A stretch of DNA of 60,982 nt from contig CAMCVV010000001.1 in assembly GCA_945881905.1 (NCBI GenBank), positions 1 through 60,982 of the forward strand, given 5' to 3'. The notes under the pieces were generated by a model that did no database searches, was not told where the DNA came from, and was given only the letters and a program-made list of their open reading frames with translations. Shown in pieces: positions 1 to 60,982 of the stretch. This stretch comes from Paenibacillus alvei. Its GTDB lineage: Bacteria > Bacillota > Bacilli > Paenibacillales > NBRC-103111. Position 1 is the stretch's first letter; every line of letters starts with the position of its first letter. The position numbers and the translations under genes are program-made.

Positions 1-21
1 ACCTTTGATAACTCATTCCCC

Positions 22-639
22 CTACATATGATCAAATATCCAAGATGCGAATTTCCATCTACCTGCATGTTGTCTATTAGTTATTGCATCACTATTGTCA
101 TGGTATACCGTTGCGACTGTGTTGGTATACTTGTCGATCACTACAGCTACTTTATTGTTGGGGTCTACCATAACTCTTGAGTTCCAAGTGATATCATCGA
201 ATTTTAACACGTGTAACATACCTGTTGACTTTTCTGCTAAGACATTATCTACCATACGACCGGTTATTCCTCGAAGTGCCATTCTCTCTACGGCATGTCT
301 TGATAATGTAGTAGTTACATTTTTACTCGTTGCTTTTACAGTAACACTTCTGTAGTGCTTAGGGTCCGGTAACTGTTTAGCTACGTATTCAGCTAATTTC
401 ATGACGATTCGAGCAAGTTGTCTTTTCTCTCTTACGCTTGATTGCTGTTCTAACTGATTAGCGTTCATCGCTTCACGGTAAGCTATTTCGTAGGGGTCAT
501 TGTCAATATCATATGACGCGACTTCGACATCATGAGAATTAATTTGGGAATCAACTGGCATATTTCGAGCAGCGGATACTGGTATAACGAGTGCTAACGA
601 CAAAATGATAGATACGAATAACAATAAATGTTTTCTCAA
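22..639 (-). CDS. secreted protein with DUF4258-like domain
   Basis: A 205-residue exported protein. The start chosen is the TTG at 639, seven bases after a perfect AGGAGG (647-652); it gives a textbook signal peptide (RK, a hydrophobic stretch, then an AAR-type cleavage region) which a longer upstream ATG reading would bury. The C-terminal half contains a motif S-x-HA-x2-RM-x2-RGI followed by a VMVDPNNKVAVVIDK-type strand pair, resembling DUF4258/BECR-fold domains known from toxins and small RNA-binding proteins. Whether it is a nuclease is inference; it stands alone, with no visible immunity partner. The gene lies almost at the window edge, so its downstream neighbour is unseen. Confidence 0.7.
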   Translation of the reverse strand: MRKHLLLFVSIILSLALVIPVSAARNMPVDSQINSHDVEVASYDIDNDPYEIAYREAMNANQLEQQSSVREKRQLARIVMKLAEYVAKQLPDPKHYRSVTVKATSKNVTTTLSRHAVERMALRGITGRMVDNVLAEKSTGMLHVLKFDDITWNSRVMVDPNNKVAVVIDKYTNTVATVYHDNSDAITNRQHAGRWKFASWIFDHM

Positions 640-857
640 TCGAATTCCTCCTGGAGTATACGTGATGTGTCCAGGAGACATAGTACCACATTATATAAAT
701 AAAGTAAATTAATGGTTATTAATCAAGTTCATGATGATTCCCTCTTATGTAAAGGAATAGCCTTGACATGCTCCTTGAATCTGAACTTACGGATCATCAT
801 ATGCTCAGAGTTGGGCGTATAGACAACCATGAGGACGGTTCTTCTGCCTAACCCAGT

Positions 858-1448
858 CTACTGACTATACTTTGTGAGTGTGTAATCTAGTAAGGTGCTT
901 ATTTCGATTTGTTGTAATTGCTCTAGGAGGTGGCGTGACTCTGCTGTACCTTGGCCGCTCTCTTGTAATTGAATGATGTCGACGAAGTTGTCGCACGTCC
1001 AATTGCGAAGATCGCGATACTGTTGGAGTGAACGGAGGATAGGACTGAGCGTATACGCATCTAGCTCAGGTAGGTGATTCATTAATTCCGCGATGTGACC
1101 TGCTACCGTCTGTTTCACGGGATGGTGGCCTGCACAGCTGAACCAGTACTTGCTGTTCGCATAGTCTTGTTCCATGCGATGCATGATGGCATGCCAGTAG
1201 TCGCCTGTCATTTCACCTTCAATGTGTTGTGCATAGCTGTGTGATCGGTTTAGACTATCATTGCACAAGTGAAGTCCAGCCATCAGCGCAATGCGTGTCG
1301 GATCTGTTCCTTCTGTTTCTTCAGTTTGTCTTGCCCACGTTACGATTTCAGCTTCAAGTGTAGTATTCCATATCTGCTGAGGCGATAACTTGGACAATTC
1401 GGTCCGGCTTTCTAGGCTAGCCAGGATACTTCGTAACCCTTCATTCAT
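858..1448 (-). CDS. conserved protein of unknown function (His/Trp-rich motif)
   Basis: A 196-residue cytosolic protein. The ATG at 1448 is preceded at seven bases by GAGGAGG (1456-1462), which decides the start over longer upstream readings. The centre carries a striking cluster: NDSLNRSHSYAQ, then YWHAIMHRME-x-DYANSKYWF-x-CAGHHPV. Similar His/Trp/Asp-rich blocks occur in uncharacterised proteins of Planctomycetes, Bacteroidetes and Firmicutes as far as I recall. The number of invariant-looking His, Asp and Glu residues suggests a metal site, but this is inference and I assign no function. No signal peptide or membrane segment. It appears monocistronic, with more than 170 bases to the gene on its downstream side. 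Confidence 0.72.
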   Translation of the reverse strand: MNEGLRSILASLESRTELSKLSPQQIWNTTLEAEIVTWARQTEETEGTDPTRIALMAGLHLCNDSLNRSHSYAQHIEGEMTGDYWHAIMHRMEQDYANSKYWFSCAGHHPVKQTVAGHIAELMNHLPELDAYTLSPILRSLQQYRDLRNWTCDNFVDIIQLQESGQGTAESRHLLEQLQQIEISTLLDYTLTKYSQ

Positions 1449-1946
1449 CGCGAAACCTCCTCTATGTGGGATACAATCAATACAACTAGCAATTGTCTCA
1501 TCCAATGAACGCATCATCCGTATTGCAGTGTCGATTCTTATGTTACTTATTATCGTCTGGATATACAAGGGTAACTATTGTGAGCTTAGGGAACAGGTTC
1601 TGTAATGCAGAAGCAGATCCTTTTCCGAAAAAATCGACTATGATCTAAATAAAATCGATTCGACATAATCAGAAAATACCATCTCCTATGGTGCTAGCTA
1701 TGAAGTGCATTGAAATCCGATAACATAGCAAAAGGTTTATGACAGGCACTACATGTATATCACCTTCGCATGATCTCCACACCATGTGCTGACTTGTTTG
1801 GGGTATGCTCATGAAGGCCTTCGCTTGCTGAAGAATGATGCCAGATCGTATTCGGAAGTCTTTCTGAAGTGGATATATCCTCGATACTTGTACTGATGTG
1901 ACGTTCTAGGTCTAATCGTATGGAGCGAAGCAGCGAATGCCTATGA

Positions 1947-2195
1947 ATATTCGGGGGTATCTCCTATAAGAAAAGTGAATGGGAGGGTTGGGGGTATTCG
2001 GGAGCCGTGAACGATGAAGATTTTGCTGAACGGTTGCGTAATGTCATTCAGCCGCTGATGATTTCTGGCGTTTTGCAGGGTTATTGTTATACCCAACTCA
2101 CTGATGTTGAACAGGAAATTAACGGTCTCTTGACGTATGATCGCGTACCAAAAATGGCTATCGAACTGATTAAAGCCATTATTGATGGGAAGTAG
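1947..2195 (+). pseudogene. C-terminal remnant of a glycoside hydrolase family 2 enzyme
   Basis: An open stretch of 82 codons that begins directly after an in-frame TGA (1944-1946), with no credible start until a GTG at 2007. It reads FGGISYKKSEW-EGWGYSG, then a segment with GVLQGYCYTQLTDVEQE and NGLLTYDR. These are the hallmarks of the end of the TIM barrel of family 2 beta-galactosidase/beta-glucuronidase-like enzymes (normally 600 or more residues). Everything upstream of the TEFGG-type motif is absent; 1569-1946 holds no recognisable coding sequence. It is therefore a decayed gene end, although the short 62-codon GTG reading could be mistaken for a real small gene. Confidence 0.8.
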
Positions 2196-2290
2196 CTAGT
2201 GTGGTATGGTGCCACAACAGCGAATATGCAAGAAGTGTAGAGTTCTCTAGACGATGCATTCTTAGAGCTTCACATCAGATCATGATGATC

Positions 2291-2341
2291 GACTTCAGCG
2301 ATGTAAGCTTTGAATGTATTCAGGATGAAACCGCTGAAGTC
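2291..2341 (+). repeat. inverted repeat, possible terminator of the lost GH2 gene
   Basis: A perfect 10-bp inverted repeat (2291-2300 and 2332-2341) with a 31-base loop is followed by a T-rich stretch (TTATTTTGTCTTT). It lies about 95 bases after the GH2 remnant. The large loop makes it a weak terminator candidate. Confidence 0.35.
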
Positions 2342-2387
2342 TTATTTTGTCTTTAATGATATGAAAGACCTTACCCTTGCCTAGGTT

Positions 2388-2408
2388 ATACTGTATCATA
2401 TACAGTAT
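2388..2408. promoter_or_regulatory. palindromic operator candidate upstream of the SDR-type gene
   Basis: A perfect dyad with 9-bp arms and a 3-base centre (ATACTGTAT-CAT-ATACAGTAT) lies 45 bases before the TTG start of the next gene. Its size and symmetry fit a binding site for a dimeric repressor. The TATACT within its left arm could serve as a -10 box. No regulator gene of its own is nearby, so the cognate protein is unknown. Confidence 0.5.
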
Positions 2409-2452
2409 GATTAGCATGTACATCATTTAAGGAAGCAAAGGGGTGGACTTTC

Positions 2453-3922
2453 TTGAATCATTCGCAACATAAAGAAGACCAAGGACAAAGTCAATTACCG
2501 AAAATTGTCATTGCTGGAGCAAGTGGTTACATTGGTGGGAATCTCATCAAAGAACTTATGAACGATGCACAGATCATCGCGCTCACTCGCAAAGTATCGA
2601 GCCAACAACAAGCGAATCAACAAGTCACCTGGCGTACATGTGATTTGTTCTCGATGTTGGAAGCAGAGGAGTGCTTGCGTGGAGCAGACTATGCGGTTTA
2701 TCTGGTACATTCGATGATTCCCTCTGCTCGATTAACGCAAGGTAGCTTTCAAGATATGGATGTCATTCTTGCAGATAACTTTGCGCAAGCTGCCGTTAAA
2801 GCAGGTGTGAAACAGATTGTGTATCTAAGTGGATTGATTCCTAACACAGAGCATCTGTCGCGGCATTTGAAAAGTCGATTGGAAGTAGAACAAGTTCTGA
2901 GCTCCTACACTGTACCTGTTACGACATTGCGTGCGGGGTTAATTGTCGGACCTCGCGGATCTTCTTTCCCTATTCTGGTCAAACTCGTCAAACGACTACC
3001 TATTATGCTCCTTCCGCAGTGGACTCAAACGAAAACTCACCCGATTGCATTAGTGGATGTGATCCATGCTTTACAGCAATGTATAGGCCATACGCCTGTA
3101 TATCACAAAATTATAGATTTAGGTGGTCCCGAAGTGATGACCTACAAGGAAATGATGGTGCTTACCGCAAAAGCTTTAGGGAAAACTCGCTATCTTTTAC
3201 AAATCCCTTACTTTACAGTAACGCTTTCTCGGCTCTGGGTAAGTCTAACGACGCAAACGCCTAAGAATTTAGTCTATCCGCTCATTGAAAGCTTGATCCA
3301 TCCGATGACAGCTCAACCAGAGCGCATGGTTGAAGGCATCAGTTTCGGTAAAACCCCTTTCTTACAATCTGCAATTGATGCGATTCACATCGAGAATGAG
3401 CTGATCAATCATCAAAGCAAGCAACCTTATCAGCGGAAGTCTTCAACGTCTTCAGTGCAAGAGGACACTGTGCGGTCTGTCCAGAGATTGTATGTACCCG
3501 AAGGCAGGGATGCGGTATGGGTAGCTATGCACTATATCAAGTGGTTGGCGTATTTTCTCAAGCCATTGATTCGTGTAGAGATTGAAGATACGCATAACTG
3601 TAGGCTGTACGCGCTGATCGGGAAGAAACCCTTGTTGGAGCTGACTTTCTCCGAAATACGGAGTACGCCTCTTCGAGCATTATTTTATATTACGGGTGGG
3701 AAGCTAGCTTCGACCAGAGGAAGTCATCCCGGTAGGATGGAATTCAGATTCATCCCTGGAACGAACGCATGTATGGCAGCCATACATGACTTCATGCCTG
3801 CTCTACCTTGGTTTATATACAAATATACGCAAGCGAAGATGCACCTCTGGGTCATGAGCAGGTTTAAGAAGCACTTGCTGCGCATGAGCAAAGACGCATC
3901 ATCTGCGAAGAACATGATCTAG
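2453..3922 (+). CDS. SDR/NmrA-like NAD(P)-binding protein with large C-terminal domain
   Basis: A 489-residue protein starting at TTG, preceded by AAAGGGG. Residues about 17-300 form a Rossmann domain: GASGYIGG nucleotide-binding loop, YLVHSM and YLSGL strands, and a segment typical of atypical (a5) short-chain dehydrogenases. A divergent C-terminal domain of about 130 residues follows a polar linker, with blocks resembling the C-terminal halves of YbjT/DUF2867-type proteins (ALFYITGGKLASTRG, MEFRFIPG). The exact substrate is unknown; homologues are often annotated NAD(P)H-binding or nucleoside-sugar epimerase. The 3' end overlaps the frame of the following glycosyltransferase remnant, so the two were probably a translationally coupled pair before the second gene decayed. 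Confidence 0.75.
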   Translation: MNHSQHKEDQGQSQLPKIVIAGASGYIGGNLIKELMNDAQIIALTRKVSSQQQANQQVTWRTCDLFSMLEAEECLRGADYAVYLVHSMIPSARLTQGSFQDMDVILADNFAQAAVKAGVKQIVYLSGLIPNTEHLSRHLKSRLEVEQVLSSYTVPVTTLRAGLIVGPRGSSFPILVKLVKRLPIMLLPQWTQTKTHPIALVDVIHALQQCIGHTPVYHKIIDLGGPEVMTYKEMMVLTAKALGKTRYLLQIPYFTVTLSRLWVSLTTQTPKNLVYPLIESLIHPMTAQPERMVEGISFGKTPFLQSAIDAIHIENELINHQSKQPYQRKSSTSSVQEDTVRSVQRLYVPEGRDAVWVAMHYIKWLAYFLKPLIRVEIEDTHNCRLYALIGKKPLLELTFSEIRSTPLRALFYITGGKLASTRGSHPGRMEFRFIPGTNACMAAIHDFMPALPWFIYKYTQAKMHLWVMSRFKKHLLRMSKDASSAKNMI

Positions 3923-3924
3923 AT

Positions 3925-4599
3925 GAAAGGTGGGAATCATTTCGGTGGGGGAGCGCTTCACTTCCAACGGTATCTGTCATTATTTCAGCGAAGGAAGAGG
4001 AAATGCATATCCAACAAACGATTCGATCTTTGCTTGAGCAAAACGATATCAACATGGAGATCATTGCAGTAAATGATCGTTCTGTCGATCAAACAGGTAG
4101 CAAGATGGAAGCAATGAAGTCTTCGTCTGAAGGTATCGAAACGATAACAATTCCAATAAAAACGATACACATAGACACTTTACCGAGTGGGTGGTTGGGG
4201 AAGAACCATGCGATGTATCAAGGTTACTTGCATGCGCAGGGAGAGATTCTGTTATTTACTGATGCAGATGTGTTGTTTCGTCCAAGTACTCTCCATGATG
4301 CTGTGATGTATATGAAGTCGGAGCAAGTAGATCACATCACACTCATGCCTAAGATGATCGCCAATAGCTTTGTGCTTAGAGCATTTGTACATTACTTCAT
4401 GTATTCATTAAGCTTCATCATAAAACCACACACGGCCAATGACGATAAGAAGCACAAAAATGGCATAGGTATCTGAGGTTGATGGGTATCCCACCTTAAG
4501 CAAGCTGTTGAAGGATTAGAGAAGAACTTCTTCTCGGGATACTGCTTTTGCCAGATGGACCAGGTAATTTCTATATGGTATCCATTATACGAATCGTAA
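3925..4599 (+). pseudogene. decayed family 2 glycosyltransferase
   Basis: One reading frame contains LPTVSVIISAKEEE, a LFTDADVLFRP block (DxD-like sugar-nucleotide site), a membrane-like stretch near 4360-4430, then KPHTANDDK, two in-frame TGA codons (4474, 4480) and a tail VSHLKQAVEGLEKNFF ending at TAA 4597. These match, in order, pieces of membrane-anchored GT2 enzymes of about 370 residues. The N-terminal helix and any start codon in frame before 4003 are missing, and the acceptor-site segment between KANDDK and the GLEKN block is deleted. A 157-codon ORF from ATG 4003 exists but cannot give a complete enzyme. Confidence 0.75.
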
Positions 4600-4706
4600 C
4601 ATGTCATCATGATGAGGAAATCAGTGGACACAGGATTTACTTACCAAATGAGGATATACGGTTACTCCATGATGAGATAGAATGGGGTTTATCTGAGGAG
4701 AAATGA
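4575..4706 (+). CDS. short unrecognised ORF before rlmN (43 aa)
   Basis: The reading from ATG 4575 to TGA 4704 encodes 43 residues with coding-like composition: a hydrophobic start, a CHHDEE patch and an acidic tail (DEIEWGLSEE). The same frame stays open upstream into the glycosyltransferase remnant. There is no convincing ribosome site, so it may be the tail of another lost gene rather than an expressed peptide. It ends nine bases before rlmN. Confidence 0.25.
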   Translation: MVSIIRIVTCHHDEEISGHRIYLPNEDIRLLHDEIEWGLSEEK

Positions 4707-4715
4707 GGTTTACAC

Positions 4716-5771
4716 ATGAATCGCACATCCATATATGGATTAACTATAGAACAATTGACCGCGTGGCTTATGGAGCGCGGGCATAAGAAACATCGCGCCA
4801 TGCAAGTGTGGGATTGGCTATATCGGAAGCGGGTTGCGAGTTTCTCCGAGATGATCGATGTCCATCCAGGGTGTATCCAATTATTAGCGGAACAATTCTG
4901 CATTCATTCACTAGATGAACACACGAGGCAACAATCGGCAGATGGAACAGTGAAGTTCTTATTTCGACTCCATGACAGCAACCTCATCGAGACGGTACTG
5001 ATGAGGCATAAATTCGGTTTATCCGTATGTGTGACGACTCAAGTAGGCTGTAACATCGGATGTAGTTTCTGTGCAAGTGGATTAATACCGAAAAGTCGTG
5101 ATCTGATGAGTGGGGAAATCGTAGAGCAAATCATGAACGTCCAGCATTATCTCGATCAAGCAGGTCATCATGACAAAGTCAGTCATATTGTCGTGATGGG
5201 CATCGGGGAACCTTTCGACAATTTTGACAACGTAGTCAACTTCATTCAAGTGGTCAAAGATCCCAAAGGTCTAGCGATTGGACCTCGACATATTACCGTC
5301 TCTACAAGCGGTTTAGCTGATCAGATCATGGCTTTCGCCGATACGGGTTTACAAGTAAACCTAGCGATCTCGCTACATGCACCTAATAACGAGTTGCGAA
5401 CCAGAATTATGAAAATCAATCGTGCCATTCCACTAGAGAAACTACTAGCAGCGATTGATTATTACGCAACAAGAACGAATCGCCGGATAACGTTGGAGTA
5501 TATCCTACTCAAAGATGTCAATGATCACAGACTGCATGCTCACGAACTCGTTGAATTGATTGGTCATCGACGGCAACTCGTGAATGTGAACTTAATCCCC
5601 TATAATCCGGTTGATGAGCATAGTCAATACCAGCGAAGCGAGCAGGCAACCATCGTTGCATTCTATGATGTCCTGAAGAAGCATAGCATCAGCTGTAGTG
5701 TGCGCATGGAGCATGGAGCGGATATCGATGCTGCTTGTGGTCAGTTACGAAGCAAACACATGGTGAACTGA
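4716..5771 (+). CDS. rlmN: 23S rRNA (adenine2503-C2)-methyltransferase RlmN
   Basis: This radical SAM enzyme of 351 residues methylates A2503 of 23S rRNA (and tRNA A37 in some bacteria). The N-terminal accessory domain (IYGLTIEQL ... [15 protein letters not shown]) precedes the CX3CX2C cluster at Cys112, Cys116 and Cys119. GIGEPFDN, the STSGL segment and the C-terminal ACGQL block with the resolving cysteine are all present. Length is normal for the family. A GAGGAGAAATGAGG ribosome site overlaps the preceding short reading frame. It could belong to the Cfr-like paralogue group, but the N-terminus is RlmN-like. Confidence 0.93.
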
Positions 5772-5827
5772 AGATTCGATGCACCATCATGATGAACGGA
5801 GAGTTCATTTCTACAGAGATTACGAAC

Positions 5828-6217
5828 TCACACTTCATTTCGCCATGTATGCAGAGGTTGCCAGTTCAACATCTGCTTTGCTAAGTCATGATTCAACAAT
5901 GTTTCGTAACGACCAAGCGGGACACGAAAGTCGTGTACTTGCGGATATTGAGCAGTCATTAAATCCTTGCTAGGGATGTCCATACTCGTGTCATCTGATG
6001 ATAGATTAAGGGCAATAGCTCCTAGCCCATCGGCTTCAATCGCTAAGCGGCAAGACACGACCTGCATACCCGTCCGGCGATGAAACATATCAGCAGTTAA
6101 TTCATTAACAACTTTAGAGAGACCATAGCTATCTTGTGGAAGCTGAGGGTGTTCTTCATCCATGGGTACATAGTGAGGTGCAATTGGATGAACCGCAAAT
6201 ACAATGCCGTATGAATT
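5828..6217 (-). pseudogene. remnant of an NAD-dependent epimerase/dehydratase
   Basis: The minus-strand frame opens after a TAG (6218-6220) and reads IVFAVHP ... MDEEHPQLPQDSYGLSKVV, then RTGMQVVSCRLA, then NLSSDDTSMD and a C-terminal RYETLLNHDLAKQMLNWQP block. The YGLSK block is the catalytic YxxxK of extended SDR sugar epimerases. The Rossmann N-terminus (GxxGxxG) is missing, and about 70 residues between CRLA and the SSDDT block are deleted in frame. The 111-codon ORF starting at 6163 is therefore not a functional enzyme. Confidence 0.78.
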
Positions 6218-6294
6218 CTATGACCACCCATTTACCCAGATGGCCACTGCCACAAGCACTACAATTTGTTTGTTCAATGCAGTCGGACCCTCTA

Positions 6295-7245
6295 TCATTC
6301 ATTTGTGATAGCTATGATTTCCTCAATCTGAGCGAGCACTTCCTGAGTAAGTTCAAGCTCGGAAGCTTTTGCATTTTCTTCGATTTGTTGCGGATTGCTT
6401 GCTCCGACCAACGCACTGGCTACATTAGCTTGACGGAGAATCCATGCTAGAGCCAGTTGACCTACAGTGATGTCTAGATGATGAGCAATTTTCGACAATT
6501 GCTGAACTTGAGCGATTCTTTGTTCTGTTATGCCTTTACGCATCCAATCTAGTTTAGCGGCTCTACTATCTGTAGGAATGTCTTGTAACGACGTGTACTT
6601 ACCTGTCAACAAACCTTGAGCAAGGGGAGAGAAGACGACCTGGCTGATGCCGATTTGCTCACCCAGAGGGATAATCTCTTTTTCAATATAACGATTGAAC
6701 ATATTGTAAACGGGTTGATTCACTACGATGCGATCTAGTGCGTATTGCTCAGCAAGTCCATGAGCAAGCGCCATTTGGGAAGGTGTCCATTCACTGACGC
6801 CAACATAGAGCACTTTGCCTTGTGAAACCAAGTCGTCCAAAGCACGAAGAGTCTCTTCCAAGGGAGTTTCTGTATCATAACGATGGCAATAATAGACATC
6901 GATATAGTCCATACCCAATCTCTGCAAACTCGCATCGCATTGCTCTCTGATGTGCTTGCGTGATAATCCACGATCATTCGGTCCGTCACCCATTTGACCA
7001 AAAACCTTTGTGGCCAAAACATAGGATTCCCGCGGATAATCCTTCAATGTAGCGCCGACGACTTTCTCCGCTGCCCCTCGTTCATACACATTAGCTGTAT
7101 CGAAGAAGTTAATACCCAGTTCATATGCTTTGCGAATTGATTGTACAGCGTTCTCTTGCTCGACATAACCACCATAAGTTAACCAACTGCCTAAGCTAAT
7201 TTCACTAACTTTCAAACCCGTTTTTCCTAATTTACGATATTTCAT
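6295..7245 (-). CDS. aldo/keto reductase, Kv-beta/YghZ-like
   Basis: A 316-residue NADPH-dependent aldo/keto reductase. The catalytic tetrad is visible: Asp and Tyr in FFDTANVYERG, Lys in LATKVFGQMG and His in YYCHRYD. LVGASNP and the following segment form the cofactor-binding end. Domain order and the GGYVEQENA loop are typical of AKR family 6 (potassium-channel beta-like) proteins. GGAGG lies eight bases before the ATG. It is co-directional with the iron alcohol dehydrogenase upstream, 60 bases away, suggesting a two-gene aldehyde-reduction unit; the physiological substrate is not evident. Confidence 0.9.
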   Translation of the reverse strand: MKYRKLGKTGLKVSEISLGSWLTYGGYVEQENAVQSIRKAYELGINFFDTANVYERGAAEKVVGATLKDYPRESYVLATKVFGQMGDGPNDRGLSRKHIREQCDASLQRLGMDYIDVYYCHRYDTETPLEETLRALDDLVSQGKVLYVGVSEWTPSQMALAHGLAEQYALDRIVVNQPVYNMFNRYIEKEIIPLGEQIGISQVVFSPLAQGLLTGKYTSLQDIPTDSRAAKLDWMRKGITEQRIAQVQQLSKIAHHLDITVGQLALAWILRQANVASALVGASNPQQIEENAKASELELTQEVLAQIEEIIAITNE

Positions 7246-7305
7246 ACGAATTCCTCCATTTCATTGATCAATGATGTGTTCACATCAACGTGATTGTTCA
7301 TTATT

Positions 7306-8475
7306 TTATAAGCTCATGTTCAAAATTGCTCGAACATCACTCGCATCTAGTTGCTGGAACGATCCGATATTACCGAAGGACACTGCTTCGGCAGCCATTC
7401 TGTCGAATTGAGAATCATCAATATTCACACTCGTCAGTGTGGCAGGCATACCGATTCGATTGAAATAATCACGCGTGGCTTGTATACCAGCAAGCGCAAT
7501 CTCTTCATCCGATTTCCCTATCGGATTCACATGCCATACCCGAAGTGCCAATTGTACGAAACGGTCGATTCGGCTTGAATAGACATAGGTCATCCAGTTC
7601 GGGAAGACGATCGCCAGTCCTGCGCCGTGAGCAATATCATAGATCGCACTGATTTCATGTTCGATGCCATGCGACGCCCAGTCAGTATCCATACCCACAC
7701 TGATCATACCGCCATTCAATGCATAAGTACCGCAGAGCATCAGGTTGGCACGAGCATGCAGATCATGCGGGTTGGTGAGTGCGAGTTCACCATTCTCAAT
7801 CACGGTTTGTAGAATCGATTCACACAATCGTTCTTGAAGCGGAGTATGAAGAGTTAGACTGAAATATTGCTCGAATACATGGGACATGATGTCGACAATC
7901 CCATTCCCTGTTTGATCGCGTGGCACAGAGCAAGTCAGTGTTGGATCGAGAATCGAGAATTTCGGATAAGCATGAATACTTCCGAAAGCTTTCTTCAGCT
8001 TTTGATCCCAATGTGTAATGACCGCATTGCCGTTCATCTCTGAACCGGTTGCAGATAACGTCAGCACAGTACCTAACGGAATTGCAGAAGTAATCTCAGC
8101 TTTGCGTATGAGGAAATCCCACACATCACCTATGTAAGGCACACCTACCGCTATGGCTTTGGCAGCGTCAAGAACACTTCCGCCTCCAACGGCAAGAATG
8201 AAATCCACGTCGTGCTCTCGACATAATGCGATCCCTTTGTTCACAGTGGTTAATCGGGGATTCGGTTCGACACCAGCAAGTTCAATGAAACGAATATGAA
8301 CTTCTCTCAATTGATGCAATACACGGTCATAAATACCATTGTTCTGGATACTCCCCCCGCCATACACCAGAAGCACGTTCGTGCCACCGAATTTTTGAAT
8401 GGATTGACCTAAGTGGTTCAATGAATCTGTACCGAATACGATTTCCGTCGGATTATGGAATTGAAAGTTGTTCAT
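7306..8475 (-). CDS. iron-containing alcohol dehydrogenase (YqhD/BDH-like)
   Basis: A 389-residue type III alcohol dehydrogenase that would interconvert aldehydes and alcohols with NAD(P)H. It has the FHNPTEIVFG N-terminus, the GGGSVLDAAKAIA nucleotide-binding loop, and the metal-ligand region DIMSHVFEQY ... ISAIYDIAHGAGLAIVFP, with its Asp and three His. The family profile is that of YqhD/YugJ-type butanol dehydrogenases. GAGGAGG lies eight bases before the ATG. It is divergent from an HxlR regulator that shares a 145-base intergenic region, so that regulator probably controls this gene and the reductase downstream. Confidence 0.92.
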   Translation of the reverse strand: MNNFQFHNPTEIVFGTDSLNHLGQSIQKFGGTNVLLVYGGGSIQNNGIYDRVLHQLREVHIRFIELAGVEPNPRLTTVNKGIALCREHDVDFILAVGGGSVLDAAKAIAVGVPYIGDVWDFLIRKAEITSAIPLGTVLTLSATGSEMNGNAVITHWDQKLKKAFGSIHAYPKFSILDPTLTCSVPRDQTGNGIVDIMSHVFEQYFSLTLHTPLQERLCESILQTVIENGELALTNPHDLHARANLMLCGTYALNGGMISVGMDTDWASHGIEHEISAIYDIAHGAGLAIVFPNWMTYVYSSRIDRFVQLALRVWHVNPIGKSDEEIALAGIQATRDYFNRIGMPATLTSVNIDDSQFDRMAAEAVSFGNIGSFQQLDASDVRAILNMSL

Positions 8476-8620
8476 GTATCTGCCTCCTCATAGTCCATCG
8501 TATCCTATTCTATAGGTATTTGTATGAAATATATAGTAGTGAATTTATTATGATGTTATACTGTTTTACATAGTTACTATACTATACTTTATTAAATGAC
8601 ATTGATAGGTGGCAGTTAAT

Positions 8621-8956
8621 ATGTCCATACACTCTAATTACATTCCCAAGGAACCTGTTTATATCGAATGTTCGATCGAGAAAACCATGAATGTCATGGG
8701 TGGGAAATGGTCTTTTTTCGTACTTCGTGAGCTTTTTTGTGGTACCAAACGATTTGGAGAGCTGCAGAGAACGATTCCTTCCATCAGTCCAACTGCATTG
8801 ACGAATACACTGCGTCATCTTGAAGAACATGGAGTTCTGGAACGACATGTGTTTCCAACGGTGCCAGTGAAAGTGGAATACACCCTAACACCCAAAGGAG
8901 AAGATCTCCATAATATTTTTAAAGAAATGAAGCTTTGGTCAGCAAAGTGGACATAA
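8621..8956 (+). CDS. HxlR-family winged-helix regulator
   Basis: A 111-residue MarR/HxlR-type transcription factor. It has the diagnostic N-terminal Cys (VYIECSIEKTM), GGKWSFFVLRELFCG, a recognition helix region (SISPTALTNTLRHLEEHGVL), and the YTLTPKG wing. ATG 8621 is chosen because AGGTGG lies eight bases before it; a GTG at 8609 lies inside that ribosome site. HxlR proteins often sense aldehydes or disulfide stress through the N-terminal Cys and control adjacent dehydrogenase genes. Its divergent position beside an alcohol dehydrogenase fits that, but the effector is inferred. Confidence 0.9.
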   Translation: MSIHSNYIPKEPVYIECSIEKTMNVMGGKWSFFVLRELFCGTKRFGELQRTIPSISPTALTNTLRHLEEHGVLERHVFPTVPVKVEYTLTPKGEDLHNIFKEMKLWSAKWT

Positions 8957-9085
8957 ATTACATGAAATATGACAATAAGCAGAGCTTAAACACGGGTGAT
9001 TCTCAGATCACGGGCGAATCATTGATGAACAGGATAACATGCCATCACATAGAAGTCGAAATCCACAGAAGAAGTTAATCTTGAT

Positions 9086-9656
9086 TTAGGGTTTCATCAT
9101 CTTTCGATAATCACTTGGAGAATGACCTGAGATTTCTTTGAATACCCGCAAGAAATAATGAGGTTCCATTGTGAATCGTTCTGAAATCTCAGTAATCGAC
9201 TGATGGGTGGAGATCCTGTAAACTGTTTGAACACCCTGATCAAATGATTAGGGTGATAGTGCGACATTTCTGCCATATACTCGATAGTAAATGATTCGTC
9301 TAGATGCTGTTCAATGTATTTTAATAGTGCATCGATTTTCTCCATTGAAGGTGAAACCTTAATCGAATATGCTTATCTTCAGTTTTTGCTGCGAACTCAC
9401 AAAGAATATCTGACAAGATCGATTGCGCTTTGAACACAGAAGACCATTGCGGGCACGCAATGCATCTAGCAAATGGTCGCTTACCGTCGAATACGACTGA
9501 AGAACATCAGCAGGCAACAGAAATAGCTGGTTAGGCTTGGGGGTAGTACTTCTTACCATCAAGTTCAAGCATACCTTCTCCATCAAGAATGAAATAAAAG
9601 CGATTATAATCAGGTATGAATGGATCGTCCTTCCAATAGGGGGTTAATGAACTCAT
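9086..9656 (-). pseudogene. broken AraC-family transcriptional regulator
   Basis: Reading from ATG 9656 (AAGGA eight bases upstream) gives an AraC cupin start (FIPDYNRFYFILDGEG, LELDGKKYYPQA), which stops at a TAA near 9540. A second frame then carries a helix-turn-helix domain beginning MEKIDALLKYIEQHLDESF with MAEMSHYHPNHLIRVFKQFTG. A third frame restores the second helix-turn-helix end (HYFLRVFKEISGHSP, ending MMKP at 9086). At least one stop and one frameshift break the gene. It sits directly beside the PhyH gene, as AraC regulators of dioxygenase loci often do. Confidence 0.85.
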
Positions 9657-9689
9657 GGCTACAATCCTTTTCGTTTACGTGATTAACTT

Positions 9690-10481
9690 CTAGATACCCA
9701 GTGACATCCGCGTCAATGCACCTTCGAACGAGAAATCGATGTGGTCATCGCCTGTCACATAACGCCATAATTTTGCTCTTTGAACATGTTCAAGCCTACC
9801 TTCATTACCTTGCCAAGGAAAAGATCTACTAATGATTCTTTTCACTTCAGGACTGTCGTATCCATCCATATGGAATAGAGCTCGCTGAAGCTGTCCTGGA
9901 CGTAATCTTAACTTGAAGACGTATCGCATGTGATCTGTAAAATTCGGTTGAGCACAGTGCCATAGCCCTTGATGCCAGAACACCATCGTTCCTGCTTTCG
10001 TAGCCAATTGTTTTTGGTTAATAATGTTCTTGTAACGACCAATGCTCGCTGTGTTGGTTCGACGAAGATGCGAACCTGGCAGGACAAGTGTCGGTCCTGT
10101 TTCTTTCGGTGTATCATGAGCAAAATAAAAAATTTGAATATCAAAACCTAGTTTGCGCGTATCAATAATTGAATCTGCATGCCATTCTTGTGCTTTCACA
10201 TGTCCTCCACGAACCGTATGTAGAAATGAATGGTCGTATCCTGGGTTTTTGCCGAGCAAGCTTTGGATCACACCATCGACTTGAGGCAGTTCGAACGCTT
10301 GACGAATCAGCTTAGACTGATGCCAGTACTCATGACCAGGAATAACGGAGGTCTGTTGCTCATGGTAGATTTGTTCATTCAACTCTTGCGGCACGATCGA
10401 TTCGACCATTAGATAGCCATCAGTAACGAATTGGGCCATTTGCTTTGCACGAAGTAAGTGTTCATTGCGAAGCGAGTTCAT
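9690..10481 (-). CDS. phytanoyl-CoA dioxygenase (PhyH) family protein
   Basis: A 263-residue Fe(II)/2-oxoglutarate-dependent oxygenase. The iron-binding HxD is at His101 and Asp103 (EWHAD), the distal His at 175 (LWHCAQPN), and the 2-oxoglutarate Arg probably at 186. GPTLVLPGSHL is the usual strand turn of PhyH proteins. Substrates of bacterial PhyH proteins are diverse small metabolites, so none is assigned. The start overlaps the end of the 100-residue gene upstream by about 20 bases, implying coupled translation. The broken AraC gene downstream was likely its regulator. Confidence 0.88.
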   Translation of the reverse strand: MNSLRNEHLLRAKQMAQFVTDGYLMVESIVPQELNEQIYHEQQTSVIPGHEYWHQSKLIRQAFELPQVDGVIQSLLGKNPGYDHSFLHTVRGGHVKAQEWHADSIIDTRKLGFDIQIFYFAHDTPKETGPTLVLPGSHLRRTNTASIGRYKNIINQKQLATKAGTMVFWHQGLWHCAQPNFTDHMRYVFKLRLRPGQLQRALFHMDGYDSPEVKRIISRSFPWQGNEGRLEHVQRAKLWRYVTGDDHIDFSFEGALTRMSLGI

Positions 10482-10764
10482 GTAGTTCCACTCTCCGTTC
10501 TAATACATATTCGTAAGGCAAATGTCCAACTTCATGTTCTTCTCCACGCAGATAATAAGGCAATCCAGGTAATTGAATGACGAACCACCCATCTTGCATG
10601 GCTTCGATGACTGATTGGTAAGGAGGTTCTTCTTGGTCACCGCTATTCATTTGCATGTGACCTTTGGGGAGCGTTCCATCATATAAAGCCCAAGCGACAG
10701 TCGAACTTTCTAAATCAGATCCCGATAAATGCAGGATCAGAATTTGTTGTCTAAGGATAGCCAC
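10462..10764 (-). CDS. small conserved protein of unknown function
   Basis: A 100-residue protein starting with GTG eight bases after GGAG (10773-10776). It has no signal peptide or transmembrane segment. Visible features are a beta-rich N-terminus (ILILHLSGSDLESSTVAWALYDG), a central block (YQSVIEAMQDGWFVIQLPG) and an acidic end (PYEYVLERRVEL). I do not recognise the family. The 20-base overlap with the PhyH gene makes the two an operon, and the first gene may be an accessory factor for it. Confidence 0.72.
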   Translation of the reverse strand: MAILRQQILILHLSGSDLESSTVAWALYDGTLPKGHMQMNSGDQEEPPYQSVIEAMQDGWFVIQLPGLPYYLRGEEHEVGHLPYEYVLERRVELHELASQ

Positions 10765-10890
10765 ACTTAAGACTCCTTTATGTTATCAATTTCGCTGAAG
10801 CGATGAGTTCATTGTAGTCGCTAATTCACCATTTGTGGATACAGAATGCTAACATATACGTGCACAAAATACAGATGTTTTCGTGTAATA

Positions 10891-11784
10891 TCATTTCGAA
10901 ACAGGGTTCTGTTGCTGCCATGGTTTCCACCATCTCGTTATGAAGAGAAGGAGACTCACCGCTAACAATAGTCCAGATATGAGAAGTAATTGTTCCGTGA
11001 TATCGCTAACCACTAAGCTGATTAACCGGTCTATATCTATAGGAAGTTGCTGGGTTATATCAGACCATGGTAGGAGTGGGTGAAGCATATGAATTGTGAT
11101 GCCAACCACACCAATGAATAGACAAGAGATCAGAAACAGACAACCTAACCAGATCGAGGTGTTTTTTAAAGTGATCGTCAAGAGGATACAAACGATCAGC
11201 AATATTAGAATAAACACATACACACCGATTGTTCCTATTTGATAGGTATGGTACACATCTTTGATTTTCGTGAGATTCGTAGATAGGTCTTGTTGTCCCA
11301 AAAAGTTAGCTATGTCTATTGTTTCAGGGAAATCTTGAATCAAGATTCGTTTGATTTCATCATATGAAGCGAGTACATCTTTATTTTCGTCTACAGCTTT
11401 CAATAATTCAGATTGGATTTCAGGGACGAGTATGACTTGGGGTAGTTCACGTGTGTTCGTAATGTATCCCCAGATCTGGGTATGTAAATCGATGAACTTC
11501 GGTTCAAATTCGATTGTGGATAGGATCGTATCTCGTGCATCTCGAAATATGCTCTGTGCATTGGTTTGCTTAATGGATTCAATGGGGTCCCCTAACAAAT
11601 CTTTTTTTATCCACTCACTTGCTTGCGCATAAATACCACTCTCTTCGGCATATTTGATCGATTTCTGCAGATTAAAAACCGTAGACTGTAAACTCCAAGC
11701 GATTGATCCCATCACAACCAGGACAATAAAGCTCACACTACAAATGACTAACCCTACATAGGATATTACTCGCAACATCATCAC
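10891..11784 (-). CDS. membrane protein of unknown function, five or so TM segments
   Basis: A 297-residue protein with one N-terminal membrane helix (residues about 5-30), a polar extracytoplasmic-looking segment of about 150 residues with helical character, then three to four C-terminal membrane helices ending in a basic tail (RWWKPWQQQ). The architecture resembles uncharacterised Bacillales membrane proteins of about this length; I recognise no catalytic motif. GAGGTG directly before ATG ATG places the start one or two codons inside the longest reading. It stands alone on this strand, divergent from the phosphatidyltransferase operon. Confidence 0.65.
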   Translation of the reverse strand: MMMLRVISYVGLVICSVSFIVLVVMGSIAWSLQSTVFNLQKSIKYAEESGIYAQASEWIKKDLLGDPIESIKQTNAQSIFRDARDTILSTIEFEPKFIDLHTQIWGYITNTRELPQVILVPEIQSELLKAVDENKDVLASYDEIKRILIQDFPETIDIANFLGQQDLSTNLTKIKDVYHTYQIGTIGVYVFILILLIVCILLTITLKNTSIWLGCLFLISCLFIGVVGITIHMLHPLLPWSDITQQLPIDIDRLISLVVSDITEQLLLISGLLLAVSLLLFITRWWKPWQQQNPVSK

Positions 11785-11993
11785 CTCAACGAAAGATATG
11801 TATTAACCATGCATTCATGCATCGCATGTCTACAACTGATTATAACATGGAAATACGCCGATCATGTCGAATCATTTCCTAGGAAATACAAAGAAAGGAT
11901 ATTCAACAGCTTTCTACACAGATCGTGTATAATAAAGACGATAGCGACCTTAGCGACCCTATATTTACAATTCATACACTGGAGGAAATCTTC

Positions 11994-12581
11994 ATGTTAG
12001 ATACGCATGCAAGGCACATCGTACAACCGATCATCGAGAGAACAGCCAATTTATTCACTAGAAAGCATTTAACTGCGAATCAAGTGACTTGGTTTGCATT
12101 TCTATTAGGAAGTTCGACAGGCGTTCTGATCATCTATCATCATCCTATTTGGGCGGTGCTGGTGTTGTGGATATCTGGGTTTTTGGACGCTGTTGATGGG
12201 ACTATGGCTAGAAATCAGAGCACCACTTCAAGATGGGGGACATTACTAGATATCACGTTTGATCGAATTGTAGAACTCAGTGTGATCTTAGGAATAGCAA
12301 TCGTATACCCCCAAACGCAATTTGTATTATTGATCTTAACTGCATCGATCGTCGTCTCGATGACGATCTTTCTTACAGTAGGTGCGTTATCTGAACAGAA
12401 AGGGATCAAGTCGTTTTATTACCAAGCAGGAGTCGCGGAGCGAACAGAAGGCTTCATTCTGCTTTCGCTCATGGTACTTATTCCGAATTGGCTCATGGGA
12501 ATTACGATTATTTTCATTATTGTAGAATTATTCACTGCAATGCAGCGAGTAGTAGAAGCCAAAAAAATCCTCAGTAATTGA
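11994..12581 (+). CDS. CDP-alcohol phosphatidyltransferase family protein
   Basis: A 195-residue integral membrane enzyme that transfers a phosphatidyl group from a CDP-alcohol to a second alcohol. The signature DG-x2-AR-x8-G-x3-D-x3-D is intact within LDAVDGTMARNQ and WGTLLDITFDR. Around six hydrophobic segments flank it. ATG 11994 is chosen because GGAGG lies eight bases upstream. TATAAT at 11928-11933 is a likely -10 box. The acceptor alcohol cannot be read from sequence. The next gene follows after 15 bases, so the pair is probably an operon. Confidence 0.9.
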   Translation: MLDTHARHIVQPIIERTANLFTRKHLTANQVTWFAFLLGSSTGVLIIYHHPIWAVLVLWISGFLDAVDGTMARNQSTTSRWGTLLDITFDRIVELSVILGIAIVYPQTQFVLLILTASIVVSMTIFLTVGALSEQKGIKSFYYQAGVAERTEGFILLSLMVLIPNWLMGITIIFIIVELFTAMQRVVEAKKILSN

Positions 12582-12596
12582 TGAAGGAGATGAGTC

Positions 12597-13715
12597 ATGC
12601 TCAGACTAGTTCTGGTTGGCGGAGGGCATGCACATTTGCATGTCTTATCAGAATTGTCTAAATATCATATCGAAAATCTAGAAGTGATGCTAATTTCATC
12701 GAGTCGCTATGCGTATTATTCGGGCATGATTTCTGGATTCGTGGAAGGTATTTATACAGAAGATCAAGTGAGAATACCATTAGATCTGCTCTGTGAGCGG
12801 ATGGGTTTTGGTTTCAAGCAAGGTGAAGTTACAAGCGTAAATCCCTATAATCAATCGATTGAAATTAACTCGTGCGAACGCATCACGTATCAGCTAATTT
12901 CATTTAATGTCGGATCATTGTCAGCAAACGACCATCTAGCAGGTGTGCAGGAATTCGCTTGGACAATCAAACCTCTCGAGAAGTTAACTGCATTCATATC
13001 CCAATTATCGATAAATAGGAACATCGTCATTGCAGGAGGAGGCGCTTCTGCTGTTGAGCTCAGCATGGCGATTCATTCACGTATGCGTCAGGTTCAACAG
13101 TTCAATTCGATTACTTTGATTACACAGCGAGAGATCATGAGTAATTCGAGTCCGTCCGTCACCAAGCACATACGACAGATGATCATTCACAAAGGCATTA
13201 CAGTTCTTGAGTGTGATCCTGTTGCATCTGTTGAACAGAATGTGGTCAATACCTCTTCAGGGAGGAAAATAGCATTCGATCAGTTACTTTGGTTAACTGG
13301 TCCACAAGCCCACCCTTTCTTTCGCGATTCGGGGTTACCGGTGGATGATGACGGTTATTTACAAGTGAATCGTTGGTTACAAGTGAGTCAGTTCCCGCAT
13401 ATATTTGGAGCTGGTGATTGTATCCGTATGACCGAATATCCACTTTTGCCCAAAGCAGGAGTTTTTGCAGTTCGACAAGGTGAAGTGCTAGCCAGAAACA
13501 TCAGACACTATATCCTTCAGGAGAAGTTACTTCAGTATAAACCACGGAAATCATATGTAGCTATTCTATCGCTTGGCAATAAAGAAGGACTTATGATGTA
13601 TAACAAATGGGCAATTCGTAGCAAATGGGCCTGGACATTAAAATATATGATCGATATTTCACATATGAACAAGTATCTGTCTCGAAGTGACAGCGATCTA
13701 TCAAACGAACACTAA
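12597..13715 (+). CDS. FAD/NAD(P)-dependent oxidoreductase (SelD-N-terminal-like, TIGR03169 type)
   Basis: A 372-residue pyridine nucleotide-disulfide oxidoreductase-fold protein. It starts with VLVGGGHAHLHVL, a variant dinucleotide motif with the HAHL signature seen in proteins related to the N-terminal domain fused to SelD. IVIAGGGASAVELS is the second Rossmann motif and HIFGAGDCI the FAD-phosphate site. It resembles NADH dehydrogenase/sulfide:quinone reductases, but I see no redox-active CxxC. The electron acceptor is unknown. AAGGAGATGAG precedes the ATG, 15 bases after the phosphatidyltransferase gene. Confidence 0.85.
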   Translation: MLRLVLVGGGHAHLHVLSELSKYHIENLEVMLISSSRYAYYSGMISGFVEGIYTEDQVRIPLDLLCERMGFGFKQGEVTSVNPYNQSIEINSCERITYQLISFNVGSLSANDHLAGVQEFAWTIKPLEKLTAFISQLSINRNIVIAGGGASAVELSMAIHSRMRQVQQFNSITLITQREIMSNSSPSVTKHIRQMIIHKGITVLECDPVASVEQNVVNTSSGRKIAFDQLLWLTGPQAHPFFRDSGLPVDDDGYLQVNRWLQVSQFPHIFGAGDCIRMTEYPLLPKAGVFAVRQGEVLARNIRHYILQEKLLQYKPRKSYVAILSLGNKEGLMMYNKWAIRSKWAWTLKYMIDISHMNKYLSRSDSDLSNEH

Positions 13716-13742
13716 ATAAATGTAGTTTTAACAATTAATGTA

Positions 13743-13751
13743 TGTTATACT
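13743..13751 (+). promoter_or_regulatory. extended -10 promoter for the tyrosine recombinase
   Basis: TGTTATACT forms an extended -10 element (TG-n-TATACT) 47 bases before the recombinase ATG. No good -35 hexamer is found 17 bases upstream, which is usual for extended -10 promoters. Confidence 0.45.
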
Positions 13752-13797
13752 AATTTATACAACTAGATTTTACATAATTTCAAAGGAGTACTCCAAG

Positions 13798-14340
13798 ATG
13801 CAAGTTACACAGCCGATTCGCGATACAGAACTGATCGAACAGATTCAGTTGATGTTAAAAGAGCAGTCCATGAGAGATTTTTTGATTTTTTCAATCGGTA
13901 TTCATTGCGGTTTGCATTTAAACGATTTACTACTTCTTAAAGTAAAAGATCTGAGAAGCAAAAATCAAGTCACAATAAAAGAAAAGAGAACAGGTAAAAA
14001 CAAGTCATTTTTAATTTCGCACCAAATGATGGATTGGATTAGATCATATGCGGAGAACAAAGCAGACGAGGATTACTTATTTCCTTCACAACGAACAGGA
14101 CTCCCAATCAAAAGAAGTAGAGTGTATCGCATTCTGAACGATATCGGCAAACAACTAGGAATTAACGACATAGGTACACATACGATGCGAAAGACGTTCG
14201 GGTATCATTATTATTTAAAAACGAAGAATATATCTGTTCTACGCGAATTATTCAATCATTCTGCACCTTGTGTTACGATTAAATACATAGGGCTAGACCA
14301 TGAATACAAGAAGATACAAAAACGTGGTACACATGAGTGA
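13798..14340 (+). CDS. short tyrosine recombinase with His in place of the first catalytic Arg
   Basis: A 180-residue protein that is essentially only the catalytic domain of the phage-integrase family. AAAGGAG lies nine bases before ATG 13798. The second-box residues are intact: His128 and Arg131 (HTMRKTFGYHY), His154 (LFNHSAP) and Tyr163 as nucleophile (TIKYIGL); candidate Lys residues lie at 61-67. The box I position, normally GLR-x2-EL, reads GLHLNDLL, so His40 replaces the Arg; the codon is CAT, one transition from CGT. The protein lacks an N-terminal core-binding domain, as in short Bacillales relatives. No attachment sites or cargo are evident. It may be catalytically weakened. Confidence 0.85.
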   Translation: MQVTQPIRDTELIEQIQLMLKEQSMRDFLIFSIGIHCGLHLNDLLLLKVKDLRSKNQVTIKEKRTGKNKSFLISHQMMDWIRSYAENKADEDYLFPSQRTGLPIKRSRVYRILNDIGKQLGINDIGTHTMRKTFGYHYYLKTKNISVLRELFNHSAPCVTIKYIGLDHEYKKIQKRGTHE

Positions 14341-14423
14341 GCATGCGCAACACTGCATGATATATAATACGTTATTACCAAGTTGAAATGAGTTAGAACA
14401 TTGGGATTTCAGCTCAGATTTCT

Positions 14424-14552
14424 ATGAATATATGTGACATATTGCAACATGTAGACATTAGACCTGATGATCATATCATAACAATTGATCAAAATCAGAA
14501 AAACAATGCGCTCAAAATGAATCCAAACGGTGATTTCTCACAAAGGCAATAA
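14424..14552 (+). CDS. possible 42-residue ORF in the recombinase intergenic region
   Basis: ATG 14424 to TAA 14550 encodes a polar, Asp/Asn-rich peptide (HVDIRPDDHIITID, then an Asn/Lys-rich end). Composition is coding-like, but there is no ribosome-binding site and I do not recognise it. It may be the tail of a lost gene. Confidence 0.2.
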   Translation: MNICDILQHVDIRPDDHIITIDQNQKNNALKMNPNGDFSQRQ

Positions 14553-14578
14553 ATTATTTGGCTTCGTCTGCAGTTAAT

Positions 14579-14600
14579 CAACTCCACCAATGGTGAGTTG
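14579..14600. repeat. short imperfect palindrome
   Basis: CAACT and CACCA arms pair with TGGTG and AGTTG across a tight centre, with one bulged base. There is no T tract on either strand, so it is not a canonical terminator. It could be a protein-binding site in the otherwise empty 14341-14904 stretch. Confidence 0.3.
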
Positions 14601-14776
14601 AAGTGTTTCGAGAATGTGTTCATCGATCGTTTTTCTGATGTGGAATAAAATGATATTCAGTTTTTAATAATTGTTTAAAAAGTGTATAATTACTATTTTT
14701 AAAAAATATTAAAATAAAAAACATTTTTAATTCATTCAAACAATGGTATTATAACGTATAAGTAGAATCGAAAGCA

Positions 14777-14830
14777 GATAACCCTTGCGAGTCTCAATAC
14801 ACAGCAATTTGACTCTAATTGTCGGTTATC
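14777..14830 (+). other. candidate structured 5' leader of the mini-protein gene
   Basis: Nested inverted repeats: GATAACC (14777-14783) pairs with GGTTATC (14824-14830), and inside them GAGTC (14789-14793) pairs with GACTC (14811-14815). Together they give a two-stem hairpin with an asymmetric internal loop and a 17-base apical loop. It sits in an AT-rich 560-base stretch, 74 bases before the 45-residue cysteine-rich gene. It does not match a riboswitch class I know. Confidence 0.3.
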
Positions 14831-14904
14831 GGTTCACTGTATGACATTCATTATACGCAATGTAACATGAAGAGATTCACACATTCTGATGAGGAGTGAC
14901 GAAA

Positions 14905-15042
14905 ATGTCTAATCATGAAAAGTGCTATTGTGTTCAATGTAACAAGATTGTAGTGAAGCTAGACACCATGCACGTATTCAAAACAGGTTTTTACAAAATC
15001 CACACCCCGCTAGCGATTTGTAAACAATGTACAATCATCTAA
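14905..15042 (+). CDS. 45-residue cysteine-rich (zinc-ribbon-like) mini-protein
   Basis: ATG 14905 follows GAGGAGTGAC with optimal spacing. The 45-residue product has Cys7, Cys9 and Cys12 (KCYCVQCNK) and a second pair Cys39 and Cys42 (ICKQC). This is the layout of a tiny zinc knuckle or treble-clef-like fold with a basic, aromatic linker (HVFKTGFYKIH). It is too small for many gene callers. A 19-bp stem terminator follows 44 bases after the stop, so the unit looks complete. I do not recognise the family; metal binding is inferred from the cysteine spacing. Confidence 0.68.
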   Translation: MSNHEKCYCVQCNKIVVKLDTMHVFKTGFYKIHTPLAICKQCTII

Positions 15043-15085
15043 GTCTATGAATCCCCGGGATGTTCTTACTCCATACATGATCGAG

Positions 15086-15135
15086 AAGTGTCCAATTCAG
15101 GTTATGCGTTATAACCCGAATTGGACACTTTTTTG
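15086..15135 (+). terminator. very strong rho-independent terminator
   Basis: A 13-bp perfect outer stem (AAGTGTCCAATTC with its complement), one A-C mismatch, a further 6 bp (GGTTAT/ATAACC) and a 5-base loop are followed by TTTTTTG. The direction is plus, closing the mini-protein gene. The reverse strand lacks a T run, so it would not serve the convergent DUF2621 gene well. Confidence 0.9.
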
Positions 15136-15166
15136 TTTGATGACACATGAATCGAAAACCATTTAT

Positions 15167-15598
15167 TTATTTATTCAATAAATGGTGATAGGGTCGATAA
15201 TCGATGTGTTGTTTCTCGAGAAATTGAATCAGACTGCGATAATCTCTTGCAGGTGTTGCCATGATATATCCACGAATACAATGATCTCTGGTAACTTCAG
15301 CTGCATGTTCTTCGAGTGCAAGTTCCCCGATTTTAGCAGCAATCGTATGCTTGGCGATATCTCGAAATAAGCCAGGTACAGGTGAGGATAGTTGATTCAG
15401 GAATCGTTTCGCATCTTCTGACCATAAGTGTCTTGAAGTATCTACGTAATAATTTTGCCAGTCTAATTTAGATTTTCCATCTTGTTTGGGGAGTACTTTC
15501 AGAAATTTCCGGAACATAAAGAATCCACCTACAAGCAAGAAGAATAGTAAAATGAATACCCAAAAAATGATAAATATCATAAAGACAGGATTCACCAT
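15167..15598 (-). CDS. DUF2621 family membrane-anchored protein (YneK-like)
   Basis: A 143-residue protein with one N-terminal membrane helix (IFIIFWVFILLFFLLVGGFFMF) followed by the family signature FRKFLKVLPKQDGKS-x-LDWQNYYV and a helical cytoplasmic domain of about 100 residues. The start at ATG 15598 has AGAGGTG nine bases upstream and matches the usual family N-terminus. A consensus TATAAT lies at 15638-15643 on this strand, which argues against the longer readings from further upstream. DUF2621 is a Bacillales family of unknown function; members occur near cytochrome c biogenesis genes in Bacillus, but nothing here indicates that. Confidence 0.85.
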   Translation of the reverse strand: MVNPVFMIFIIFWVFILLFFLLVGGFFMFRKFLKVLPKQDGKSKLDWQNYYVDTSRHLWSEDAKRFLNQLSSPVPGLFRDIAKHTIAAKIGELALEEHAAEVTRDHCIRGYIMATPARDYRSLIQFLEKQHIDYRPYHHLLNK

Positions 15599-15718
15599 TT
15601 GTTTAAACACCTCTGCATCATTAGGATTATGGTTTAAATTATAACGCATTTCTAGATTTATTGCGACTTTGCGAGTAAAATAAGAGCATACAGACATTAT
15701 GACGAAGGAGTATCCATT

Positions 15719-16840
15719 ATGCCCAGAATTGGTTCACATGTTTCATTTTCAGATAAAGGTTTGCTCCATGCAGCTCAAGAAGCGATCACATATGGGTCAT
15801 CTACATTTATGATATATACAGGGGCTCCACAGAACACGCATCGCAAACCGATAGAGTCCCAGTATATTAGCGAAGGAACACAGCTTATGCATCAACATGG
15901 CATCGAAGAGATTATCGTTCACGCTCCGTATATTATTAATCTCGCCTCGTACAAACCGGAAATATTTAAATTAGCGGTTGAATTCTTACAAGAGGAAATC
16001 CGACGAACCTCATATATCGGAGTCAAACATATCGTTGTGCACCCTGGAGCTTATACAGATAAAGATGCGGTATTCGGGATCAATCGTATTATAGAAGGCT
16101 TGAATGAAGTGCTTGCTGCAACGAAAGATACCCATGTACACATTGCGCTTGAGACGATGGCAGGCAAAGGTACGGAACTAGGTCGTAGTTTCGAAGAATT
16201 AGCTGCGATAATCGATGGAGTCACCGATAATGCAAGATTGCAAGTATGTCTAGATACGTGTCATATTCATGATGCGGGCTATGATCTTGTTGGGGATTTA
16301 GATGGTGTCATTCAGCAATTTGATCGTCTTGTAGGGATCGACCGCCTAGCTGTGATTCATTTGAATGATAGTAAGAATGCAAGAGGTGCAAGTAAAGATC
16401 GCCATACGCCCATCGGTTCTGGTTGGATTGGATTCGATACGATACATAAGATTGTTCAGTATGAATCATTTCGACATCTTCCTATGATTCTCGAAACACC
16501 ATGGATCGGTAAAGACGAACACACCCAAAGACCGATGTATGAAGCTGAAATCGCACTTCTGACAGGTCATGTGCTGTCGCGATTTGGTTCAGAATTTATT
16601 GAAGATGTGCATCGCATAGCTCATTTTTTTGCCAAGAAGGATGTGCATGCTCGTGAATATGTGATGAGCACATGGCAGCTATTGAAGGATGACCCGAAAG
16701 CAAAGAAAATAGACGGCCGTGAGCCCATACAGCGATTGTATGATTTCATTAGCGCAGAACAGCTGTTGCCACAACTCAATGAAGAACAACTGAATCAACG
16801 CTTAGTTGCTTGGTTTGCTGGAGTAGAGGTGATTTCATGA
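15719..16840 (+). CDS. nfo: endonuclease IV (Nfo) with C-terminal extension
   Basis: Zn-dependent AP endonuclease that incises abasic sites during base excision repair. The TIM-barrel metal ligands are all visible: [43 protein letters not shown] and the Glu of LETPW. Residues 1 to about 285 match the normal 280-300 residue enzyme. About 85 further residues follow (373 in total), helical and polar, including [12 protein letters not shown] and a final [15 protein letters not shown] block. I have no functional assignment for this tail. The ATG follows AAGGAG, and the stop codon overlaps the purU start (ATGA), so the two are translationally coupled. Confidence 0.94.
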
Positions 16841-17703
16841 GTAAAGCAATGTCAGATCGCACGAGAATGCTGATTTCATGCCCTGATCAACCGGGTATCG
16901 TCGCTGCAGTATCTAAATTCTTATTCGACCAAGGTGCGAACATCGTACAGTCGGATCAGTATACGATGGATCCCAGAGGCGGTATGTTCTTTATCCGTAT
17001 CGAATTTGATTTACCGGATTTCGAGCAGCGTATCGATCAATTAAAGTCTGACTTTGCTTTGATGGCTCATCGATTTGCGATGGATTGGACCATCACGCAT
17101 GCGCACCGCAAGAAGCGTCTCGCTATTTTTGTATCCAAAGAAGAGCACTGCTTATTAGAACTTTTATGGCAATGGCGTTCAGGAGATCTATATGCTGATT
17201 TAGCAATGGTCATCAGCAATCATCTTGACTTGAAGGAGCTTGTCGAATCGTTTGGAATTGCGTTTCATCATGTTCCTGTTCATGCAGAGAATAAAGTGCA
17301 AGCGGAGCAACAACAACTCCATATCATCGGTACGGATATCGATGCCATCATCCTAGCACGGTATATGCAAATTATTTCTCCACAGTTTATTCATTACTTT
17401 CGTAATCGAATCATCAATATTCATCATTCGTTTTTACCAGCATTTGTGGGAGGTAAACCCTATGCACAAGCTCACAATCGAGGCGTGAAGATTATCGGGG
17501 CGACTGCGCATTATGTTACAGAAGAATTAGATGGTGGCCCGATTATCGAACAAGATGTACAAAGAGTCAGTCACAGAGATAATGTAGACGATTTGAAGCG
17601 AATTGGCAGGCATATCGAACGCATTGTTCTTGCGAAAGCTGTTTCATGGCACACCGAAGATCGTATTATTGTTCACCAGAACAAAACAGTTGTGTTCAAT
17701 TAG
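16837..17703 (+). CDS. purU: formyltetrahydrofolate deformylase
   Basis: Hydrolyses 10-formyl-THF to formate and THF, balancing the one-carbon pool. The N-terminal ACT domain ([25 protein letters not shown]) covers residues about 10-90, and the C-terminal formyltransferase-like domain carries [16 protein letters not shown] and [17 protein letters not shown] with the catalytic His and Asp. The 288-residue length is normal. The start at ATG 16837 overlaps the nfo stop; a GTGATTTC ribosome region lies inside nfo. A reading starting 27 bases earlier is less likely because the overlap start is family-typical. Confidence 0.95.
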
Positions 17704-17732
17704 ACTTATATTTTTGTGAAATCCATATTGAC

Positions 17733-18158
17733 TTATGTTTTCCGAGATTGTAGAGATAACAATGATAGAGATAATCCATATATTACATGTCCGATAATCC
17801 ACCATGTCAGTGCACTGAAATCATCAATCGCAGGCGTGCGATCGGATAATAACGTCAGCGGGATAAATAGTGGGATGGGAGCAATTCCCATTAGTAACCC
17901 CCACATTAACGCTTTGCGACGCCAACTCATCAGCACACAAAACATAATGCCGATTACTAAAGAAACGATGAGATGCAAAGAGAATTCGAACCATTCAGGT
18001 AATGGCTGAGGCAACTGCGGAATAAAATCAACATTTAATAATAACGTATATACGTCTGCGATTCCGGCATACTCGATCCATTTAAAAAACAAGCCTAATA
18101 TCACACCACTGATCAGTCCATATCTTAAACCTGGATAGATGATTGAGTTCGCACGCAC
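17733..18158 (-). CDS. conserved four-helix membrane protein of unknown function
   Basis: A 141-residue protein starting at GTG after GGAG (nine bases). Four hydrophobic segments are apparent (about residues 10-28, 58-78, 85-108 and 122-137), with a short extracytoplasmic loop rich in Pro and Glu (IPQLPQPLPEWFEF). I do not recognise the family, although size and layout recall YqhR-type Bacillales proteins. Convergent with purU, divergent from tkt. Confidence 0.6.
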   Translation of the reverse strand: MRANSIIYPGLRYGLISGVILGLFFKWIEYAGIADVYTLLLNVDFIPQLPQPLPEWFEFSLHLIVSLVIGIMFCVLMSWRRKALMWGLLMGIAPIPLFIPLTLLSDRTPAIDDFSALTWWIIGHVIYGLSLSLLSLQSRKT

Positions 18159-18306
18159 AAGTAATCACTCCTTCTCACAATCATAGCGTAAACAAATCGA
18201 ATATGCACTCTTTTGTTCCGATATTGTAGCCATACAGGGTCTCAAGTGGTACAATATTCCAAGATATGTGCACAAAGAAATAGGATGGATATTAGGAGGC
18301 ATAGAA

Positions 18307-20328
18307 ATGGCGTTAGAGAACAATACGTTACATCAACTAGCTGTAAATACAATTCGCACGCTAGGTATGGACGCAGTTGAAAAAGCAAAATCAGGACATC
18401 CCGGCATGGTGATGGGCGCAGCACCAATGGCTTATACACTATGGACGGAACACATGAAGCATAACCCTACGAATCCACAGTGGATGAATCGAGATCGTTT
18501 TGTGTTATCCGCGGGACATGGTTCGATGCTGCTCTATAGTTTATTGCATTTGTGCGGCTATGATTTACCTATGGAAGAAATCAAACAGTTCCGTCAATGG
18601 GAAAGCAAAACCCCGGGTCATCCCGAATTTCATCATACACCGGGTGTAGATGCAACGACAGGCCCTCTAGGACAAGGTGCCGGTATGGCTGTTGGTATGG
18701 CGATGGCAGAAGCTTTTTTAAGAGAAACGTACAATAAGGAAAATTTCCCGATTATCGATCATTATACATATGTGCTATGTGGCGATGGAGATATGATGGA
18801 AGGCGTAACATCCGAAGCCGTATCTTTAGCAGGACACCTCAAATTAGGGAAGCTCATCATGCTCTACGACTCAAATGATATTTCACTTGATGGTGAACTC
18901 CACATGTCATTTTCAGAAAATGTTCAACAACGTTTTGAAGCATACGGTTGGCAAGTACTTCGCGTGGAAGACCAGAACGATCTAGTAGCCATTAGCCAAG
19001 CACTTGCTGATGCGAAAGCAGATTCGACTCGACCGACACTGATTGAAGTGAAGACGACGATCGGTTATGGCAGTCCAAATAAAGGGGGAAAAGGTGGTCA
19101 TGTAGGACCACATGGATCTCCTCTAGGATCAGAAGAAGTGAAATTAACGAAGCAATTTTACGGGTGGCCAGAAGAAGAGCATTTCCTAGTGCCAGATGAA
19201 GTTCGTGCACGATTTGCACAAGTCACGCAAAAAGGAATTCTTGATGAACAATCTTGGCAAGACATGATCGTAGCCTACAATGACGCTTACCCTGCGTTAA
19301 GCAAACAGTTTCATCAAGCCGTCAATAATCAGCTTGCTGAAGGTTGGGATGCTGATCTTCCCGTCTACACTCCGCAAGATAAACCGATCGCGACACGCGC
19401 AGCTTCTGGTAATGCAATCAATGCAGTTGCTGCTCATATCCCACAGCTCATCGGCGGATCAGCTGACCTCGCGAGTTCAAATAATACGATGATCAAAGGT
19501 CAGTCTAACTTTCAAGCGAACGCATATGCGGGACGGAATCTGTGGTTTGGTGTTCGTGAGTTCGCTATGGGAACTGCGCTGAATGGCATGAGCTTACACG
19601 GAGGACTGAAAGTTTATGGAGCGACATTCTTCGTGTTCAGTGATTACTTGCGTGCATCCATACGTCTTGCGTGCTTAATGAAGCAACCTGTAATATATGT
19701 CTTCACCCATGATAGTATTGCTGTAGGTGAAGATGGGCCGACTCATGAACCGATCGAACAATTACCTGCACTTCGAGTGATTCCAGGAATCACCGTATTC
19801 CGACCTGCAGATGCCAATGAGACAACTGAAGCATGGCGATATGCGTTGACTCAACAAGAAGGGCCTGTTGCAATCGTTCTGACCAGACAGAATTTACCGA
19901 TCTTAAGTAATTCAGCAGAGCGAGCTAGGACGCACCTTAGTAAAGGAGCCTATGTGATATCAGATGCCCATGAAGGTAAACCCGTTGCACAAATTCTTGC
20001 TACAGGTTCCGAAGTGCAGCTTGCTGTCGCAGCACAAAAACTATTATCTGCAGAAGGTATTGAAGTTCGCGTTATAAGTATGCCTAGCTTAGAATTGTTT
20101 GAAAAACAATCACAAGCTTACCGAGACTCAGTGATCCTGCCTCATATAAAGAAACGTCTGGCCATCGAGATGGCTTACCCCCTCGGTTGGGAGCGATACA
20201 CAGGAGATCAAGGAGATATCCTCGGCATTCGGATGTTTGGAGCTTCTGCACCTGGTGAACTCGTCATGAAGGAATACGGCTTCACACCTGAAAATGTCGT
20301 ATCACGGATAAAAGCTTTGTTACAATAG
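18307..20328 (+). CDS. tkt: transketolase
   Basis: Thiamine-diphosphate enzyme of the non-oxidative pentose phosphate pathway; 673 residues, normal length. TTAGGAGG lies eight bases before ATG 18307. Visible motifs are [10 protein letters not shown], the TPP motif GDGDMMEG, the active-site segment around [15 protein letters not shown] and the C-terminal domain ([10 protein letters not shown]). The next gene, ppnP, starts 64 bases later on the same strand, so the sugar-phosphate and nucleoside functions may share a transcript. Confidence 0.97.
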
Positions 20329-20392
20329 AAAAGTAATCAAAACCATATCATCACAAGTCATGTTGTTTATTAATAGACGAGGTGGAACATAT

Positions 20393-20713
20393 ATGTCTCA
20401 ATTTGAACAGGTAACGGTCGTAAAAAAAGCAAATATCTATTATGAAGGTAACGTCACCAGTCGCACGGTAGTATTTGCGGACGGTACCAAGAAAACATTA
20501 GGCATCCTGATGCCGGGAGAATACGAATTCGGGACAGATGTCAAAGAAATTATGGAAATTCAATCAGGGGAGTTATTGGTTCAACTCCCTGGAGAAACTG
20601 CATGGATTTCTATACAAGGCAGTGGAAAGTTCGAAGTACCTGCACATGCGAAGTTCAAGCTTCAAGTCAAAATAGTTTCCGATTATGTATGTTCTTATAT
20701 CACGGAGTCATGA
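20393..20713 (+). CDS. ppnP: pyrimidine/purine nucleoside phosphorylase PpnP (DUF1255)
   Basis: A 106-residue single-domain cupin of the YaiE/PpnP family, which phosphorolyses several nucleosides to base and ribose-1-phosphate. Family signatures are [22 protein letters not shown]-x-PGEYEFGT and [20 protein letters not shown] precedes ATG 20393 at seven bases. Ribose-1-phosphate would feed the pentose phosphate pathway, which fits its place after tkt. Confidence 0.93.
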
Positions 20714-20720
20714 GACCCAT

Positions 20721-21605
20721 TCAACTGAATGGCTGGTTCATCCAATCCTCATAACATTTCATAATCGAAAGTAAATCCTCGTCACCGAGTCCTTTGCTTA
20801 GAGCCATTTGATAAATATTGGCCGTTGCAGCAAGTACAGGAGCAGGAAGCTGTAATTCTCGTGTTAACTGTGAAGCAAGCTGAAGATCCTTGAGCATTAA
20901 CTTGGTCGAGAACAGGTTATCGAAATCTCGTTCAAGCATTTTCTGAGATCTTAATTCAGCTTGCTTGCTATTTGCTCCACCCAATTGAACAATTTGTAGA
21001 AACAAATCAAGATCAATTCCTGATTTTACCGCTAGTGCAGCACCTTCGATTAGAGCGGCTGCATTAATACCTACGATGGTGTTGTGTGCAATCTTCGCAT
21101 ATGAGCCAGATCCTGTAGGTCCGAAGTAAAATATTTTTTTGCCCATGGTCATAAAAAGATCTTGGTGTTGTTCATAAATTTCATGGTTACCTCCAACCAT
21201 GAATGCAAGCGTACCCGACTCCGCAGCGGGTTTACTTCCTGTCACGGGTGCATCTAGATAATGAACGCCACGTTCACGAAGTGTGGCATATAGTTCTTGG
21301 CTTGTTTGCGCAGAAACTGTGCTGCAATCTATGATGGTTTGTCCTGCTGATGTTGCTTGCAGGATACCGTCTTCACGAAAGAAAATATCTTTGAGCACTT
21401 CATCGTGAGTAACCATCGTGATCACCACATCTGCATGTTCGGTTGCTTCTCGAGGCGAAAGAGCAAGCTTTGCACCCAACTGAATGCATTCATCCGTTTT
21501 ACTTGTCGTTTTGTTGTATACACGTAAATCATAACCCTTGCGAATGAGATTCATGGCCATGGGTTTTCCCATTGTACCTAATCCGATAAAACCAATACGC
21601 TTCAT
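20721..21605 (-). CDS. NAD(P)-dependent beta-hydroxyacid dehydrogenase family protein
   Basis: A 294-residue enzyme of the 3-hydroxyisobutyrate/tartronate-semialdehyde reductase family. [16 protein letters not shown] is the dinucleotide loop, [15 protein letters not shown] the substrate-binding segment, and the catalytic Lys lies in [14 protein letters not shown] lies six bases before the ATG at 21605; a GTG nine bases earlier lies within that ribosome site. Convergent with ppnP. The substrate is not determinable; glyoxylate or succinic semialdehyde reductases of the same family look alike. A possible link to the glcDF glycolate genes 40 kb away is speculative. Confidence 0.88.
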
Positions 21606-21692
21606 AATGATCACCTCGCTTATAGTTTACCATGGTTTCTTCATCAAGCGAATCAAAACATAGATCTCTTATTATCTGAAGGAGGCAACTAC

Positions 21693-23048
21693 ATGCCCAA
21701 ACAGTTAACCTTTGATTATCACAATGCGTCACCATTCATTTCACAGCACGAAGTCGATTATCTCAAACCCTACATCGCAGTAGCACATCATGATATTCAC
21801 CAAAAGAAAGGTGCTGGAGCTGAATATCTAGGCTGGGTAGACCTACCTGTAGCCTATGATCAAGCTGAATTCGCTAGAGTCAAAGCAGCTGCACAACGAA
21901 TTCAAGCACAATCGGATATCTTGATTGTGATTGGGATTGGAGGCTCGTATCTGGGGGCGAAAGCAGCTCTGGAGATGCTGTCCCATTCTTTTTATAACGT
22001 ACTTCCCAAAGCAATACGCAAAACGCCTGAAATTTATTTTGCAGGTCAGAATATTAGTTCAACGTATCTTAACCATTTATTAGAACTCATCGGAGATCGC
22101 GACTTTTCCGTGAATGTGATCTCTAAATCAGGGACTACAACTGAACCTGCAGTGGCATTTCGTATATTTCGTGACCGTCTGGAAAAAAAATACGGAAAAG
22201 AAGGTGCTCAACAACGAATTTACGCTACAACTGATTCGTCCAAAGGTGCACTCAAACAGTTGGCAAGTGAAGAAGGCTATGAATCTTTTATCATTCCTGA
22301 TGATGTCGGAGGACGCTATTCAGTATTGACACCAGTCGGTTTATTACCGATTGCTGTAGCAGGTATCGATATAGATGCGATGATGCAAGGTGCAAGTGAA
22401 GCCAGAACCGATTTCATGAATCCGGATGTTCACGAGAATGCGAGTTATCAATACGCAGCTGTGCGTAACGCTTTATATCGCAAAGGCAAGACCATCGAGC
22501 TTCTCGTTAACTACGAACCTTCCTTACATTTCATTTCTGAATGGTGGAAGCAACTTTTTGGTGAAAGTGAAGGCAAAGATCATAAGGGCATATTCCCTGC
22601 AGCTGTTGATTTTTCTACAGATTTACATTCGATGGGGCAATTCGTTCAAGAAGGTAATCGTAATCTATTTGAAACGGTCATTCAAATCGAACACACTTCT
22701 GCCAACATTCGCATTGAAGCAGATGCGACTGATTTAGATGGTTTGAATTATCTCAGCGGGAAGACGCTAGATTTTGTAAACAAAAAAGCATTTGAAGGCA
22801 CTTTGCTTGCTCATACGGATGGTGGCGTACCGAATTTAGTCATCCATCTACGCGATATGTCTCCTTATTCATTTGGATATATGGTATATTTCTTTGAGAA
22901 AGCATGTGCGATAAGTGGTTATTTATTAGGCGTCAATCCTTTCGATCAACCAGGCGTAGAAGCTTACAAAAAGAATATGTTTGCTTTACTAGGTAAACCC
23001 GGATATGAACAAGACAAAGCATTGTTAGAAGCGCGATTACAGAAGTAA
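21693..23048 (+). CDS. pgi: glucose-6-phosphate isomerase
   Basis: Interconverts glucose-6-P and fructose-6-P. The 451-residue form is the shorter Bacillus type. Motifs: [49 protein letters not shown] and the catalytic Glu and Lys in the usual regions. GGAGG lies eight bases before the ATG. The YvyE-like gene starts 24 bases after its stop, indicating read-through. Confidence 0.97.
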
Positions 23049-23072
23049 GCTTGTGATGAATTGAGGTTGCTC

Positions 23073-23714
23073 ATGCTTGCTTATTATTTGACTGTAAAGC
23101 AGTTGGGTGTGAAGGAAATTGTCGTAAAAAAATCCCGATTTATCGCATCAGTTAAACCAATTGCAAATGAACAAGAAGTGGTCTCTTGGCTCATATCGAT
23201 GAAGAAGGAAAATCCTTGGGCCCAACATCATTGCTATGCTTATGTGATCGGTGAGCGAGACGAGATTCAGAAGCAGTCCGATGACGGCGAACCGAGCGGT
23301 ACAGCAGGGAAACCTATTCTAGAAGTGATCAAACAGCAGGGGCTGAAGAACACAGCAGTGATCGTCACGCGGTATTTTGGAGGAATCAAGCTTGGAAGTG
23401 GAGGTCTAGTTGGAGCGTATACCGACGCAACAGTTGTTGGCATTGAAGCTGCAGTGAAGGTGTATCGCGTTCTTCATCGTAATGTTCAAGTCGAAGTCTC
23501 CTATGCATGGTTTAGGAAATTAGAGCATGCGTTTAATTCGAAGAATTTACGCCTCGGGGAGATTTCCTTCACAGATCAAGTCATAATCGAATGCTACCCA
23601 CTTGAACAAGATACAGAAACATTTGTTAGCTGGGTCAATAATCTGACACAAGGCCAATGTGAGACAAGAATCAAAGATCATATCTATCATACACACGACA
23701 ATTTTCCACACTAA
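23073..23714 (+). CDS. IMPACT/YigZ (YvyE-like) family protein
   Basis: A 213-residue protein of the UPF0029/IMPACT family. It has the invariant SDDGEPSGTAGKP loop and TRYFGGIKLGSGGLVGAY, and the C-terminal ferredoxin-like DUF1949 domain. The start is set at ATG 23073 because GAGG lies seven bases upstream; a TTG at 23061 overlaps that site. YigZ proteins are thought to act on ribosome- or GCN2-related processes or on nucleotide ligands; the bacterial role is unsettled. Confidence 0.92.
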   Translation: MLAYYLTVKQLGVKEIVVKKSRFIASVKPIANEQEVVSWLISMKKENPWAQHHCYAYVIGERDEIQKQSDDGEPSGTAGKPILEVIKQQGLKNTAVIVTRYFGGIKLGSGGLVGAYTDATVVGIEAAVKVYRVLHRNVQVEVSYAWFRKLEHAFNSKNLRLGEISFTDQVIIECYPLEQDTETFVSWVNNLTQGQCETRIKDHIYHTHDNFPH

Positions 23715-23729
23715 GGAGGTTACGGTTTG

Positions 23730-23954
23730 ATGGATCTTTCGATATATGCCAGCGCACATGTAGATTACATGTTTGAAGAAATCACGAAGAAGTTGCGAAT
23801 GGCGACAGGTGGTTCGTTTAAGGGGATGCAAATCAAAGAAGCTGACTATGATGATCTCAAAGACTTGTATGAACTAGTGATCAGCAAAGATAAATTCAGT
23901 ATTCTAGAAATTGATGCAATCACGACCGAATTGGGACGATTCCGTCAAGGGTAA
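23730..23954 (+). CDS. DUF1128/UPF0435 family protein (YfkK-like)
   Basis: A 74-residue helical protein with the DUF1128 pattern: YMFEEITKKLRMATGG, a central basic/acidic helix and FSILEIDAITTELG. AAGGAGG lies upstream; both TTG 23727 and ATG 23730 are feasible. Function unknown. It begins 15 bases after the IMPACT gene and may be co-transcribed from pgi. Confidence 0.85.
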   Translation: MDLSIYASAHVDYMFEEITKKLRMATGGSFKGMQIKEADYDDLKDLYELVISKDKFSILEIDAITTELGRFRQG

Positions 23955-23983
23955 TTACACAAATTTCACCAGAAGTTGTCGAT

Positions 23984-24091
23984 GTGATTGAACCATACAA
24001 TCGGGTACAGCAAGTTGTTCATATGCTATCTCGGTTAGATGAATTCAACTTCATGAAAGAGGTGGATATTGGTGGTGCCAACCCTATGTAA
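23984..24091 (+). CDS. possible small ORF overlapping the next gene (35 aa)
   Basis: GTG 23984 to TAA 24089 encodes an amphipathic peptide (VVHMLSRLDEFNFMKEVD). The frame is open upstream over the DUF1128 stop for about 70 bases. No start site is convincing. It might be a relic of a frameshifted tail or a leader ORF; I do not recognise it. Confidence 0.2.
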   Translation: MIEPYNRVQQVVHMLSRLDEFNFMKEVDIGGANPM

Positions 24092-24383
24092 AGAGCAAGT
24101 CAAAAGCTTGATTGGCAAGAAAGTCTTCGTTACGAAGAAAGACGGAACCACAGTAACGGGAAAGCTCCGACAAGTAAAAGGGGACACACTTACACTGACT
24201 CCGCTAAGAAGCAATAAAGTGCAAACCAAAGCCATCTTGCCACTCGTCTTATTCGATCTCCTAGCGATTGGTACTGCACCTTATGCGTACGGTCCATATG
24301 GCGCTTATGGCGCTTATCCCAAAGCAGGTTTACCTTACAGCACAGTACCGATATTGCCTTATCCTGGAATTGGATTTTGGTAA
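24069..24383 (+). CDS. small protein with Sm-like N-terminus and Tyr/Gly/Pro-rich tail
   Basis: A 104-residue protein starting at TTG after AAAGAGGTGG. Residues about 15-50 (LIGKKVFVTKKDGTTVTGKLRQVKGDTLTL) look like the short beta-barrel of an LSM/Hfq-like or DUF2642-type domain. The tail is low-complexity with repeated GPYG/GAYG and P-Y pairs, reminiscent of Bacillales spore-coat or surface proteins. No signal peptide or membrane helix is obvious. A strong terminator follows eight bases after the stop. Spore association is inference. Confidence 0.65.
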   Translation: MVVPTLCKEQVKSLIGKKVFVTKKDGTTVTGKLRQVKGDTLTLTPLRSNKVQTKAILPLVLFDLLAIGTAPYAYGPYGAYGAYPKAGLPYSTVPILPYPGIGFW

Positions 24384-24390
24384 ATCATGG

Positions 24391-24419
24391 ACTACCGAGG
24401 CATACTCGGTAGTGTTTTT
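24391..24419 (+). terminator. rho-independent terminator
   Basis: A perfect 9-bp stem (ACTACCGAG/CTCGGTAGT) with a 5-base loop is followed by GTTTTTC. It ends the pgi-to-small-protein transcript. Confidence 0.9.
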
Positions 24420-24466
24420 CTGTTTGCAAGTATACAACGCGTGTTGGATCATTTCGAGCTAGGATT

Positions 24467-24880
24467 TCATTTGAATGTATAGTATTTGTGTCCTAAATAA
24501 CTGGTTAAGGTATACAAACCACTTCCGGCTAAGATAGCACCATTACCCCAGATGTCATCAGGTATCCCAGGAAAAAACGTACTTGAAGATGTAAATACCC
24601 ACAAACATAATCGATATGAAATCAGATAACAGAAGCTGACCACGATGACGAATTTCCACCATGTATGCTTGACACGTGATCGCGAGCGAAATGTAAAAGA
24701 TCGATTGAGCACATAACTGACAATAGCCCCTACACCATTCCCCAAACATGTAGATAACCAATATCCGAGCTCAACAGCGTTAAATAAGATGAGCATAACA
24801 CTTAAACCAACGATTGTATTGAGAACGCCAACTACTAAAAACCGGCTAAAAGGGATATTCCATGCACGCAGGAAATTCAT
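24467..24880 (-). CDS. GtrA-family membrane protein
   Basis: A 137-residue protein with four transmembrane helices and the GtrA pattern (FLVVGVLNTIVGLSVMLILF, GNGVGAIVSYVLNRSFTF, GHKYYTFK). GtrA proteins are proposed to flip polyprenyl-phosphate-linked glucose across the membrane. Its start overlaps the stop of the glycosyltransferase gene upstream by four bases (ATGA), the classical GtrB-GtrA pair. Confidence 0.92.
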   Translation of the reverse strand: MNFLRAWNIPFSRFLVVGVLNTIVGLSVMLILFNAVELGYWLSTCLGNGVGAIVSYVLNRSFTFRSRSRVKHTWWKFVIVVSFCYLISYRLCLWVFTSSSTFFPGIPDDIWGNGAILAGSGLYTLTSYLGHKYYTFK

Positions 24881-25890
24881 TGGGATCCGTTGTGTTCATG
24901 GGTTTGATTCATAGGGGGTGATGTTTGCGAAGGGGAGACGGTAAATCCTGCTTTTTTTTCGATGGCATAAAGAGGTCGTTGCTTCACTTCTTTGTAGATC
25001 TTACCGATATACTCTCCAATCATACCAATCGCAAGTAATTGCATACCGCCAAAAAACCATACAGACAGAATAAGTGAGGTCCAACCCGATACAGTCGCAC
25101 CGAGCCATTTGATCATAACGGCATAAATTCCTGCGATTATACTAATGACAAATACGCCTAAGCCTGTGAATGTAACGATGCGTATAGGTGTTATGCTAAA
25201 TGAAGTAATGCCATTTAAAGCGAATCCAAGCATTTTGCGAAGAGGGTATTTAGACGTTCCTGCGAATCGTTCTTTACGATCGTAATACACTTCTGTAGAA
25301 GTAAAGCCAAGTAAAGGGACAATGCCTCGCAGAAATATATTCACTTCTTTATATTGATGCAAATGTTCAAGTGTTCGTTTGCTCATCAGACGGAAATCCG
25401 CGTGATTGTAATGGATATTCACACCCATCCTCGTCATCAGCTTGTAGAAGTTTTGAGCCGTCATACGTTTAAACCATGTGTCGGTATCTCGATTTTGGCG
25501 AATACCATAGACAATATCATAACCTTGATGATACTTCACCATGAATTCACGAATGGCTTCTACATCATCTTGCAAATCTGCATCAATTGAGATCACACAA
25601 TCAGAGAAAGACATCGATTCATGCAACCCAGCGAGCAGTGCTTGTTGATGTCCTACATTTCGAGAAAGTTTCATTCCAATAACACGCGGATTCATTTGAT
25701 GAGATTGTTCGATCATGGACCAAGTTGCGTCGCGACTACCATCATCAATGAATAAAATATTGCTATGTGGTGTAACTAGGTTTTCATAGACAAGAGAATC
25801 TATCATTTCACTGAGTCGCTTGACGGTTTCTGGGAATACGTCTTCTTCGTTGTAGCAAGGTACGACAATTGTTACATGTGGGATTTCCAT
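24877..25890 (-). CDS. GtrB/DPM-like polyprenyl-phosphate glycosyltransferase
   Basis: A 337-residue GT2 enzyme that would charge polyprenyl phosphate with a sugar on the cytosolic side. VTIVVPCYNEEDVF, FIDDGSRDATW, SIDADLQDD and the VYGIRQNRDTD block are diagnostic. Two C-terminal membrane helices (about 235-255 and 265-295) follow. GGAG lies seven bases before ATG 25890, which excludes longer readings. Together with GtrA it would make and flip the lipid-linked sugar; no third, transferase gene is adjacent. Confidence 0.92.
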   Translation of the reverse strand: MEIPHVTIVVPCYNEEDVFPETVKRLSEMIDSLVYENLVTPHSNILFIDDGSRDATWSMIEQSHQMNPRVIGMKLSRNVGHQQALLAGLHESMSFSDCVISIDADLQDDVEAIREFMVKYHQGYDIVYGIRQNRDTDTWFKRMTAQNFYKLMTRMGVNIHYNHADFRLMSKRTLEHLHQYKEVNIFLRGIVPLLGFTSTEVYYDRKERFAGTSKYPLRKMLGFALNGITSFSITPIRIVTFTGLGVFVISIIAGIYAVMIKWLGATVSGWTSLILSVWFFGGMQLLAIGMIGEYIGKIYKEVKQRPLYAIEKKAGFTVSPSQTSPPMNQTHEHNGSQ

Positions 25891-26092
25891 TAAATCGCTC
25901 CATTTTTTGAAATTAGTTTCATAGTATTTATTATAACGCAAGTTAAACACAATAATATAGAAAAATAACGCCCAAGAGGTAACATGCACATATACCCAGC
26001 AGATGAGCTCACAATTGCTTCAACTCTGCATGCATCAATTCGATAACATCGAACATACTAGTTATTAAAAAGATTTTGGAGATTACACCATA

Positions 26093-26242
26093 ATGATCTT
26101 ATACCAACTTCATGAATTGTTAATGACAAGAACAGCATTGCGGGATCAGTTAGCAGATGATAACGAATATCTGACAGAGATCAAGGATCAACTTGAACGA
26201 ATCGAGCAACTGTTGGATGTCTTTGCAGACAAATGGCAGTAA
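26093..26242 (+). CDS. 49-residue helical protein of unknown function
   Basis: ATG 26093 to TAA 26240. A GGAG lies 11 bases upstream, slightly far. The product is acidic and helical with heptad-like Leu/Ile spacing (LHELLMTRTALRDQLADDNEYL, then a LERIEQLLDV block), suggesting a coiled coil. It lacks the SQELD motif of Spo0E-like phosphatases. It lies in the 445-base stretch between the GtrB-like gene and the radical SAM gene. Confidence 0.45.
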   Translation: MILYQLHELLMTRTALRDQLADDNEYLTEIKDQLERIEQLLDVFADKWQ

Positions 26243-26337
26243 CGAGTGCTATTTCTTTTTCATAAGAAAGCTTCTTTGTTCTTGTATCCTTTAGTATAAT
26301 AAAAAGTATATCAGCAACAAAAAATGAGGTAATCTTG

Positions 26338-28098
26338 ATGAAAGTTATTGTAGCAACACTAAATGCGAAATATATTCATACATCATTAGCACTGCGTTAC
26401 TTAAAAGCGTACTGTCAACAAGACTTTGATATCGATATCAGAGAGTTCACGATCAAAGATCCCCCGATGCATATTTTGTCTGAGCTTTACCAACAGCAAC
26501 CAGATGTACTCGGGTTCTCTTGCTATATTTGGAATATTGAACAAACGATTCAAATTATCCAGATGATCAAAAAAGTTCATCCGTCCATGAAAATTGTTTT
26601 GGGCGGACCGGAAGTGTCCTATGATGTAGAATATTGGATGAATCGAATTCCTGAAGTGGATTTCATTGTTGTTGGGGAAGGGGAAGCGACTTTCCATCAA
26701 TTATTACAAGAAATAGCGTCTTCACAGAAGTATCACTTCGTCAGTGGTATAGCATATCGCAAAATAGATCGAATCACGATTAATCCGCCTAGAGCAAAAC
26801 TTAAACTTGATGAGATTCCATCTCCTTTTCGTTTTGATGAAGATCTCCCGCAATTGGCTAATCGGATCACATATGTAGAGACGAGCCGAGGCTGTCCTTT
26901 TTCTTGTCAATTTTGTTTGTCGAGTATCGAAGTAGGTGTTCGGTACTTTGATATCGAGAGAACGAAGCAAGAGTTAGCTTTTCTTATCGGGGCAGGTGCT
27001 ACATTAATTAAATTCGTTGATCGCACGTTTAATATCAAGCGAGATTATGCACTAGAAATCTTCGACTTTTTGATCAAGAACAATCAAGGCTGTGTATTTC
27101 AATTCGAGATCACTGCCGATATTATGAGGCCTGAAGTTTTGGACTATCTCGCCGAACATGCACCTCCTGGAGTTTTTCGATTTGAAATCGGTGTACAGTC
27201 TACGAATGAAGTTACGAACGATATTGTACAACGCAAACAAAATTTCCGGAAGTTATCACAAACAGTTAACAAAATTAGAGATAGCCAAAAAATTGCGCAA
27301 CATTTAGATTTGATTGCAGGACTTCCCAAAGAAAATTACGATTCCTTCCGAAACACCTTTAATGAAGTTTTTGATCTGAGACCAGAAGAATTACAGCTAG
27401 GATTTCTGAAAATGTTGCGTGGAACAGGGCTTCGCAGAGAAGCAGAGAAATATGGTTATGTGTATATGGATCAAGCACCCTATGAGATTTTTGCTCATCA
27501 AGACTTATCTTTTGCAGAAGTAATACGAATAAAAAGGGTAGAAGATATCTTAGAAAAATATTGGAATGCTCACCGTATGGATCATACGGTGAAATTTCTG
27601 ATTGATCACGTATTTCCTACGGCATTTGATTTTTTTCAACAATTCGGCGATTATTGGGAACAACAAGGTTGGCAAAAAATAGGACATCAATTAGAAGATT
27701 TGTTTACGAGACTCCGAAATTTTCTTGAATCAACATGTTCACAACAAATGAATATTGTTGAAGGACTTATGAAGCTAGATTATTTTGTGGGACATAAGTA
27801 CAAACCAAGGAAAATTTGGTGGGAATTTTCTATGAACAAAAAAGAGCAAGCGGCTGTTTTCACATCTGCTGCTGAGGAGCCTTGGAAAGTGTCATCGAGT
27901 TTCGAACAATTACATCTATCAGAAAAAGAACTGTACAAGCATGTGATGATTGAACATGTAGCATTTGATCTTAAACTTTATTTAACTTCAGGCGATATCG
28001 AGTTGCGCAAGAGCGTGATGCTTGCTTATTTTGATCCAGAGCTGAAGTCAGGCACACAGATCTATGCCGTACCCTTAACTCAGCAATTACTTGTCTAA
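26338..28098 (+). CDS. B12-binding radical SAM protein (DUF4080 domain)
   Basis: A 586-residue protein with an N-terminal cobalamin-binding-like domain (VDFIVVGEGEATFHQLL), a radical SAM core with CX3CX2C in SRGCPFSCQFCLS (residues about 193-200) and a C-terminal DUF4080 region. GAGGT lies nine bases before ATG 26338; a TTG immediately upstream is the alternative. TATAAT at 26295-26300 is a likely -10 box. The reaction is unknown; these proteins are often annotated as B12-dependent methylases. The stop overlaps that of the convergent manA by four bases. Confidence 0.88.
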   Translation: MKVIVATLNAKYIHTSLALRYLKAYCQQDFDIDIREFTIKDPPMHILSELYQQQPDVLGFSCYIWNIEQTIQIIQMIKKVHPSMKIVLGGPEVSYDVEYWMNRIPEVDFIVVGEGEATFHQLLQEIASSQKYHFVSGIAYRKIDRITINPPRAKLKLDEIPSPFRFDEDLPQLANRITYVETSRGCPFSCQFCLSSIEVGVRYFDIERTKQELAFLIGAGATLIKFVDRTFNIKRDYALEIFDFLIKNNQGCVFQFEITADIMRPEVLDYLAEHAPPGVFRFEIGVQSTNEVTNDIVQRKQNFRKLSQTVNKIRDSQKIAQHLDLIAGLPKENYDSFRNTFNEVFDLRPEELQLGFLKMLRGTGLRREAEKYGYVYMDQAPYEIFAHQDLSFAEVIRIKRVEDILEKYWNAHRMDHTVKFLIDHVFPTAFDFFQQFGDYWEQQGWQKIGHQLEDLFTRLRNFLESTCSQQMNIVEGLMKLDYFVGHKYKPRKIWWEFSMNKKEQAAVFTSAAEEPWKVSSSFEQLHLSEKELYKHVMIEHVAFDLKLYLTSGDIELRKSVMLAYFDPELKSGTQIYAVPLTQQLLV

Positions 28099-29060
28099 GG
28101 AATGTAACTTTGAATCACTGTCATCTGTCCAGCGAGTATATATGAACCTAATTGAGCTGGTAGCAAGAAACAATCTCCGGCGTGTGCAATGATCGATTGG
28201 CTATCCCAGATCAATTGCCCTTCTCCTTTAGTAATAATAAGGATGATGAAGCTATCTGCTGTAGTCGTTAACTCCCATTTGTCGTGAACAGCACCTTTCT
28301 CAACTTTAAAATAAGGGGACTCAGCGATAGTGAGCCATTCGTTCGGACGCGAGAGTTCAGTAGTTCGTTTCGTTGCTGTAGTCCCCTCGAATTGAATCAC
28401 CTCTAGGGAATCTTCGATATGAAGCGCTCTAGGCTTACCATCTAATCCAAGTCGATGATAATCATACAATCGGTAAGTGGTATCCGAATTTTGTTGAATC
28501 TCTGCAAGTAGAATCCCTGCTCCGAGTGCATGGACAGTTCCAGCAGGAATATAAAAGGCATCCCCCGCACATACTTCAACATGATTCATCACTTCGAGTA
28601 TGCGATCTTCCTCAATCGCTTGGCGAAGCTGTACTTGCGTAGTGCCATCTTTCAATCCAAAAATGATTTTTGCTCCAGGTTTGGCATCAATCACATACCA
28701 CATTTCAGATTTACCAAGTTCATTTGTAGTTAAACGATGATCATCATCTGATGGATGAACCTGTATGGAAAGATCGTCTTCACAATCAAGAAGTTTGACG
28801 AGAAGAGGGAAACGTCCAGTTTTTGGAGATAGACCTTTATGACCGAATACCATCTCACGGTAGTGCTCACGAACTTGATCTAATCCCCAACCATGAAGGA
28901 CTCCATTTATGACTTTAGTCATACCATGGGGATGTTCACTGATTGTCCAAGCTTCACCAATTGATCCGGCAGGCAAGCTGTACCCGAATCTTTCTAAGTT
29001 CCGACCTCCCCATACACGTTCTTTCATTTCGGGTTGAAATTGTAATGGATATAGTTTCAT
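28095..29060 (-). CDS. manA: mannose-6-phosphate isomerase, class I
   Basis: A 321-residue Zn-dependent isomerase linking fructose-6-P to mannose-6-P. YPLQFQPEMKERVWGGRNL is the Bacillales start, LSIQVHPSDD carries metal-ligand residues, GKSEMWYV the Glu ligand and YIPAGTVHALGAGIL the last His. AGGAAAAGAAC precedes the ATG. Length matches Bacillus Pmi/YvyI enzymes. It provides precursors for mannose-containing surface glycans; the nearby GT genes may use them. Confidence 0.95.
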   Translation of the reverse strand: MKLYPLQFQPEMKERVWGGRNLERFGYSLPAGSIGEAWTISEHPHGMTKVINGVLHGWGLDQVREHYREMVFGHKGLSPKTGRFPLLVKLLDCEDDLSIQVHPSDDDHRLTTNELGKSEMWYVIDAKPGAKIIFGLKDGTTQVQLRQAIEEDRILEVMNHVEVCAGDAFYIPAGTVHALGAGILLAEIQQNSDTTYRLYDYHRLGLDGKPRALHIEDSLEVIQFEGTTATKRTTELSRPNEWLTIAESPYFKVEKGAVHDKWELTTTADSFIILIITKGEGQLIWDSQSIIAHAGDCFLLPAQLGSYILAGQMTVIQSYIP

Positions 29061-29089
29061 GTTCTTTTCCTGCTTTCTCTGCTACTCAT

Positions 29090-29305
29090 TTATTTTTTTG
29101 TGATGGCAATCACATAGGGTGGATGACCCGTACAAATAACAATCGTGATGATTCCATTTTTACGTAATAATCTCAAAGAAGCATCTAGAACTAATCGAGT
29201 TGTTGTTGACGTTGTGGTCATATGATGATGTGCATGAGGCAGACAACCTAAATTAAACATGATCGCGCTAATGTGTGCGAATTGCAAAACACTTATAAAC
29301 CCCAT
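29090..29305 (-). pseudogene. internal remnant of ytqB (class I SAM methyltransferase)
   Basis: A 71-codon frame reads AHISAIMFNLGCLPHA, then HHHMTTTSTTTRLVLDASLRLLRKNGIITIVICTGHPP, and stops early. This is the MFNLGYLP-x-GDH ... GG-x-ITLVVYPGH segment of YtqB-type rRNA methylase-like proteins (about 190 residues). The SAM-binding N-terminus and the C-terminal 50 residues are missing. In Bacillus, ytqA and ytqB are adjacent; here ytqA lies just upstream on the same strand, with a cytochrome gene between, which strengthens the identification. Only 16 bases separate it from that cytochrome gene. Confidence 0.82.
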
Positions 29306-29320
29306 ATGCTTTAGCTACCG

Positions 29321-29932
29321 TTATATGTTTTTTGCTAGCCACGCTGCCAATATCTCGATTTCTTTGCCATTCAGTCTTTTCTCGAAACCGGGCATGCCTC
29401 CACCACCTTCTAAGATTTGTGAAAGAATCTCATTTTCATTCATACTTGATCCAACTCGAGTCAAATTAGGGCCTCGTCCACCTTCAAGTAAATTGCCATG
29501 ACAAGTAATACAGTTGGCTTTATATAATTTTTCAGCATCAAGACTAGGATCTGAACTAACGATTACAGGTGCAGCGGGCGAAGGTTCAACAGTAGCAATA
29601 GGTAAATCCGTGGGCTGAGGAGTAGCAATGATCAATGGATCTGGTGTAACTTCGGAAGATTTCTTCGGTGGAGCAATCTCATTTTTTGGAGAAACATCCT
29701 CAAGAATTGGACTAACATTGGGTTCGACAGTTGCAGAAGGTTCGACTGTAGCTGTAGGTACGATCTTAGCAGAAGGTTCGACAGTTGCTGTAGGCTCTGA
29801 GGGTTGCATAGATGGCAACTCTGGTAAAGCAGTGTTGGATACAGGTAGACTTTTCACACGTTCATCTTGATTACTGCACCCGATGACCAAGCAAGCGAGT
29901 AGAATGAATTTAGTGAAGAGTAAAGTTTTCAT
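29321..29932 (-). CDS. membrane-anchored c-type cytochrome (lipoprotein)
   Basis: A 203-residue exported lipoprotein: a lipobox ending at Cys19 (LACLVIGC), a Pro/Thr/Val/Glu linker of about 110 residues with hexapeptide repeats (ATVEPS type), then a c-type heme domain with Cys141-x2-Cys144-His145 and axial Met180 in a GGMPGF loop. The domain resembles small cytochrome c550/c551 electron carriers of Bacillus. Its 5' end overlaps ytqA by 23 bases. It lies between ytqA and the ytqB remnant, an unusual place for an electron carrier. Confidence 0.92.
   Translation of the reverse strand: MKTLLFTKFILLACLVIGCSNQDERVKSLPVSNTALPELPSMQPSEPTATVEPSAKIVPTATVEPSATVEPNVSPILEDVSPKNEIAPPKKSSEVTPDPLIIATPQPTDLPIATVEPSPAAPVIVSSDPSLDAEKLYKANCITCHGNLLEGGRGPNLTRVGSSMNENEILSQILEGGGGMPGFEKRLNGKEIEILAAWLAKNI
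29721..29792. repeat. 18-bp tandem repeat in the cytochrome linker
   Basis: Four 18-base units (29721-29738, 29739-29756, 29757-29774, 29775-29792) begin GGTTCGAC or GGTACGAT on the plus strand and encode on the minus strand the hexapeptides ATVEPS, AKIVPT, ATVEPS and ATVEPN. A further ATVEPS copy occurs outside the array. Such repeats can vary in number and so change linker length. Confidence 0.8.
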
Positions 29933-30896
29933 GTAATCCTCCTTTAGCTACCTTATATTGTTTGCCTTGCCAGGTATATCTAGCTTTTAATTCATCATCT
30001 ATGGCGTTCAAAACCTCCCATTTTTTGAGGCTCCATTGGGGTCCAATCAATAATTCACGAGGTGCATCTCCGGTTAGCCGATGAATAATCATCTCTGGAG
30101 GAAGCAATTCAAGCGTATCTACGATGAGATCGACATACTCCTGTTTCTCTAGATAACGGAACATACCGGCTTCGAATTGTTTAGCTAACGGGGTTTTTTT
30201 CATGACATGTAATAAATGGAGTTTAATCCCTTGAACATCCATATCAGCTACAGCTTTCCCTGTTTGCAGCATCATATCATGAGTTTCCTCAGGCAGACCA
30301 TAAATGACATGTGCACATACACGAATGTTATGTTTTCTAAGCTTGGCTACTGCATCCAAGTAACACTGTGTGGTATGCGCTCTGTTGATCAATTGAGATG
30401 TCTGTTCATGTATCGTTTGCAACCCCATTTCCACCCATAAATAAGTGCGTTTATGAAGTTCAACTAAATATTCAACAACATCATCGGGTAAACAATCAGG
30501 TCTTGTCGCGATCGAAAGCCCAACAACGCCAGGTTGCTTCAAAATCACTTCAAAATATTCTCGAAGCACATTCACAGGTGCATACGTATTGGTATAAGCT
30601 TGAAAATAACCAATATACTGCGCATGGGGCCACTTTTGATGCTGAAGATCTCTGATTTTGTGGAATTGCGTCACGAGATCATCACGGCGACTCCCTGCAA
30701 AATCTCCTGAACCCCTGCTGCTACAAAATGTGCAACCCCCCGTTGCTAAAGACCCATCCCGATTTGGACAAGTAAATCCAGCATCGAGCATAACCTTGAA
30801 AACTTTAGAATGAAATGTATTTCGCATCTCGTAATTCCATGTATGGAATAACTTATCTCCCCACACGCGAGAAGATTCATCTATATGTAAAGACAT
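29910..30896 (-). CDS. ytqA: TIGR01212 radical SAM protein YtqA
   Basis: A 328-residue radical SAM enzyme. The cluster is in FTCPNRDGSLATGGCTFCS, the unusual CX11CX2C arrangement of the TIGR01212/YtqA/YhcC family. YIGYFQAYTNTYAP, GLSIATRPDCL, LWVEMGLQT and the HVIYGLPEET block are conserved. YtqA proteins are linked to tRNA or rRNA modification; the exact product is not given by sequence. It is normally paired with YtqB, which here is degraded. Confidence 0.9.
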   Translation of the reverse strand: MSLHIDESSRVWGDKLFHTWNYEMRNTFHSKVFKVMLDAGFTCPNRDGSLATGGCTFCSSRGSGDFAGSRRDDLVTQFHKIRDLQHQKWPHAQYIGYFQAYTNTYAPVNVLREYFEVILKQPGVVGLSIATRPDCLPDDVVEYLVELHKRTYLWVEMGLQTIHEQTSQLINRAHTTQCYLDAVAKLRKHNIRVCAHVIYGLPEETHDMMLQTGKAVADMDVQGIKLHLLHVMKKTPLAKQFEAGMFRYLEKQEYVDLIVDTLELLPPEMIIHRLTGDAPRELLIGPQWSLKKWEVLNAIDDELKARYTWQGKQYKVAKGGLHENFTLH

Positions 30897-31053
30897 GATC
30901 AGAGCCCCTTTATCGAAATTATCATAGTGTATACTCGTATTTTACCGAATTCATGATCAAAATGCGACTATTTTTCCAAGATGTACCCCAATAAAAATAA
31001 TCTTTTTTGTGAATCCTACTTCTGTACTCAAAAATATTGAAAGGGGATTAACC

Positions 31054-31689
31054 ATGACAAAGCTTCGCAAATTGACGATTGCTTTCGTACTAACCTCAGC
31101 AATTAGCATGAGTGGTGTCGTTGCATATGCAGCAGTACCTAGTCCTCCAGTAATGACCGATGCTACAAATCGTATGACGACAGGCAACCAAGCAGGATTG
31201 TTAGCAAACCCTGGGGTTAACGGGTCATCCACACTTTCAGGGACTGGAACAGGAGCAAGTACGCCATTAACTGGAAGTCAAATGGATACCACTCCTCGGA
31301 CAGGTGTCGGCGCTGGAATAGGCGGCAACATAGGTGGGATGGGCGCAGGGATTGGTGCACAGTTAGGCGGAAACGGTACAGGAATTGGAGCTAATGTAGG
31401 TGGTGTAGGTGTAGGTATAGGAGCAGGCAGAGGCGCGGATACAGGTGTCATGGATAATTCGAGAAACAATAATAAACAGATGATGGATCGAATGACCACT
31501 AGAGGTAATGGAGTAACAGGAGGAACAGGTACAGGTAATTATGACACAACACCGATTAGAAATTACGGTGTAAATGCAGCTGCTACACGTACGATGAATT
31601 GGGGTTGGTTAGGTTTAATTGGATTGTTCGGATTAGCGGGAATTCGCGGTAATAACCGCATTCAGGGTCGTAATGAACGAAGCAAATAA
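31054..31689 (+). CDS. secreted Gly-rich protein with WGxxG C-terminal anchor
   Basis: A 211-residue exported protein. It has a Sec signal peptide (about 1-27), a Ser/Thr-rich stretch, a glycine-rich region of about 60 residues (GIG/GMG/GVG repeats) and the C-terminal NWGWLGLIGLFGLAG membrane segment with a basic tail. This is the WGxxGxxG C-terminal sorting signature of Firmicutes. GAAAGGGGA lies eight bases before ATG 31054. A surface role is inferred. Confidence 0.82.
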   Translation: MTKLRKLTIAFVLTSAISMSGVVAYAAVPSPPVMTDATNRMTTGNQAGLLANPGVNGSSTLSGTGTGASTPLTGSQMDTTPRTGVGAGIGGNIGGMGAGIGAQLGGNGTGIGANVGGVGVGIGAGRGADTGVMDNSRNNNKQMMDRMTTRGNGVTGGTGTGNYDTTPIRNYGVNAAATRTMNWGWLGLIGLFGLAGIRGNNRIQGRNERSK

Positions 31690-31701
31690 TGAAGAAACAA
31701 G

Positions 31702-31723
31702 CACTTCTCATTTTTGAGAAGTG
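31702..31723. terminator. weak hairpin after the WGxxG gene
   Basis: CACTTCTCA and TGAGAAGTG form a 9-bp stem with a 4-base loop 12 bases after the stop. The following bases (TTATTCC) are not a strong T run. Confidence 0.5.
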
Positions 31724-31832
31724 TTATTCCTATCAATGCCATAGGTGCAGATGTGTAAGTTTTCTTTGATTTTTATTACAGAATCTACTATGATGAGTAA
31801 TTGAAAGCAAGGTATTTTTTGGAGGTATCGTT

Positions 31833-32537
31833 ATGCGATTAAGAGGAAGAAAAGGAATTAGAGAAGATATTGAACAACAGAAGGATCTGATTATTCTCAA
31901 TCCATCGGAGCATTTGAATAACTGGTCAGACGTATTTGGAAATGATAACCCCATACATATCGAGCTAGGCATGGGAAAAGGTCGATTCATTAGTCATATG
32001 AGCTTATCAAACCCGAATATAAATTTTATGGGCATAGATATGTATGATGAATTAGTTCGTAAAGCAGCTGAAAAAGCGAGGGCTGCTCATATTCCCCAAA
32101 ATGAAAATCAAAAAATTAAAAACCTAAAATTAATTTTGATGAATATTGAGAACCTCGAAAATGTATTTAGTCAAAATGAAGTGGAAAGAATATATTTGAA
32201 TTTTTCTGATCCTTGGCCGAAAAAAAAGCATGAATCAAGAAGATTAACGCATCAAAAATTCCTCGAAAAATATGTTCACATCCTAAATCAAAGTGGCGAA
32301 ATTCATCTCAAAACGGATTCAAGTGATTTGTTCGAATTCTCACTAAATTCATTTTCGGATTTTGGACTACAAATGAAGAATATCACATTTAATCTTCATG
32401 CTGAAGGAACACATCATCATAGTATCTTGACCGAATACGAAATGAAATTTATATCACAGGGAATGAAGATTTACCGTTGTGAAGTAATGGTAGGTAAGCA
32501 CAAAGAAATACCTGAAGTTAATCACGTACATCATTAA
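31833..32537 (+). CDS. trmB: tRNA (guanine46-N7)-methyltransferase
   Basis: A 234-residue SAM enzyme forming m7G46 in tRNA. It shows MRLRGRKGIRE, the SAM loop IELGMGKGRFI, GIDMYDELV, LNFSDPWPKKKHESRRL and the C-terminal THHHSILTEYE block. TTGGAGG precedes the ATG. The gene is markedly AT-rich, with long A/T runs, like its next three neighbours. It is about 20 residues longer than the Bacillus form because of an Asn/Lys-rich insertion and a C-terminal HVHH tail. Confidence 0.95.
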   Translation: MRLRGRKGIREDIEQQKDLIILNPSEHLNNWSDVFGNDNPIHIELGMGKGRFISHMSLSNPNINFMGIDMYDELVRKAAEKARAAHIPQNENQKIKNLKLILMNIENLENVFSQNEVERIYLNFSDPWPKKKHESRRLTHQKFLEKYVHILNQSGEIHLKTDSSDLFEFSLNSFSDFGLQMKNITFNLHAEGTHHHSILTEYEMKFISQGMKIYRCEVMVGKHKEIPEVNHVHH

Positions 32538-32549
32538 CATGAATAATGA

Positions 32550-33677
32550 TTAAGTTGCAAAAGAATTTAGTGTATTAAATATGGTTTCTGAACAATTAGT
32601 ACGATTAAATTCTTTATTTTTATGATGGATGTTTTTTTTTCGCTCTTGAAAGTACGAATAATTCTCTACAAGCCTGCTAAACCAAATCTCAATCGTTTGA
32701 ACAGAATGAATTTTTTCGCCTAAACCTTGATTAATAAAATAACTAAGGTTTTCTTCTTCTTGTCCTGAAATCGTATCATAAAACAACATAGGTATGCCTT
32801 TCGTCATCCCTTCAGTACACGTCATTCCTCCAGGTTTCGTGACAAGTAAATCTGAAATATCCATCAATTTACCGATTTCTTTGGTATAGCCCAACAGTTT
32901 AATATTTTCATGTTGGAAGTTTGGATCATCAGACATTTTTTTTAAGGTTTTGGTATTATTCCCTAAACAAAAAATAAATTGGATATAGTCGCTCCACCTA
33001 ATCATCTGCATGTAAAGATCAGTATTTCCTAAGATTCCCCAACCACCACCCATGACCAAGACAGTTGGCATGGATTTTAAACCGAATTGAAGGCGAGCTT
33101 CATCGAGATTATATATGTGTTGAAAGCTAGGATGAATAGGAATTCCTGTGACGTCGATAAAACTTGAATGAATACCATGCTGAATTAATTTTTCTTTGAC
33201 ATTGATGGTGGAAACAAAATACTTATTAACTTCTCTACTAACCCATGCACCATGTGCATCGTAGTCAGTAATTATCGTGAACAGAGGGATTTTCAAACCA
33301 CTTCGTTTTAGTCGTGAAATGACTAGGCTTGGAAATGGGTGCGTACATACGATCATATCAGGCATCATATCATTGATGATCTGCATAGTTTGAGCATAAA
33401 ATAATTTATGTAATGCTAACTGCGAAAATCGATTTAATGTTTTTCGATGTTGTGAACGGTATAGCTTGTTATATAATCGCGGTTGCAAACTTACCGTTTT
33501 TTTGTAAGCCGAGAAGAATAATGGAGCTAATAAAGGATGCAAGCGAGTACCTAATTCTACAACGTTGGTAGTTATTTCATCGGATTGTTGCTCCAAAATT
33601 ACAGATAAAGCATGAGCCGCTTGCGTATGACCGGTACCAAAGCCTTCTGAAAAAATCAATATTTTCTTGTTAGCCAA
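32550..33677 (-). CDS. GT28/UgtP-like diacylglycerol or lipid glycosyltransferase
   Basis: A 375-residue family 28 glycosyltransferase (MGDG synthase/UgtP class), using UDP-sugar to glycosylate a membrane lipid. ILIFSEGFGTGHTQAAHAL is the acceptor-side start, VLVMGGGWGILGN the central motif, and LLVTKPGGMTCTEGMTKGIPML the UDP-sugar site. The start is uncertain: TTG 33677 has GGTGGTG eight bases upstream, while a GTG at 33692 has a poorer site. The PAP2-type phosphatase immediately upstream (about 45 bases) suggests that it makes the diacylglycerol substrate. Confidence 0.88.
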   Translation of the reverse strand: MANKKILIFSEGFGTGHTQAAHALSVILEQQSDEITTNVVELGTRLHPLLAPLFFSAYKKTVSLQPRLYNKLYRSQHRKTLNRFSQLALHKLFYAQTMQIINDMMPDMIVCTHPFPSLVISRLKRSGLKIPLFTIITDYDAHGAWVSREVNKYFVSTINVKEKLIQHGIHSSFIDVTGIPIHPSFQHIYNLDEARLQFGLKSMPTVLVMGGGWGILGNTDLYMQMIRWSDYIQFIFCLGNNTKTLKKMSDDPNFQHENIKLLGYTKEIGKLMDISDLLVTKPGGMTCTEGMTKGIPMLFYDTISGQEEENLSYFINQGLGEKIHSVQTIEIWFSRLVENYSYFQERKKNIHHKNKEFNRTNCSETIFNTLNSFAT

Positions 33678-33721
33678 AATGAATGTCACCACCCTTAATT
33701 AAGATAACAAACAAAAAGTCA

Positions 33722-34249
33722 TTAGTTCCAAAAGCTTACTACGCACACTGAAGTGAGTGTTCCTAAAACAGCTCCAACAAAACAATCTAATGGAAAATGC
33801 AATCCGATATAAATTCTCGAGTAACCGACTATCATTGCTAAGGGAAGTAAAACTAAAGCAATAATAGGTGAAGAAATCATAAATGGCAGCACACAAGCGA
33901 AAATAGCAGTCGTGTGACCTGAAGGGAAAGAATTGTCTTTCAAAGGATGTATGCATAGACGAGCCTGGGGAAGAACTAAATATGGACGCAAACGGCGATA
34001 TTTCTTCTTTAAAAGCACCACAGGAAGGTGACTGATGATTACTGCAATGAAGCTTTGCATACTTGCCATCCGCAAACTACCCGAACTCGTTAAACTCAGG
34101 AATGAAGTGAGAACAAGAGTAGCTGTAGCTCCTCCAAGATGAGTAATTCTCACTAAAATGAAATCTAGGAAGCTGTGACGAATACGTTGATTAATCCAAT
34201 CAAACAACTGCATTTCATGGTATTCGAACCATTGTGCAATTCTGCTCAT
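33722..34249 (-). CDS. PAP2-superfamily lipid phosphatase
   Basis: A 175-residue membrane phosphatase with the three superfamily signatures: KYRRLRP (KX6RP-like), SFPSGHTTA and SRIYIGLHFPLD. About five transmembrane helices flank them. It may dephosphorylate phosphatidate or undecaprenyl pyrophosphate. It is divergent from the GT2 gene, sharing a 286-base AT-rich region with no further gene. Confidence 0.92.
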   Translation of the reverse strand: MSRIAQWFEYHEMQLFDWINQRIRHSFLDFILVRITHLGGATATLVLTSFLSLTSSGSLRMASMQSFIAVIISHLPVVLLKKKYRRLRPYLVLPQARLCIHPLKDNSFPSGHTTAIFACVLPFMISSPIIALVLLPLAMIVGYSRIYIGLHFPLDCFVGAVLGTLTSVCVVSFWN

Positions 34250-34535
34250 GTTAATTCGTACCCTCCATTAAGTTGACCATATCTATCTAATTTTCAAAGT
34301 ATACAATATAATTATATAGAAAGATTGTTATGGGCAAATTAACTCGTGATTAAAACTTGATCAACAATGTAATCTTAACTTTTTTTAAAAAACAATACAA
34401 CAAGCAATTGTAAGGTTTGACAATTTAAATCAAATAATGCAATAATTATAAATACTCTATGTACATCAGGATAATATGAATCAAAATAGAGAAATCCATG
34501 AGTACACAAAGGGAGTCGAGGGGGACTAGTTACAC

Positions 34536-35765
34536 ATGTTAGGTAAGGTTTTATTTCTCATGCAACTTATTTTATTGTTTGCAGGAACATACCAATTGTT
34601 TTTAACTTTCTTTGGTTGGCACAAGACCAAATCACGAAAACACCATGAACCACAGAAATCATTTGCGGTTCTCATCGCAGCTCATAACGAAGAGAAAGTT
34701 GTAGGCGCACTCATTGAGAATCTCAAAAATATGGACTACCCTAAAGAGTTATATGATGTTTATGTGATTTGTGACAACTGTAATGACCTCACTTCGACAA
34801 TAGCTCGTCACCATGGAGCGATTGCTTTCGAACGAAATAATGTGTTTCTGAGAGGCAAAGGACATGCAATCGAATGGATGCTAACCAAACTATGGGATCT
34901 AGACAAAAAGTATGATGCCATTGCTATGTTTGATGCGGACAACCTAGTTAATGAGGACTATCTCACACATATGAATAATGATTTGTGTTCAGGAGCCAAA
35001 GTAATTCAAGCTTATCTAGGCACCAAAAATCCGAATGATTCATGGATAACTGCTTCATTTGCTATATCCTATTATTTTAGTAATCGATTCTTACAAGTAT
35101 CTCGTCGTAATCTGAAATTAGCTAATTATTTAGGTGGCACAGGGATGTGTTTTGAAACACAATTACTTAGAGAAATCGGCTGGCGTGCTACGAGTCTAGT
35201 CGAAGACCTTGAATTTTCTATGAGATGTATCTTACAAGATATACACCCGATATTTAATTATGAAGCTAAAGTATATGATGAGAAACCACTTACTTTTATT
35301 GCTTCTGCTAAACAGAGATTGAGGTGGATGCAAGGTCATTTTGAAGTAGCTAGGAGATATTTTTTTCCTTTACTATGGCAAGCATTCACTCAACGTAGTT
35401 GGAAAAAACTCGATGCAGCGATTCACTCTGCGAGTGTTTACAATTATTTGATGAGTTCAATCCTTATTATCATGATATGGATTGGAGGAATTTCACCGAG
35501 TTGGATAAGTTGGATTGGATTTTCTGGAATGATTGAAGTAGCTTTTAATTCGATTACGATTGGTATCTTTGTATTAATGATCATTTCAATGGGTTTAGAA
35601 AAATCGAGTATAAAAACATATCAATTCCTTATATTTTTCCCTATATTTATCGCATCATGGCTACCGATTACATGTTATGCTTTTTTTACGCAACACAATA
35701 AAAAATGGACACATACAGAGCATACCCGAGTGATCCATATGGAAGAATTACGAAGTAAAAACTAA
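34536..35765 (+). CDS. membrane glycosyltransferase family 2 (processive-type)
   Basis: A 409-residue GT2 enzyme with an N-terminal membrane helix (about 5-30), catalytic domain (VLIAAHNEEKVV, FDADNLV, GTGMCFE, SLVEDLEFS and KQRLRWMQGHFE, i.e. the QxxRW motif) and two to three C-terminal helices (about 305-375). It resembles BcsA/IcaA-like synthases and YdaM-type enzymes of about 400 residues. The product is a glycan or glycolipid, unknown. The region is AT-rich like the adjacent GT28 and PAP2 genes. Confidence 0.9.
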   Translation: MLGKVLFLMQLILLFAGTYQLFLTFFGWHKTKSRKHHEPQKSFAVLIAAHNEEKVVGALIENLKNMDYPKELYDVYVICDNCNDLTSTIARHHGAIAFERNNVFLRGKGHAIEWMLTKLWDLDKKYDAIAMFDADNLVNEDYLTHMNNDLCSGAKVIQAYLGTKNPNDSWITASFAISYYFSNRFLQVSRRNLKLANYLGGTGMCFETQLLREIGWRATSLVEDLEFSMRCILQDIHPIFNYEAKVYDEKPLTFIASAKQRLRWMQGHFEVARRYFFPLLWQAFTQRSWKKLDAAIHSASVYNYLMSSILIIMIWIGGISPSWISWIGFSGMIEVAFNSITIGIFVLMIISMGLEKSSIKTYQFLIFFPIFIASWLPITCYAFFTQHNKKWTHTEHTRVIHMEELRSKN

Positions 35766-35787
35766 TTCATGTAAATCGATTATACAT

Positions 35788-35816
35788 TTGACTTTGAAAT
35801 TAGTTAGTGGTATATT
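35788..35816 (+). promoter_or_regulatory. sigma-A-type promoter of infC-rpmI-rplT
   Basis: TTGACT (35788-35793), a 17-base spacer and TATATT (35811-35816) place the transcript start just before the L20 leader. Confidence 0.85.
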
Positions 35817-35844
35817 CTATTGACAAATGAAATGGTTTTCTGGA

Positions 35845-35985
35845 TAAAGAAGAGGCGCCCGCTTCTCACCTGACCGACACTGTTGGCTGGTTATCATTGC
35901 TCAACATCATTCCAATTTTGGAATCAGATAGAGTAATAATTAGTGAAGTTATGGGTGAATCATTCCATAACTTTTTTATTTCGAA
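35845..35985 (+). ncRNA. L20 leader with transcription attenuator
   Basis: The segment AGAGGCGCCCGCTTCTCACC with TGACCGAC and the complementary GTTGGCTGGTTA matches the ribosomal-protein L20 binding leader found before infC in Bacillota. It ends in a 9-bp terminator stem (35946-35954 with 35965-35973) followed by six T residues. L20 binding is known to promote termination, lowering expression of infC-rpmI-rplT. Confidence 0.88.
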
Positions 35986-36025
35986 CATATTTAGCTGATG
36001 ACCTATTTATTGGAGGTGGAAGATT

Positions 36026-36538
36026 ATTAGTAAGGACCATATGATTAATGATGAAATTCGTGTAAAAGAAGTGAGATTAATTAGTGCAACAGGTGAACAA
36101 TTAGGTATAGTACCTATTCTTGAAGCTCAACAGATTGCTACTCAAGCGAATCTTGATTTAGTGAATATTGCACCAACAGCAAAACCACCAGTGTGTCGCG
36201 TAATGGACTACGGGAAATATCGCTATGAAATGCAGAAAAAAGAAAAAGAAGCTCGTAAAAATCAGAAAATTGTTGATACAAAAGAAATTAGATTCAGTGC
36301 TACAATCGATGAACATGATTATCAAACAAAGTTACGTAATGCAGTGAAATTCTTAGGCGATGGTGATAAAGTCAAAGCCAGTGTTAGATTTAGAGGGCGT
36401 GAGATTGCTCATTCAGAAATCGGCAAGAAAGTATTAGATCGATTTGCTACTGAAACTGCTGAAGTATCTAATATTGAACGTGCACCTAAACTTGAAGGAC
36501 GTAGCATGATCATGATCTTAACACCAAAGACAACATAG
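36026..36538 (+). CDS. infC: translation initiation factor IF-3 (ATT start)
   Basis: A 170-residue IF-3, which dissociates ribosomal subunits and checks initiation codons. The start is taken as the ATT at 36026: GGAGGTGG lies eight bases upstream, and the N-terminus then reads ISKDHMINDEIRV, matching the ISKD start of other Bacillota IF-3 proteins. An ATG at 36041 is in frame but far from the ribosome site. ATT starts are known for infC and allow IF-3 to repress its own translation. Motifs include PPVCRVMDYGKYRYE and RFRGREIAHSEIG. Confidence 0.92.
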   Translation: MSKDHMINDEIRVKEVRLISATGEQLGIVPILEAQQIATQANLDLVNIAPTAKPPVCRVMDYGKYRYEMQKKEKEARKNQKIVDTKEIRFSATIDEHDYQTKLRNAVKFLGDGDKVKASVRFRGREIAHSEIGKKVLDRFATETAEVSNIERAPKLEGRSMIMILTPKTT

Positions 36539-36570
36539 ATTCAGGAAAATATATAAAGGAGGAACATTTC

Positions 36571-36771
36571 ATGCCGAAAATGAAAACACATAGTTCACTT
36601 AAAGCAAGAATTAAAATCACAGGTACCGGAAAAGTGATGAGATATAAAGCTCACAAAAACCATTTGTTATCTGGCAAGTCAGCTCGTCAGAAGCGGGTAT
36701 TATCTGGAAACCCTGTTATGCATCCAGGTGATGTGAAACGTATGAAACAACAAATATCCTTATTGAGATAG
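36571..36771 (+). CDS. rpmI: ribosomal protein L35
   Basis: A 66-residue basic protein with the family start MPKMKTHSSLKARIKITGTGK and the central HLLSGKS. AAAGGAGGA precedes the ATG. Second gene of the infC-rpmI-rplT operon, 32 bases after infC. Confidence 0.97.
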   Translation: MPKMKTHSSLKARIKITGTGKVMRYKAHKNHLLSGKSARQKRVLSGNPVMHPGDVKRMKQQISLLR

Positions 36772-36815
36772 AACAGTAGTCACTTTCATTCACATTTATT
36801 TAGGAGGTAAATATA

Positions 36816-37175
36816 ATGGCAAGAGTTAAAGGCGGGTTTATTCGCGCGCATCGTCGCAAAAAAATATTAAAGTTAGCAAAAGGCTACTTCGGTTCAAAAC
36901 ATAGATTATTTAAAACAGCAAAAGAACAAGTTATGAAATCATTTATGTATGCATACCGTGATCGTCGAAATATAAAACGTGATTTCCGTAAATTATGGAT
37001 TGCACGGATAAATGCGGGTGCAAGACAAAATGGGTTAAGTTATAGCAAGTTTATGTTTGGCTTAAAACTTGCAGGAATAGAGATTAATCGAAAAATACTT
37101 GCAGACCTTGCTCTTTCGGATGCCAAAGGTTTCACTGAACTTGTGACAACAGCTAAGTCGAGAATTAATGCATAA
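36816..37175 (+). CDS. rplT: ribosomal protein L20
   Basis: A 119-residue 23S rRNA-binding assembly protein ([39 protein letters not shown]). It also acts as the repressor that binds the leader of this operon. AGGAGGTAA precedes the ATG. The next operon begins about 50 bases downstream without an obvious strong terminator; only a 7-bp hairpin (near 37174-37200) lies between. Confidence 0.97.
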
Positions 37176-37226
37176 ATACTTCATTAAACATATAGAAGTA
37201 TGACATCGAAACTCTCTACTCAACTA

Positions 37227-37255
37227 TTGACTTATCTCCAAATGGCGCCTATAAT
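37227..37255 (+). promoter_or_regulatory. promoter of the ilv-leu operon
   Basis: TTGACT (37227-37232), a 17-base spacer and consensus TATAAT (37250-37255) lie just upstream of the T-box leader. Confidence 0.88.
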
Positions 37256-37299
37256 TACTATTAAATCAACATGCAAAATAGAACTAATTTATCATATAA

Positions 37300-37650
37300 C
37301 GATCAGCAATGATGAGGACGAAGTAGTTAGGGCTCTTATGATCAGAGAGCGATGGATATGCTGAAACCATTGCCATAACCCCTTATTTACGAGCTCACCT
37401 CGGAGCTATTTTCTTGAAAAACTTATGATCTTCATGCAGGATTTGATGCTGGGATTCAATAAGGATTACTAGAGAGAATCGGTAAGGCATACGTTACTGT
37501 GCCATAGGTATTTTGTGTTATTGCACAAATACCTGCTGAGGTTATGTGTCGCAAGACATCTAACAAATCTGGGTGGTACCACGGAAGATACAATCTCTTT
37601 CGTCCCAACAACGCATGTGTTGCGTTAGGGATGAACGGGATTTTTTGTTT
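37300..37650 (+). ncRNA. T-box riboswitch, probable leucine (CTC) specifier
   Basis: The leader holds the GATGAGGACGAAGTAG stem I motifs (37311 onwards), AGAGAGC and a GCTGAAA element, then GAGCTCACC-CGGAGC, in which CTC (37394-37396) occupies the specifier position. TGGGTGGTACCACGG (37570-37584) is the T-box sequence that pairs with the acceptor end of uncharged tRNA. The terminator is formed by ATCTCTTTCGTCCC pairing with GGGATGAACGGGAT, with an internal AACAACGC/GTTGCGTT hairpin, followed by TTTTTT (37641-37646). Specifier assignment is by eye. Confidence 0.9.
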
Positions 37651-37687
37651 TTTCATTATTTTACTCAAAATTGAAAGGAGGATTACA

Positions 37688-39439
37688 ATGAAATTCAATA
37701 CGAAACCAACGAAATCAAAAGAGCAATTATTAAAAGAACTGAATCAAAATCAGTCTGAACTGATCAGTGGATCAGAAATACTTCTTCGCTGTTTACTTTT
37801 AGAAGGTGTAGAATGTGTGTTTGGATATCCGGGTGGTGCTGTTCTTTATATTTATGATGCAATGAATGATTATGCTGATTTTAATCATCTATTGACTCGA
37901 CATGAACAAGGTGCAATTCACGCAGCTGATGGGTATGCACGGTCAACTGGTAAAGTAGGTGTATGTATCGCAACTTCAGGACCTGGAGCAACCAATCTCG
38001 TTACGGGGATTGCTACAGCTTACATGGATTCTGTACCTCTCGTAGTGATCACAGGGAATGTGGCTACGTCATTTATTGGGACAGATGCATTCCAAGAAGC
38101 CGATATTACAGGAATCACCATGCCTATCACAAAACATAGCTATTTAGTTAGAGATGTACATGATTTACCGAGAGTTATACATGAAGCTTTCCACATTGCA
38201 TCGACGGGTCGAAAAGGACCTGTTCTCATAGATATACCCAAAGATGTATCTGCGATGAAAGCAGAATTCCATCCAGTTACAGAAGTAAATATTCGCGGCT
38301 ATAACTCAACGAAAACTGTTAATCAGACACAAGTGGACAAGTTAGTTCAAGCGATTGAAGAGTCAGAGCGCCCTGTCATATTAGCAGGCGGGGGTGTGGT
38401 ATATGCAGATGCTTCAGCAGAACTCATTGAATTTGTTAACAAGACACAAATACCGATCACAACGACATTGCTAGGTTTAGGTGGTTTCCCAAGTAGTCAT
38501 GAATTATGGATGGGTATGCCGGGTATGCATGGAACGTACACTGCTAATCAAGCTTTGCAAAACGCTGATTTGATTATTTCGATCGGAGCTAGATTCGATG
38601 ATCGAGTAACCATGAAATTAGATGGATTTGCTCCTAAAGCAAAGAAAATCGCTCATATCGATGTAGATCCAGCGGAAATCGGGAAAAATGTCAAAACGGA
38701 TCTTCCTTGTCTAGGAGATGTAAAAACAGTTCTTCAGTTAGCCAATACACTTGCTAAGCCAGCAAAAAGTAGCGAATGGATTCAAGAGATAGCGATGAAC
38801 AAAAGCAATTTCCCTTTGCGGTACAAAGACTCTGAAACAGAGTTAAAACCTCAATATGTAATCGAGCTCATTAATGATACAACGCAAGGCGATGCAATTG
38901 TTACAAGTGATGTGGGACAACATCAAATGTGGGTTGCTCAATATTATAAATTCAAAAACCCTCGTTCCTGGATATCTTCAGGTGGTTTAGGTACGATGGG
39001 GTTCGGATTTCCTTCAGCAATTGGTGCACAGATGGGGAACCCTAACAAATTGGTCATTTCGATTAATGGTGATGGTGGAATGCAGATGTGTGCACAAGAA
39101 CTAGCGATATGTGCTATTCATAATATTCCTGTAAAAATCGTGGTAATTAATAATCAAGTGCTGGGAATGGTTAGACAATGGCAAGAAATTATTTATCAAA
39201 ATCGATTAAGTCATATTGATTTATCGGGAAGTCCTGATTTTGTTAAATTAGCTGAAGCTTATGGTGTTAAAGGATTAAGAGCTACAAGTAAAGATGAAGC
39301 ACAAAAAGCCTGGCAAGAAGCATTAGAAACAGATGGTCCCGTGTTAATTGATTTTATTGTAAGGAAGGAAGAAAACGTCTACCCGATGGTTACTGCAGGG
39401 AACTCAATTAGTAACATGATAATGGGGGATTCGGAATGA
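37688..39439 (+). CDS. ilvB: acetolactate synthase large subunit
   Basis: A 583-residue TPP-dependent enzyme for the first common step of valine, leucine and isoleucine synthesis. Evidence: [38 protein letters not shown], the TPP motif in [14 protein letters not shown] and [24 protein letters not shown] lies seven bases before ATG 37688. Longer readings upstream run through the T-box terminator and are rejected. It is controlled by the leucine-type T-box and overlaps ilvH by four bases. Confidence 0.97.
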
Positions 39440-39924
39440 TTATTAAACATACGATATCGATACTTGTGAACAATCAACCAGGAGTTCTCCAAAGAGTTTC
39501 GGGCTTATTCGGAAGAAGGGGCTTTAATATTGAAAGTATTTCTGTTGGGGAATCCGAAGAAATAGGACTATCACGTATGGTTATCCTTACTACAGGTGAT
39601 AACAAAACCGTTGAACAAGTAACTAAACAATTAAATAAGTTAATCGATGTGATTCAAGTGGATAATATAAGCGCTAATCCTATGGTAGCTCGAGAGCTTG
39701 CATTAATCAAGATTACATCGGAACCTTCATTGAGACCTGAAATTATTGGTATCGTCGAAACATTTCGAGCATCGATTGTTGACATTGGTCCTAATTCTAT
39801 CATTGCACAGGTTGTAGGGGATTCAGATAAGATTGATGCGATGGTTGAACTACTGCGACCTTATGGGATTAAAGAGCTTACTCGAACAGGGAAAACAGCA
39901 ATGGTTCGGGGCTTCACCAAGTAA
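39436..39924 (+). CDS. ilvH: acetolactate synthase regulatory subunit
   Basis: A 162-residue ACT-domain protein binding the branched-chain amino acid effector of IlvB ([34 protein letters not shown]; second domain with the [15 protein letters not shown] end). It starts within the ilvB stop (ATGA overlap), giving coupled translation. The 160 bases to ilvC hold no evident gene. Confidence 0.96.
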
Positions 39925-40031
39925 ATGCTTTACATATGCAACTTGGATGTGAATACAGGCTAGAGCTCATTCGTATGGAAATGAAATGAAATATTTCGTT
40001 GAAAGGCTCACTTTAGAGTCTCACACGGTGA

Positions 40032-41078
<1,047 letters not shown>

Positions 41079-41105
41079 CGATAATCCCGCTGTAAGAGGT
41101 GACTC

Positions 41106-42650
41106 ATGAGAAAAATTTATATCTTTGATACCACACTCAGAGATGGTGAGCAGTCGCCAGGAGTTAATCTTAATATGCAAGAGAAAGTCGAGATTGGCTT
41201 GCAACTCGAGAAGCTAGGAGTCGATCGTATTGAAGCAGGTTTTCCAGCGGCTTCTCCTGGGGATCTAGCAGGAGTTAATGCTGTCGCGAGAGCAGTCAAG
41301 CAAGCTACAGTTATCGGACTAGCTCGTTCTCGTGAGCAAGATATTGAAGCTGTTCGAGAAGCATTAATCGGCGCACAAGATCCGTGCATCCATTTATTTC
41401 TCGCTACTTCTCCGATACACCGAAAATATAAGCTGCGGATGGAGAAACACCAGGTTTTAGAAACAGCAGAGCAAGCGATTCGCTATGCAAAAAAATATTT
41501 CAGTAAGATTGAATTTTCTCCCGAAGATGCTGGTCGAACGGAGATCGATTTTCTTATCGAAGTTACAGCTATGGCTATTCGTGCTGGTGCAACCGTTATA
41601 AATATTCCAGATACGGTGGGATACATGACTCCAGATGAATTTGGTCGAATTTTCAAAGTTCTCAAAGAGCAAGTACCCGGCATAGAGAAAATTCAACTTA
41701 GTGCTCATTGTCATGATGATTTAGGGATGGCTACAGCTAATGCATTATCTGCTATATTGAACGGTGCTGATCAAATCGAATGTACAATGAACGGTATCGG
41801 TGAAAGAGCAGGAAATACCTCGTTAGAAGAAGTCGTGATGGCATTAGATACTCGAAAAGAGTATTACCAAGCGAATACATCTATTGTGCTTCACGAAATT
41901 TATCGCACAAGTCGATTAGTGAGCAAGCTAACAGGGATGGTTGTGCCAGGGAATAAAGCCATCGTAGGTGCAAATGCTTTTGCACACGAATCAGGCATAC
42001 ATCAAGATGGCATGTTAAAAGAAAAAACAACATACGAAATTATGTCACCTGAGACGATTGGTTTGAAAGAAAGTAAACTTGTTTTGGGGAAACACTCAGG
42101 ACGGCATGCTTTTCGTGAGAAATTAATCGATTTAGGATATGATATGAATGAAGAACAAGTGAATCATGCATTCGCTAAATTTAAAGATCTCGCTGATAAA
42201 AAGAAACATGTGACAGATGAAGATATTCGGGTATTGATTGAAGATAAGCTTATTGTCATACCAGAAATGTATACATTGAAAATGGTTCAAGTCTCATATA
42301 GTAACCAAAGCACACCGTCTGCGATGGTTCAGCTAGACGCAATGGAAGCTACATTAGAAGCACAATCAGAAGGCAATGGTTCTGTAGATGCAATATATAA
42401 TGCAATCGATCAAATAACGAAAGAAGAAGTTAGCTTAGAGGATTATTCAATCAAATCTGTATCTCAAGGCAAAGATGCACTCGGTGAAGTTCATGTCATA
42501 CTTCGTCAAAAAGATGTGGCTGTTCAAGGCAGAGGCGTCAGCACAGATATTCTAGAAGCAAGCGCGAAAGCATATCTAGATGCAATCAATCGTTTAATCG
42601 AAAAGCGGAAAACGGTAACAAGTAATCGGAGCAATGTAACGTTAATTTGA
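41106..42650 (+). CDS. leuA: 2-isopropylmalate synthase
   Basis: A 514-residue enzyme, first committed step of leucine synthesis. FDTTLRDGEQSPGVNL, AHCHDDLGMATANALSA, the NGIGERAGN segment and a C-terminal regulatory domain that would sense leucine. AAGAGGTGA precedes the ATG. The next gene starts 61 bases downstream. Confidence 0.96.
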   Translation: MRKIYIFDTTLRDGEQSPGVNLNMQEKVEIGLQLEKLGVDRIEAGFPAASPGDLAGVNAVARAVKQATVIGLARSREQDIEAVREALIGAQDPCIHLFLATSPIHRKYKLRMEKHQVLETAEQAIRYAKKYFSKIEFSPEDAGRTEIDFLIEVTAMAIRAGATVINIPDTVGYMTPDEFGRIFKVLKEQVPGIEKIQLSAHCHDDLGMATANALSAILNGADQIECTMNGIGERAGNTSLEEVVMALDTRKEYYQANTSIVLHEIYRTSRLVSKLTGMVVPGNKAIVGANAFAHESGIHQDGMLKEKTTYEIMSPETIGLKESKLVLGKHSGRHAFREKLIDLGYDMNEEQVNHAFAKFKDLADKKKHVTDEDIRVLIEDKLIVIPEMYTLKMVQVSYSNQSTPSAMVQLDAMEATLEAQSEGNGSVDAIYNAIDQITKEEVSLEDYSIKSVSQGKDALGEVHVILRQKDVAVQGRGVSTDILEASAKAYLDAINRLIEKRKTVTSNRSNVTLI

Positions 42651-42711
42651 CGTTCAGGTATCCATTGTTAAAGTTATCGATGCAGACTCACATAAGGAGT
42701 GAATCGGGACT

Positions 42712-43791
42712 ATGGCAAAAATCAATAAAATAGCAATCATCGCAGGTGATGGAATTGGTCCAGAAGTCATTGCAGAAGCTGAAAAAGTGCTGGTACGAGT
42801 AGAAGAATTATTCGGATACCGCTTTGAAACCGAACATGCTTTGTTTGGAGGCATCGCAATCGATCAACGAGGAACGCCTTTACCTGAGGACACGCTAAAG
42901 CTATGTCAATCTGCAGATGCAGTTCTGCTTGGTGCAGTAGGTGGTCCCAAATGGGATCAAAATCCCAAAGAGACTCGACCTGAAACAGGGCTTTTAGGAA
43001 TTAGAAAAGCTTTGGGATTGTTCTCTAATATTCGTCCGGCCTATATTTTTGATTGTTTGAAAGAAGCATCTACGTTAAAACCTGAAGTGCTCGAAGGTAC
43101 AGATTTAATTGTAGTTCGCGAACTCACAGGAGGTATTTATTTTGGCGAGAAATTCCGACGAGAAACAGTCAACGGTCAAGAAGCTGTAGATACGTGTGTA
43201 TACAATGTCAAAGAAATCGAGCGTATTGCTCGACAAGCTTTTCAAATTGCTCGCACAAGAAGGAAGAAGCTCGCATCTGTGGATAAAGCGAATGTCTTAG
43301 AAACGTCCCGATTATGGAGAGAGACCGTTATCCGTATTGCAGAAGATTACCCAGACGTGGAGCTTGAACATATCCTTGTGGATAATTGCGCTATGCAATT
43401 GTTGCGTCGCCCATCGAGCTTCGATGTGATTGTGACAGAGAATATGTTTGGAGATATATTAAGTGATGAAGCAGCTATGTTAACGGGTTCAATTGGTATG
43501 CTGTCTTCTGCTTCTATGGGAGAAGGTAGCTTCGGATTGTTTGAGCCTGTGCATGGTTCGGCACCAGATATCGCAGGCAAAGGAATCGCTAATCCGATTG
43601 CTACGATTCTATCCGTTGCCTTGATGTTTAGATTAACCTTTGGTTATCATGATGCAGCTGAATCCATCGAACGCGCAGTAAAAACAATACTTGATGCAGG
43701 TCATCGTACGATGGACATTGCAACCGACAAGCAGACATCGATTGGATCAAAAGCAATGGGAGATCTCATCATTGCTGCAATGCATACTTAA
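42712..43791 (+). CDS. leuB: 3-isopropylmalate dehydrogenase
   Basis: A 359-residue NAD-dependent dehydrogenase ([58 protein letters not shown]). AAGGAG precedes ATG 42712. It is the last gene of this unit: a strong terminator follows 45 bases later, and no leuCD genes occur in the window, so isopropylmalate isomerase must be encoded elsewhere. Confidence 0.96.
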
Positions 43792-43835
43792 CAAGTCCAA
43801 GTGTCTTGGCTTGCTCTTGGTTACACGAATGTGAA

Positions 43836-43886
43836 ACGATTCCCCTCGTAGATGTGATATGATCTGCGAGGGGAATCGTTTTTTTT
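43836..43886 (+). terminator. rho-independent terminator after leuB
   Basis: ACGATTCCCCTCG pairs with CGAGGGGAATCGT (13 bp), with an outer A-T and a partly paired 18-base loop, followed by eight T residues. The reverse strand ends in TTTCAC, so it may also act on the convergent mgtE transcript. Confidence 0.92.
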
Positions 43887-43903
43887 GCGAAATATAACGA
43901 TCG

Positions 43904-45250
43904 TCAAAGTCCTAGCACCCATTTGGCGATTGAGAAATAAATAATCAAGCCTGTCCCATCTACAAGAGTAGTGATCATCGGTCCTGAGACTACAGCAGGG
44001 TCAGCTTTACAAGCGTGTAGAATTAGAGGTAGGATTCCCGCTACTAAAGAAGCCCATATCACAATACACATCGCTGTCAGTGCAACGATTAAACCAATCT
44101 CAATAGGGACACCTAATAATTCCGATTTAAGAAAAGCAATCACGGATAAAGTAACACCTATGGCTAAACCAGTAGAAAACTCTTTGCGGATCACTTTAAA
44201 TATATCTTTAAATCTCACTTCGCCAACAGCTAAAGCGCGAACAAGCGTTGTTACAATCTGTGTGCCGGTGTTACCTCCTGTACCGATTAACAATGGAATG
44301 AAGAAAGATAAATAAATCACTTGCGAAAGCACGCCGGAGAAGTTCTTCATCACAAACCCTGTATACGCTTCTGCTACAAACAAAACTAATAACCAGACGA
44401 TTCGTTTACGATATAGCTGAAATATCGTCGTCTTGAAATAAGGCTCAGTTAAAGGTTCACTTCCTCCTAACTTTTGAATATCTTCGGTAGCTTCTTCTGT
44501 GATGACATCAATGACATCATCTACAGTAATCACCCCGATGAGTCTCTGTTGTTCATCTACAACAGGCAGAGCAACAAAGTCATATTTGGACAAAATTTCG
44601 GCTGCTTGTTCTTGAGCTAACTGAGCAGGAACTCGAATCGGGTCTTCGGACACGATTTCAGAAAGTTTCATCTGCGGATCAGCAAGAATAATTTCTTTTA
44701 ACGATACTACACCGATTAAATCACCCATATGACCTGTTACATATACATATGAGGTAATTTCTGCGTCACGTCCGACTTTACGAATATGCACGAGGGTTTG
44801 TTCAACTGACCAATAAATGCGAGCGGAGATATAATCAACAGTAGCTAGACTTCCAGCGGTAAATTCCGGGAAAGTCATGAGGGTTTCTACTTTCTTTCGG
44901 TAATCAGCTTGTAATAAGTTAAGGAGTCTGAACGTTTGGTGGCGATGAAGAGCGAGCAACATGTCTGCTACTACATCGCTTGACATATCATTAATGATGC
45001 TCGAAGTCTTAAGCTCGTCAATATGAACGAGAATATGGTACTGTTGTTCAGGCGGCATATATTCAAGCGCTTCAGCGGTAATCTTTGTAGACAAAATCGA
45101 AACAACTTGATATTGTTCTGTGCGATCTAGATGTTCAATTAGCGCAGCTAAATCTATAGGTTGAAATTGCTCAAGAAATTCAATAGCAGACTGTTCTTTT
45201 TGGTTACTCAGTAATTCTTTGATTTTGATTACATTTTCTGGGCTAATCAT
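43904..45250 (-). CDS. mgtE: magnesium transporter MgtE
   Basis: A 448-residue Mg2+ channel/transporter. The N-terminal superhelical domain (about 20-130, FLEQFQPIDLAALIEHL), CBS pair (about 135-255, with VALPVVDEQQRLIGVITVDDVID) and five C-terminal transmembrane helices (VIYLSFFIPLLIGTGGNTGTQ) are in the known order. The Mg2+-sensing cytosolic domain gates the pore. GGAGATCTACC precedes the ATG. Monocistronic, 240 bases from GH15 with no gene between. Confidence 0.95.
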   Translation of the reverse strand: MISPENVIKIKELLSNQKEQSAIEFLEQFQPIDLAALIEHLDRTEQYQVVSILSTKITAEALEYMPPEQQYHILVHIDELKTSSIINDMSSDVVADMLLALHRHQTFRLLNLLQADYRKKVETLMTFPEFTAGSLATVDYISARIYWSVEQTLVHIRKVGRDAEITSYVYVTGHMGDLIGVVSLKEIILADPQMKLSEIVSEDPIRVPAQLAQEQAAEILSKYDFVALPVVDEQQRLIGVITVDDVIDVITEEATEDIQKLGGSEPLTEPYFKTTIFQLYRKRIVWLLVLFVAEAYTGFVMKNFSGVLSQVIYLSFFIPLLIGTGGNTGTQIVTTLVRALAVGEVRFKDIFKVIRKEFSTGLAIGVTLSVIAFLKSELLGVPIEIGLIVALTAMCIVIWASLVAGILPLILHACKADPAVVSGPMITTLVDGTGLIIYFSIAKWVLGL

Positions 45251-45433
45251 CCGGTAGATCTCCTTTCATCCTTTATGTGATTGATGGTACCCAAAAACAA
45301 GAAATAGTTCAAGAAAGGAGAGCATAAGAACAAATCACTTCAAGGGAGCGATGTGGTTTTGACGCGATAGGAAACTATTTCATCAAGCAGTAAGTGTGCA
45401 GCTGAAAGCGTAGTTGATTAACAAGCACCTCAA

Positions 45434-45480
45434 CCAAGAATAGAGTAATCCCAGCTATGTCTTTACATATGTGGGGTCAC
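45434..45480 (-). terminator. possible terminator after the GH15 gene
   Basis: AGAGTGACCCCA and TGGGATTACTCT can pair with one or two mismatches around a 20-base loop 13 bases after the GH15 stop on the minus strand. The following T content (ATTCTTGG) is poor, so it is tentative. Nothing else is seen in 45251-45492. Confidence 0.35.
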
Positions 45481-45492
45481 TCTTCCTTTATT

Positions 45493-47460
45493 TTATGTTT
45501 GTGAAAGGATGGCTTGATAAGCTTTCATATACTTCGTGACGGCTAATACGTAAGTAGCATGTGACCATGTCAACGGAGCCACAGAAACAGGATCACCGGT
45601 ATAAGGATCCAATTGCTCAGGTAATATCAGACTTTCCATCGCATGTTGGGACACCCACTCCAAAATACGACGAGGAGAATGGAGGTCTTCGAGTGTTTTG
45701 GCACATTCGATTTCCCATTCAGCAATCCATAGCGTACAGATGATCCATGGATTCCCAGGTACTTGATCGATGTCTGTAGAGCGTTGGAAGTAATAGTCAT
45801 GCTGGTATCTGGCTGATCCACCGATGACGGTTTGAGCGACTAGTCCTTTTTTGTTCGCATTCATCGTACTGACAACACGAGGATCATCCGCAGGTAACAC
45901 CCCGAATTCAAAGATGCCATAGACCGAGCTTTCGAGTGTCAAATCTTTGACCCAGACGTCATCTTTCTTATACAAGCCACGAATAAATCGTTGTTCTTGC
46001 TCATCCCAGAGATGCTTGAGGATACCAGATTTGATCATCAAAGCGGTATGTTTGTATTGATTACTTCGCTCGATATCTCCAAACAAGTGACTAAAGTTAG
46101 AAGCAGCCATCATGCCTCCATATACAGCAGATGCAGTAAAGGTATAAATGCCATAGCGTTCTTCCCATAAATCATAACTCGGATACGGCAGTTCAAGCTC
46201 CTGATCCATATATAGAGACATGAATTTCGCGGCTTTACGAACTAAATTACGATATAGTGATTGTGCAAATTCGATGTTTCCATGGTTGACGAAATCTTGC
46301 CATAAGGCAAAGATGACCAAAGCAGTTTCATCTTCTTGAATCGGTAGTTGTTCTTTACCTGCGTGAATATAAGGATGCCATGATGAACCCACGGTTCCAT
46401 CAGGGTTATACTTGTGATGAAGATAACCTTCGTCGGAAATCGCTTTTGCGCAAAACTGAAAAAAAGGAATAATCATCCCTTGGTACCCTGCCATAGACAT
46501 AGCATAAGCAACGAGTGCTCCATCTCGCGGCCACATATAGCTATAATGATCTCGATTACTTGACATAATATCCGAGTCATTGGCTGCAATAATCGCACCA
46601 TTCACATCAGTTTGTGTACGGACAATAAGTAAACTATGTTTGTACAGACGAATGACCTCCGAAGTTAAGTCACCATATGCTCGCTCTGATTTATTTGCCC
46701 ATTGTTGCCAGTACACTTTCACGCGATCGAGAAGCTTTCCTGCTCCACTTTCTTTCACATACTGGTCTAGCTTCTTCACTTCATCGAGGTTCTTACCTGC
46801 AGACATCCAATAGTACATCGAACTACTTTCGGATGGAGGGATAAATAGTCTGAAGCTGATGGTACTATCTACTGAACCTTGGGAAATGGCATTTCCCATC
46901 AAATGCCCATCTTCTGCATCTCGCCATGTTCCTTCTGCGTTATAAAATCGTTTGACGCCAGTGGTATATTGATAAATTCCTTCTGTACCTGTTGTGCCAT
47001 TAAACATAAAGTAACGATCTTTTTTATAATGGAAAATGGTATTATTATTCGGATAATAAGCAGCAGTATCGCCAACTTCTGTTTCATTGATGACTAAATC
47101 TTGATTAAAAAACACACGTACTTCACGAACCGTGTCGTTCTCGTTGACTATATGAATTCGCTTCAAATATATGTCTTCACGCTGATGAACAGCATCATTG
47201 ATGTGGAGAGTGATCCCCAATCCTGGGTGATGAGCACGGACATCCGTAACGAGGGAATCCTCGATGTACGAAAGGGTGATGTTCCATGCTGAGTCGTCGA
47301 GCCATGCGAACCTTCCGTCTACCCAAATCCCAACGCGACACTGATAACCACCGATATGGTTCAGTTGCCCTACATAAGGATAATAAAGATCACGCAGATA
47401 TGAATATTGATCGAGGTTAATCAGAAACTTCCCGTTTCCGACGACAAGGTGTCTTGGCAT
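45493..47460 (-). CDS. GH15 glucoamylase-like glycoside hydrolase
   Basis: A 655-residue cytosolic-type glucoamylase/trehalase family enzyme. An N-terminal beta-sandwich (about 1-260; YPYVGQLNHIGGYQCRVG) precedes the (alpha/alpha)6 barrel. YMWPRDGALVAYAM, QEDETALVIFALW, DLWEERYG (general acid Glu region) and LPEQLDPYTGDPVSVAPLTWSHA (catalytic base Glu) are the GH15 blocks. There is no signal peptide. The gene follows the GH57-GT4 fusion on the same strand with an 85-base gap, so it likely trims the glucan made or remodelled by that protein. GAAGGAGTGAGG precedes the ATG. Confidence 0.92.
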   Translation of the reverse strand: MPRHLVVGNGKFLINLDQYSYLRDLYYPYVGQLNHIGGYQCRVGIWVDGRFAWLDDSAWNITLSYIEDSLVTDVRAHHPGLGITLHINDAVHQREDIYLKRIHIVNENDTVREVRVFFNQDLVINETEVGDTAAYYPNNNTIFHYKKDRYFMFNGTTGTEGIYQYTTGVKRFYNAEGTWRDAEDGHLMGNAISQGSVDSTISFRLFIPPSESSSMYYWMSAGKNLDEVKKLDQYVKESGAGKLLDRVKVYWQQWANKSERAYGDLTSEVIRLYKHSLLIVRTQTDVNGAIIAANDSDIMSSNRDHYSYMWPRDGALVAYAMSMAGYQGMIIPFFQFCAKAISDEGYLHHKYNPDGTVGSSWHPYIHAGKEQLPIQEDETALVIFALWQDFVNHGNIEFAQSLYRNLVRKAAKFMSLYMDQELELPYPSYDLWEERYGIYTFTASAVYGGMMAASNFSHLFGDIERSNQYKHTALMIKSGILKHLWDEQEQRFIRGLYKKDDVWVKDLTLESSVYGIFEFGVLPADDPRVVSTMNANKKGLVAQTVIGGSARYQHDYYFQRSTDIDQVPGNPWIICTLWIAEWEIECAKTLEDLHSPRRILEWVSQHAMESLILPEQLDPYTGDPVSVAPLTWSHATYVLAVTKYMKAYQAILSQT

Positions 47461-47545
47461 ACCCTCACTCCTTCTCTATATAGTCAATCTTTAGTTAAGG
47501 TTACCCAATTATAGCAAGGATATCAATATAAATTGACGAAAACAG

Positions 47546-50500
47546 CTATAAATTTTTCTGATAGACATCCTCAATCCGCGTTGCAATTCCACAAAGATTA
47601 TAATTTTGTTGCAGATGCACGATCGCGGCTTGCGCAAGAACGATCTGCTGCTGAGGATGCTGAAGTAAATCGATTAGAGAACGAGCTAATTCATCTGAAT
47701 TCTGCGGAGGAACGAGGATCCCTGTGACACCATCTTCAATAATTTCTTGTAAGCCACCAACACGTGATGCAACGACAGGAGTCCCACAAGACATCGCTTC
47801 TAGGCACACCATACCGAACGGCTCGTATAAAGATGGAATCACACAAATATCTGCTCGCTGTAGCAATTGAAATTTATCAACAGCTTGCAAAAAACCTACG
47901 AAGTGAACATGTTTGCCTAATGGCAAAGCCAATTGTTGAAGTTGTTCTCCTATAGGTCCAATTCCTGCAATGATGAGTTGGATGTGAGGAAAATCAGTGA
48001 TTAGCAGTGATAAGGCCTCTAGTAAGATGTGAACTCCTTTTTCTGGGACAAGTCGGCCTAAGAAGCAAAGCAGGGGCTGGTGAACGTGACTCGCGAATGC
48101 TTCCTCTAAAGCTCTTGATGGAGGCAACGTGTCAGGAGACATATCAAAAAAAGTCGAAGCAGATAGGAGTTGAGTCCTATCTTTAGGACAAGTTATACCG
48201 TTGGGAATGACTGTGATAGCTGATTCAGGTATAGAAAAAAGTTGCATAACTTCGTCTTGCATCGCATAGCTACAGGTAATCAATGCATCGGATGCGTGCG
48301 TCAATGCATATTCAAACTGATGGATTCGTTGTTGCAGTGAGGTGTGCAGTTGATTCGAAAACCGCCCTGATTCTGTAGCATGAATCGTAGTGATCAGCGG
48401 GAGTTGAAGTGATTGCTGCAATTCAATGGCAGCGTTATACACGAGCCAATCATGTGCGTGAATCAAGTCAATGTGAATCTGTGGGGAAAGGATATCGACG
48501 ACGAAATCAGCTATCGCGATATTCATTTGAAATACCCAATCCATAAAAAGTACGGGTGGCATAGAAGGTAATAATGAAACGCGATGAACGTGAACACCAG
48601 CGACGAATTCATAAGCAGGAACATCTATACATGCACAGGTAATGATATGTACACGGTGACCATGTTCTGCTAATTGGCGAGACTGATCATAGACAGCAAC
48701 CCCTAGTCCACCTGTAATGTGTGGAGGATATTCCCAAGTGAGTATGAGGATACATCGGGATTTCTCTGTTGACTGGATCTGTAAGTGTAGCTCTTGAGCG
48801 AAAGCCAACTGGCCAGAAATAACTTGTGGACCAGGCACATTTTGCGGTAGTAAACTCGCCAATGACAAATCAGGGAGGATGGATGCGTGTTGTTCAAGTA
48901 AGCTAAGCCATGCCTCATTTTCTTCTAGAAGAACATCTGTATCTGTAACGACGTCGAGCAGTTGATGAAATTGATGGAGGTGTGTCGTGATTCTTTGTTG
49001 TGCATAGGAGGTAAATGTACCAGCATCCATCATGAATGCCCAGTCACTGCTTTGCGCAAGCATAAGTTCTCTTGCCGCTTGGTGAATCATACGATGTTTC
49101 ACAGAAGTGATCATCGATGAATTCAAATAGGATCGTGCAATGTGTATCATGCGATCTTCTGCAGCATGTAACCGCGGGTAGATCCAAGCTGTTTTCGGCT
49201 GAAGCCATACATCTGAATAACCCCCGCGTCCCCAACTCGATAGAGGCAAGGTCGCTTGGTATTGTGGAGGGTATTGCTGCAGATACTCACTTACATGTAT
49301 CGAGGAAATACCAGATTGGTGTTGTAACTTCTGTAATACAGCTTCGAGCCAAGTAGGACCTTCATACCACCAGTGACCGAACAACTCTGCATCAAAGCAA
49401 CAAATACTGATAGGTGGATAAGGAGTATCTCTTGTTTGCGACAAGTGTCTGAGTTGTTTTGCGCATGCACGAACGAAGTGTTCTGCATGTTGCTCTGCTT
49501 GATACGCAGCTTTCCCTTGATCATAGGGCTGTTTCTGCTCCGTTGCTCCGGTAATTCGAAAGTATTTGAAACCTATGTGCGTACGGATTTCATCTAGAAG
49601 GAGAAAAGGCTTAATATAATTAAATTCGTCCGAGTCATCTTGACCTAGGTCAAAACCAATATCTCGATAGTATTCTCGATATAAGGGATCGCTCGGATAT
49701 CCATCATGTGCATTCCACACGTGTTCACTTGCTTCACGATCTCGAGCAAATGCAGCTGTACCACTGGGTGTCCACACAGGACGATGTGAATATGGTTCGG
49801 GATGAAGTAAGGTAGGGTCAAGATTGATGTCATGTGGATGTGGATGTGGGGCATGAACCCTATCGGTTGCTGCGCGCAGGGCTTGATCGTCAATGAGGAT
49901 ATATCGAACTCCCAACGCTTGCAAGTGGCGCTCAATCTCTGGAGAATACCCACACTCAGGCAACCAAATTCCTGCAGGCATGCAATCAAAATGACGTTGA
50001 AATTCAGTTAGTGCAGCGTCAAGTTGCATGTGTAGGATTTCTGTATTCTTGCATAGCGGTAAGAAAGCATGTGTCGCTGCACAAACCATTAGTTCAAGCA
50101 AACCTTGTTTTTGCAAATCCGCAAATCTTCGAATAAGATCACACTGCAGATCGTCATAGAGCACAAGTAATTGTTTGTAACGTTTGGCGTAATGCTCAGC
50201 TGTAACAAGCAAAGCAGGTTGTGCGTGTAATCGAATGACTTCCTTCTCGGAAAGCTCAACTAATCGAGCTACATATAAGCGTGCCCTTCGCTTCATTTCT
50301 TCGTCATCTAGCATTGCAAGCAGTGTCGGAGATAATGAAAGAGTTAGGCGTATCGAGACATTCGCTTGTATCAGGTGAACACACATCTCGATGAGTGGCA
50401 AATAAACATCGACAAGAGCTTCGTAATACCATTTCTCTTCGATCGTCAGGAAATCGGAAGGTTGTTTGACATAAGGCAAATGAGCATGAAGGACAATCGC

Positions 50501-50596
50501 TACGAAGCCATCATGACGATGTTGCGCATTCAACAGAGCAGAGTGCTTATCTCGATGAAGTGAACGACTATCAATCAGCACAGAACAATCATTCAT
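47546..50596 (-). CDS. GH57-GT4 fusion (glucan branching enzyme plus glycogen-synthase-like domain)
   Basis: A 1016-residue two-enzyme fusion. Residues about 30-590 are a GH57 domain: IVLHAHLPYVKQ (region 1), GIWLPECGYSPEIERHL (catalytic Glu), CCFDAELFGHWWYEG (acid/base Asp) and a helical end domain typical of 1,4-alpha-glucan branching enzymes. Residues about 620-1016 are GT4: LTWEYPPHITGGLGVAVYDQSRQLA (nucleotide-sugar loop), PNGITCP, FLGRLVPEKGVHILLEAL and the EX7E segment EPFGMVCLE. The start ATG 50596 overlaps the end of the DUF4912 gene; a longer upstream ATG reading runs into that gene and is rejected. The combination suggests that one polypeptide elongates and branches an alpha-glucan. 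Confidence 0.9.
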   Translation of the reverse strand: MNDCSVLIDSRSLHRDKHSALLNAQHRHDGFVAIVLHAHLPYVKQPSDFLTIEEKWYYEALVDVYLPLIEMCVHLIQANVSIRLTLSLSPTLLAMLDDEEMKRRARLYVARLVELSEKEVIRLHAQPALLVTAEHYAKRYKQLLVLYDDLQCDLIRRFADLQKQGLLELMVCAATHAFLPLCKNTEILHMQLDAALTEFQRHFDCMPAGIWLPECGYSPEIERHLQALGVRYILIDDQALRAATDRVHAPHPHPHDINLDPTLLHPEPYSHRPVWTPSGTAAFARDREASEHVWNAHDGYPSDPLYREYYRDIGFDLGQDDSDEFNYIKPFLLLDEIRTHIGFKYFRITGATEQKQPYDQGKAAYQAEQHAEHFVRACAKQLRHLSQTRDTPYPPISICCFDAELFGHWWYEGPTWLEAVLQKLQHQSGISSIHVSEYLQQYPPQYQATLPLSSWGRGGYSDVWLQPKTAWIYPRLHAAEDRMIHIARSYLNSSMITSVKHRMIHQAARELMLAQSSDWAFMMDAGTFTSYAQQRITTHLHQFHQLLDVVTDTDVLLEENEAWLSLLEQHASILPDLSLASLLPQNVPGPQVISGQLAFAQELHLQIQSTEKSRCILILTWEYPPHITGGLGVAVYDQSRQLAEHGHRVHIITCACIDVPAYEFVAGVHVHRVSLLPSMPPVLFMDWVFQMNIAIADFVVDILSPQIHIDLIHAHDWLVYNAAIELQQSLQLPLITTIHATESGRFSNQLHTSLQQRIHQFEYALTHASDALITCSYAMQDEVMQLFSIPESAITVIPNGITCPKDRTQLLSASTFFDMSPDTLPPSRALEEAFASHVHQPLLCFLGRLVPEKGVHILLEALSLLITDFPHIQLIIAGIGPIGEQLQQLALPLGKHVHFVGFLQAVDKFQLLQRADICVIPSLYEPFGMVCLEAMSCGTPVVASRVGGLQEIIEDGVTGILVPPQNSDELARSLIDLLQHPQQQIVLAQAAIVHLQQNYNLCGIATRIEDVYQKNL

Positions 50597-51125
50597 GAGA
50601 AGGTACTTCCTTCGCGATCGAATGAGCCCAATCAGCTGTCGGTGAGTAAAGACTATATGCGGAAAATTGCTCAACAGAGTGAGAGTGCAGTCTAGCATGA
50701 GCAAACCAATCTTCAAGGAGGTGCGCTGAGATAGCAGTGTATCTTGGACTCGAACCAGCTTCTGCAGGTAAAGTCACTAAATGAGAGCGAAGTAAAGGAA
50801 CGAACGGTTGTTCTTCATCATTAATGCCCAGCTCAGCGAATAGAACACTACCCGGTGGAAGGTTGTCTATGAATATGTGGTCCATTCCTGCAAGCGAATA
50901 AGAAAGCAAAGGTGAAGCTAAGGGAGCTTCAGAAGATTGCTTCGTTACATCATATACGTGCAGAGTAAATGAAAGCTTTTTACGTGTAAAGCCGAAATGT
51001 CTAGAGACCATATTCATTTTCCTTGAAGATACATGCCAGTATGCAAAAAGCGCTTGTGGATGAACAGCTACCACGTACAATTGGTCATGATTCACTGTTC
51101 TGTAGTGGAGTATATTTCTCGTCAT
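50589..51125 (-). CDS. DUF4912 domain protein
   Basis: A 178-residue cytosolic protein with the DUF4912 pattern: YVVAVHPQALFAYWHVS, LHVYDVT, DHIFIDNLPPGSVLFAELG and PLLRSHLVTLPA. DUF4912 proteins are commonly found beside GH57/GT4 alpha-glucan genes; a carbohydrate-binding or scaffolding role is inferred from this. It opens the glucan operon, its stop overlapping the start of the fusion gene by eight bases. AGGTG precedes the ATG. Confidence 0.9.
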   Translation of the reverse strand: MTRNILHYRTVNHDQLYVVAVHPQALFAYWHVSSRKMNMVSRHFGFTRKKLSFTLHVYDVTKQSSEAPLASPLLSYSLAGMDHIFIDNLPPGSVLFAELGINDEEQPFVPLLRSHLVTLPAEAGSSPRYTAISAHLLEDWFAHARLHSHSVEQFSAYSLYSPTADWAHSIAKEVPSHE

Positions 51126-51159
51126 TACACACCTGCTTGGTCAATCATCTTAAGCATCC

Positions 51160-51188
51160 ATTATATCACATTGGCTTGAAGGTTCGAA
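51160..51188 (-). promoter_or_regulatory. extended -10 promoter of the glucan operon
   Basis: On the minus strand TGTGATATAAT gives a consensus -10 (51160-51165) with TG extension, and TTCGAA (51183-51188) 17 bases upstream as a weak -35. The start codon of the DUF4912 gene lies 34 bases downstream of the -10. Confidence 0.6.
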
Positions 51189-51203
51189 GTACATGTGAAA
51201 TAA

Positions 51204-51416
51204 TTAAGACTTCGAATGATTACCCTCTTGCGTATTCGTTAATTGCATTAAAGAATCATAACGATTCGTTGCTTCAAGGATGCTTTGATATTGCTCTTCA
51301 GGTATATCGTTGAATGCTTGCGTATATCCTTGGTGATAGTGCACTGTAAGCATAGCGGATTGATCGTCATAATCAATATGGGTAATTTGCTTTGAATTAA
51401 TAGGGGTCATGGACAT
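51204..51416 (-). CDS. small KTSC-domain-like protein
   Basis: A 70-residue protein. ATG 51416 has AAGGAG ten bases upstream; the longer reading to 51479 adds a basic stretch without a ribosome site. The sequence PINSKQITHIDYDDQSAMLTV, then FNDIPEEQYQSILEA, matches the KTSC pattern (YD-x-L-x-V-x-F, P-x-Y-x2-L-x-A). The function of KTSC domains is unclear, possibly nucleic-acid binding. It precedes the glucan operon on the same strand but is separated by a promoter. Confidence 0.7.
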   Translation of the reverse strand: MSMTPINSKQITHIDYDDQSAMLTVHYHQGYTQAFNDIPEEQYQSILEATNRYDSLMQLTNTQEGNHSKS

Positions 51417-51674
51417 GCATGGTTCACTCCTTCGATACCGTTTCACGGATGATATAGTTCTCAAAATCATCTTATGCAAGCAAGGATGTATTTATTCGCC
51501 CAAATCGAGATGAATGGATATTGAAGATGAGTATGTAATCTTAAGGAACAATTACACAAATAAGGTGATAAGAAAAACACTAAATTCTCTTGAAGTAAAA
51601 AAAGGAATTTGGTAATCGATGAACGAATATTTTAGGATATGAGATATGCTTTGAACAGAATGGAGGTCGTATAC

Positions 51675-52094
51675 ATGAGTTTCTGTTGTGGAGCTAGTAT
51701 GATAGGTACCAAAGGTACATTAAAACATATTCGAACGCAAATACATCACGTACCGATTTTGTTTTGTCCTGTGTGTCATCGTATTGAAGTCCATCATCTC
51801 ATCAAAAATGAATACGATATGTTATCAGAATATGCACACAGTGATGGCGCGCATGAAGTAGATTTTGCTGAATACGCGGAAGCTAAAGAAAAATTCCTTT
51901 ATGATAATTGTGTGAATCATGAAGGGGAAGAACCGATGACTATTGTCGATAATCAAATTGACATGGCGTTAGATTTACTTACCTTAGCCAAAGCTATGGC
52001 TGATGAAAAGTGGGAAGAACAGCTCATAGGAAGACTTATCGTACTTAGCTCTCGACGCGGTAAGTTACTCCGTCGGAAATCAGCGAAAGCATAG
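51675..52094 (+). CDS. small protein with N-terminal Cys pair zinc-ribbon-like segment
   Basis: A 139-residue protein. ATG 51675 follows GGAGG at eight bases. MSFCCGA and LFCPVCHRIEVH give two Cys pairs about 28 residues apart, resembling the YgiT-type zinc ribbon, followed by an acidic helical region (AEYAEAKEKFLYDNCVNHEGEEP) and a basic C-terminus (RRGKLLRRKSAKA). I know no exact family. No antitoxin partner is adjacent. Confidence 0.65.
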   Translation: MSFCCGASMIGTKGTLKHIRTQIHHVPILFCPVCHRIEVHHLIKNEYDMLSEYAHSDGAHEVDFAEYAEAKEKFLYDNCVNHEGEEPMTIVDNQIDMALDLLTLAKAMADEKWEEQLIGRLIVLSSRRGKLLRRKSAKA

Positions 52095-52297
52095 AGATAA
52101 TCAGCTACCTACATCATGCATCGATCAAACATATCTACCGTCCATCAATTGTGGGGCGGTTTTCCTGTATATCAGTCATCATCGAGAAACCATCGACGCA
52201 GGAATATATTCGCAATTATCTGCAAATTCGATTACAATAATAAGCAAATAAAGGGATATTTCATTATGATCATAGATGAAATAAAGGAGTTAGGCCA

Positions 52298-53314
52298 ATG
52301 AGATATTCGAAGTTAGGCAAATCAGATGTTCTTGCATCATCTTTAGGATTTGGAGCTATGAATTTACCAGGTGTCCCTTTTGATCAAGCCAAAGAAGCGC
52401 TCAATTATGCATTAGACCAAGGAATCAATTATATCGATACGGCTGCGGCTTATCGCAACAGCGAAGAGATCATTGGGGATAGTATTTCACATCGACGGCA
52501 AGAGTATTTCTTAGCTACGAAAACTGCACAACGCACGTACGAAGGTGCGATGGAAGAAATCAATCGCAGTTTAACGCGGATGAAAACCGACTGTATTGAT
52601 TTGATTCAAATACACTATGTGAATTATGTGAAAGAATTCACACAAATTCGAAGTGAAGGCGGAGCGTACGAAGCGGCATTAGAAGCTCAACGTGCAGGCA
52701 AAGTAAAATACATTGGAATAACCGGTCATCGACCAGAACTGTTAGCGAAGTGGGTATCCAAAGTTCAATTTGATCAGGTGCTTTTTCATTTAAATTTAGC
52801 ACAACCCTTTGCGTTGGATGAATTGATTCCGATGGCAACACAATTAGATATGATGAAAATTGCGATGAAACCTCTGTCAGGAGGATTTATCCAACCTGTC
52901 GATAAAGCGATTCGCTATCCGTATTCGCAAGATGTCCACGTCACGATCTCGGGTATGGTAAGTAAGCAAGAAGTGATAGAAAATATAGCTGCACAGCAAT
53001 CAGAAGTTCAACAAGAGGAACGACATGAATTAGAACAATTAGCTATAGAACTTGGTGCGCATAACTGCCGCAGATGCAACTATTGTTCATGTCCTCTCGA
53101 GATATCGATTCCTGATTTCATGATTTCGAGTGTGTTTAGTAAGAAATTCGGTTTGTTAACGCGAGGGGAAGGGTTTTTTCAGCAGCAAAAAGAACGCGTG
53201 ATGTCTTGCGCAGATTATGAGCCATGTAAAGTAAAACCGTTATGTGAACAGGTATGTCCCTATCATTTGCCGATGCAAAAAGTAATTCAAGAAACAGCAT
53301 CTTATTTCGTGTGA
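52298..53314 (+). CDS. aldo/keto reductase with C-terminal Fe-S-like cysteine tail
   Basis: A 338-residue protein. The first 240 residues are an aldo/keto reductase barrel with Asp and Tyr of YIDTAAAYRNSE, Lys in LATKTAQ and His in LIQIHYV. The last 90 residues carry NCRRCNYCSCP and then SCADYEPCKVKPLCEQVCPYH, nine or so cysteines spaced like ferredoxin-type [4Fe-4S] ligands. Such fusions are annotated as aldo/keto reductase with 4Fe-4S binding domain; the electron source is unknown. TAAAGGAG precedes the ATG. Confidence 0.88.
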   Translation: MRYSKLGKSDVLASSLGFGAMNLPGVPFDQAKEALNYALDQGINYIDTAAAYRNSEEIIGDSISHRRQEYFLATKTAQRTYEGAMEEINRSLTRMKTDCIDLIQIHYVNYVKEFTQIRSEGGAYEAALEAQRAGKVKYIGITGHRPELLAKWVSKVQFDQVLFHLNLAQPFALDELIPMATQLDMMKIAMKPLSGGFIQPVDKAIRYPYSQDVHVTISGMVSKQEVIENIAAQQSEVQQEERHELEQLAIELGAHNCRRCNYCSCPLEISIPDFMISSVFSKKFGLLTRGEGFFQQQKERVMSCADYEPCKVKPLCEQVCPYHLPMQKVIQETASYFV

Positions 53315-53366
53315 TGGTATTAGTTAACATAACGATTTGAAGTCATATATAAAGGAGTTCTGTGAA

Positions 53367-54929
53367 ATGCATATCCATCCCATTGAATTTGCTATCCGCA
53401 CAATAGATAATCTTAGATCACACAATGAAAATGTAGAGTTAGCTAGCGAAGGGCCTATCGAAGAAGGAATGGTGCTCTTTGTTACACAGTCGGATCTCTT
53501 AGCTGATGCAGTATGTGGTCAGCCAAACGTAGACGATTGCTTGGTTCGGTTACGGAAGAAGGGTATTTTTACAGGAGCAGCGGGTGAAGTCGAAGCTCTG
53601 CCTACCCTGGGGCTATTGCCGTACCCGTACGTGATCGTTGCAGGGCTCGGACACGCGGCTACATCGGATACGCTTCGCACAGCTACAGGGTTTGCAGCGC
53701 GCAAAGCAAACGCGCTGCAATTAGAGCGCTTGGCGATTATGTTGCCAAGCGCATGTGACCCTGGCCTAGCGGGACAAGCGCTGGCCGAAGGGCTGTTGCT
53801 AGGTACGTATCGTGCAACGACGTACCAGCAGCATCCCACCGAGCGGCACGATATCCGCTCGGTGGTGTTCATTGCAGAGGCAGCTGCGCATGAGCCTCTG
53901 CAGCAAGCTCTGCGCATAGCTGAAGCCTATGCGGAAGGCACGAACTACGCCCGGGATTTAACGAATCTCCCAGGCAATGTCCTGACGCCAATGATGCTTG
54001 CGACAGAAGCGCAAAAGCTTGCCGAGCATCACGGTTTCCCGATCGAAGTGCTCGACGTAAGTGCGCTTACCGCTCTAGGCATGGGCGGTTTGCTAGGGGT
54101 AGGCCAAGGAAGCGCCAACCCGCCATATCTGATCACCTTAACGTATCAAGGTGATCAGGAATCAACTGACATCATCGGTCTTGTCGGCAAAGGCATTACC
54201 TTCGACACAGGCGGAATCTCCATCAAACCTGCAGCAAGTATGGAAGAGATGATATCTGACATGGGTGGGGCAGCTTCGGTGCTCGGGACGATGCATATTA
54301 TCGGAAGGTTGCGACCACGATGTAACGTCATCGCGGTCATTGCTACAGCTGAGAATATGCCATCGAGTACAGCGCTTAAACCAGGCGATCTCATTACAAC
54401 GCTCAGTGGTAAAACGATAGAAATTACGAACACCGATGCTGAAGGCCGTGTCGTTCTTGCCGATGCAGTGACCTACGCGAAACAGCGCGGAGCGAATCGT
54501 TTGATCGACATCGCTACGTTGACGGGAGCAGTATCTGTCGCATTAGGAGACTTCGTTACGGGTGCAGTGACGAACGACGACTTGTTTTTGCAATCATTGT
54601 TACATGCAGCCACACTTACGGGGGAGAAAATATGGCAACTCCCGAGTTTCCCTGAATACCACAAGGCACTGCGAAGTGACGTTGCAGATCTCAAAAATTC
54701 AACGAAAACGCGTTCAGCAGGTGCAATTACAGGCGCACTATTTATCGGAGTTTTTGCAGAACAAACCCCATGGATTCATTTGGATATCGCAGGCACAGCA
54801 TTCTTGAGTAGTGCGATCGGTATTGAACCTAAGAGAGCAACAGGCGTTATGGTGCGCACGTTAGCTACATGGGTTTGCCAGCAAGATACTCACCTTACGT
54901 ATCTCAACACGAACAAAAACAATCTGTAA
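53367..54929 (+). CDS. pepA: leucyl aminopeptidase (M17)
   Basis: A 520-residue cytosolic metallo-aminopeptidase. The C-terminal catalytic domain shows VGKGITFDTGGISIKPA (Lys and Asp ligands) and TNTDAEGRVVLADA. AAAGGAG lies eight bases before ATG 53367. The stretch from about 53580 to 54140 is strikingly GC-rich (two 60-base lines I counted each have about 62 per cent) compared with flanks near 40 per cent. The N-terminal and early linker parts lie within that patch. The reading frame is intact. Confidence 0.94.
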   Translation: MHIHPIEFAIRTIDNLRSHNENVELASEGPIEEGMVLFVTQSDLLADAVCGQPNVDDCLVRLRKKGIFTGAAGEVEALPTLGLLPYPYVIVAGLGHAATSDTLRTATGFAARKANALQLERLAIMLPSACDPGLAGQALAEGLLLGTYRATTYQQHPTERHDIRSVVFIAEAAAHEPLQQALRIAEAYAEGTNYARDLTNLPGNVLTPMMLATEAQKLAEHHGFPIEVLDVSALTALGMGGLLGVGQGSANPPYLITLTYQGDQESTDIIGLVGKGITFDTGGISIKPAASMEEMISDMGGAASVLGTMHIIGRLRPRCNVIAVIATAENMPSSTALKPGDLITTLSGKTIEITNTDAEGRVVLADAVTYAKQRGANRLIDIATLTGAVSVALGDFVTGAVTNDDLFLQSLLHAATLTGEKIWQLPSFPEYHKALRSDVADLKNSTKTRSAGAITGALFIGVFAEQTPWIHLDIAGTAFLSSAIGIEPKRATGVMVRTLATWVCQQDTHLTYLNTNKNNL

Positions 54930-54952
54930 GTGTCCGAAATGAGGCGTAATCA

Positions 54953-56215
54953 ATGGCAAATCCCTTCAGCACCTTATGGGGTTCACGTAAACCCATGTCC
55001 ACAGTGCGCAAAAACTTAATCTTTATTAACATAGAATCGATCCCTTCAATCATTGTGATTCAACTTATGGGCGGCCCTTTTTTGACGGGTTATTTAATAT
55101 ATCTCGGAGCGAGTTCACAACAAATCGGGTTTGTATTAGCTGTCTCTGCACTCGTGAATCTGATCCAAATCGTCATGGCACTTGTCATGCAAAGAATTCG
55201 AAATCGTCGCGTGATGGTGATTATTTGTTTTACATTTTTCCGCTGTTTATGGGTGAGTGCAGGACTGATTCCTTTTTTTATTTCTCCAGAGTGGGCAATC
55301 CAAGTGTACACGATATTGTTCATGATGGCATTTATGTGCAGTGCTGCGGGAAATGTTGTGTGGGCTTCGTTGATCGGGGATCTTGTACCTGCATCCGTGA
55401 GAGGGCGATACTTCGGTATCCGCAATACGATCATTGGTGCAGTAGGTAGTATCGCTTTATATGTAGGTGGTCAGATCATGGATCGCTTTCCAGGAGGACA
55501 AGGCTTTCAGATTTTATTTTGGCTTTGTGTGGGAATTGTCATCGTGAACACGGTATTGATGTTCAAATATCCCAATGCACCCTTCGTGCCTTCTGTAGAA
55601 ACCGATTCATTGAAAATGATTCATAAACCATTTAGAGATCGGAAATACTTGAAATCTGTTATTTTTTTGTCCGTGTATCTCTTTATCATGAATATCTCGG
55701 TTCCTTTTTTTCCATATGTGATGCTGAAGATACTTGATCTAAGCTACTCTTCAGTGTCTTTGATTATTGTCGTTCATACCATCGCGATTATGGTGAGTAA
55801 TTATGTGTGGGGGAATTTGAATACACTGCACAGCAATCAAAGATTGTTGTTTTATACGCTTCCTTTTTTGGCATTGTCTTGTTTATTGTGGGGGACATTG
55901 ATGTTTCTACCTACGATGCTTGTGTTAATACTCATTCATGTTGTTCTTGGGATTGGTCTTGGAGGATTTAATCAGATCGCGTTCAATTATATTATTGGGG
56001 ATACACCCAAAACGGAGCGTCCCATGTATATTGCAGTTTTTTCAGCATTTACTGGATTTTTCATATTTTTGGGACCGTTAATCGGAGGAAGAATATACGA
56101 TTGGGCCAAAAATTATGCGGAGTGGATACAAATCTATGGAATTTCAGCAAGTGTAGGCTTTCTGTTACTGGTGTATGGGTATTTCATCGGGAATCGGGTA
56201 TTGCGAAATCGTTAA
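54953..56215 (+). CDS. MFS transporter
   Basis: A 420-residue protein with about twelve membrane helices and an MFS-like loop (MQRIRNRRVMVIICF) between helices 2 and 3. The N-terminus is typical of a Bacillales family often annotated only as MFS transporter. Substrate unknown. It follows pepA by 23 bases and precedes the Gfo/Idh gene by 27 bases, making a possible three-gene operon. AATGAGGCGTAATC precedes the ATG, a weak ribosome site. Confidence 0.88.
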   Translation: MANPFSTLWGSRKPMSTVRKNLIFINIESIPSIIVIQLMGGPFLTGYLIYLGASSQQIGFVLAVSALVNLIQIVMALVMQRIRNRRVMVIICFTFFRCLWVSAGLIPFFISPEWAIQVYTILFMMAFMCSAAGNVVWASLIGDLVPASVRGRYFGIRNTIIGAVGSIALYVGGQIMDRFPGGQGFQILFWLCVGIVIVNTVLMFKYPNAPFVPSVETDSLKMIHKPFRDRKYLKSVIFLSVYLFIMNISVPFFPYVMLKILDLSYSSVSLIIVVHTIAIMVSNYVWGNLNTLHSNQRLLFYTLPFLALSCLLWGTLMFLPTMLVLILIHVVLGIGLGGFNQIAFNYIIGDTPKTERPMYIAVFSAFTGFFIFLGPLIGGRIYDWAKNYAEWIQIYGISASVGFLLLVYGYFIGNRVLRNR

Positions 56216-56242
56216 CGCCAGGTGTATGAAAGGAGATGTGCG

Positions 56243-57163
56243 TTGAAAAAGAGAGTAGGTTTAATCGGTCTCGGAGATATCGCGCAAAAAGTCTATTTAC
56301 CTCTCTTATCTGTCCATGAACAAGTAGACATTGTTGGTATCATGAGCACTTCACCGATAACGGTAAAGAAATTACAAGAAAAATATCACATTCCACTGGG
56401 TACTTCAAAAGTAGATCAATTATTGCAACAAGATCTCGATGCGATATTTGTCCACAGCCCTACAGAAACGCATTATGCGATCGTGAAAGAATGTATCACA
56501 CGAGGGATAGATGTGTATGTAGATAAGCCGCTTTCTTATGAATGGATGGAGTCAGTAGAGTTATCACTTTTAGCGGAGAAGAAAGGTGTACTGCTTGCAG
56601 TTGGATTTAACCGAAGATATGCACCGTTGTATTGCGAAGCGAAGCGATGGATGCAAGATGCAGGTGGTTTCGATTGGTGTTCAGCGGTTAAGCATCGGGT
56701 AAAGCAACAAAAACATAGCTTTAAACAAACCATGTATGATGATTTGATTCACATTCTCGATATTCTTTTGTGGCTTGGTGAGGAATCTTGTGAAGTTCAT
56801 GGACACCAACACAAAATTGATCAAGAAGGCAGAATGCTTCATACTTCAGGTAATGTTTCATTCGGTGAAGCGACAGGAAGCTATAGTATGGTACGATTAG
56901 CTGGTATCGATATCGAGAAGCTAGAACTTCATGGGGGAGGGCGTTCTGTAGAAGTCACGAATCTCGAGACAGCTATCTTTTATGAACACGGCGTGATGCC
57001 GAGAACCAGAAGTTATGGTAGCTGGGATTCGTTACTTATGCGACGAGGATTCGAAGGGATTATCGACCATTTCTTGCAAAGCATAGACAACCCACAGGAA
57101 TGTAACATTCGAGCTGACCTCGTTCTAGAATCACATCGTCTCGTAGAGCGATTATCGCTCTAG
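56243..57163 (+). CDS. Gfo/Idh/MocA family oxidoreductase
   Basis: A 306-residue NAD(P)-dependent sugar or inositol-type oxidoreductase. KKRVGLIGLGDIAQKVYLP is the Rossmann loop and VDKPLSYE carries the conserved Lys-Pro. The start is TTG 56243, seven bases after AAAGGAG; a GTG at 56222 would put that site inside the gene. The substrate is unknown. It is downstream of the MFS gene, so it may act on what that gene transports. Confidence 0.88.
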   Translation: MKKRVGLIGLGDIAQKVYLPLLSVHEQVDIVGIMSTSPITVKKLQEKYHIPLGTSKVDQLLQQDLDAIFVHSPTETHYAIVKECITRGIDVYVDKPLSYEWMESVELSLLAEKKGVLLAVGFNRRYAPLYCEAKRWMQDAGGFDWCSAVKHRVKQQKHSFKQTMYDDLIHILDILLWLGEESCEVHGHQHKIDQEGRMLHTSGNVSFGEATGSYSMVRLAGIDIEKLELHGGGRSVEVTNLETAIFYEHGVMPRTRSYGSWDSLLMRRGFEGIIDHFLQSIDNPQECNIRADLVLESHRLVERLSL

Positions 57164-57219
57164 GATAACGCGGAATACCCAACGTATAATGAAACCAGGA
57201 TAAGAAGATAGGAGTGGAC

Positions 57220-57603
57220 ATGATGGAAATTGAAGCGCATTTGAGCTATACACGGGCGCATGACTGGATCGATATTCGTTCGAAAACGATAGTGCGAATC
57301 GGTGTCACAGATTTCGTTCAAGATTTACTTGGTGTGATTGTGTTTATGGAGTTGCCTGAACTTGGGACCCAACTACAGGAAGGAGATAGCTACGGTTGTC
57401 TCGAATCGATCAAAACCGTATCTGATTTATGTTCTCCTGTATCTGGCCAAGTTGTTGCAGTCAATGATCTTTTACGAAAAAATCCAGAAATCGTCAATGA
57501 AAGCCCGTACACGAACGGTTGGATTATGGAGGTAGCTGTTGCTGACACAGAACAATACCGGGAATTTCTCTCAGCAACACAATATGAGCAACATGTAAGC
57601 TAA
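57220..57603 (+). CDS. gcvH: glycine cleavage system H protein
   Basis: A 127-residue lipoyl carrier protein. HDWIDIRSKTIVRIGVTDF, the lipoylated Lys at about 65 (GCLESIKTVSDLCSPVSG) and the PYTNGWIMEV end identify it. ATG 57220 follows AGGAGTGGAC. No gcvT or gcvP are near; stand-alone GcvH in Bacillota also serves lipoate relay to other enzymes. Confidence 0.93.
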   Translation: MMEIEAHLSYTRAHDWIDIRSKTIVRIGVTDFVQDLLGVIVFMELPELGTQLQEGDSYGCLESIKTVSDLCSPVSGQVVAVNDLLRKNPEIVNESPYTNGWIMEVAVADTEQYREFLSATQYEQHVS

Positions 57604-57629
57604 TCGTTGCCCACTGATGGAGGTGCTTC

Positions 57630-58220
57630 ATGAGCAAAATAACACCTGTATATGGCCAAGAGCGAGTTCCTCCTGGTCAATCCGTAACACAAGGCTGGCC
57701 TGTGCTTCATCATGGTTCGATTCCGTATTACCAAGATATGAGTAAATGGAATTTACGCTTATTTGGTTTAGTAGAAGCCGAAGTTGTGATCACACACACG
57801 CAATTTCTTGCCTTGCCCAGAGAAGGGTTTCACAATGATATTCATTGTGTAACGTCTTGGTCGAAATTAGACAATACGTGGGAAGGTATACCAATCAACG
57901 CCATCATGGAGAAAATTCAACTTAAACCTGAAGCGACTCATGTCATGCTTCATGCTGAACATGGATGGACGACGAATCTACCTTTAGCTGATTTCCTTAA
58001 AGAAACCTCATTTTTGGGGACGAAGCATCATGGGGAATTATTAACTCCTGAACATGGGTATCCGTTACGCATGGTCGTACCCCATTTATATTTCTGGAAA
58101 AGCGCCAAATGGCTTCGAGGTATCGAATTCATGGAGAAAGACAAGCCAGGTTTTTGGGAACGTAACGGCTACCATATGTATGGGGATCCGTTTGCAGAAC
58201 AGCGATATGATTTTGAATAG
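57630..58220 (+). CDS. sulfite oxidase-like molybdopterin oxidoreductase (YuiH-like)
   Basis: A 196-residue protein holding only the molybdopterin-binding domain. The Mo-ligating Cys lies in HCVTSWSKLDNTWEG; the VMLHAEHGWTTNLPL and PLRMVVPHLYFWKSAKW blocks are typical of YuiH-like sulfite-oxidase fold enzymes. No signal peptide, so cytosolic. GATGGAGGTG precedes the ATG. It follows gcvH by 26 bases and is convergent with the GntR gene. Confidence 0.9.
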   Translation: MSKITPVYGQERVPPGQSVTQGWPVLHHGSIPYYQDMSKWNLRLFGLVEAEVVITHTQFLALPREGFHNDIHCVTSWSKLDNTWEGIPINAIMEKIQLKPEATHVMLHAEHGWTTNLPLADFLKETSFLGTKHHGELLTPEHGYPLRMVVPHLYFWKSAKWLRGIEFMEKDKPGFWERNGYHMYGDPFAEQRYDFE

Positions 58221-58234
58221 GATCCATAGGTCAG

Positions 58235-58975
58235 TTACACCTTGTCATCAGCGTGCAGGTCTTGTTGATTTAAGACTTGCTCTACTTTAGCAAGATGAGA
58301 ATCCATCCATGTTGCAGCTTCATCTGCAGCACAATGAGCAATCGCTTGATATATCGATAGATGTTCTTGATATAAGCGCTCGGATGAAGAGCGCTCTGCG
58401 TAAAACCATAACGCGCGAGAATCGCTCATACTGTCATGAAGTTTTTGTGATAATGAGGTCATGAGCTCGATAAGTACAGGATTATGTGTTGCTTGTGCAA
58501 TTTGCAAATGATAGCGCACATCGGCTTGCTCACTGATGGATTCATTATCGAGATGTGCTTGCATGTCAGCAAGTGTCAATGTTAAACAAGCGAGATCATC
58601 ATCAGTTCGATGCATTGCAGCCAATCTAGCGCACCCTGTCTCTAAGACGCGTCTTACTTCGAGAATATGAAGTAAAGATTGTACGCGATTAACCCAAGAT
58701 TGTTTGTAGCGAATACCAGGGTGTTCCGGTGAAGCGGGTTCGATATATGCGCGCACATACGTGCCTTCACCTTGTTTCATGTTAAGCATACCTAGAACTT
58801 TAAGTGCACTGAGTGCTTCTCGAATCGTAGAACGTCCGACTTGATAGCGCATCGCTAGTTCTTCTACAGAGGCAAGTTTATCACCTTGCTTTAGATGTCC
58901 TTCGATCCATTGCTTTTTGAGATCGGACAATACCCATTCTGAGCTCTTCATGGGTCGAGGTACGGATGGATCCAT
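58235..58975 (-). CDS. GntR/FadR-subfamily transcriptional regulator
   Basis: A 246-residue repressor with an N-terminal winged helix (LASVEELAMRYQVGRSTIREALSALKVLG, residues about 35-65) and a C-terminal helical FCD ligand domain with His-rich metal-ligand positions (HLQIAQATHNPVLIELM, HLSIYQAIAH). GAGGAG lies nine bases before ATG 58975. It is divergent from glcD with a palindromic site between them, so it most likely represses the glycolate operon and responds to glycolate or a related hydroxyacid; this is inference by analogy to GlcC/LldR. Confidence 0.92.
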   Translation of the reverse strand: MDPSVPRPMKSSEWVLSDLKKQWIEGHLKQGDKLASVEELAMRYQVGRSTIREALSALKVLGMLNMKQGEGTYVRAYIEPASPEHPGIRYKQSWVNRVQSLLHILEVRRVLETGCARLAAMHRTDDDLACLTLTLADMQAHLDNESISEQADVRYHLQIAQATHNPVLIELMTSLSQKLHDSMSDSRALWFYAERSSSERLYQEHLSIYQAIAHCAADEAATWMDSHLAKVEQVLNQQDLHADDKV

Positions 58976-59048
58976 AATATGCATCTCCTCGTGAATACCG
59001 AACTGAATACCGAACTGTTTTGTGAAACTCTAGGTGTAGGTAAGGAAG

Positions 59049-59078
59049 TTTACACGTCTTTATAGTGTAGTGTATAAT
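59049..59078 (+). promoter_or_regulatory. promoter of glcD-glcF
   Basis: TTTACA (59049-59054), an 18-base spacer and TATAAT (59073-59078). The expected transcript start is near 59085. Confidence 0.7.
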
Positions 59079-59095
59079 AATCTTTGTGTTAAGTC

Positions 59096-59110
59096 ATCAG
59101 GTGACCTGAT
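59096..59110. promoter_or_regulatory. operator for the FadR-type regulator
   Basis: ATCAGGT-G-ACCTGAT is a perfect 7-1-7 palindrome with the GT-n-AC core of FadR-subfamily operators. It lies about 10 bases downstream of the predicted transcript start of glcD, a classic repression position. Confidence 0.75.
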
Positions 59111-59163
59111 TTATTATCGCGATGAGTGTTCATACAGCGTAACATGAAAAGGGAGTGAACGTT

Positions 59164-60579
59164 ATGCTTCAACCAGACGTAAAAGTGAAACTGCAAGAAA
59201 TCGTTGGAGAAAGGTACTACCAAGACGATCCGCAAGCATTGGTTACGCATTCTTATGATGGCACTCCGATGTTACAAGCTCTTCCGGACGGCGTCATATA
59301 TCCAGCAAGCACAGAGGACGTTTCCGCGATTATGAAGGTATTACATCATCATCGCATCCCACTCGTCAGCCGAGGTTCAGGTACGAATCTTTGCGGAGGT
59401 ACAGTTCCGATCCATGGAGGTGTGGTGATGGTGATGCATCGCATGAATCATATATGGGAAGTAGATCGACAGAACTTAACTGCAACCGTACAGCCAGGTG
59501 TCATAACCAAAACGTTCGCTACTCATGTGGAATCATTGGGTTTGTTTTATCCACCTGATCCAAGCAGTATGTCGATATCAACGATAGGTGGGAATATTGC
59601 TGAATGTTCTGGAGGACTTCGTGGATTCAAATATGGCACGACCAAAGATTATGTACTAGGACTTGAAGCCGTGTTAGCGAATGGCGAAGTGATTCGAACC
59701 GGCGGCAAATCGATGAAAGATGTAGCAGGGTACGACTTGACGAAGCTTCTTGTTGGTTCAGAAGGTACGCTTGCGATCATCACGGAAGCTACACTCAAGC
59801 TGATCGCACCTCCCAAAACCAAACAAACCATGCTTGCGATGTTCGCTGATATATATGATGCAGCGCGCACGGTATCTGCTATTATTGAACAGCAGATCAC
59901 TCCTGCTACACTAGAATTTCTCGACCGCTCTACCATTAAAGTTGTAGAAGATTATGCGAAATTAGGACTACCCACCGATATGGAAGCGATTCTTTTGATC
60001 GAGCAAGATGGTGATATGGAACAAGTTACTCGAGATATGGCTCACATTGAGCGGATCTGTCGAGAAGAGCGCGCAGTTCAAATTCGACGTGCAGCTACGG
60101 AAGAGGAAGCAAGCCAATTAATTGCTGCTCGACGGTCTGCTTTTACAGCATTGGCTCGTTTAAGGCCGACAACCATCCTCGAAGATGCTACCGTTCCTCG
60201 TTCCAAAATCGCTGACATGGTGATGGAAATCAACCGTATTGCAAAGAAGTACAATGTTCAAATCAGTACATTTGGACATGCAGGTGATGGGAATCTTCAC
60301 CCAACAGCAACGACTGATGCACGAGATCAAGATGAAATCCATCGTGTGGAAGAAGCGTTCGCAGAGATCTTTGATGTTGCGATCCGCCTAGGGGGAACTA
60401 TCACAGGTGAGCATGGTGTAGGTATGGTGAAGTCACCTTTTCTAGAATGGAAAGTAGGCCCTATAGGGATTGAACTCATGAAATCGATCAAGCAAGCTTT
60501 CGATCCATACCAATTGCTGAATCCCAATAAAATATTTGCGAAGTCTTCACGTAAAAGGGTGGTGCTTGAACGTGGGTAG
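59164..60579 (+). CDS. glcD: glycolate oxidase subunit GlcD (FAD-linked)
   Basis: A 471-residue FAD enzyme that oxidises glycolate or a similar 2-hydroxyacid to the oxoacid. The FAD_binding_4 domain ([39 protein letters not shown]) precedes the oxidase C-terminal domain, with [12 protein letters not shown] and [17 protein letters not shown] 59164 lies eight bases after AAAGGGAG; a GTG at 59155 overlaps that site. Overlaps glcF by eight bases. Confidence 0.94.
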
Positions 60580-60982
60580 TTCTATATATAGTAATCTGTC
60601 ACCGACAGCGCACAAACTCAAGCTACAACTCGATGATGATCAATTGACGAATTGTATGCGTTGTGGATTTTGTCTACCTGCTTGTCCTACGTATGCACAA
60701 ACAGGGATAGAAGCAGAATCTCCACGAGGACGCATCGCACTCATGAAAGCTGTAGCAGATGGGATCATGAAACCTGATCAGGTGTTTGAACAACAAATGA
60801 ACCATTGTTTGGGTTGCCGAGCCTGTGAACCTGCTTGTCCAGCTGATGTCAAGTATGGTCAATTGCTTGAACAAGCACGTGATGCGATTGAAGACCATAC
60901 ACAGAGTCATCGTTGGTGGATACGGATGGTACGCTTTCTTGCATTCAAGGTATTTTTTCCGCAACAGCGTAGGATGCGAATA
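60572..60982 (+). CDS. glcF: glycolate oxidase iron-sulfur subunit GlcF (partial, cut by window end)
   Basis: The frame starts at GTG 60572, after an AAAGGGTGGTG site within glcD, and runs off the end (137 codons visible). Two [4Fe-4S] ferredoxin motifs are visible: Cys28, Cys31, Cys34 and Cys38 ([12 protein letters not shown]) and Cys79, Cys82, Cys85 and Cys89 ([12 protein letters not shown]). GlcF receives electrons from GlcD. The two CCG cysteine domains expected at the C-terminus lie beyond the window. Confidence 0.9.

Follow-up and report, generated by a model that had tools for sequence, protein, structure and literature searches.

A GH57-GT4 fusion protein with DUF4912 and GH15 partners as a candidate non-classical alpha-glucan unit in Paenibacillus alvei

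The window analyzed here, a stretch of 60,982 nt from Paenibacillus alvei (contig CAMCVV010000001.1), encodes a GH57-GT4 fusion protein together with a DUF4912 protein and a GH15 family hydrolase (Table 1). This unit probably serves the cytosolic, non-classical synthesis and turnover of an alpha-glucan, in the manner of the Rv3032/GH57 type but with the two enzymes fused and DUF4912 as a glucan-binding partner. The architecture, conservation, neighbourhood, and co-occurrence of the unit were established by sequence comparison. For its activities, donor, product, cell location, and the role of DUF4912, we infer a scheme in which the GT4 domain would add glucose from a nucleotide-glucose donor onto an alpha-1,4-glucan. 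Within the same polypeptide, the GH57 domain would cut and re-transfer segments, giving alpha-1,6 branching with some alpha-1,4 transfer and hydrolysis, and GH15 would free glucose from the polymer.

Table 1. Features of the fusion locus in the window.
Feature	Coordinates	Strand	Details
GH15 family hydrolase, 655 aa	45493..47460	(-)	PF00723, E 7.8e-28
GH57-GT4 fusion protein gene	47546..50596	(-)	1016 codons, intact
GT4 domain, GT-B fold, about aa 616-1014	47555..48751	(-)	
BE_C helical domain, aa 476-578	48863..49171	(-)	E 2.6e-25, 89.2 bits
GH57 catalytic domain, aa 33-447	49256..50500	(-)	PF03065, E 1.7e-24, 87.1 bits
DUF4912 stop / fusion start overlap, 8 nt, ATGAATGA	50589..50596	(-)	
DUF4912 gene, 178 aa	50589..51125	(-)	PF16258, E 2.8e-14, 53.8 bits vs cut-off 29.4

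The fusion gene and its two enzyme halves

The ATG at 50596, which yields the 1016-codon form, has AAGGAA 10 nt upstream. The open minus-strand frame around it spans 47546-50716, and the mechanical 1056-aa form begins with TTG at 50716. A profile search placed GH57, BE_C, Glyco_transf_4, and Glycos_transf_1 all within one frame, and in an alignment with relatives the window protein kept all 27 motif positions read. The initial annotation had described a single polypeptide with the catalytic residues of both enzymes, and these profile matches and alignments bear it out. The overlap with the upstream DUF4912 gene, also claimed there, is real. The GH15 gene was likewise found downstream as described, 85 nt past the fusion stop and outside the annotated interval of 47546-51125.

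The first half belongs to GH57, with PF03065 and BE_C above their cut-offs and the catalytic Glu and Asp in conserved motifs. E214 and D402, which we take from their position in the GH57 motifs to be the nucleophile and the acid/base, were invariant in the 13-row and 34-row alignments. The nearest structure was AmyC 2b5d (phmmer E 2.6e-99), which superposed on the GH57 model with Z 45.0 and rmsd 2.4 over 511 aligned residues at 35% identity; TK1436 was also close (Z 40.8). Scores against the branching enzyme models of Thermococcales (NF041133, 314.5 vs 1000 bits) and Thermus (NF041566, 288.9 vs 920 bits) were below the cut-offs. The G229-P273 segment had a median of 26 residues across 34 fusions, and a hand count on an alignment gave a like length for AmyC. 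Most relatives thus have a short AmyC-type loop, whereas strong branching enzymes have a long one tipped with tyrosine. The window protein differs, with a His/Pro-rich segment of 45 residues whose pLDDT is partly under 50 and whose tyrosines lie only near its two ends. Since AmyC is closest and the relatives are without the long loop, branching should not be taken for granted. The GH57 part is AmyC-like, which leaves its branching strength uncertain. AmyC itself is a stand-alone enzyme without a GT4 domain. The earlier reading is thus partly supported, for the single polypeptide, its catalytic residues, and its partners, and not for branching as given.

These features raise the possibility of a unit for glucan remodelling or breakdown, in which GH57 would be an AmyC-like amylase or a 4-alpha-glucanotransferase and GT4 would glucosylate another acceptor. 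Hydrolysis by AmyC reaches up to 30% (PMC6616209), and another GH57 enzyme was interpreted as a 4-alpha-glucanotransferase (PMC11206854). AmyC nonetheless branches, the GT4 motif residues are retained even without GH57 (two proteins have a single change each), and a dedicated nucleotidyltransferase gene accompanies the type A fusion in 45 of 47 cases. The kept motifs and the accompanying nucleotidyltransferase point to synthesis, and we regard the remodelling explanation as improbable.

The second half carries both GT4 domains, Glyco_transf_4 at aa 629-801 (E 1.4e-26, 93.9 bits) and Glycos_transf_1 at aa 838-989 (E 2.8e-43, 147.9 bits), along with the GT-B fold and the E-x7-E motif of the family. 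R848, K853, and E925-x7-E933, to which we presumptively assign the usual roles of GT4 motif residues, were invariant in 34 fusions. Among the matches listed, the structures nearest to the GT4 model were MshA (Z 43.5), sucrose-phosphate synthase (42.5), and GlgM (41.0). The score was 92.4 bits for the GT5 GlgA model TIGR02095 (cut-off 328.45) and 144.3 bits for the GlgM / glgA_Coryne model TIGR02149 (cut-off 302.4). TIGR02149 was the top NCBIfam match, and the GT4 part was under the cut-offs of every glycogen-synthase and maltose-1-phosphate-synthase model among the best 25 of 52 families, so its acceptor could differ. These low synthase scores, as well as the short AmyC-type loop in relatives, count against a synthesis unit. 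GlgM or Corynebacterium-type GlgA (TIGR02149, 6tvp) has the GT4 fold and motifs in common with the fusion, but the fusion scores far below its cut-off and may differ from it in donor and acceptor specificity.

The closest known arrangement is mycobacterial. Passages of PMC2674218 and PMC4981310 place Rv3032 (GT4) and Rv3031 (GH57) in one cluster for methylglucose lipopolysaccharide, and the latter source gives UDP- and ADP-glucose as the presumed donors of Rv3032. As 'non-classical pathway II' in passages of PMC6355812, the pair links a GT4 alpha-1,4-glucosyltransferase to a GH57 branching enzyme. The same linkage is found here as a fusion, a likeness by family and linkage. However, Rv3032 and Rv3031 are separate genes of the lipopolysaccharide cluster, whereas the fusion is one polypeptide accompanied by DUF4912 and GH15. 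In M. tuberculosis, deletion of Rv3032 was without significant effect on alpha-glucan levels in one study, according to a passage of PMC4981310; this observation also speaks against a synthesis unit. In Methanoculleus, a GT4 gene that neighbours both glgB and a gene for GH57 was suggested in passages of PMC11046441 to be an uncharacterised glycogen synthase. Compared by family, GT4 and GH57 are again linked in an alpha-glucan gene cluster, but this case is archaeal and the genes are separate.

Spread and history of the fusion

A GH57-GT4 fusion was carried by 61 of the 104 family genomes. Named genomes contributed 80 loci, the best 80 of at least 589; the fusion was called in 16 of these, and tblastn added a 17th. 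Fused homologues thus extend across Bacillota. Full-length fusions shared about 41-50% identity across the family and 33-42% in other families, and in other Bacillota the GH57 and GT4 domains also occur as neighbouring separate genes. A fusion derived from sequencing, which the initial annotation had named as a ground for refutation, is ruled out by these full-length homologues, and the fusion is genuine. The search of relatives that it had called for showed the fusion with adjacent DUF4912 and GH15 recurring in many of them. No paper on a GH57-GT4 fusion was found in a literature search centred on papers outside subscription.

Phylogenetic trees were built from 23 of the 34 fused proteins and a selection of the separate genes. 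In the GH57 tree, the fused forms fell on the same side of a 100/95 branch, which allows a single origin of the fusion. In the GT4 tree, the separate Bacillota GT4 genes branched among the fused ones on a weakly supported backbone; the fusion may thus have split later in some lineages.

The fusions were sorted by hand into types A and B. The sorting excluded G004, whose parts lie on two contigs, as well as G017 and G020, which have GT4 and no GH57; for G035 a type B copy was counted, although that copy lies in two frames. Type B formed a separate clade with long branches, and the type A fusion and the nucleotidyltransferase gene were not found in the window genome. G017 and G020 have lost GH57, and in L192 it is degenerate, while GT4 was retained, which also tells against a synthesis unit. 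Each of these points would suit ordinary redundancy, that is, a lineage-specific type B paralogue that has no role of its own and is drifting out of the genome. Against this, a genome of 2.4 Mb has kept the fusion intact together with DUF4912 and GH15, the window protein has every motif position noted above, and the 14 GT4 positions read were kept in the relatives checked, save one change each in G020 and the second gene of G007. Such drift is therefore very hard to credit.

Classical glycogen genes, donor supply, and product

The initial annotation reported no glgC or glgP genes, which fails for the genome because both kinds lie on other contigs. A classical glg operon on contig C19 encodes GlgB (GH13), GlgC, GlgD, and a GT5 GlgA that scores 575 bits for TIGR02095, and contig C16 carries an alpha-glucan phosphorylase. 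An organism without a donor pathway is thereby ruled out. Since these genes lie elsewhere in the genome, the fusion unit represents a second alpha-glucan system, and since GlgC and GlgD are encoded, an ADP-glucose source exists; ADP-glucose from them would most likely be the donor. Both systems share alpha-1,4-glucan elongation and branching, but the classical one has a GT5 synthase and a GH13 branching enzyme, of other families and in separate genes. With a full classical pathway already present, the need for a second glycogen synthase is not obvious, which counts against a synthesis unit. For debranching, the search covered GDE_C and GH13 and found no GDE_C match and no second GH13 protein in the genome.

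The GH15 protein scored 98 bits against the PF00723 cut-off of 22, and 316 bits over nearly its full length against the oligosaccharide amylase model TIGR01577, below the cut-off of 820.7. A strongly hydrophobic N-terminal segment was absent. GH15 beside the fusion was kept in many relatives.

In the family, 98 of 104 genomes, that of the window among them, have GlgC above the cut-off, so a second glycogen pathway would be redundant. This favours a specialised oligomeric alpha-glucan or conjugate as the product, with glycogen left to GlgBCDA, and the mycobacterial methylglucose lipopolysaccharide (PMC2674218 and PMC4981310, in the passages cited above) is a precedent. However, no shared methyl- or acyltransferase was recognised beside the fusion among the labelled neighbours, itself a weak point, and the adjoining GH15 suggests an unmodified glucan. 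In addition, three genomes have only the fusion system, and the order DUF4912-GH57-GlgC was found in three loci, with GT5 GlgA coming next in one. A specialised product is therefore rather unlikely, and the synthesis and turnover of an alpha-glucan is preferred.

The product of the nucleotidyltransferase gene of the relatives joins a sugar-nucleotidyltransferase to a degenerate mutase. In 44 of the 45 genomes having that gene, it immediately followed the type A fusion; 5 of 50 genomes (G067, G070, G080, G088, and G089), in which only the nucleotidyltransferase part matched, were dropped from the count, and the G001 copy is split between two frames. The three genomes with only the fusion system have this gene and are without both GlgC and GT5 GlgA, and all 16 fusion genomes without the gene have GlgC. 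Ten copies were scanned for motifs: each had the nucleotidyltransferase start motif, none had a metal-loop or sugar-loop motif, and only the one from L046 gave a serine-loop match, a partial one. Two copies aligned to 1wqa had altered serine, metal, sugar, and phosphate loops, with the serine residue still in register. These missing or changed loops weaken the idea of a bifunctional mutase/nucleotidyltransferase that would make NDP-glucose starting from glucose-6-phosphate. In relatives with a type A copy, the dedicated nucleotidyltransferase probably supplies NDP-glucose.

A bolder proposal, which we put forward only tentatively, is a self-contained glycogen route independent of GlgC and GlgA. 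The nucleotidyltransferase with the degenerate mutase domain would supply NDP-glucose (perhaps UDP-glucose), the GT4-GH57 protein would elongate and branch, and DUF4912 would be a regular glucan-binding subunit across many phyla. If true, some Bacillota would make a glycogen-type polymer without GlgC or GlgA, genome predictions of glycogen storage relying on these alone would miss such organisms, and the uncharacterised DUF4912 would gain a testable role as a GH57 partner. A synthase and a brancher in a single chain would also be a useful tool for the coupling of chain growth and branching.

The DUF4912 partner

DUF4912 adjoined GH57 in 70 of 75 GH57-anchored loci and lay directly upstream in 69. 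These 75 came from the best 80 of at least 589 loci, less 4 uncalled by the ORF script and 1 at a contig edge, and the figures therefore describe close relatives. Conversely, GH57 adjoined DUF4912 in 48 of 50 DUF4912-anchored Bacillota loci, of which 30 were the best-scoring, each ending 1.5 kb from the match with GH57 genes partly visible, and the other 20 (17 genomes) were hand-picked, non-randomly, from the lower part of the list. In one relative, DUF4912 was apparently fused to GT4.

An FN3-like beta-sandwich was predicted for aa 14-123, with block-mean pLDDT of 83-96 over residues 11-120. The model superposed on the FN3 domain 6x38 with Z 10.2 and rmsd 2.5 over 88 aligned residues, a shared fold that shows no function. 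Its structural neighbours among the matches listed were FN3-type domains and no starch-binding family, which excludes nothing. DUF4912 would be a non-catalytic FN3-like partner, probably one that binds the glucan or keeps the enzyme attached to it. The same literature search, with subscription papers mostly outside its scope, returned no account of DUF4912 function. The word DUF4912 turned up in one paper, on a cotton transcriptome.

The fused gene and its genome

The initial annotation described a single 1016-codon frame with both enzymes, overlapped upstream by a DUF4912 gene and followed by a GH15 gene, and this was borne out. Pfam assigned GH57, BE_C, and both halves of a GT4 enzyme to the frame, and DUF4912 and GH15 to the preceding and following genes. 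The fusion ATG and the DUF4912 stop codon share an 8-nt overlap, and AAGGAA precedes the ATG by 10 nt. In a simple scan, no strongly hydrophobic N-terminal segment was detected in the fusion, DUF4912, or GH15 proteins, which suggests a cytosolic three-gene system. Divergent from the DUF4912 gene lies a 151-aa ORF with a CPVC motif (51639-52094, plus strand), which matched nothing in Pfam or NCBIfam; relatives with 65-71% identity were found at 12 of 20 inspected family loci.

The window genome (2.40 Mb, 87 contigs, 99.6% complete) is small compared to the other 103 family genomes searched (4.1 to 10.3 Mb). Because it encodes GlgA, GlgD, GlgC, GlgB, and a phosphorylase elsewhere, the fusion is predicted to be a second alpha-glucan system in this small genome, which would hold two. 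GlgB was the sole GH13 protein found in the genome, no GDE_C protein was found there, and DUF4912 matched once. A second GH57 match (C64:9650-9937, minus; L077:4435-5214, minus) was a polysaccharide deacetylase (PF01522, 111.8 bits) and not a second GH57 enzyme.

Positions of the fusion, the classical glycogen genes of the window genome, and the nucleotidyltransferase-mutase gene of a related locus (L044)
Feature	Location	Strand	Remarks
GH57-GT4 fusion	47546-50596	minus	1016 residues from ATG
GlgA (GT5)	contig C19		575 bits to TIGR02095
GlgD	contig C19		427 bits to TIGR02092, cut-off 236.6
GlgC	contig C19		477 bits
GlgB (GH13)	contig C19		898 bits
Alpha-glucan phosphorylase	contig C16		795 bits to TIGR02094
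Nucleotidyltransferase-mutase	L044:7780-10230	minus	homologues in L045-L047, L051, L055, L057, L061, L063, L080, L082, L118, L139

Distribution of the fusion and its proposed glucose donors

Comparison of genomes indicates that the fusion is real and old, and the single polypeptide first annotated is genuine. All 104 family genomes gave some match, as expected for GT4, and 61, read by hand from the listing, carried the fusion. Among 80 GH57 loci from named genomes (the best 80 of at least 589), 16 were called as fused, including Paenibacillus, Brevibacillus, Fictibacillus, Alicyclobacillus, Pelotomaculum, Moorella, Thermincola, Heliobacteriaceae, and others. A 17th, from P. tyrfis, was missed by the ORF script and gave a near end-to-end tblastn match. 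In several other Bacillota, GH57 and GT4 are encoded by separate genes that mostly converge, and a nucleotidyltransferase-mutase gene adjoins GT4; six Omnitrophota loci have the order GT4, DUF4912, GH57. In the GH57 tree, all fused forms used fall to the same side of a branch with good support, and the GT4 tree is less clear. In both trees, L100 (labelled an Actinobacteria MAG) and L098 (Peptococcaceae) are very close, with a path of about 0.1 changes per site, which suggests a mis-binned contig or recent transfer.

The fusion tree contains two clades, A and B (support 100/100 each). The window fusion is type B, adjoined by P. selenitireducens. Type A occurs in 47 of the 104 family genomes, type B in 38, and both in 24. 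Across 27 catalytic or motif positions in 34 fusions, just two cells deviate, a histidine-to-tyrosine change in GH57 and a glycine-to-glutamate change in GT4, each in one type A protein.

A nucleotidyltransferase-mutase protein of about 800 residues (nucleotidyltransferase domain, hexapeptide repeats, and phosphohexomutase-like domain) was found in 45 genomes, all of which have a fusion: 45 of 47 with type A and 0/14 with only type B (Fisher p 1.7e-27 for the association with type A, uncorrected for kinship). In 44/45, its gene immediately follows the type A fusion in the same orientation; in the exception, G001, it is on another contig in two frames. The protein was not found in the window genome at E 1e-60. 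The nearest PDB sequence was 8x7s, a UTP-glucose-1-phosphate uridylyltransferase (E 3.7e-67), followed by 7whr (nucleotidyl transferase family protein) and mannose-1-phosphate guanylyltransferases, and none of the 25 NCBIfam families listed reached the cut-off. Since the copies checked lack metal-loop and phosphate-loop residues, and have lost most catalytic-loop residues, the phosphohexomutase-like part is probably not a mutase.

GlgC scored above cut-off in 98/104 family genomes; the relatives in G035 and G078 score lower but are clear, and those in G001, G007, G103, and G088 are only distant. In 14 chosen genomes, GT5 GlgA was above cut-off in 10, and exactly these last four gave nothing above 83 bits. 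Three of them (G001, G007, and G103, each quoted as 99% complete, with contamination of 3, 1, and 7%) carry both the fusion and the nucleotidyltransferase-mutase protein. With GlgC and GT5 GlgA missing, these three appear limited to the fusion route, and G088 appears to have neither. Of the fusion genomes, the 16 that lack the nucleotidyltransferase-mutase protein all have GlgC. This co-occurrence is as expected if GT4 takes NDP-glucose from either source; three genomes make this suggestive but do not prove it.

DUF4912 as a proposed partner

Among 80 fetched GH57 loci, one at an edge and four not called were left out. DUF4912 was directly upstream on the same strand in 69 of the 75 evaluable loci (median gap 9 nt), downstream in one, and absent in five. 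DUF4912 occurred in 191/398 sampled Bacillota genomes. All 30 best-scoring copies had GH57, seen there in part, beside them, and GH57 also adjoined 18 of 20 hand-picked lower-scoring copies (reverse order in L199 and L201); of the other two, one lay beside a GT4 fusion whose GH57 part is degenerate and one beside nothing. Three loci (L197, L198, and L200) have the order DUF4912, GH57, GlgC, and the next gene tested in L198 was GT5 GlgA; here GH57 apparently serves the classical pathway. DUF4912 is apparently fused to GT4 in relative L050 (24.4 bits, under the Pfam cut-off of 29.4), and a weak match to a custom profile hints at the same in one Fibrobacter locus. Residues 14-123 have a predicted FN3-like sandwich fold, and DUF4912 fits a non-catalytic glucan-binding or scaffolding partner. 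In other groups (L112, L123, L155, L097, L203), domains of the Rho_N, helix-hairpin-helix, or glucodextranase-B-like type also occur in DUF4912 proteins, not all of them above cut-off; a nucleic-acid-type domain next to a glucan-linked DUF4912 is an odd combination.

Known systems and the proposed working

Of the systems described so far, the mycobacterial cluster of GT4 Rv3032 and GH57 Rv3031 comes closest; its proposed product is methylglucose lipopolysaccharide (PMC2674218). The donors of Rv3032 are believed to be UDP- and ADP-glucose, and according to one study it contributes little or nothing to bulk alpha-glucan, contrary to an earlier report (PMC4981310). A survey defined non-classical pathway II as GlgC, Rv3032, and GlgB (PMC6355812), and Rv3032 is reported to be more widespread in bacteria than GlgA (PMC6686919). 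A 2024 review raises the possibility that an archaeal GT4 beside glgB and GH57 is a glycogen synthase awaiting characterisation (PMC11046441). The portions consulted of the Rv3032, GH57, and glycogen literature cited here describe neither a GH57-GT4 fusion nor DUF4912. The locus is best read as a non-classical alpha-glucan unit in which GT4 and GH57 are fused and DUF4912 is the probable partner.

In the proposed working, GT4 would elongate the glucan, GH57 would cut and transfer segments, DUF4912 would hold or bind, and GH15 would trim. The GH57 part is similar to AmyC, whose branching activity is accompanied by up to 30% hydrolysis (PMC6616209). In a published analysis, 92% of GH57 branching enzymes lacked the long loop and the strands, and the loop-less T. 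maritima enzyme was reported at 10.5 mU/mg compared to 480-550 for the loop-bearing T. kodakarensis enzyme (PMC10346327). The matching segment had a median of 26 residues in 34 fusions, the window's being longest at 45. Given these features, strong branching by the GH57 part should not be assumed. G017 and G020 have no GH57, and in L192 it is degenerate, whereas the 14 GT4 positions read stay in the relatives checked, with one change in G020 and another in a second gene of G007; GH57 may accordingly be less needed.
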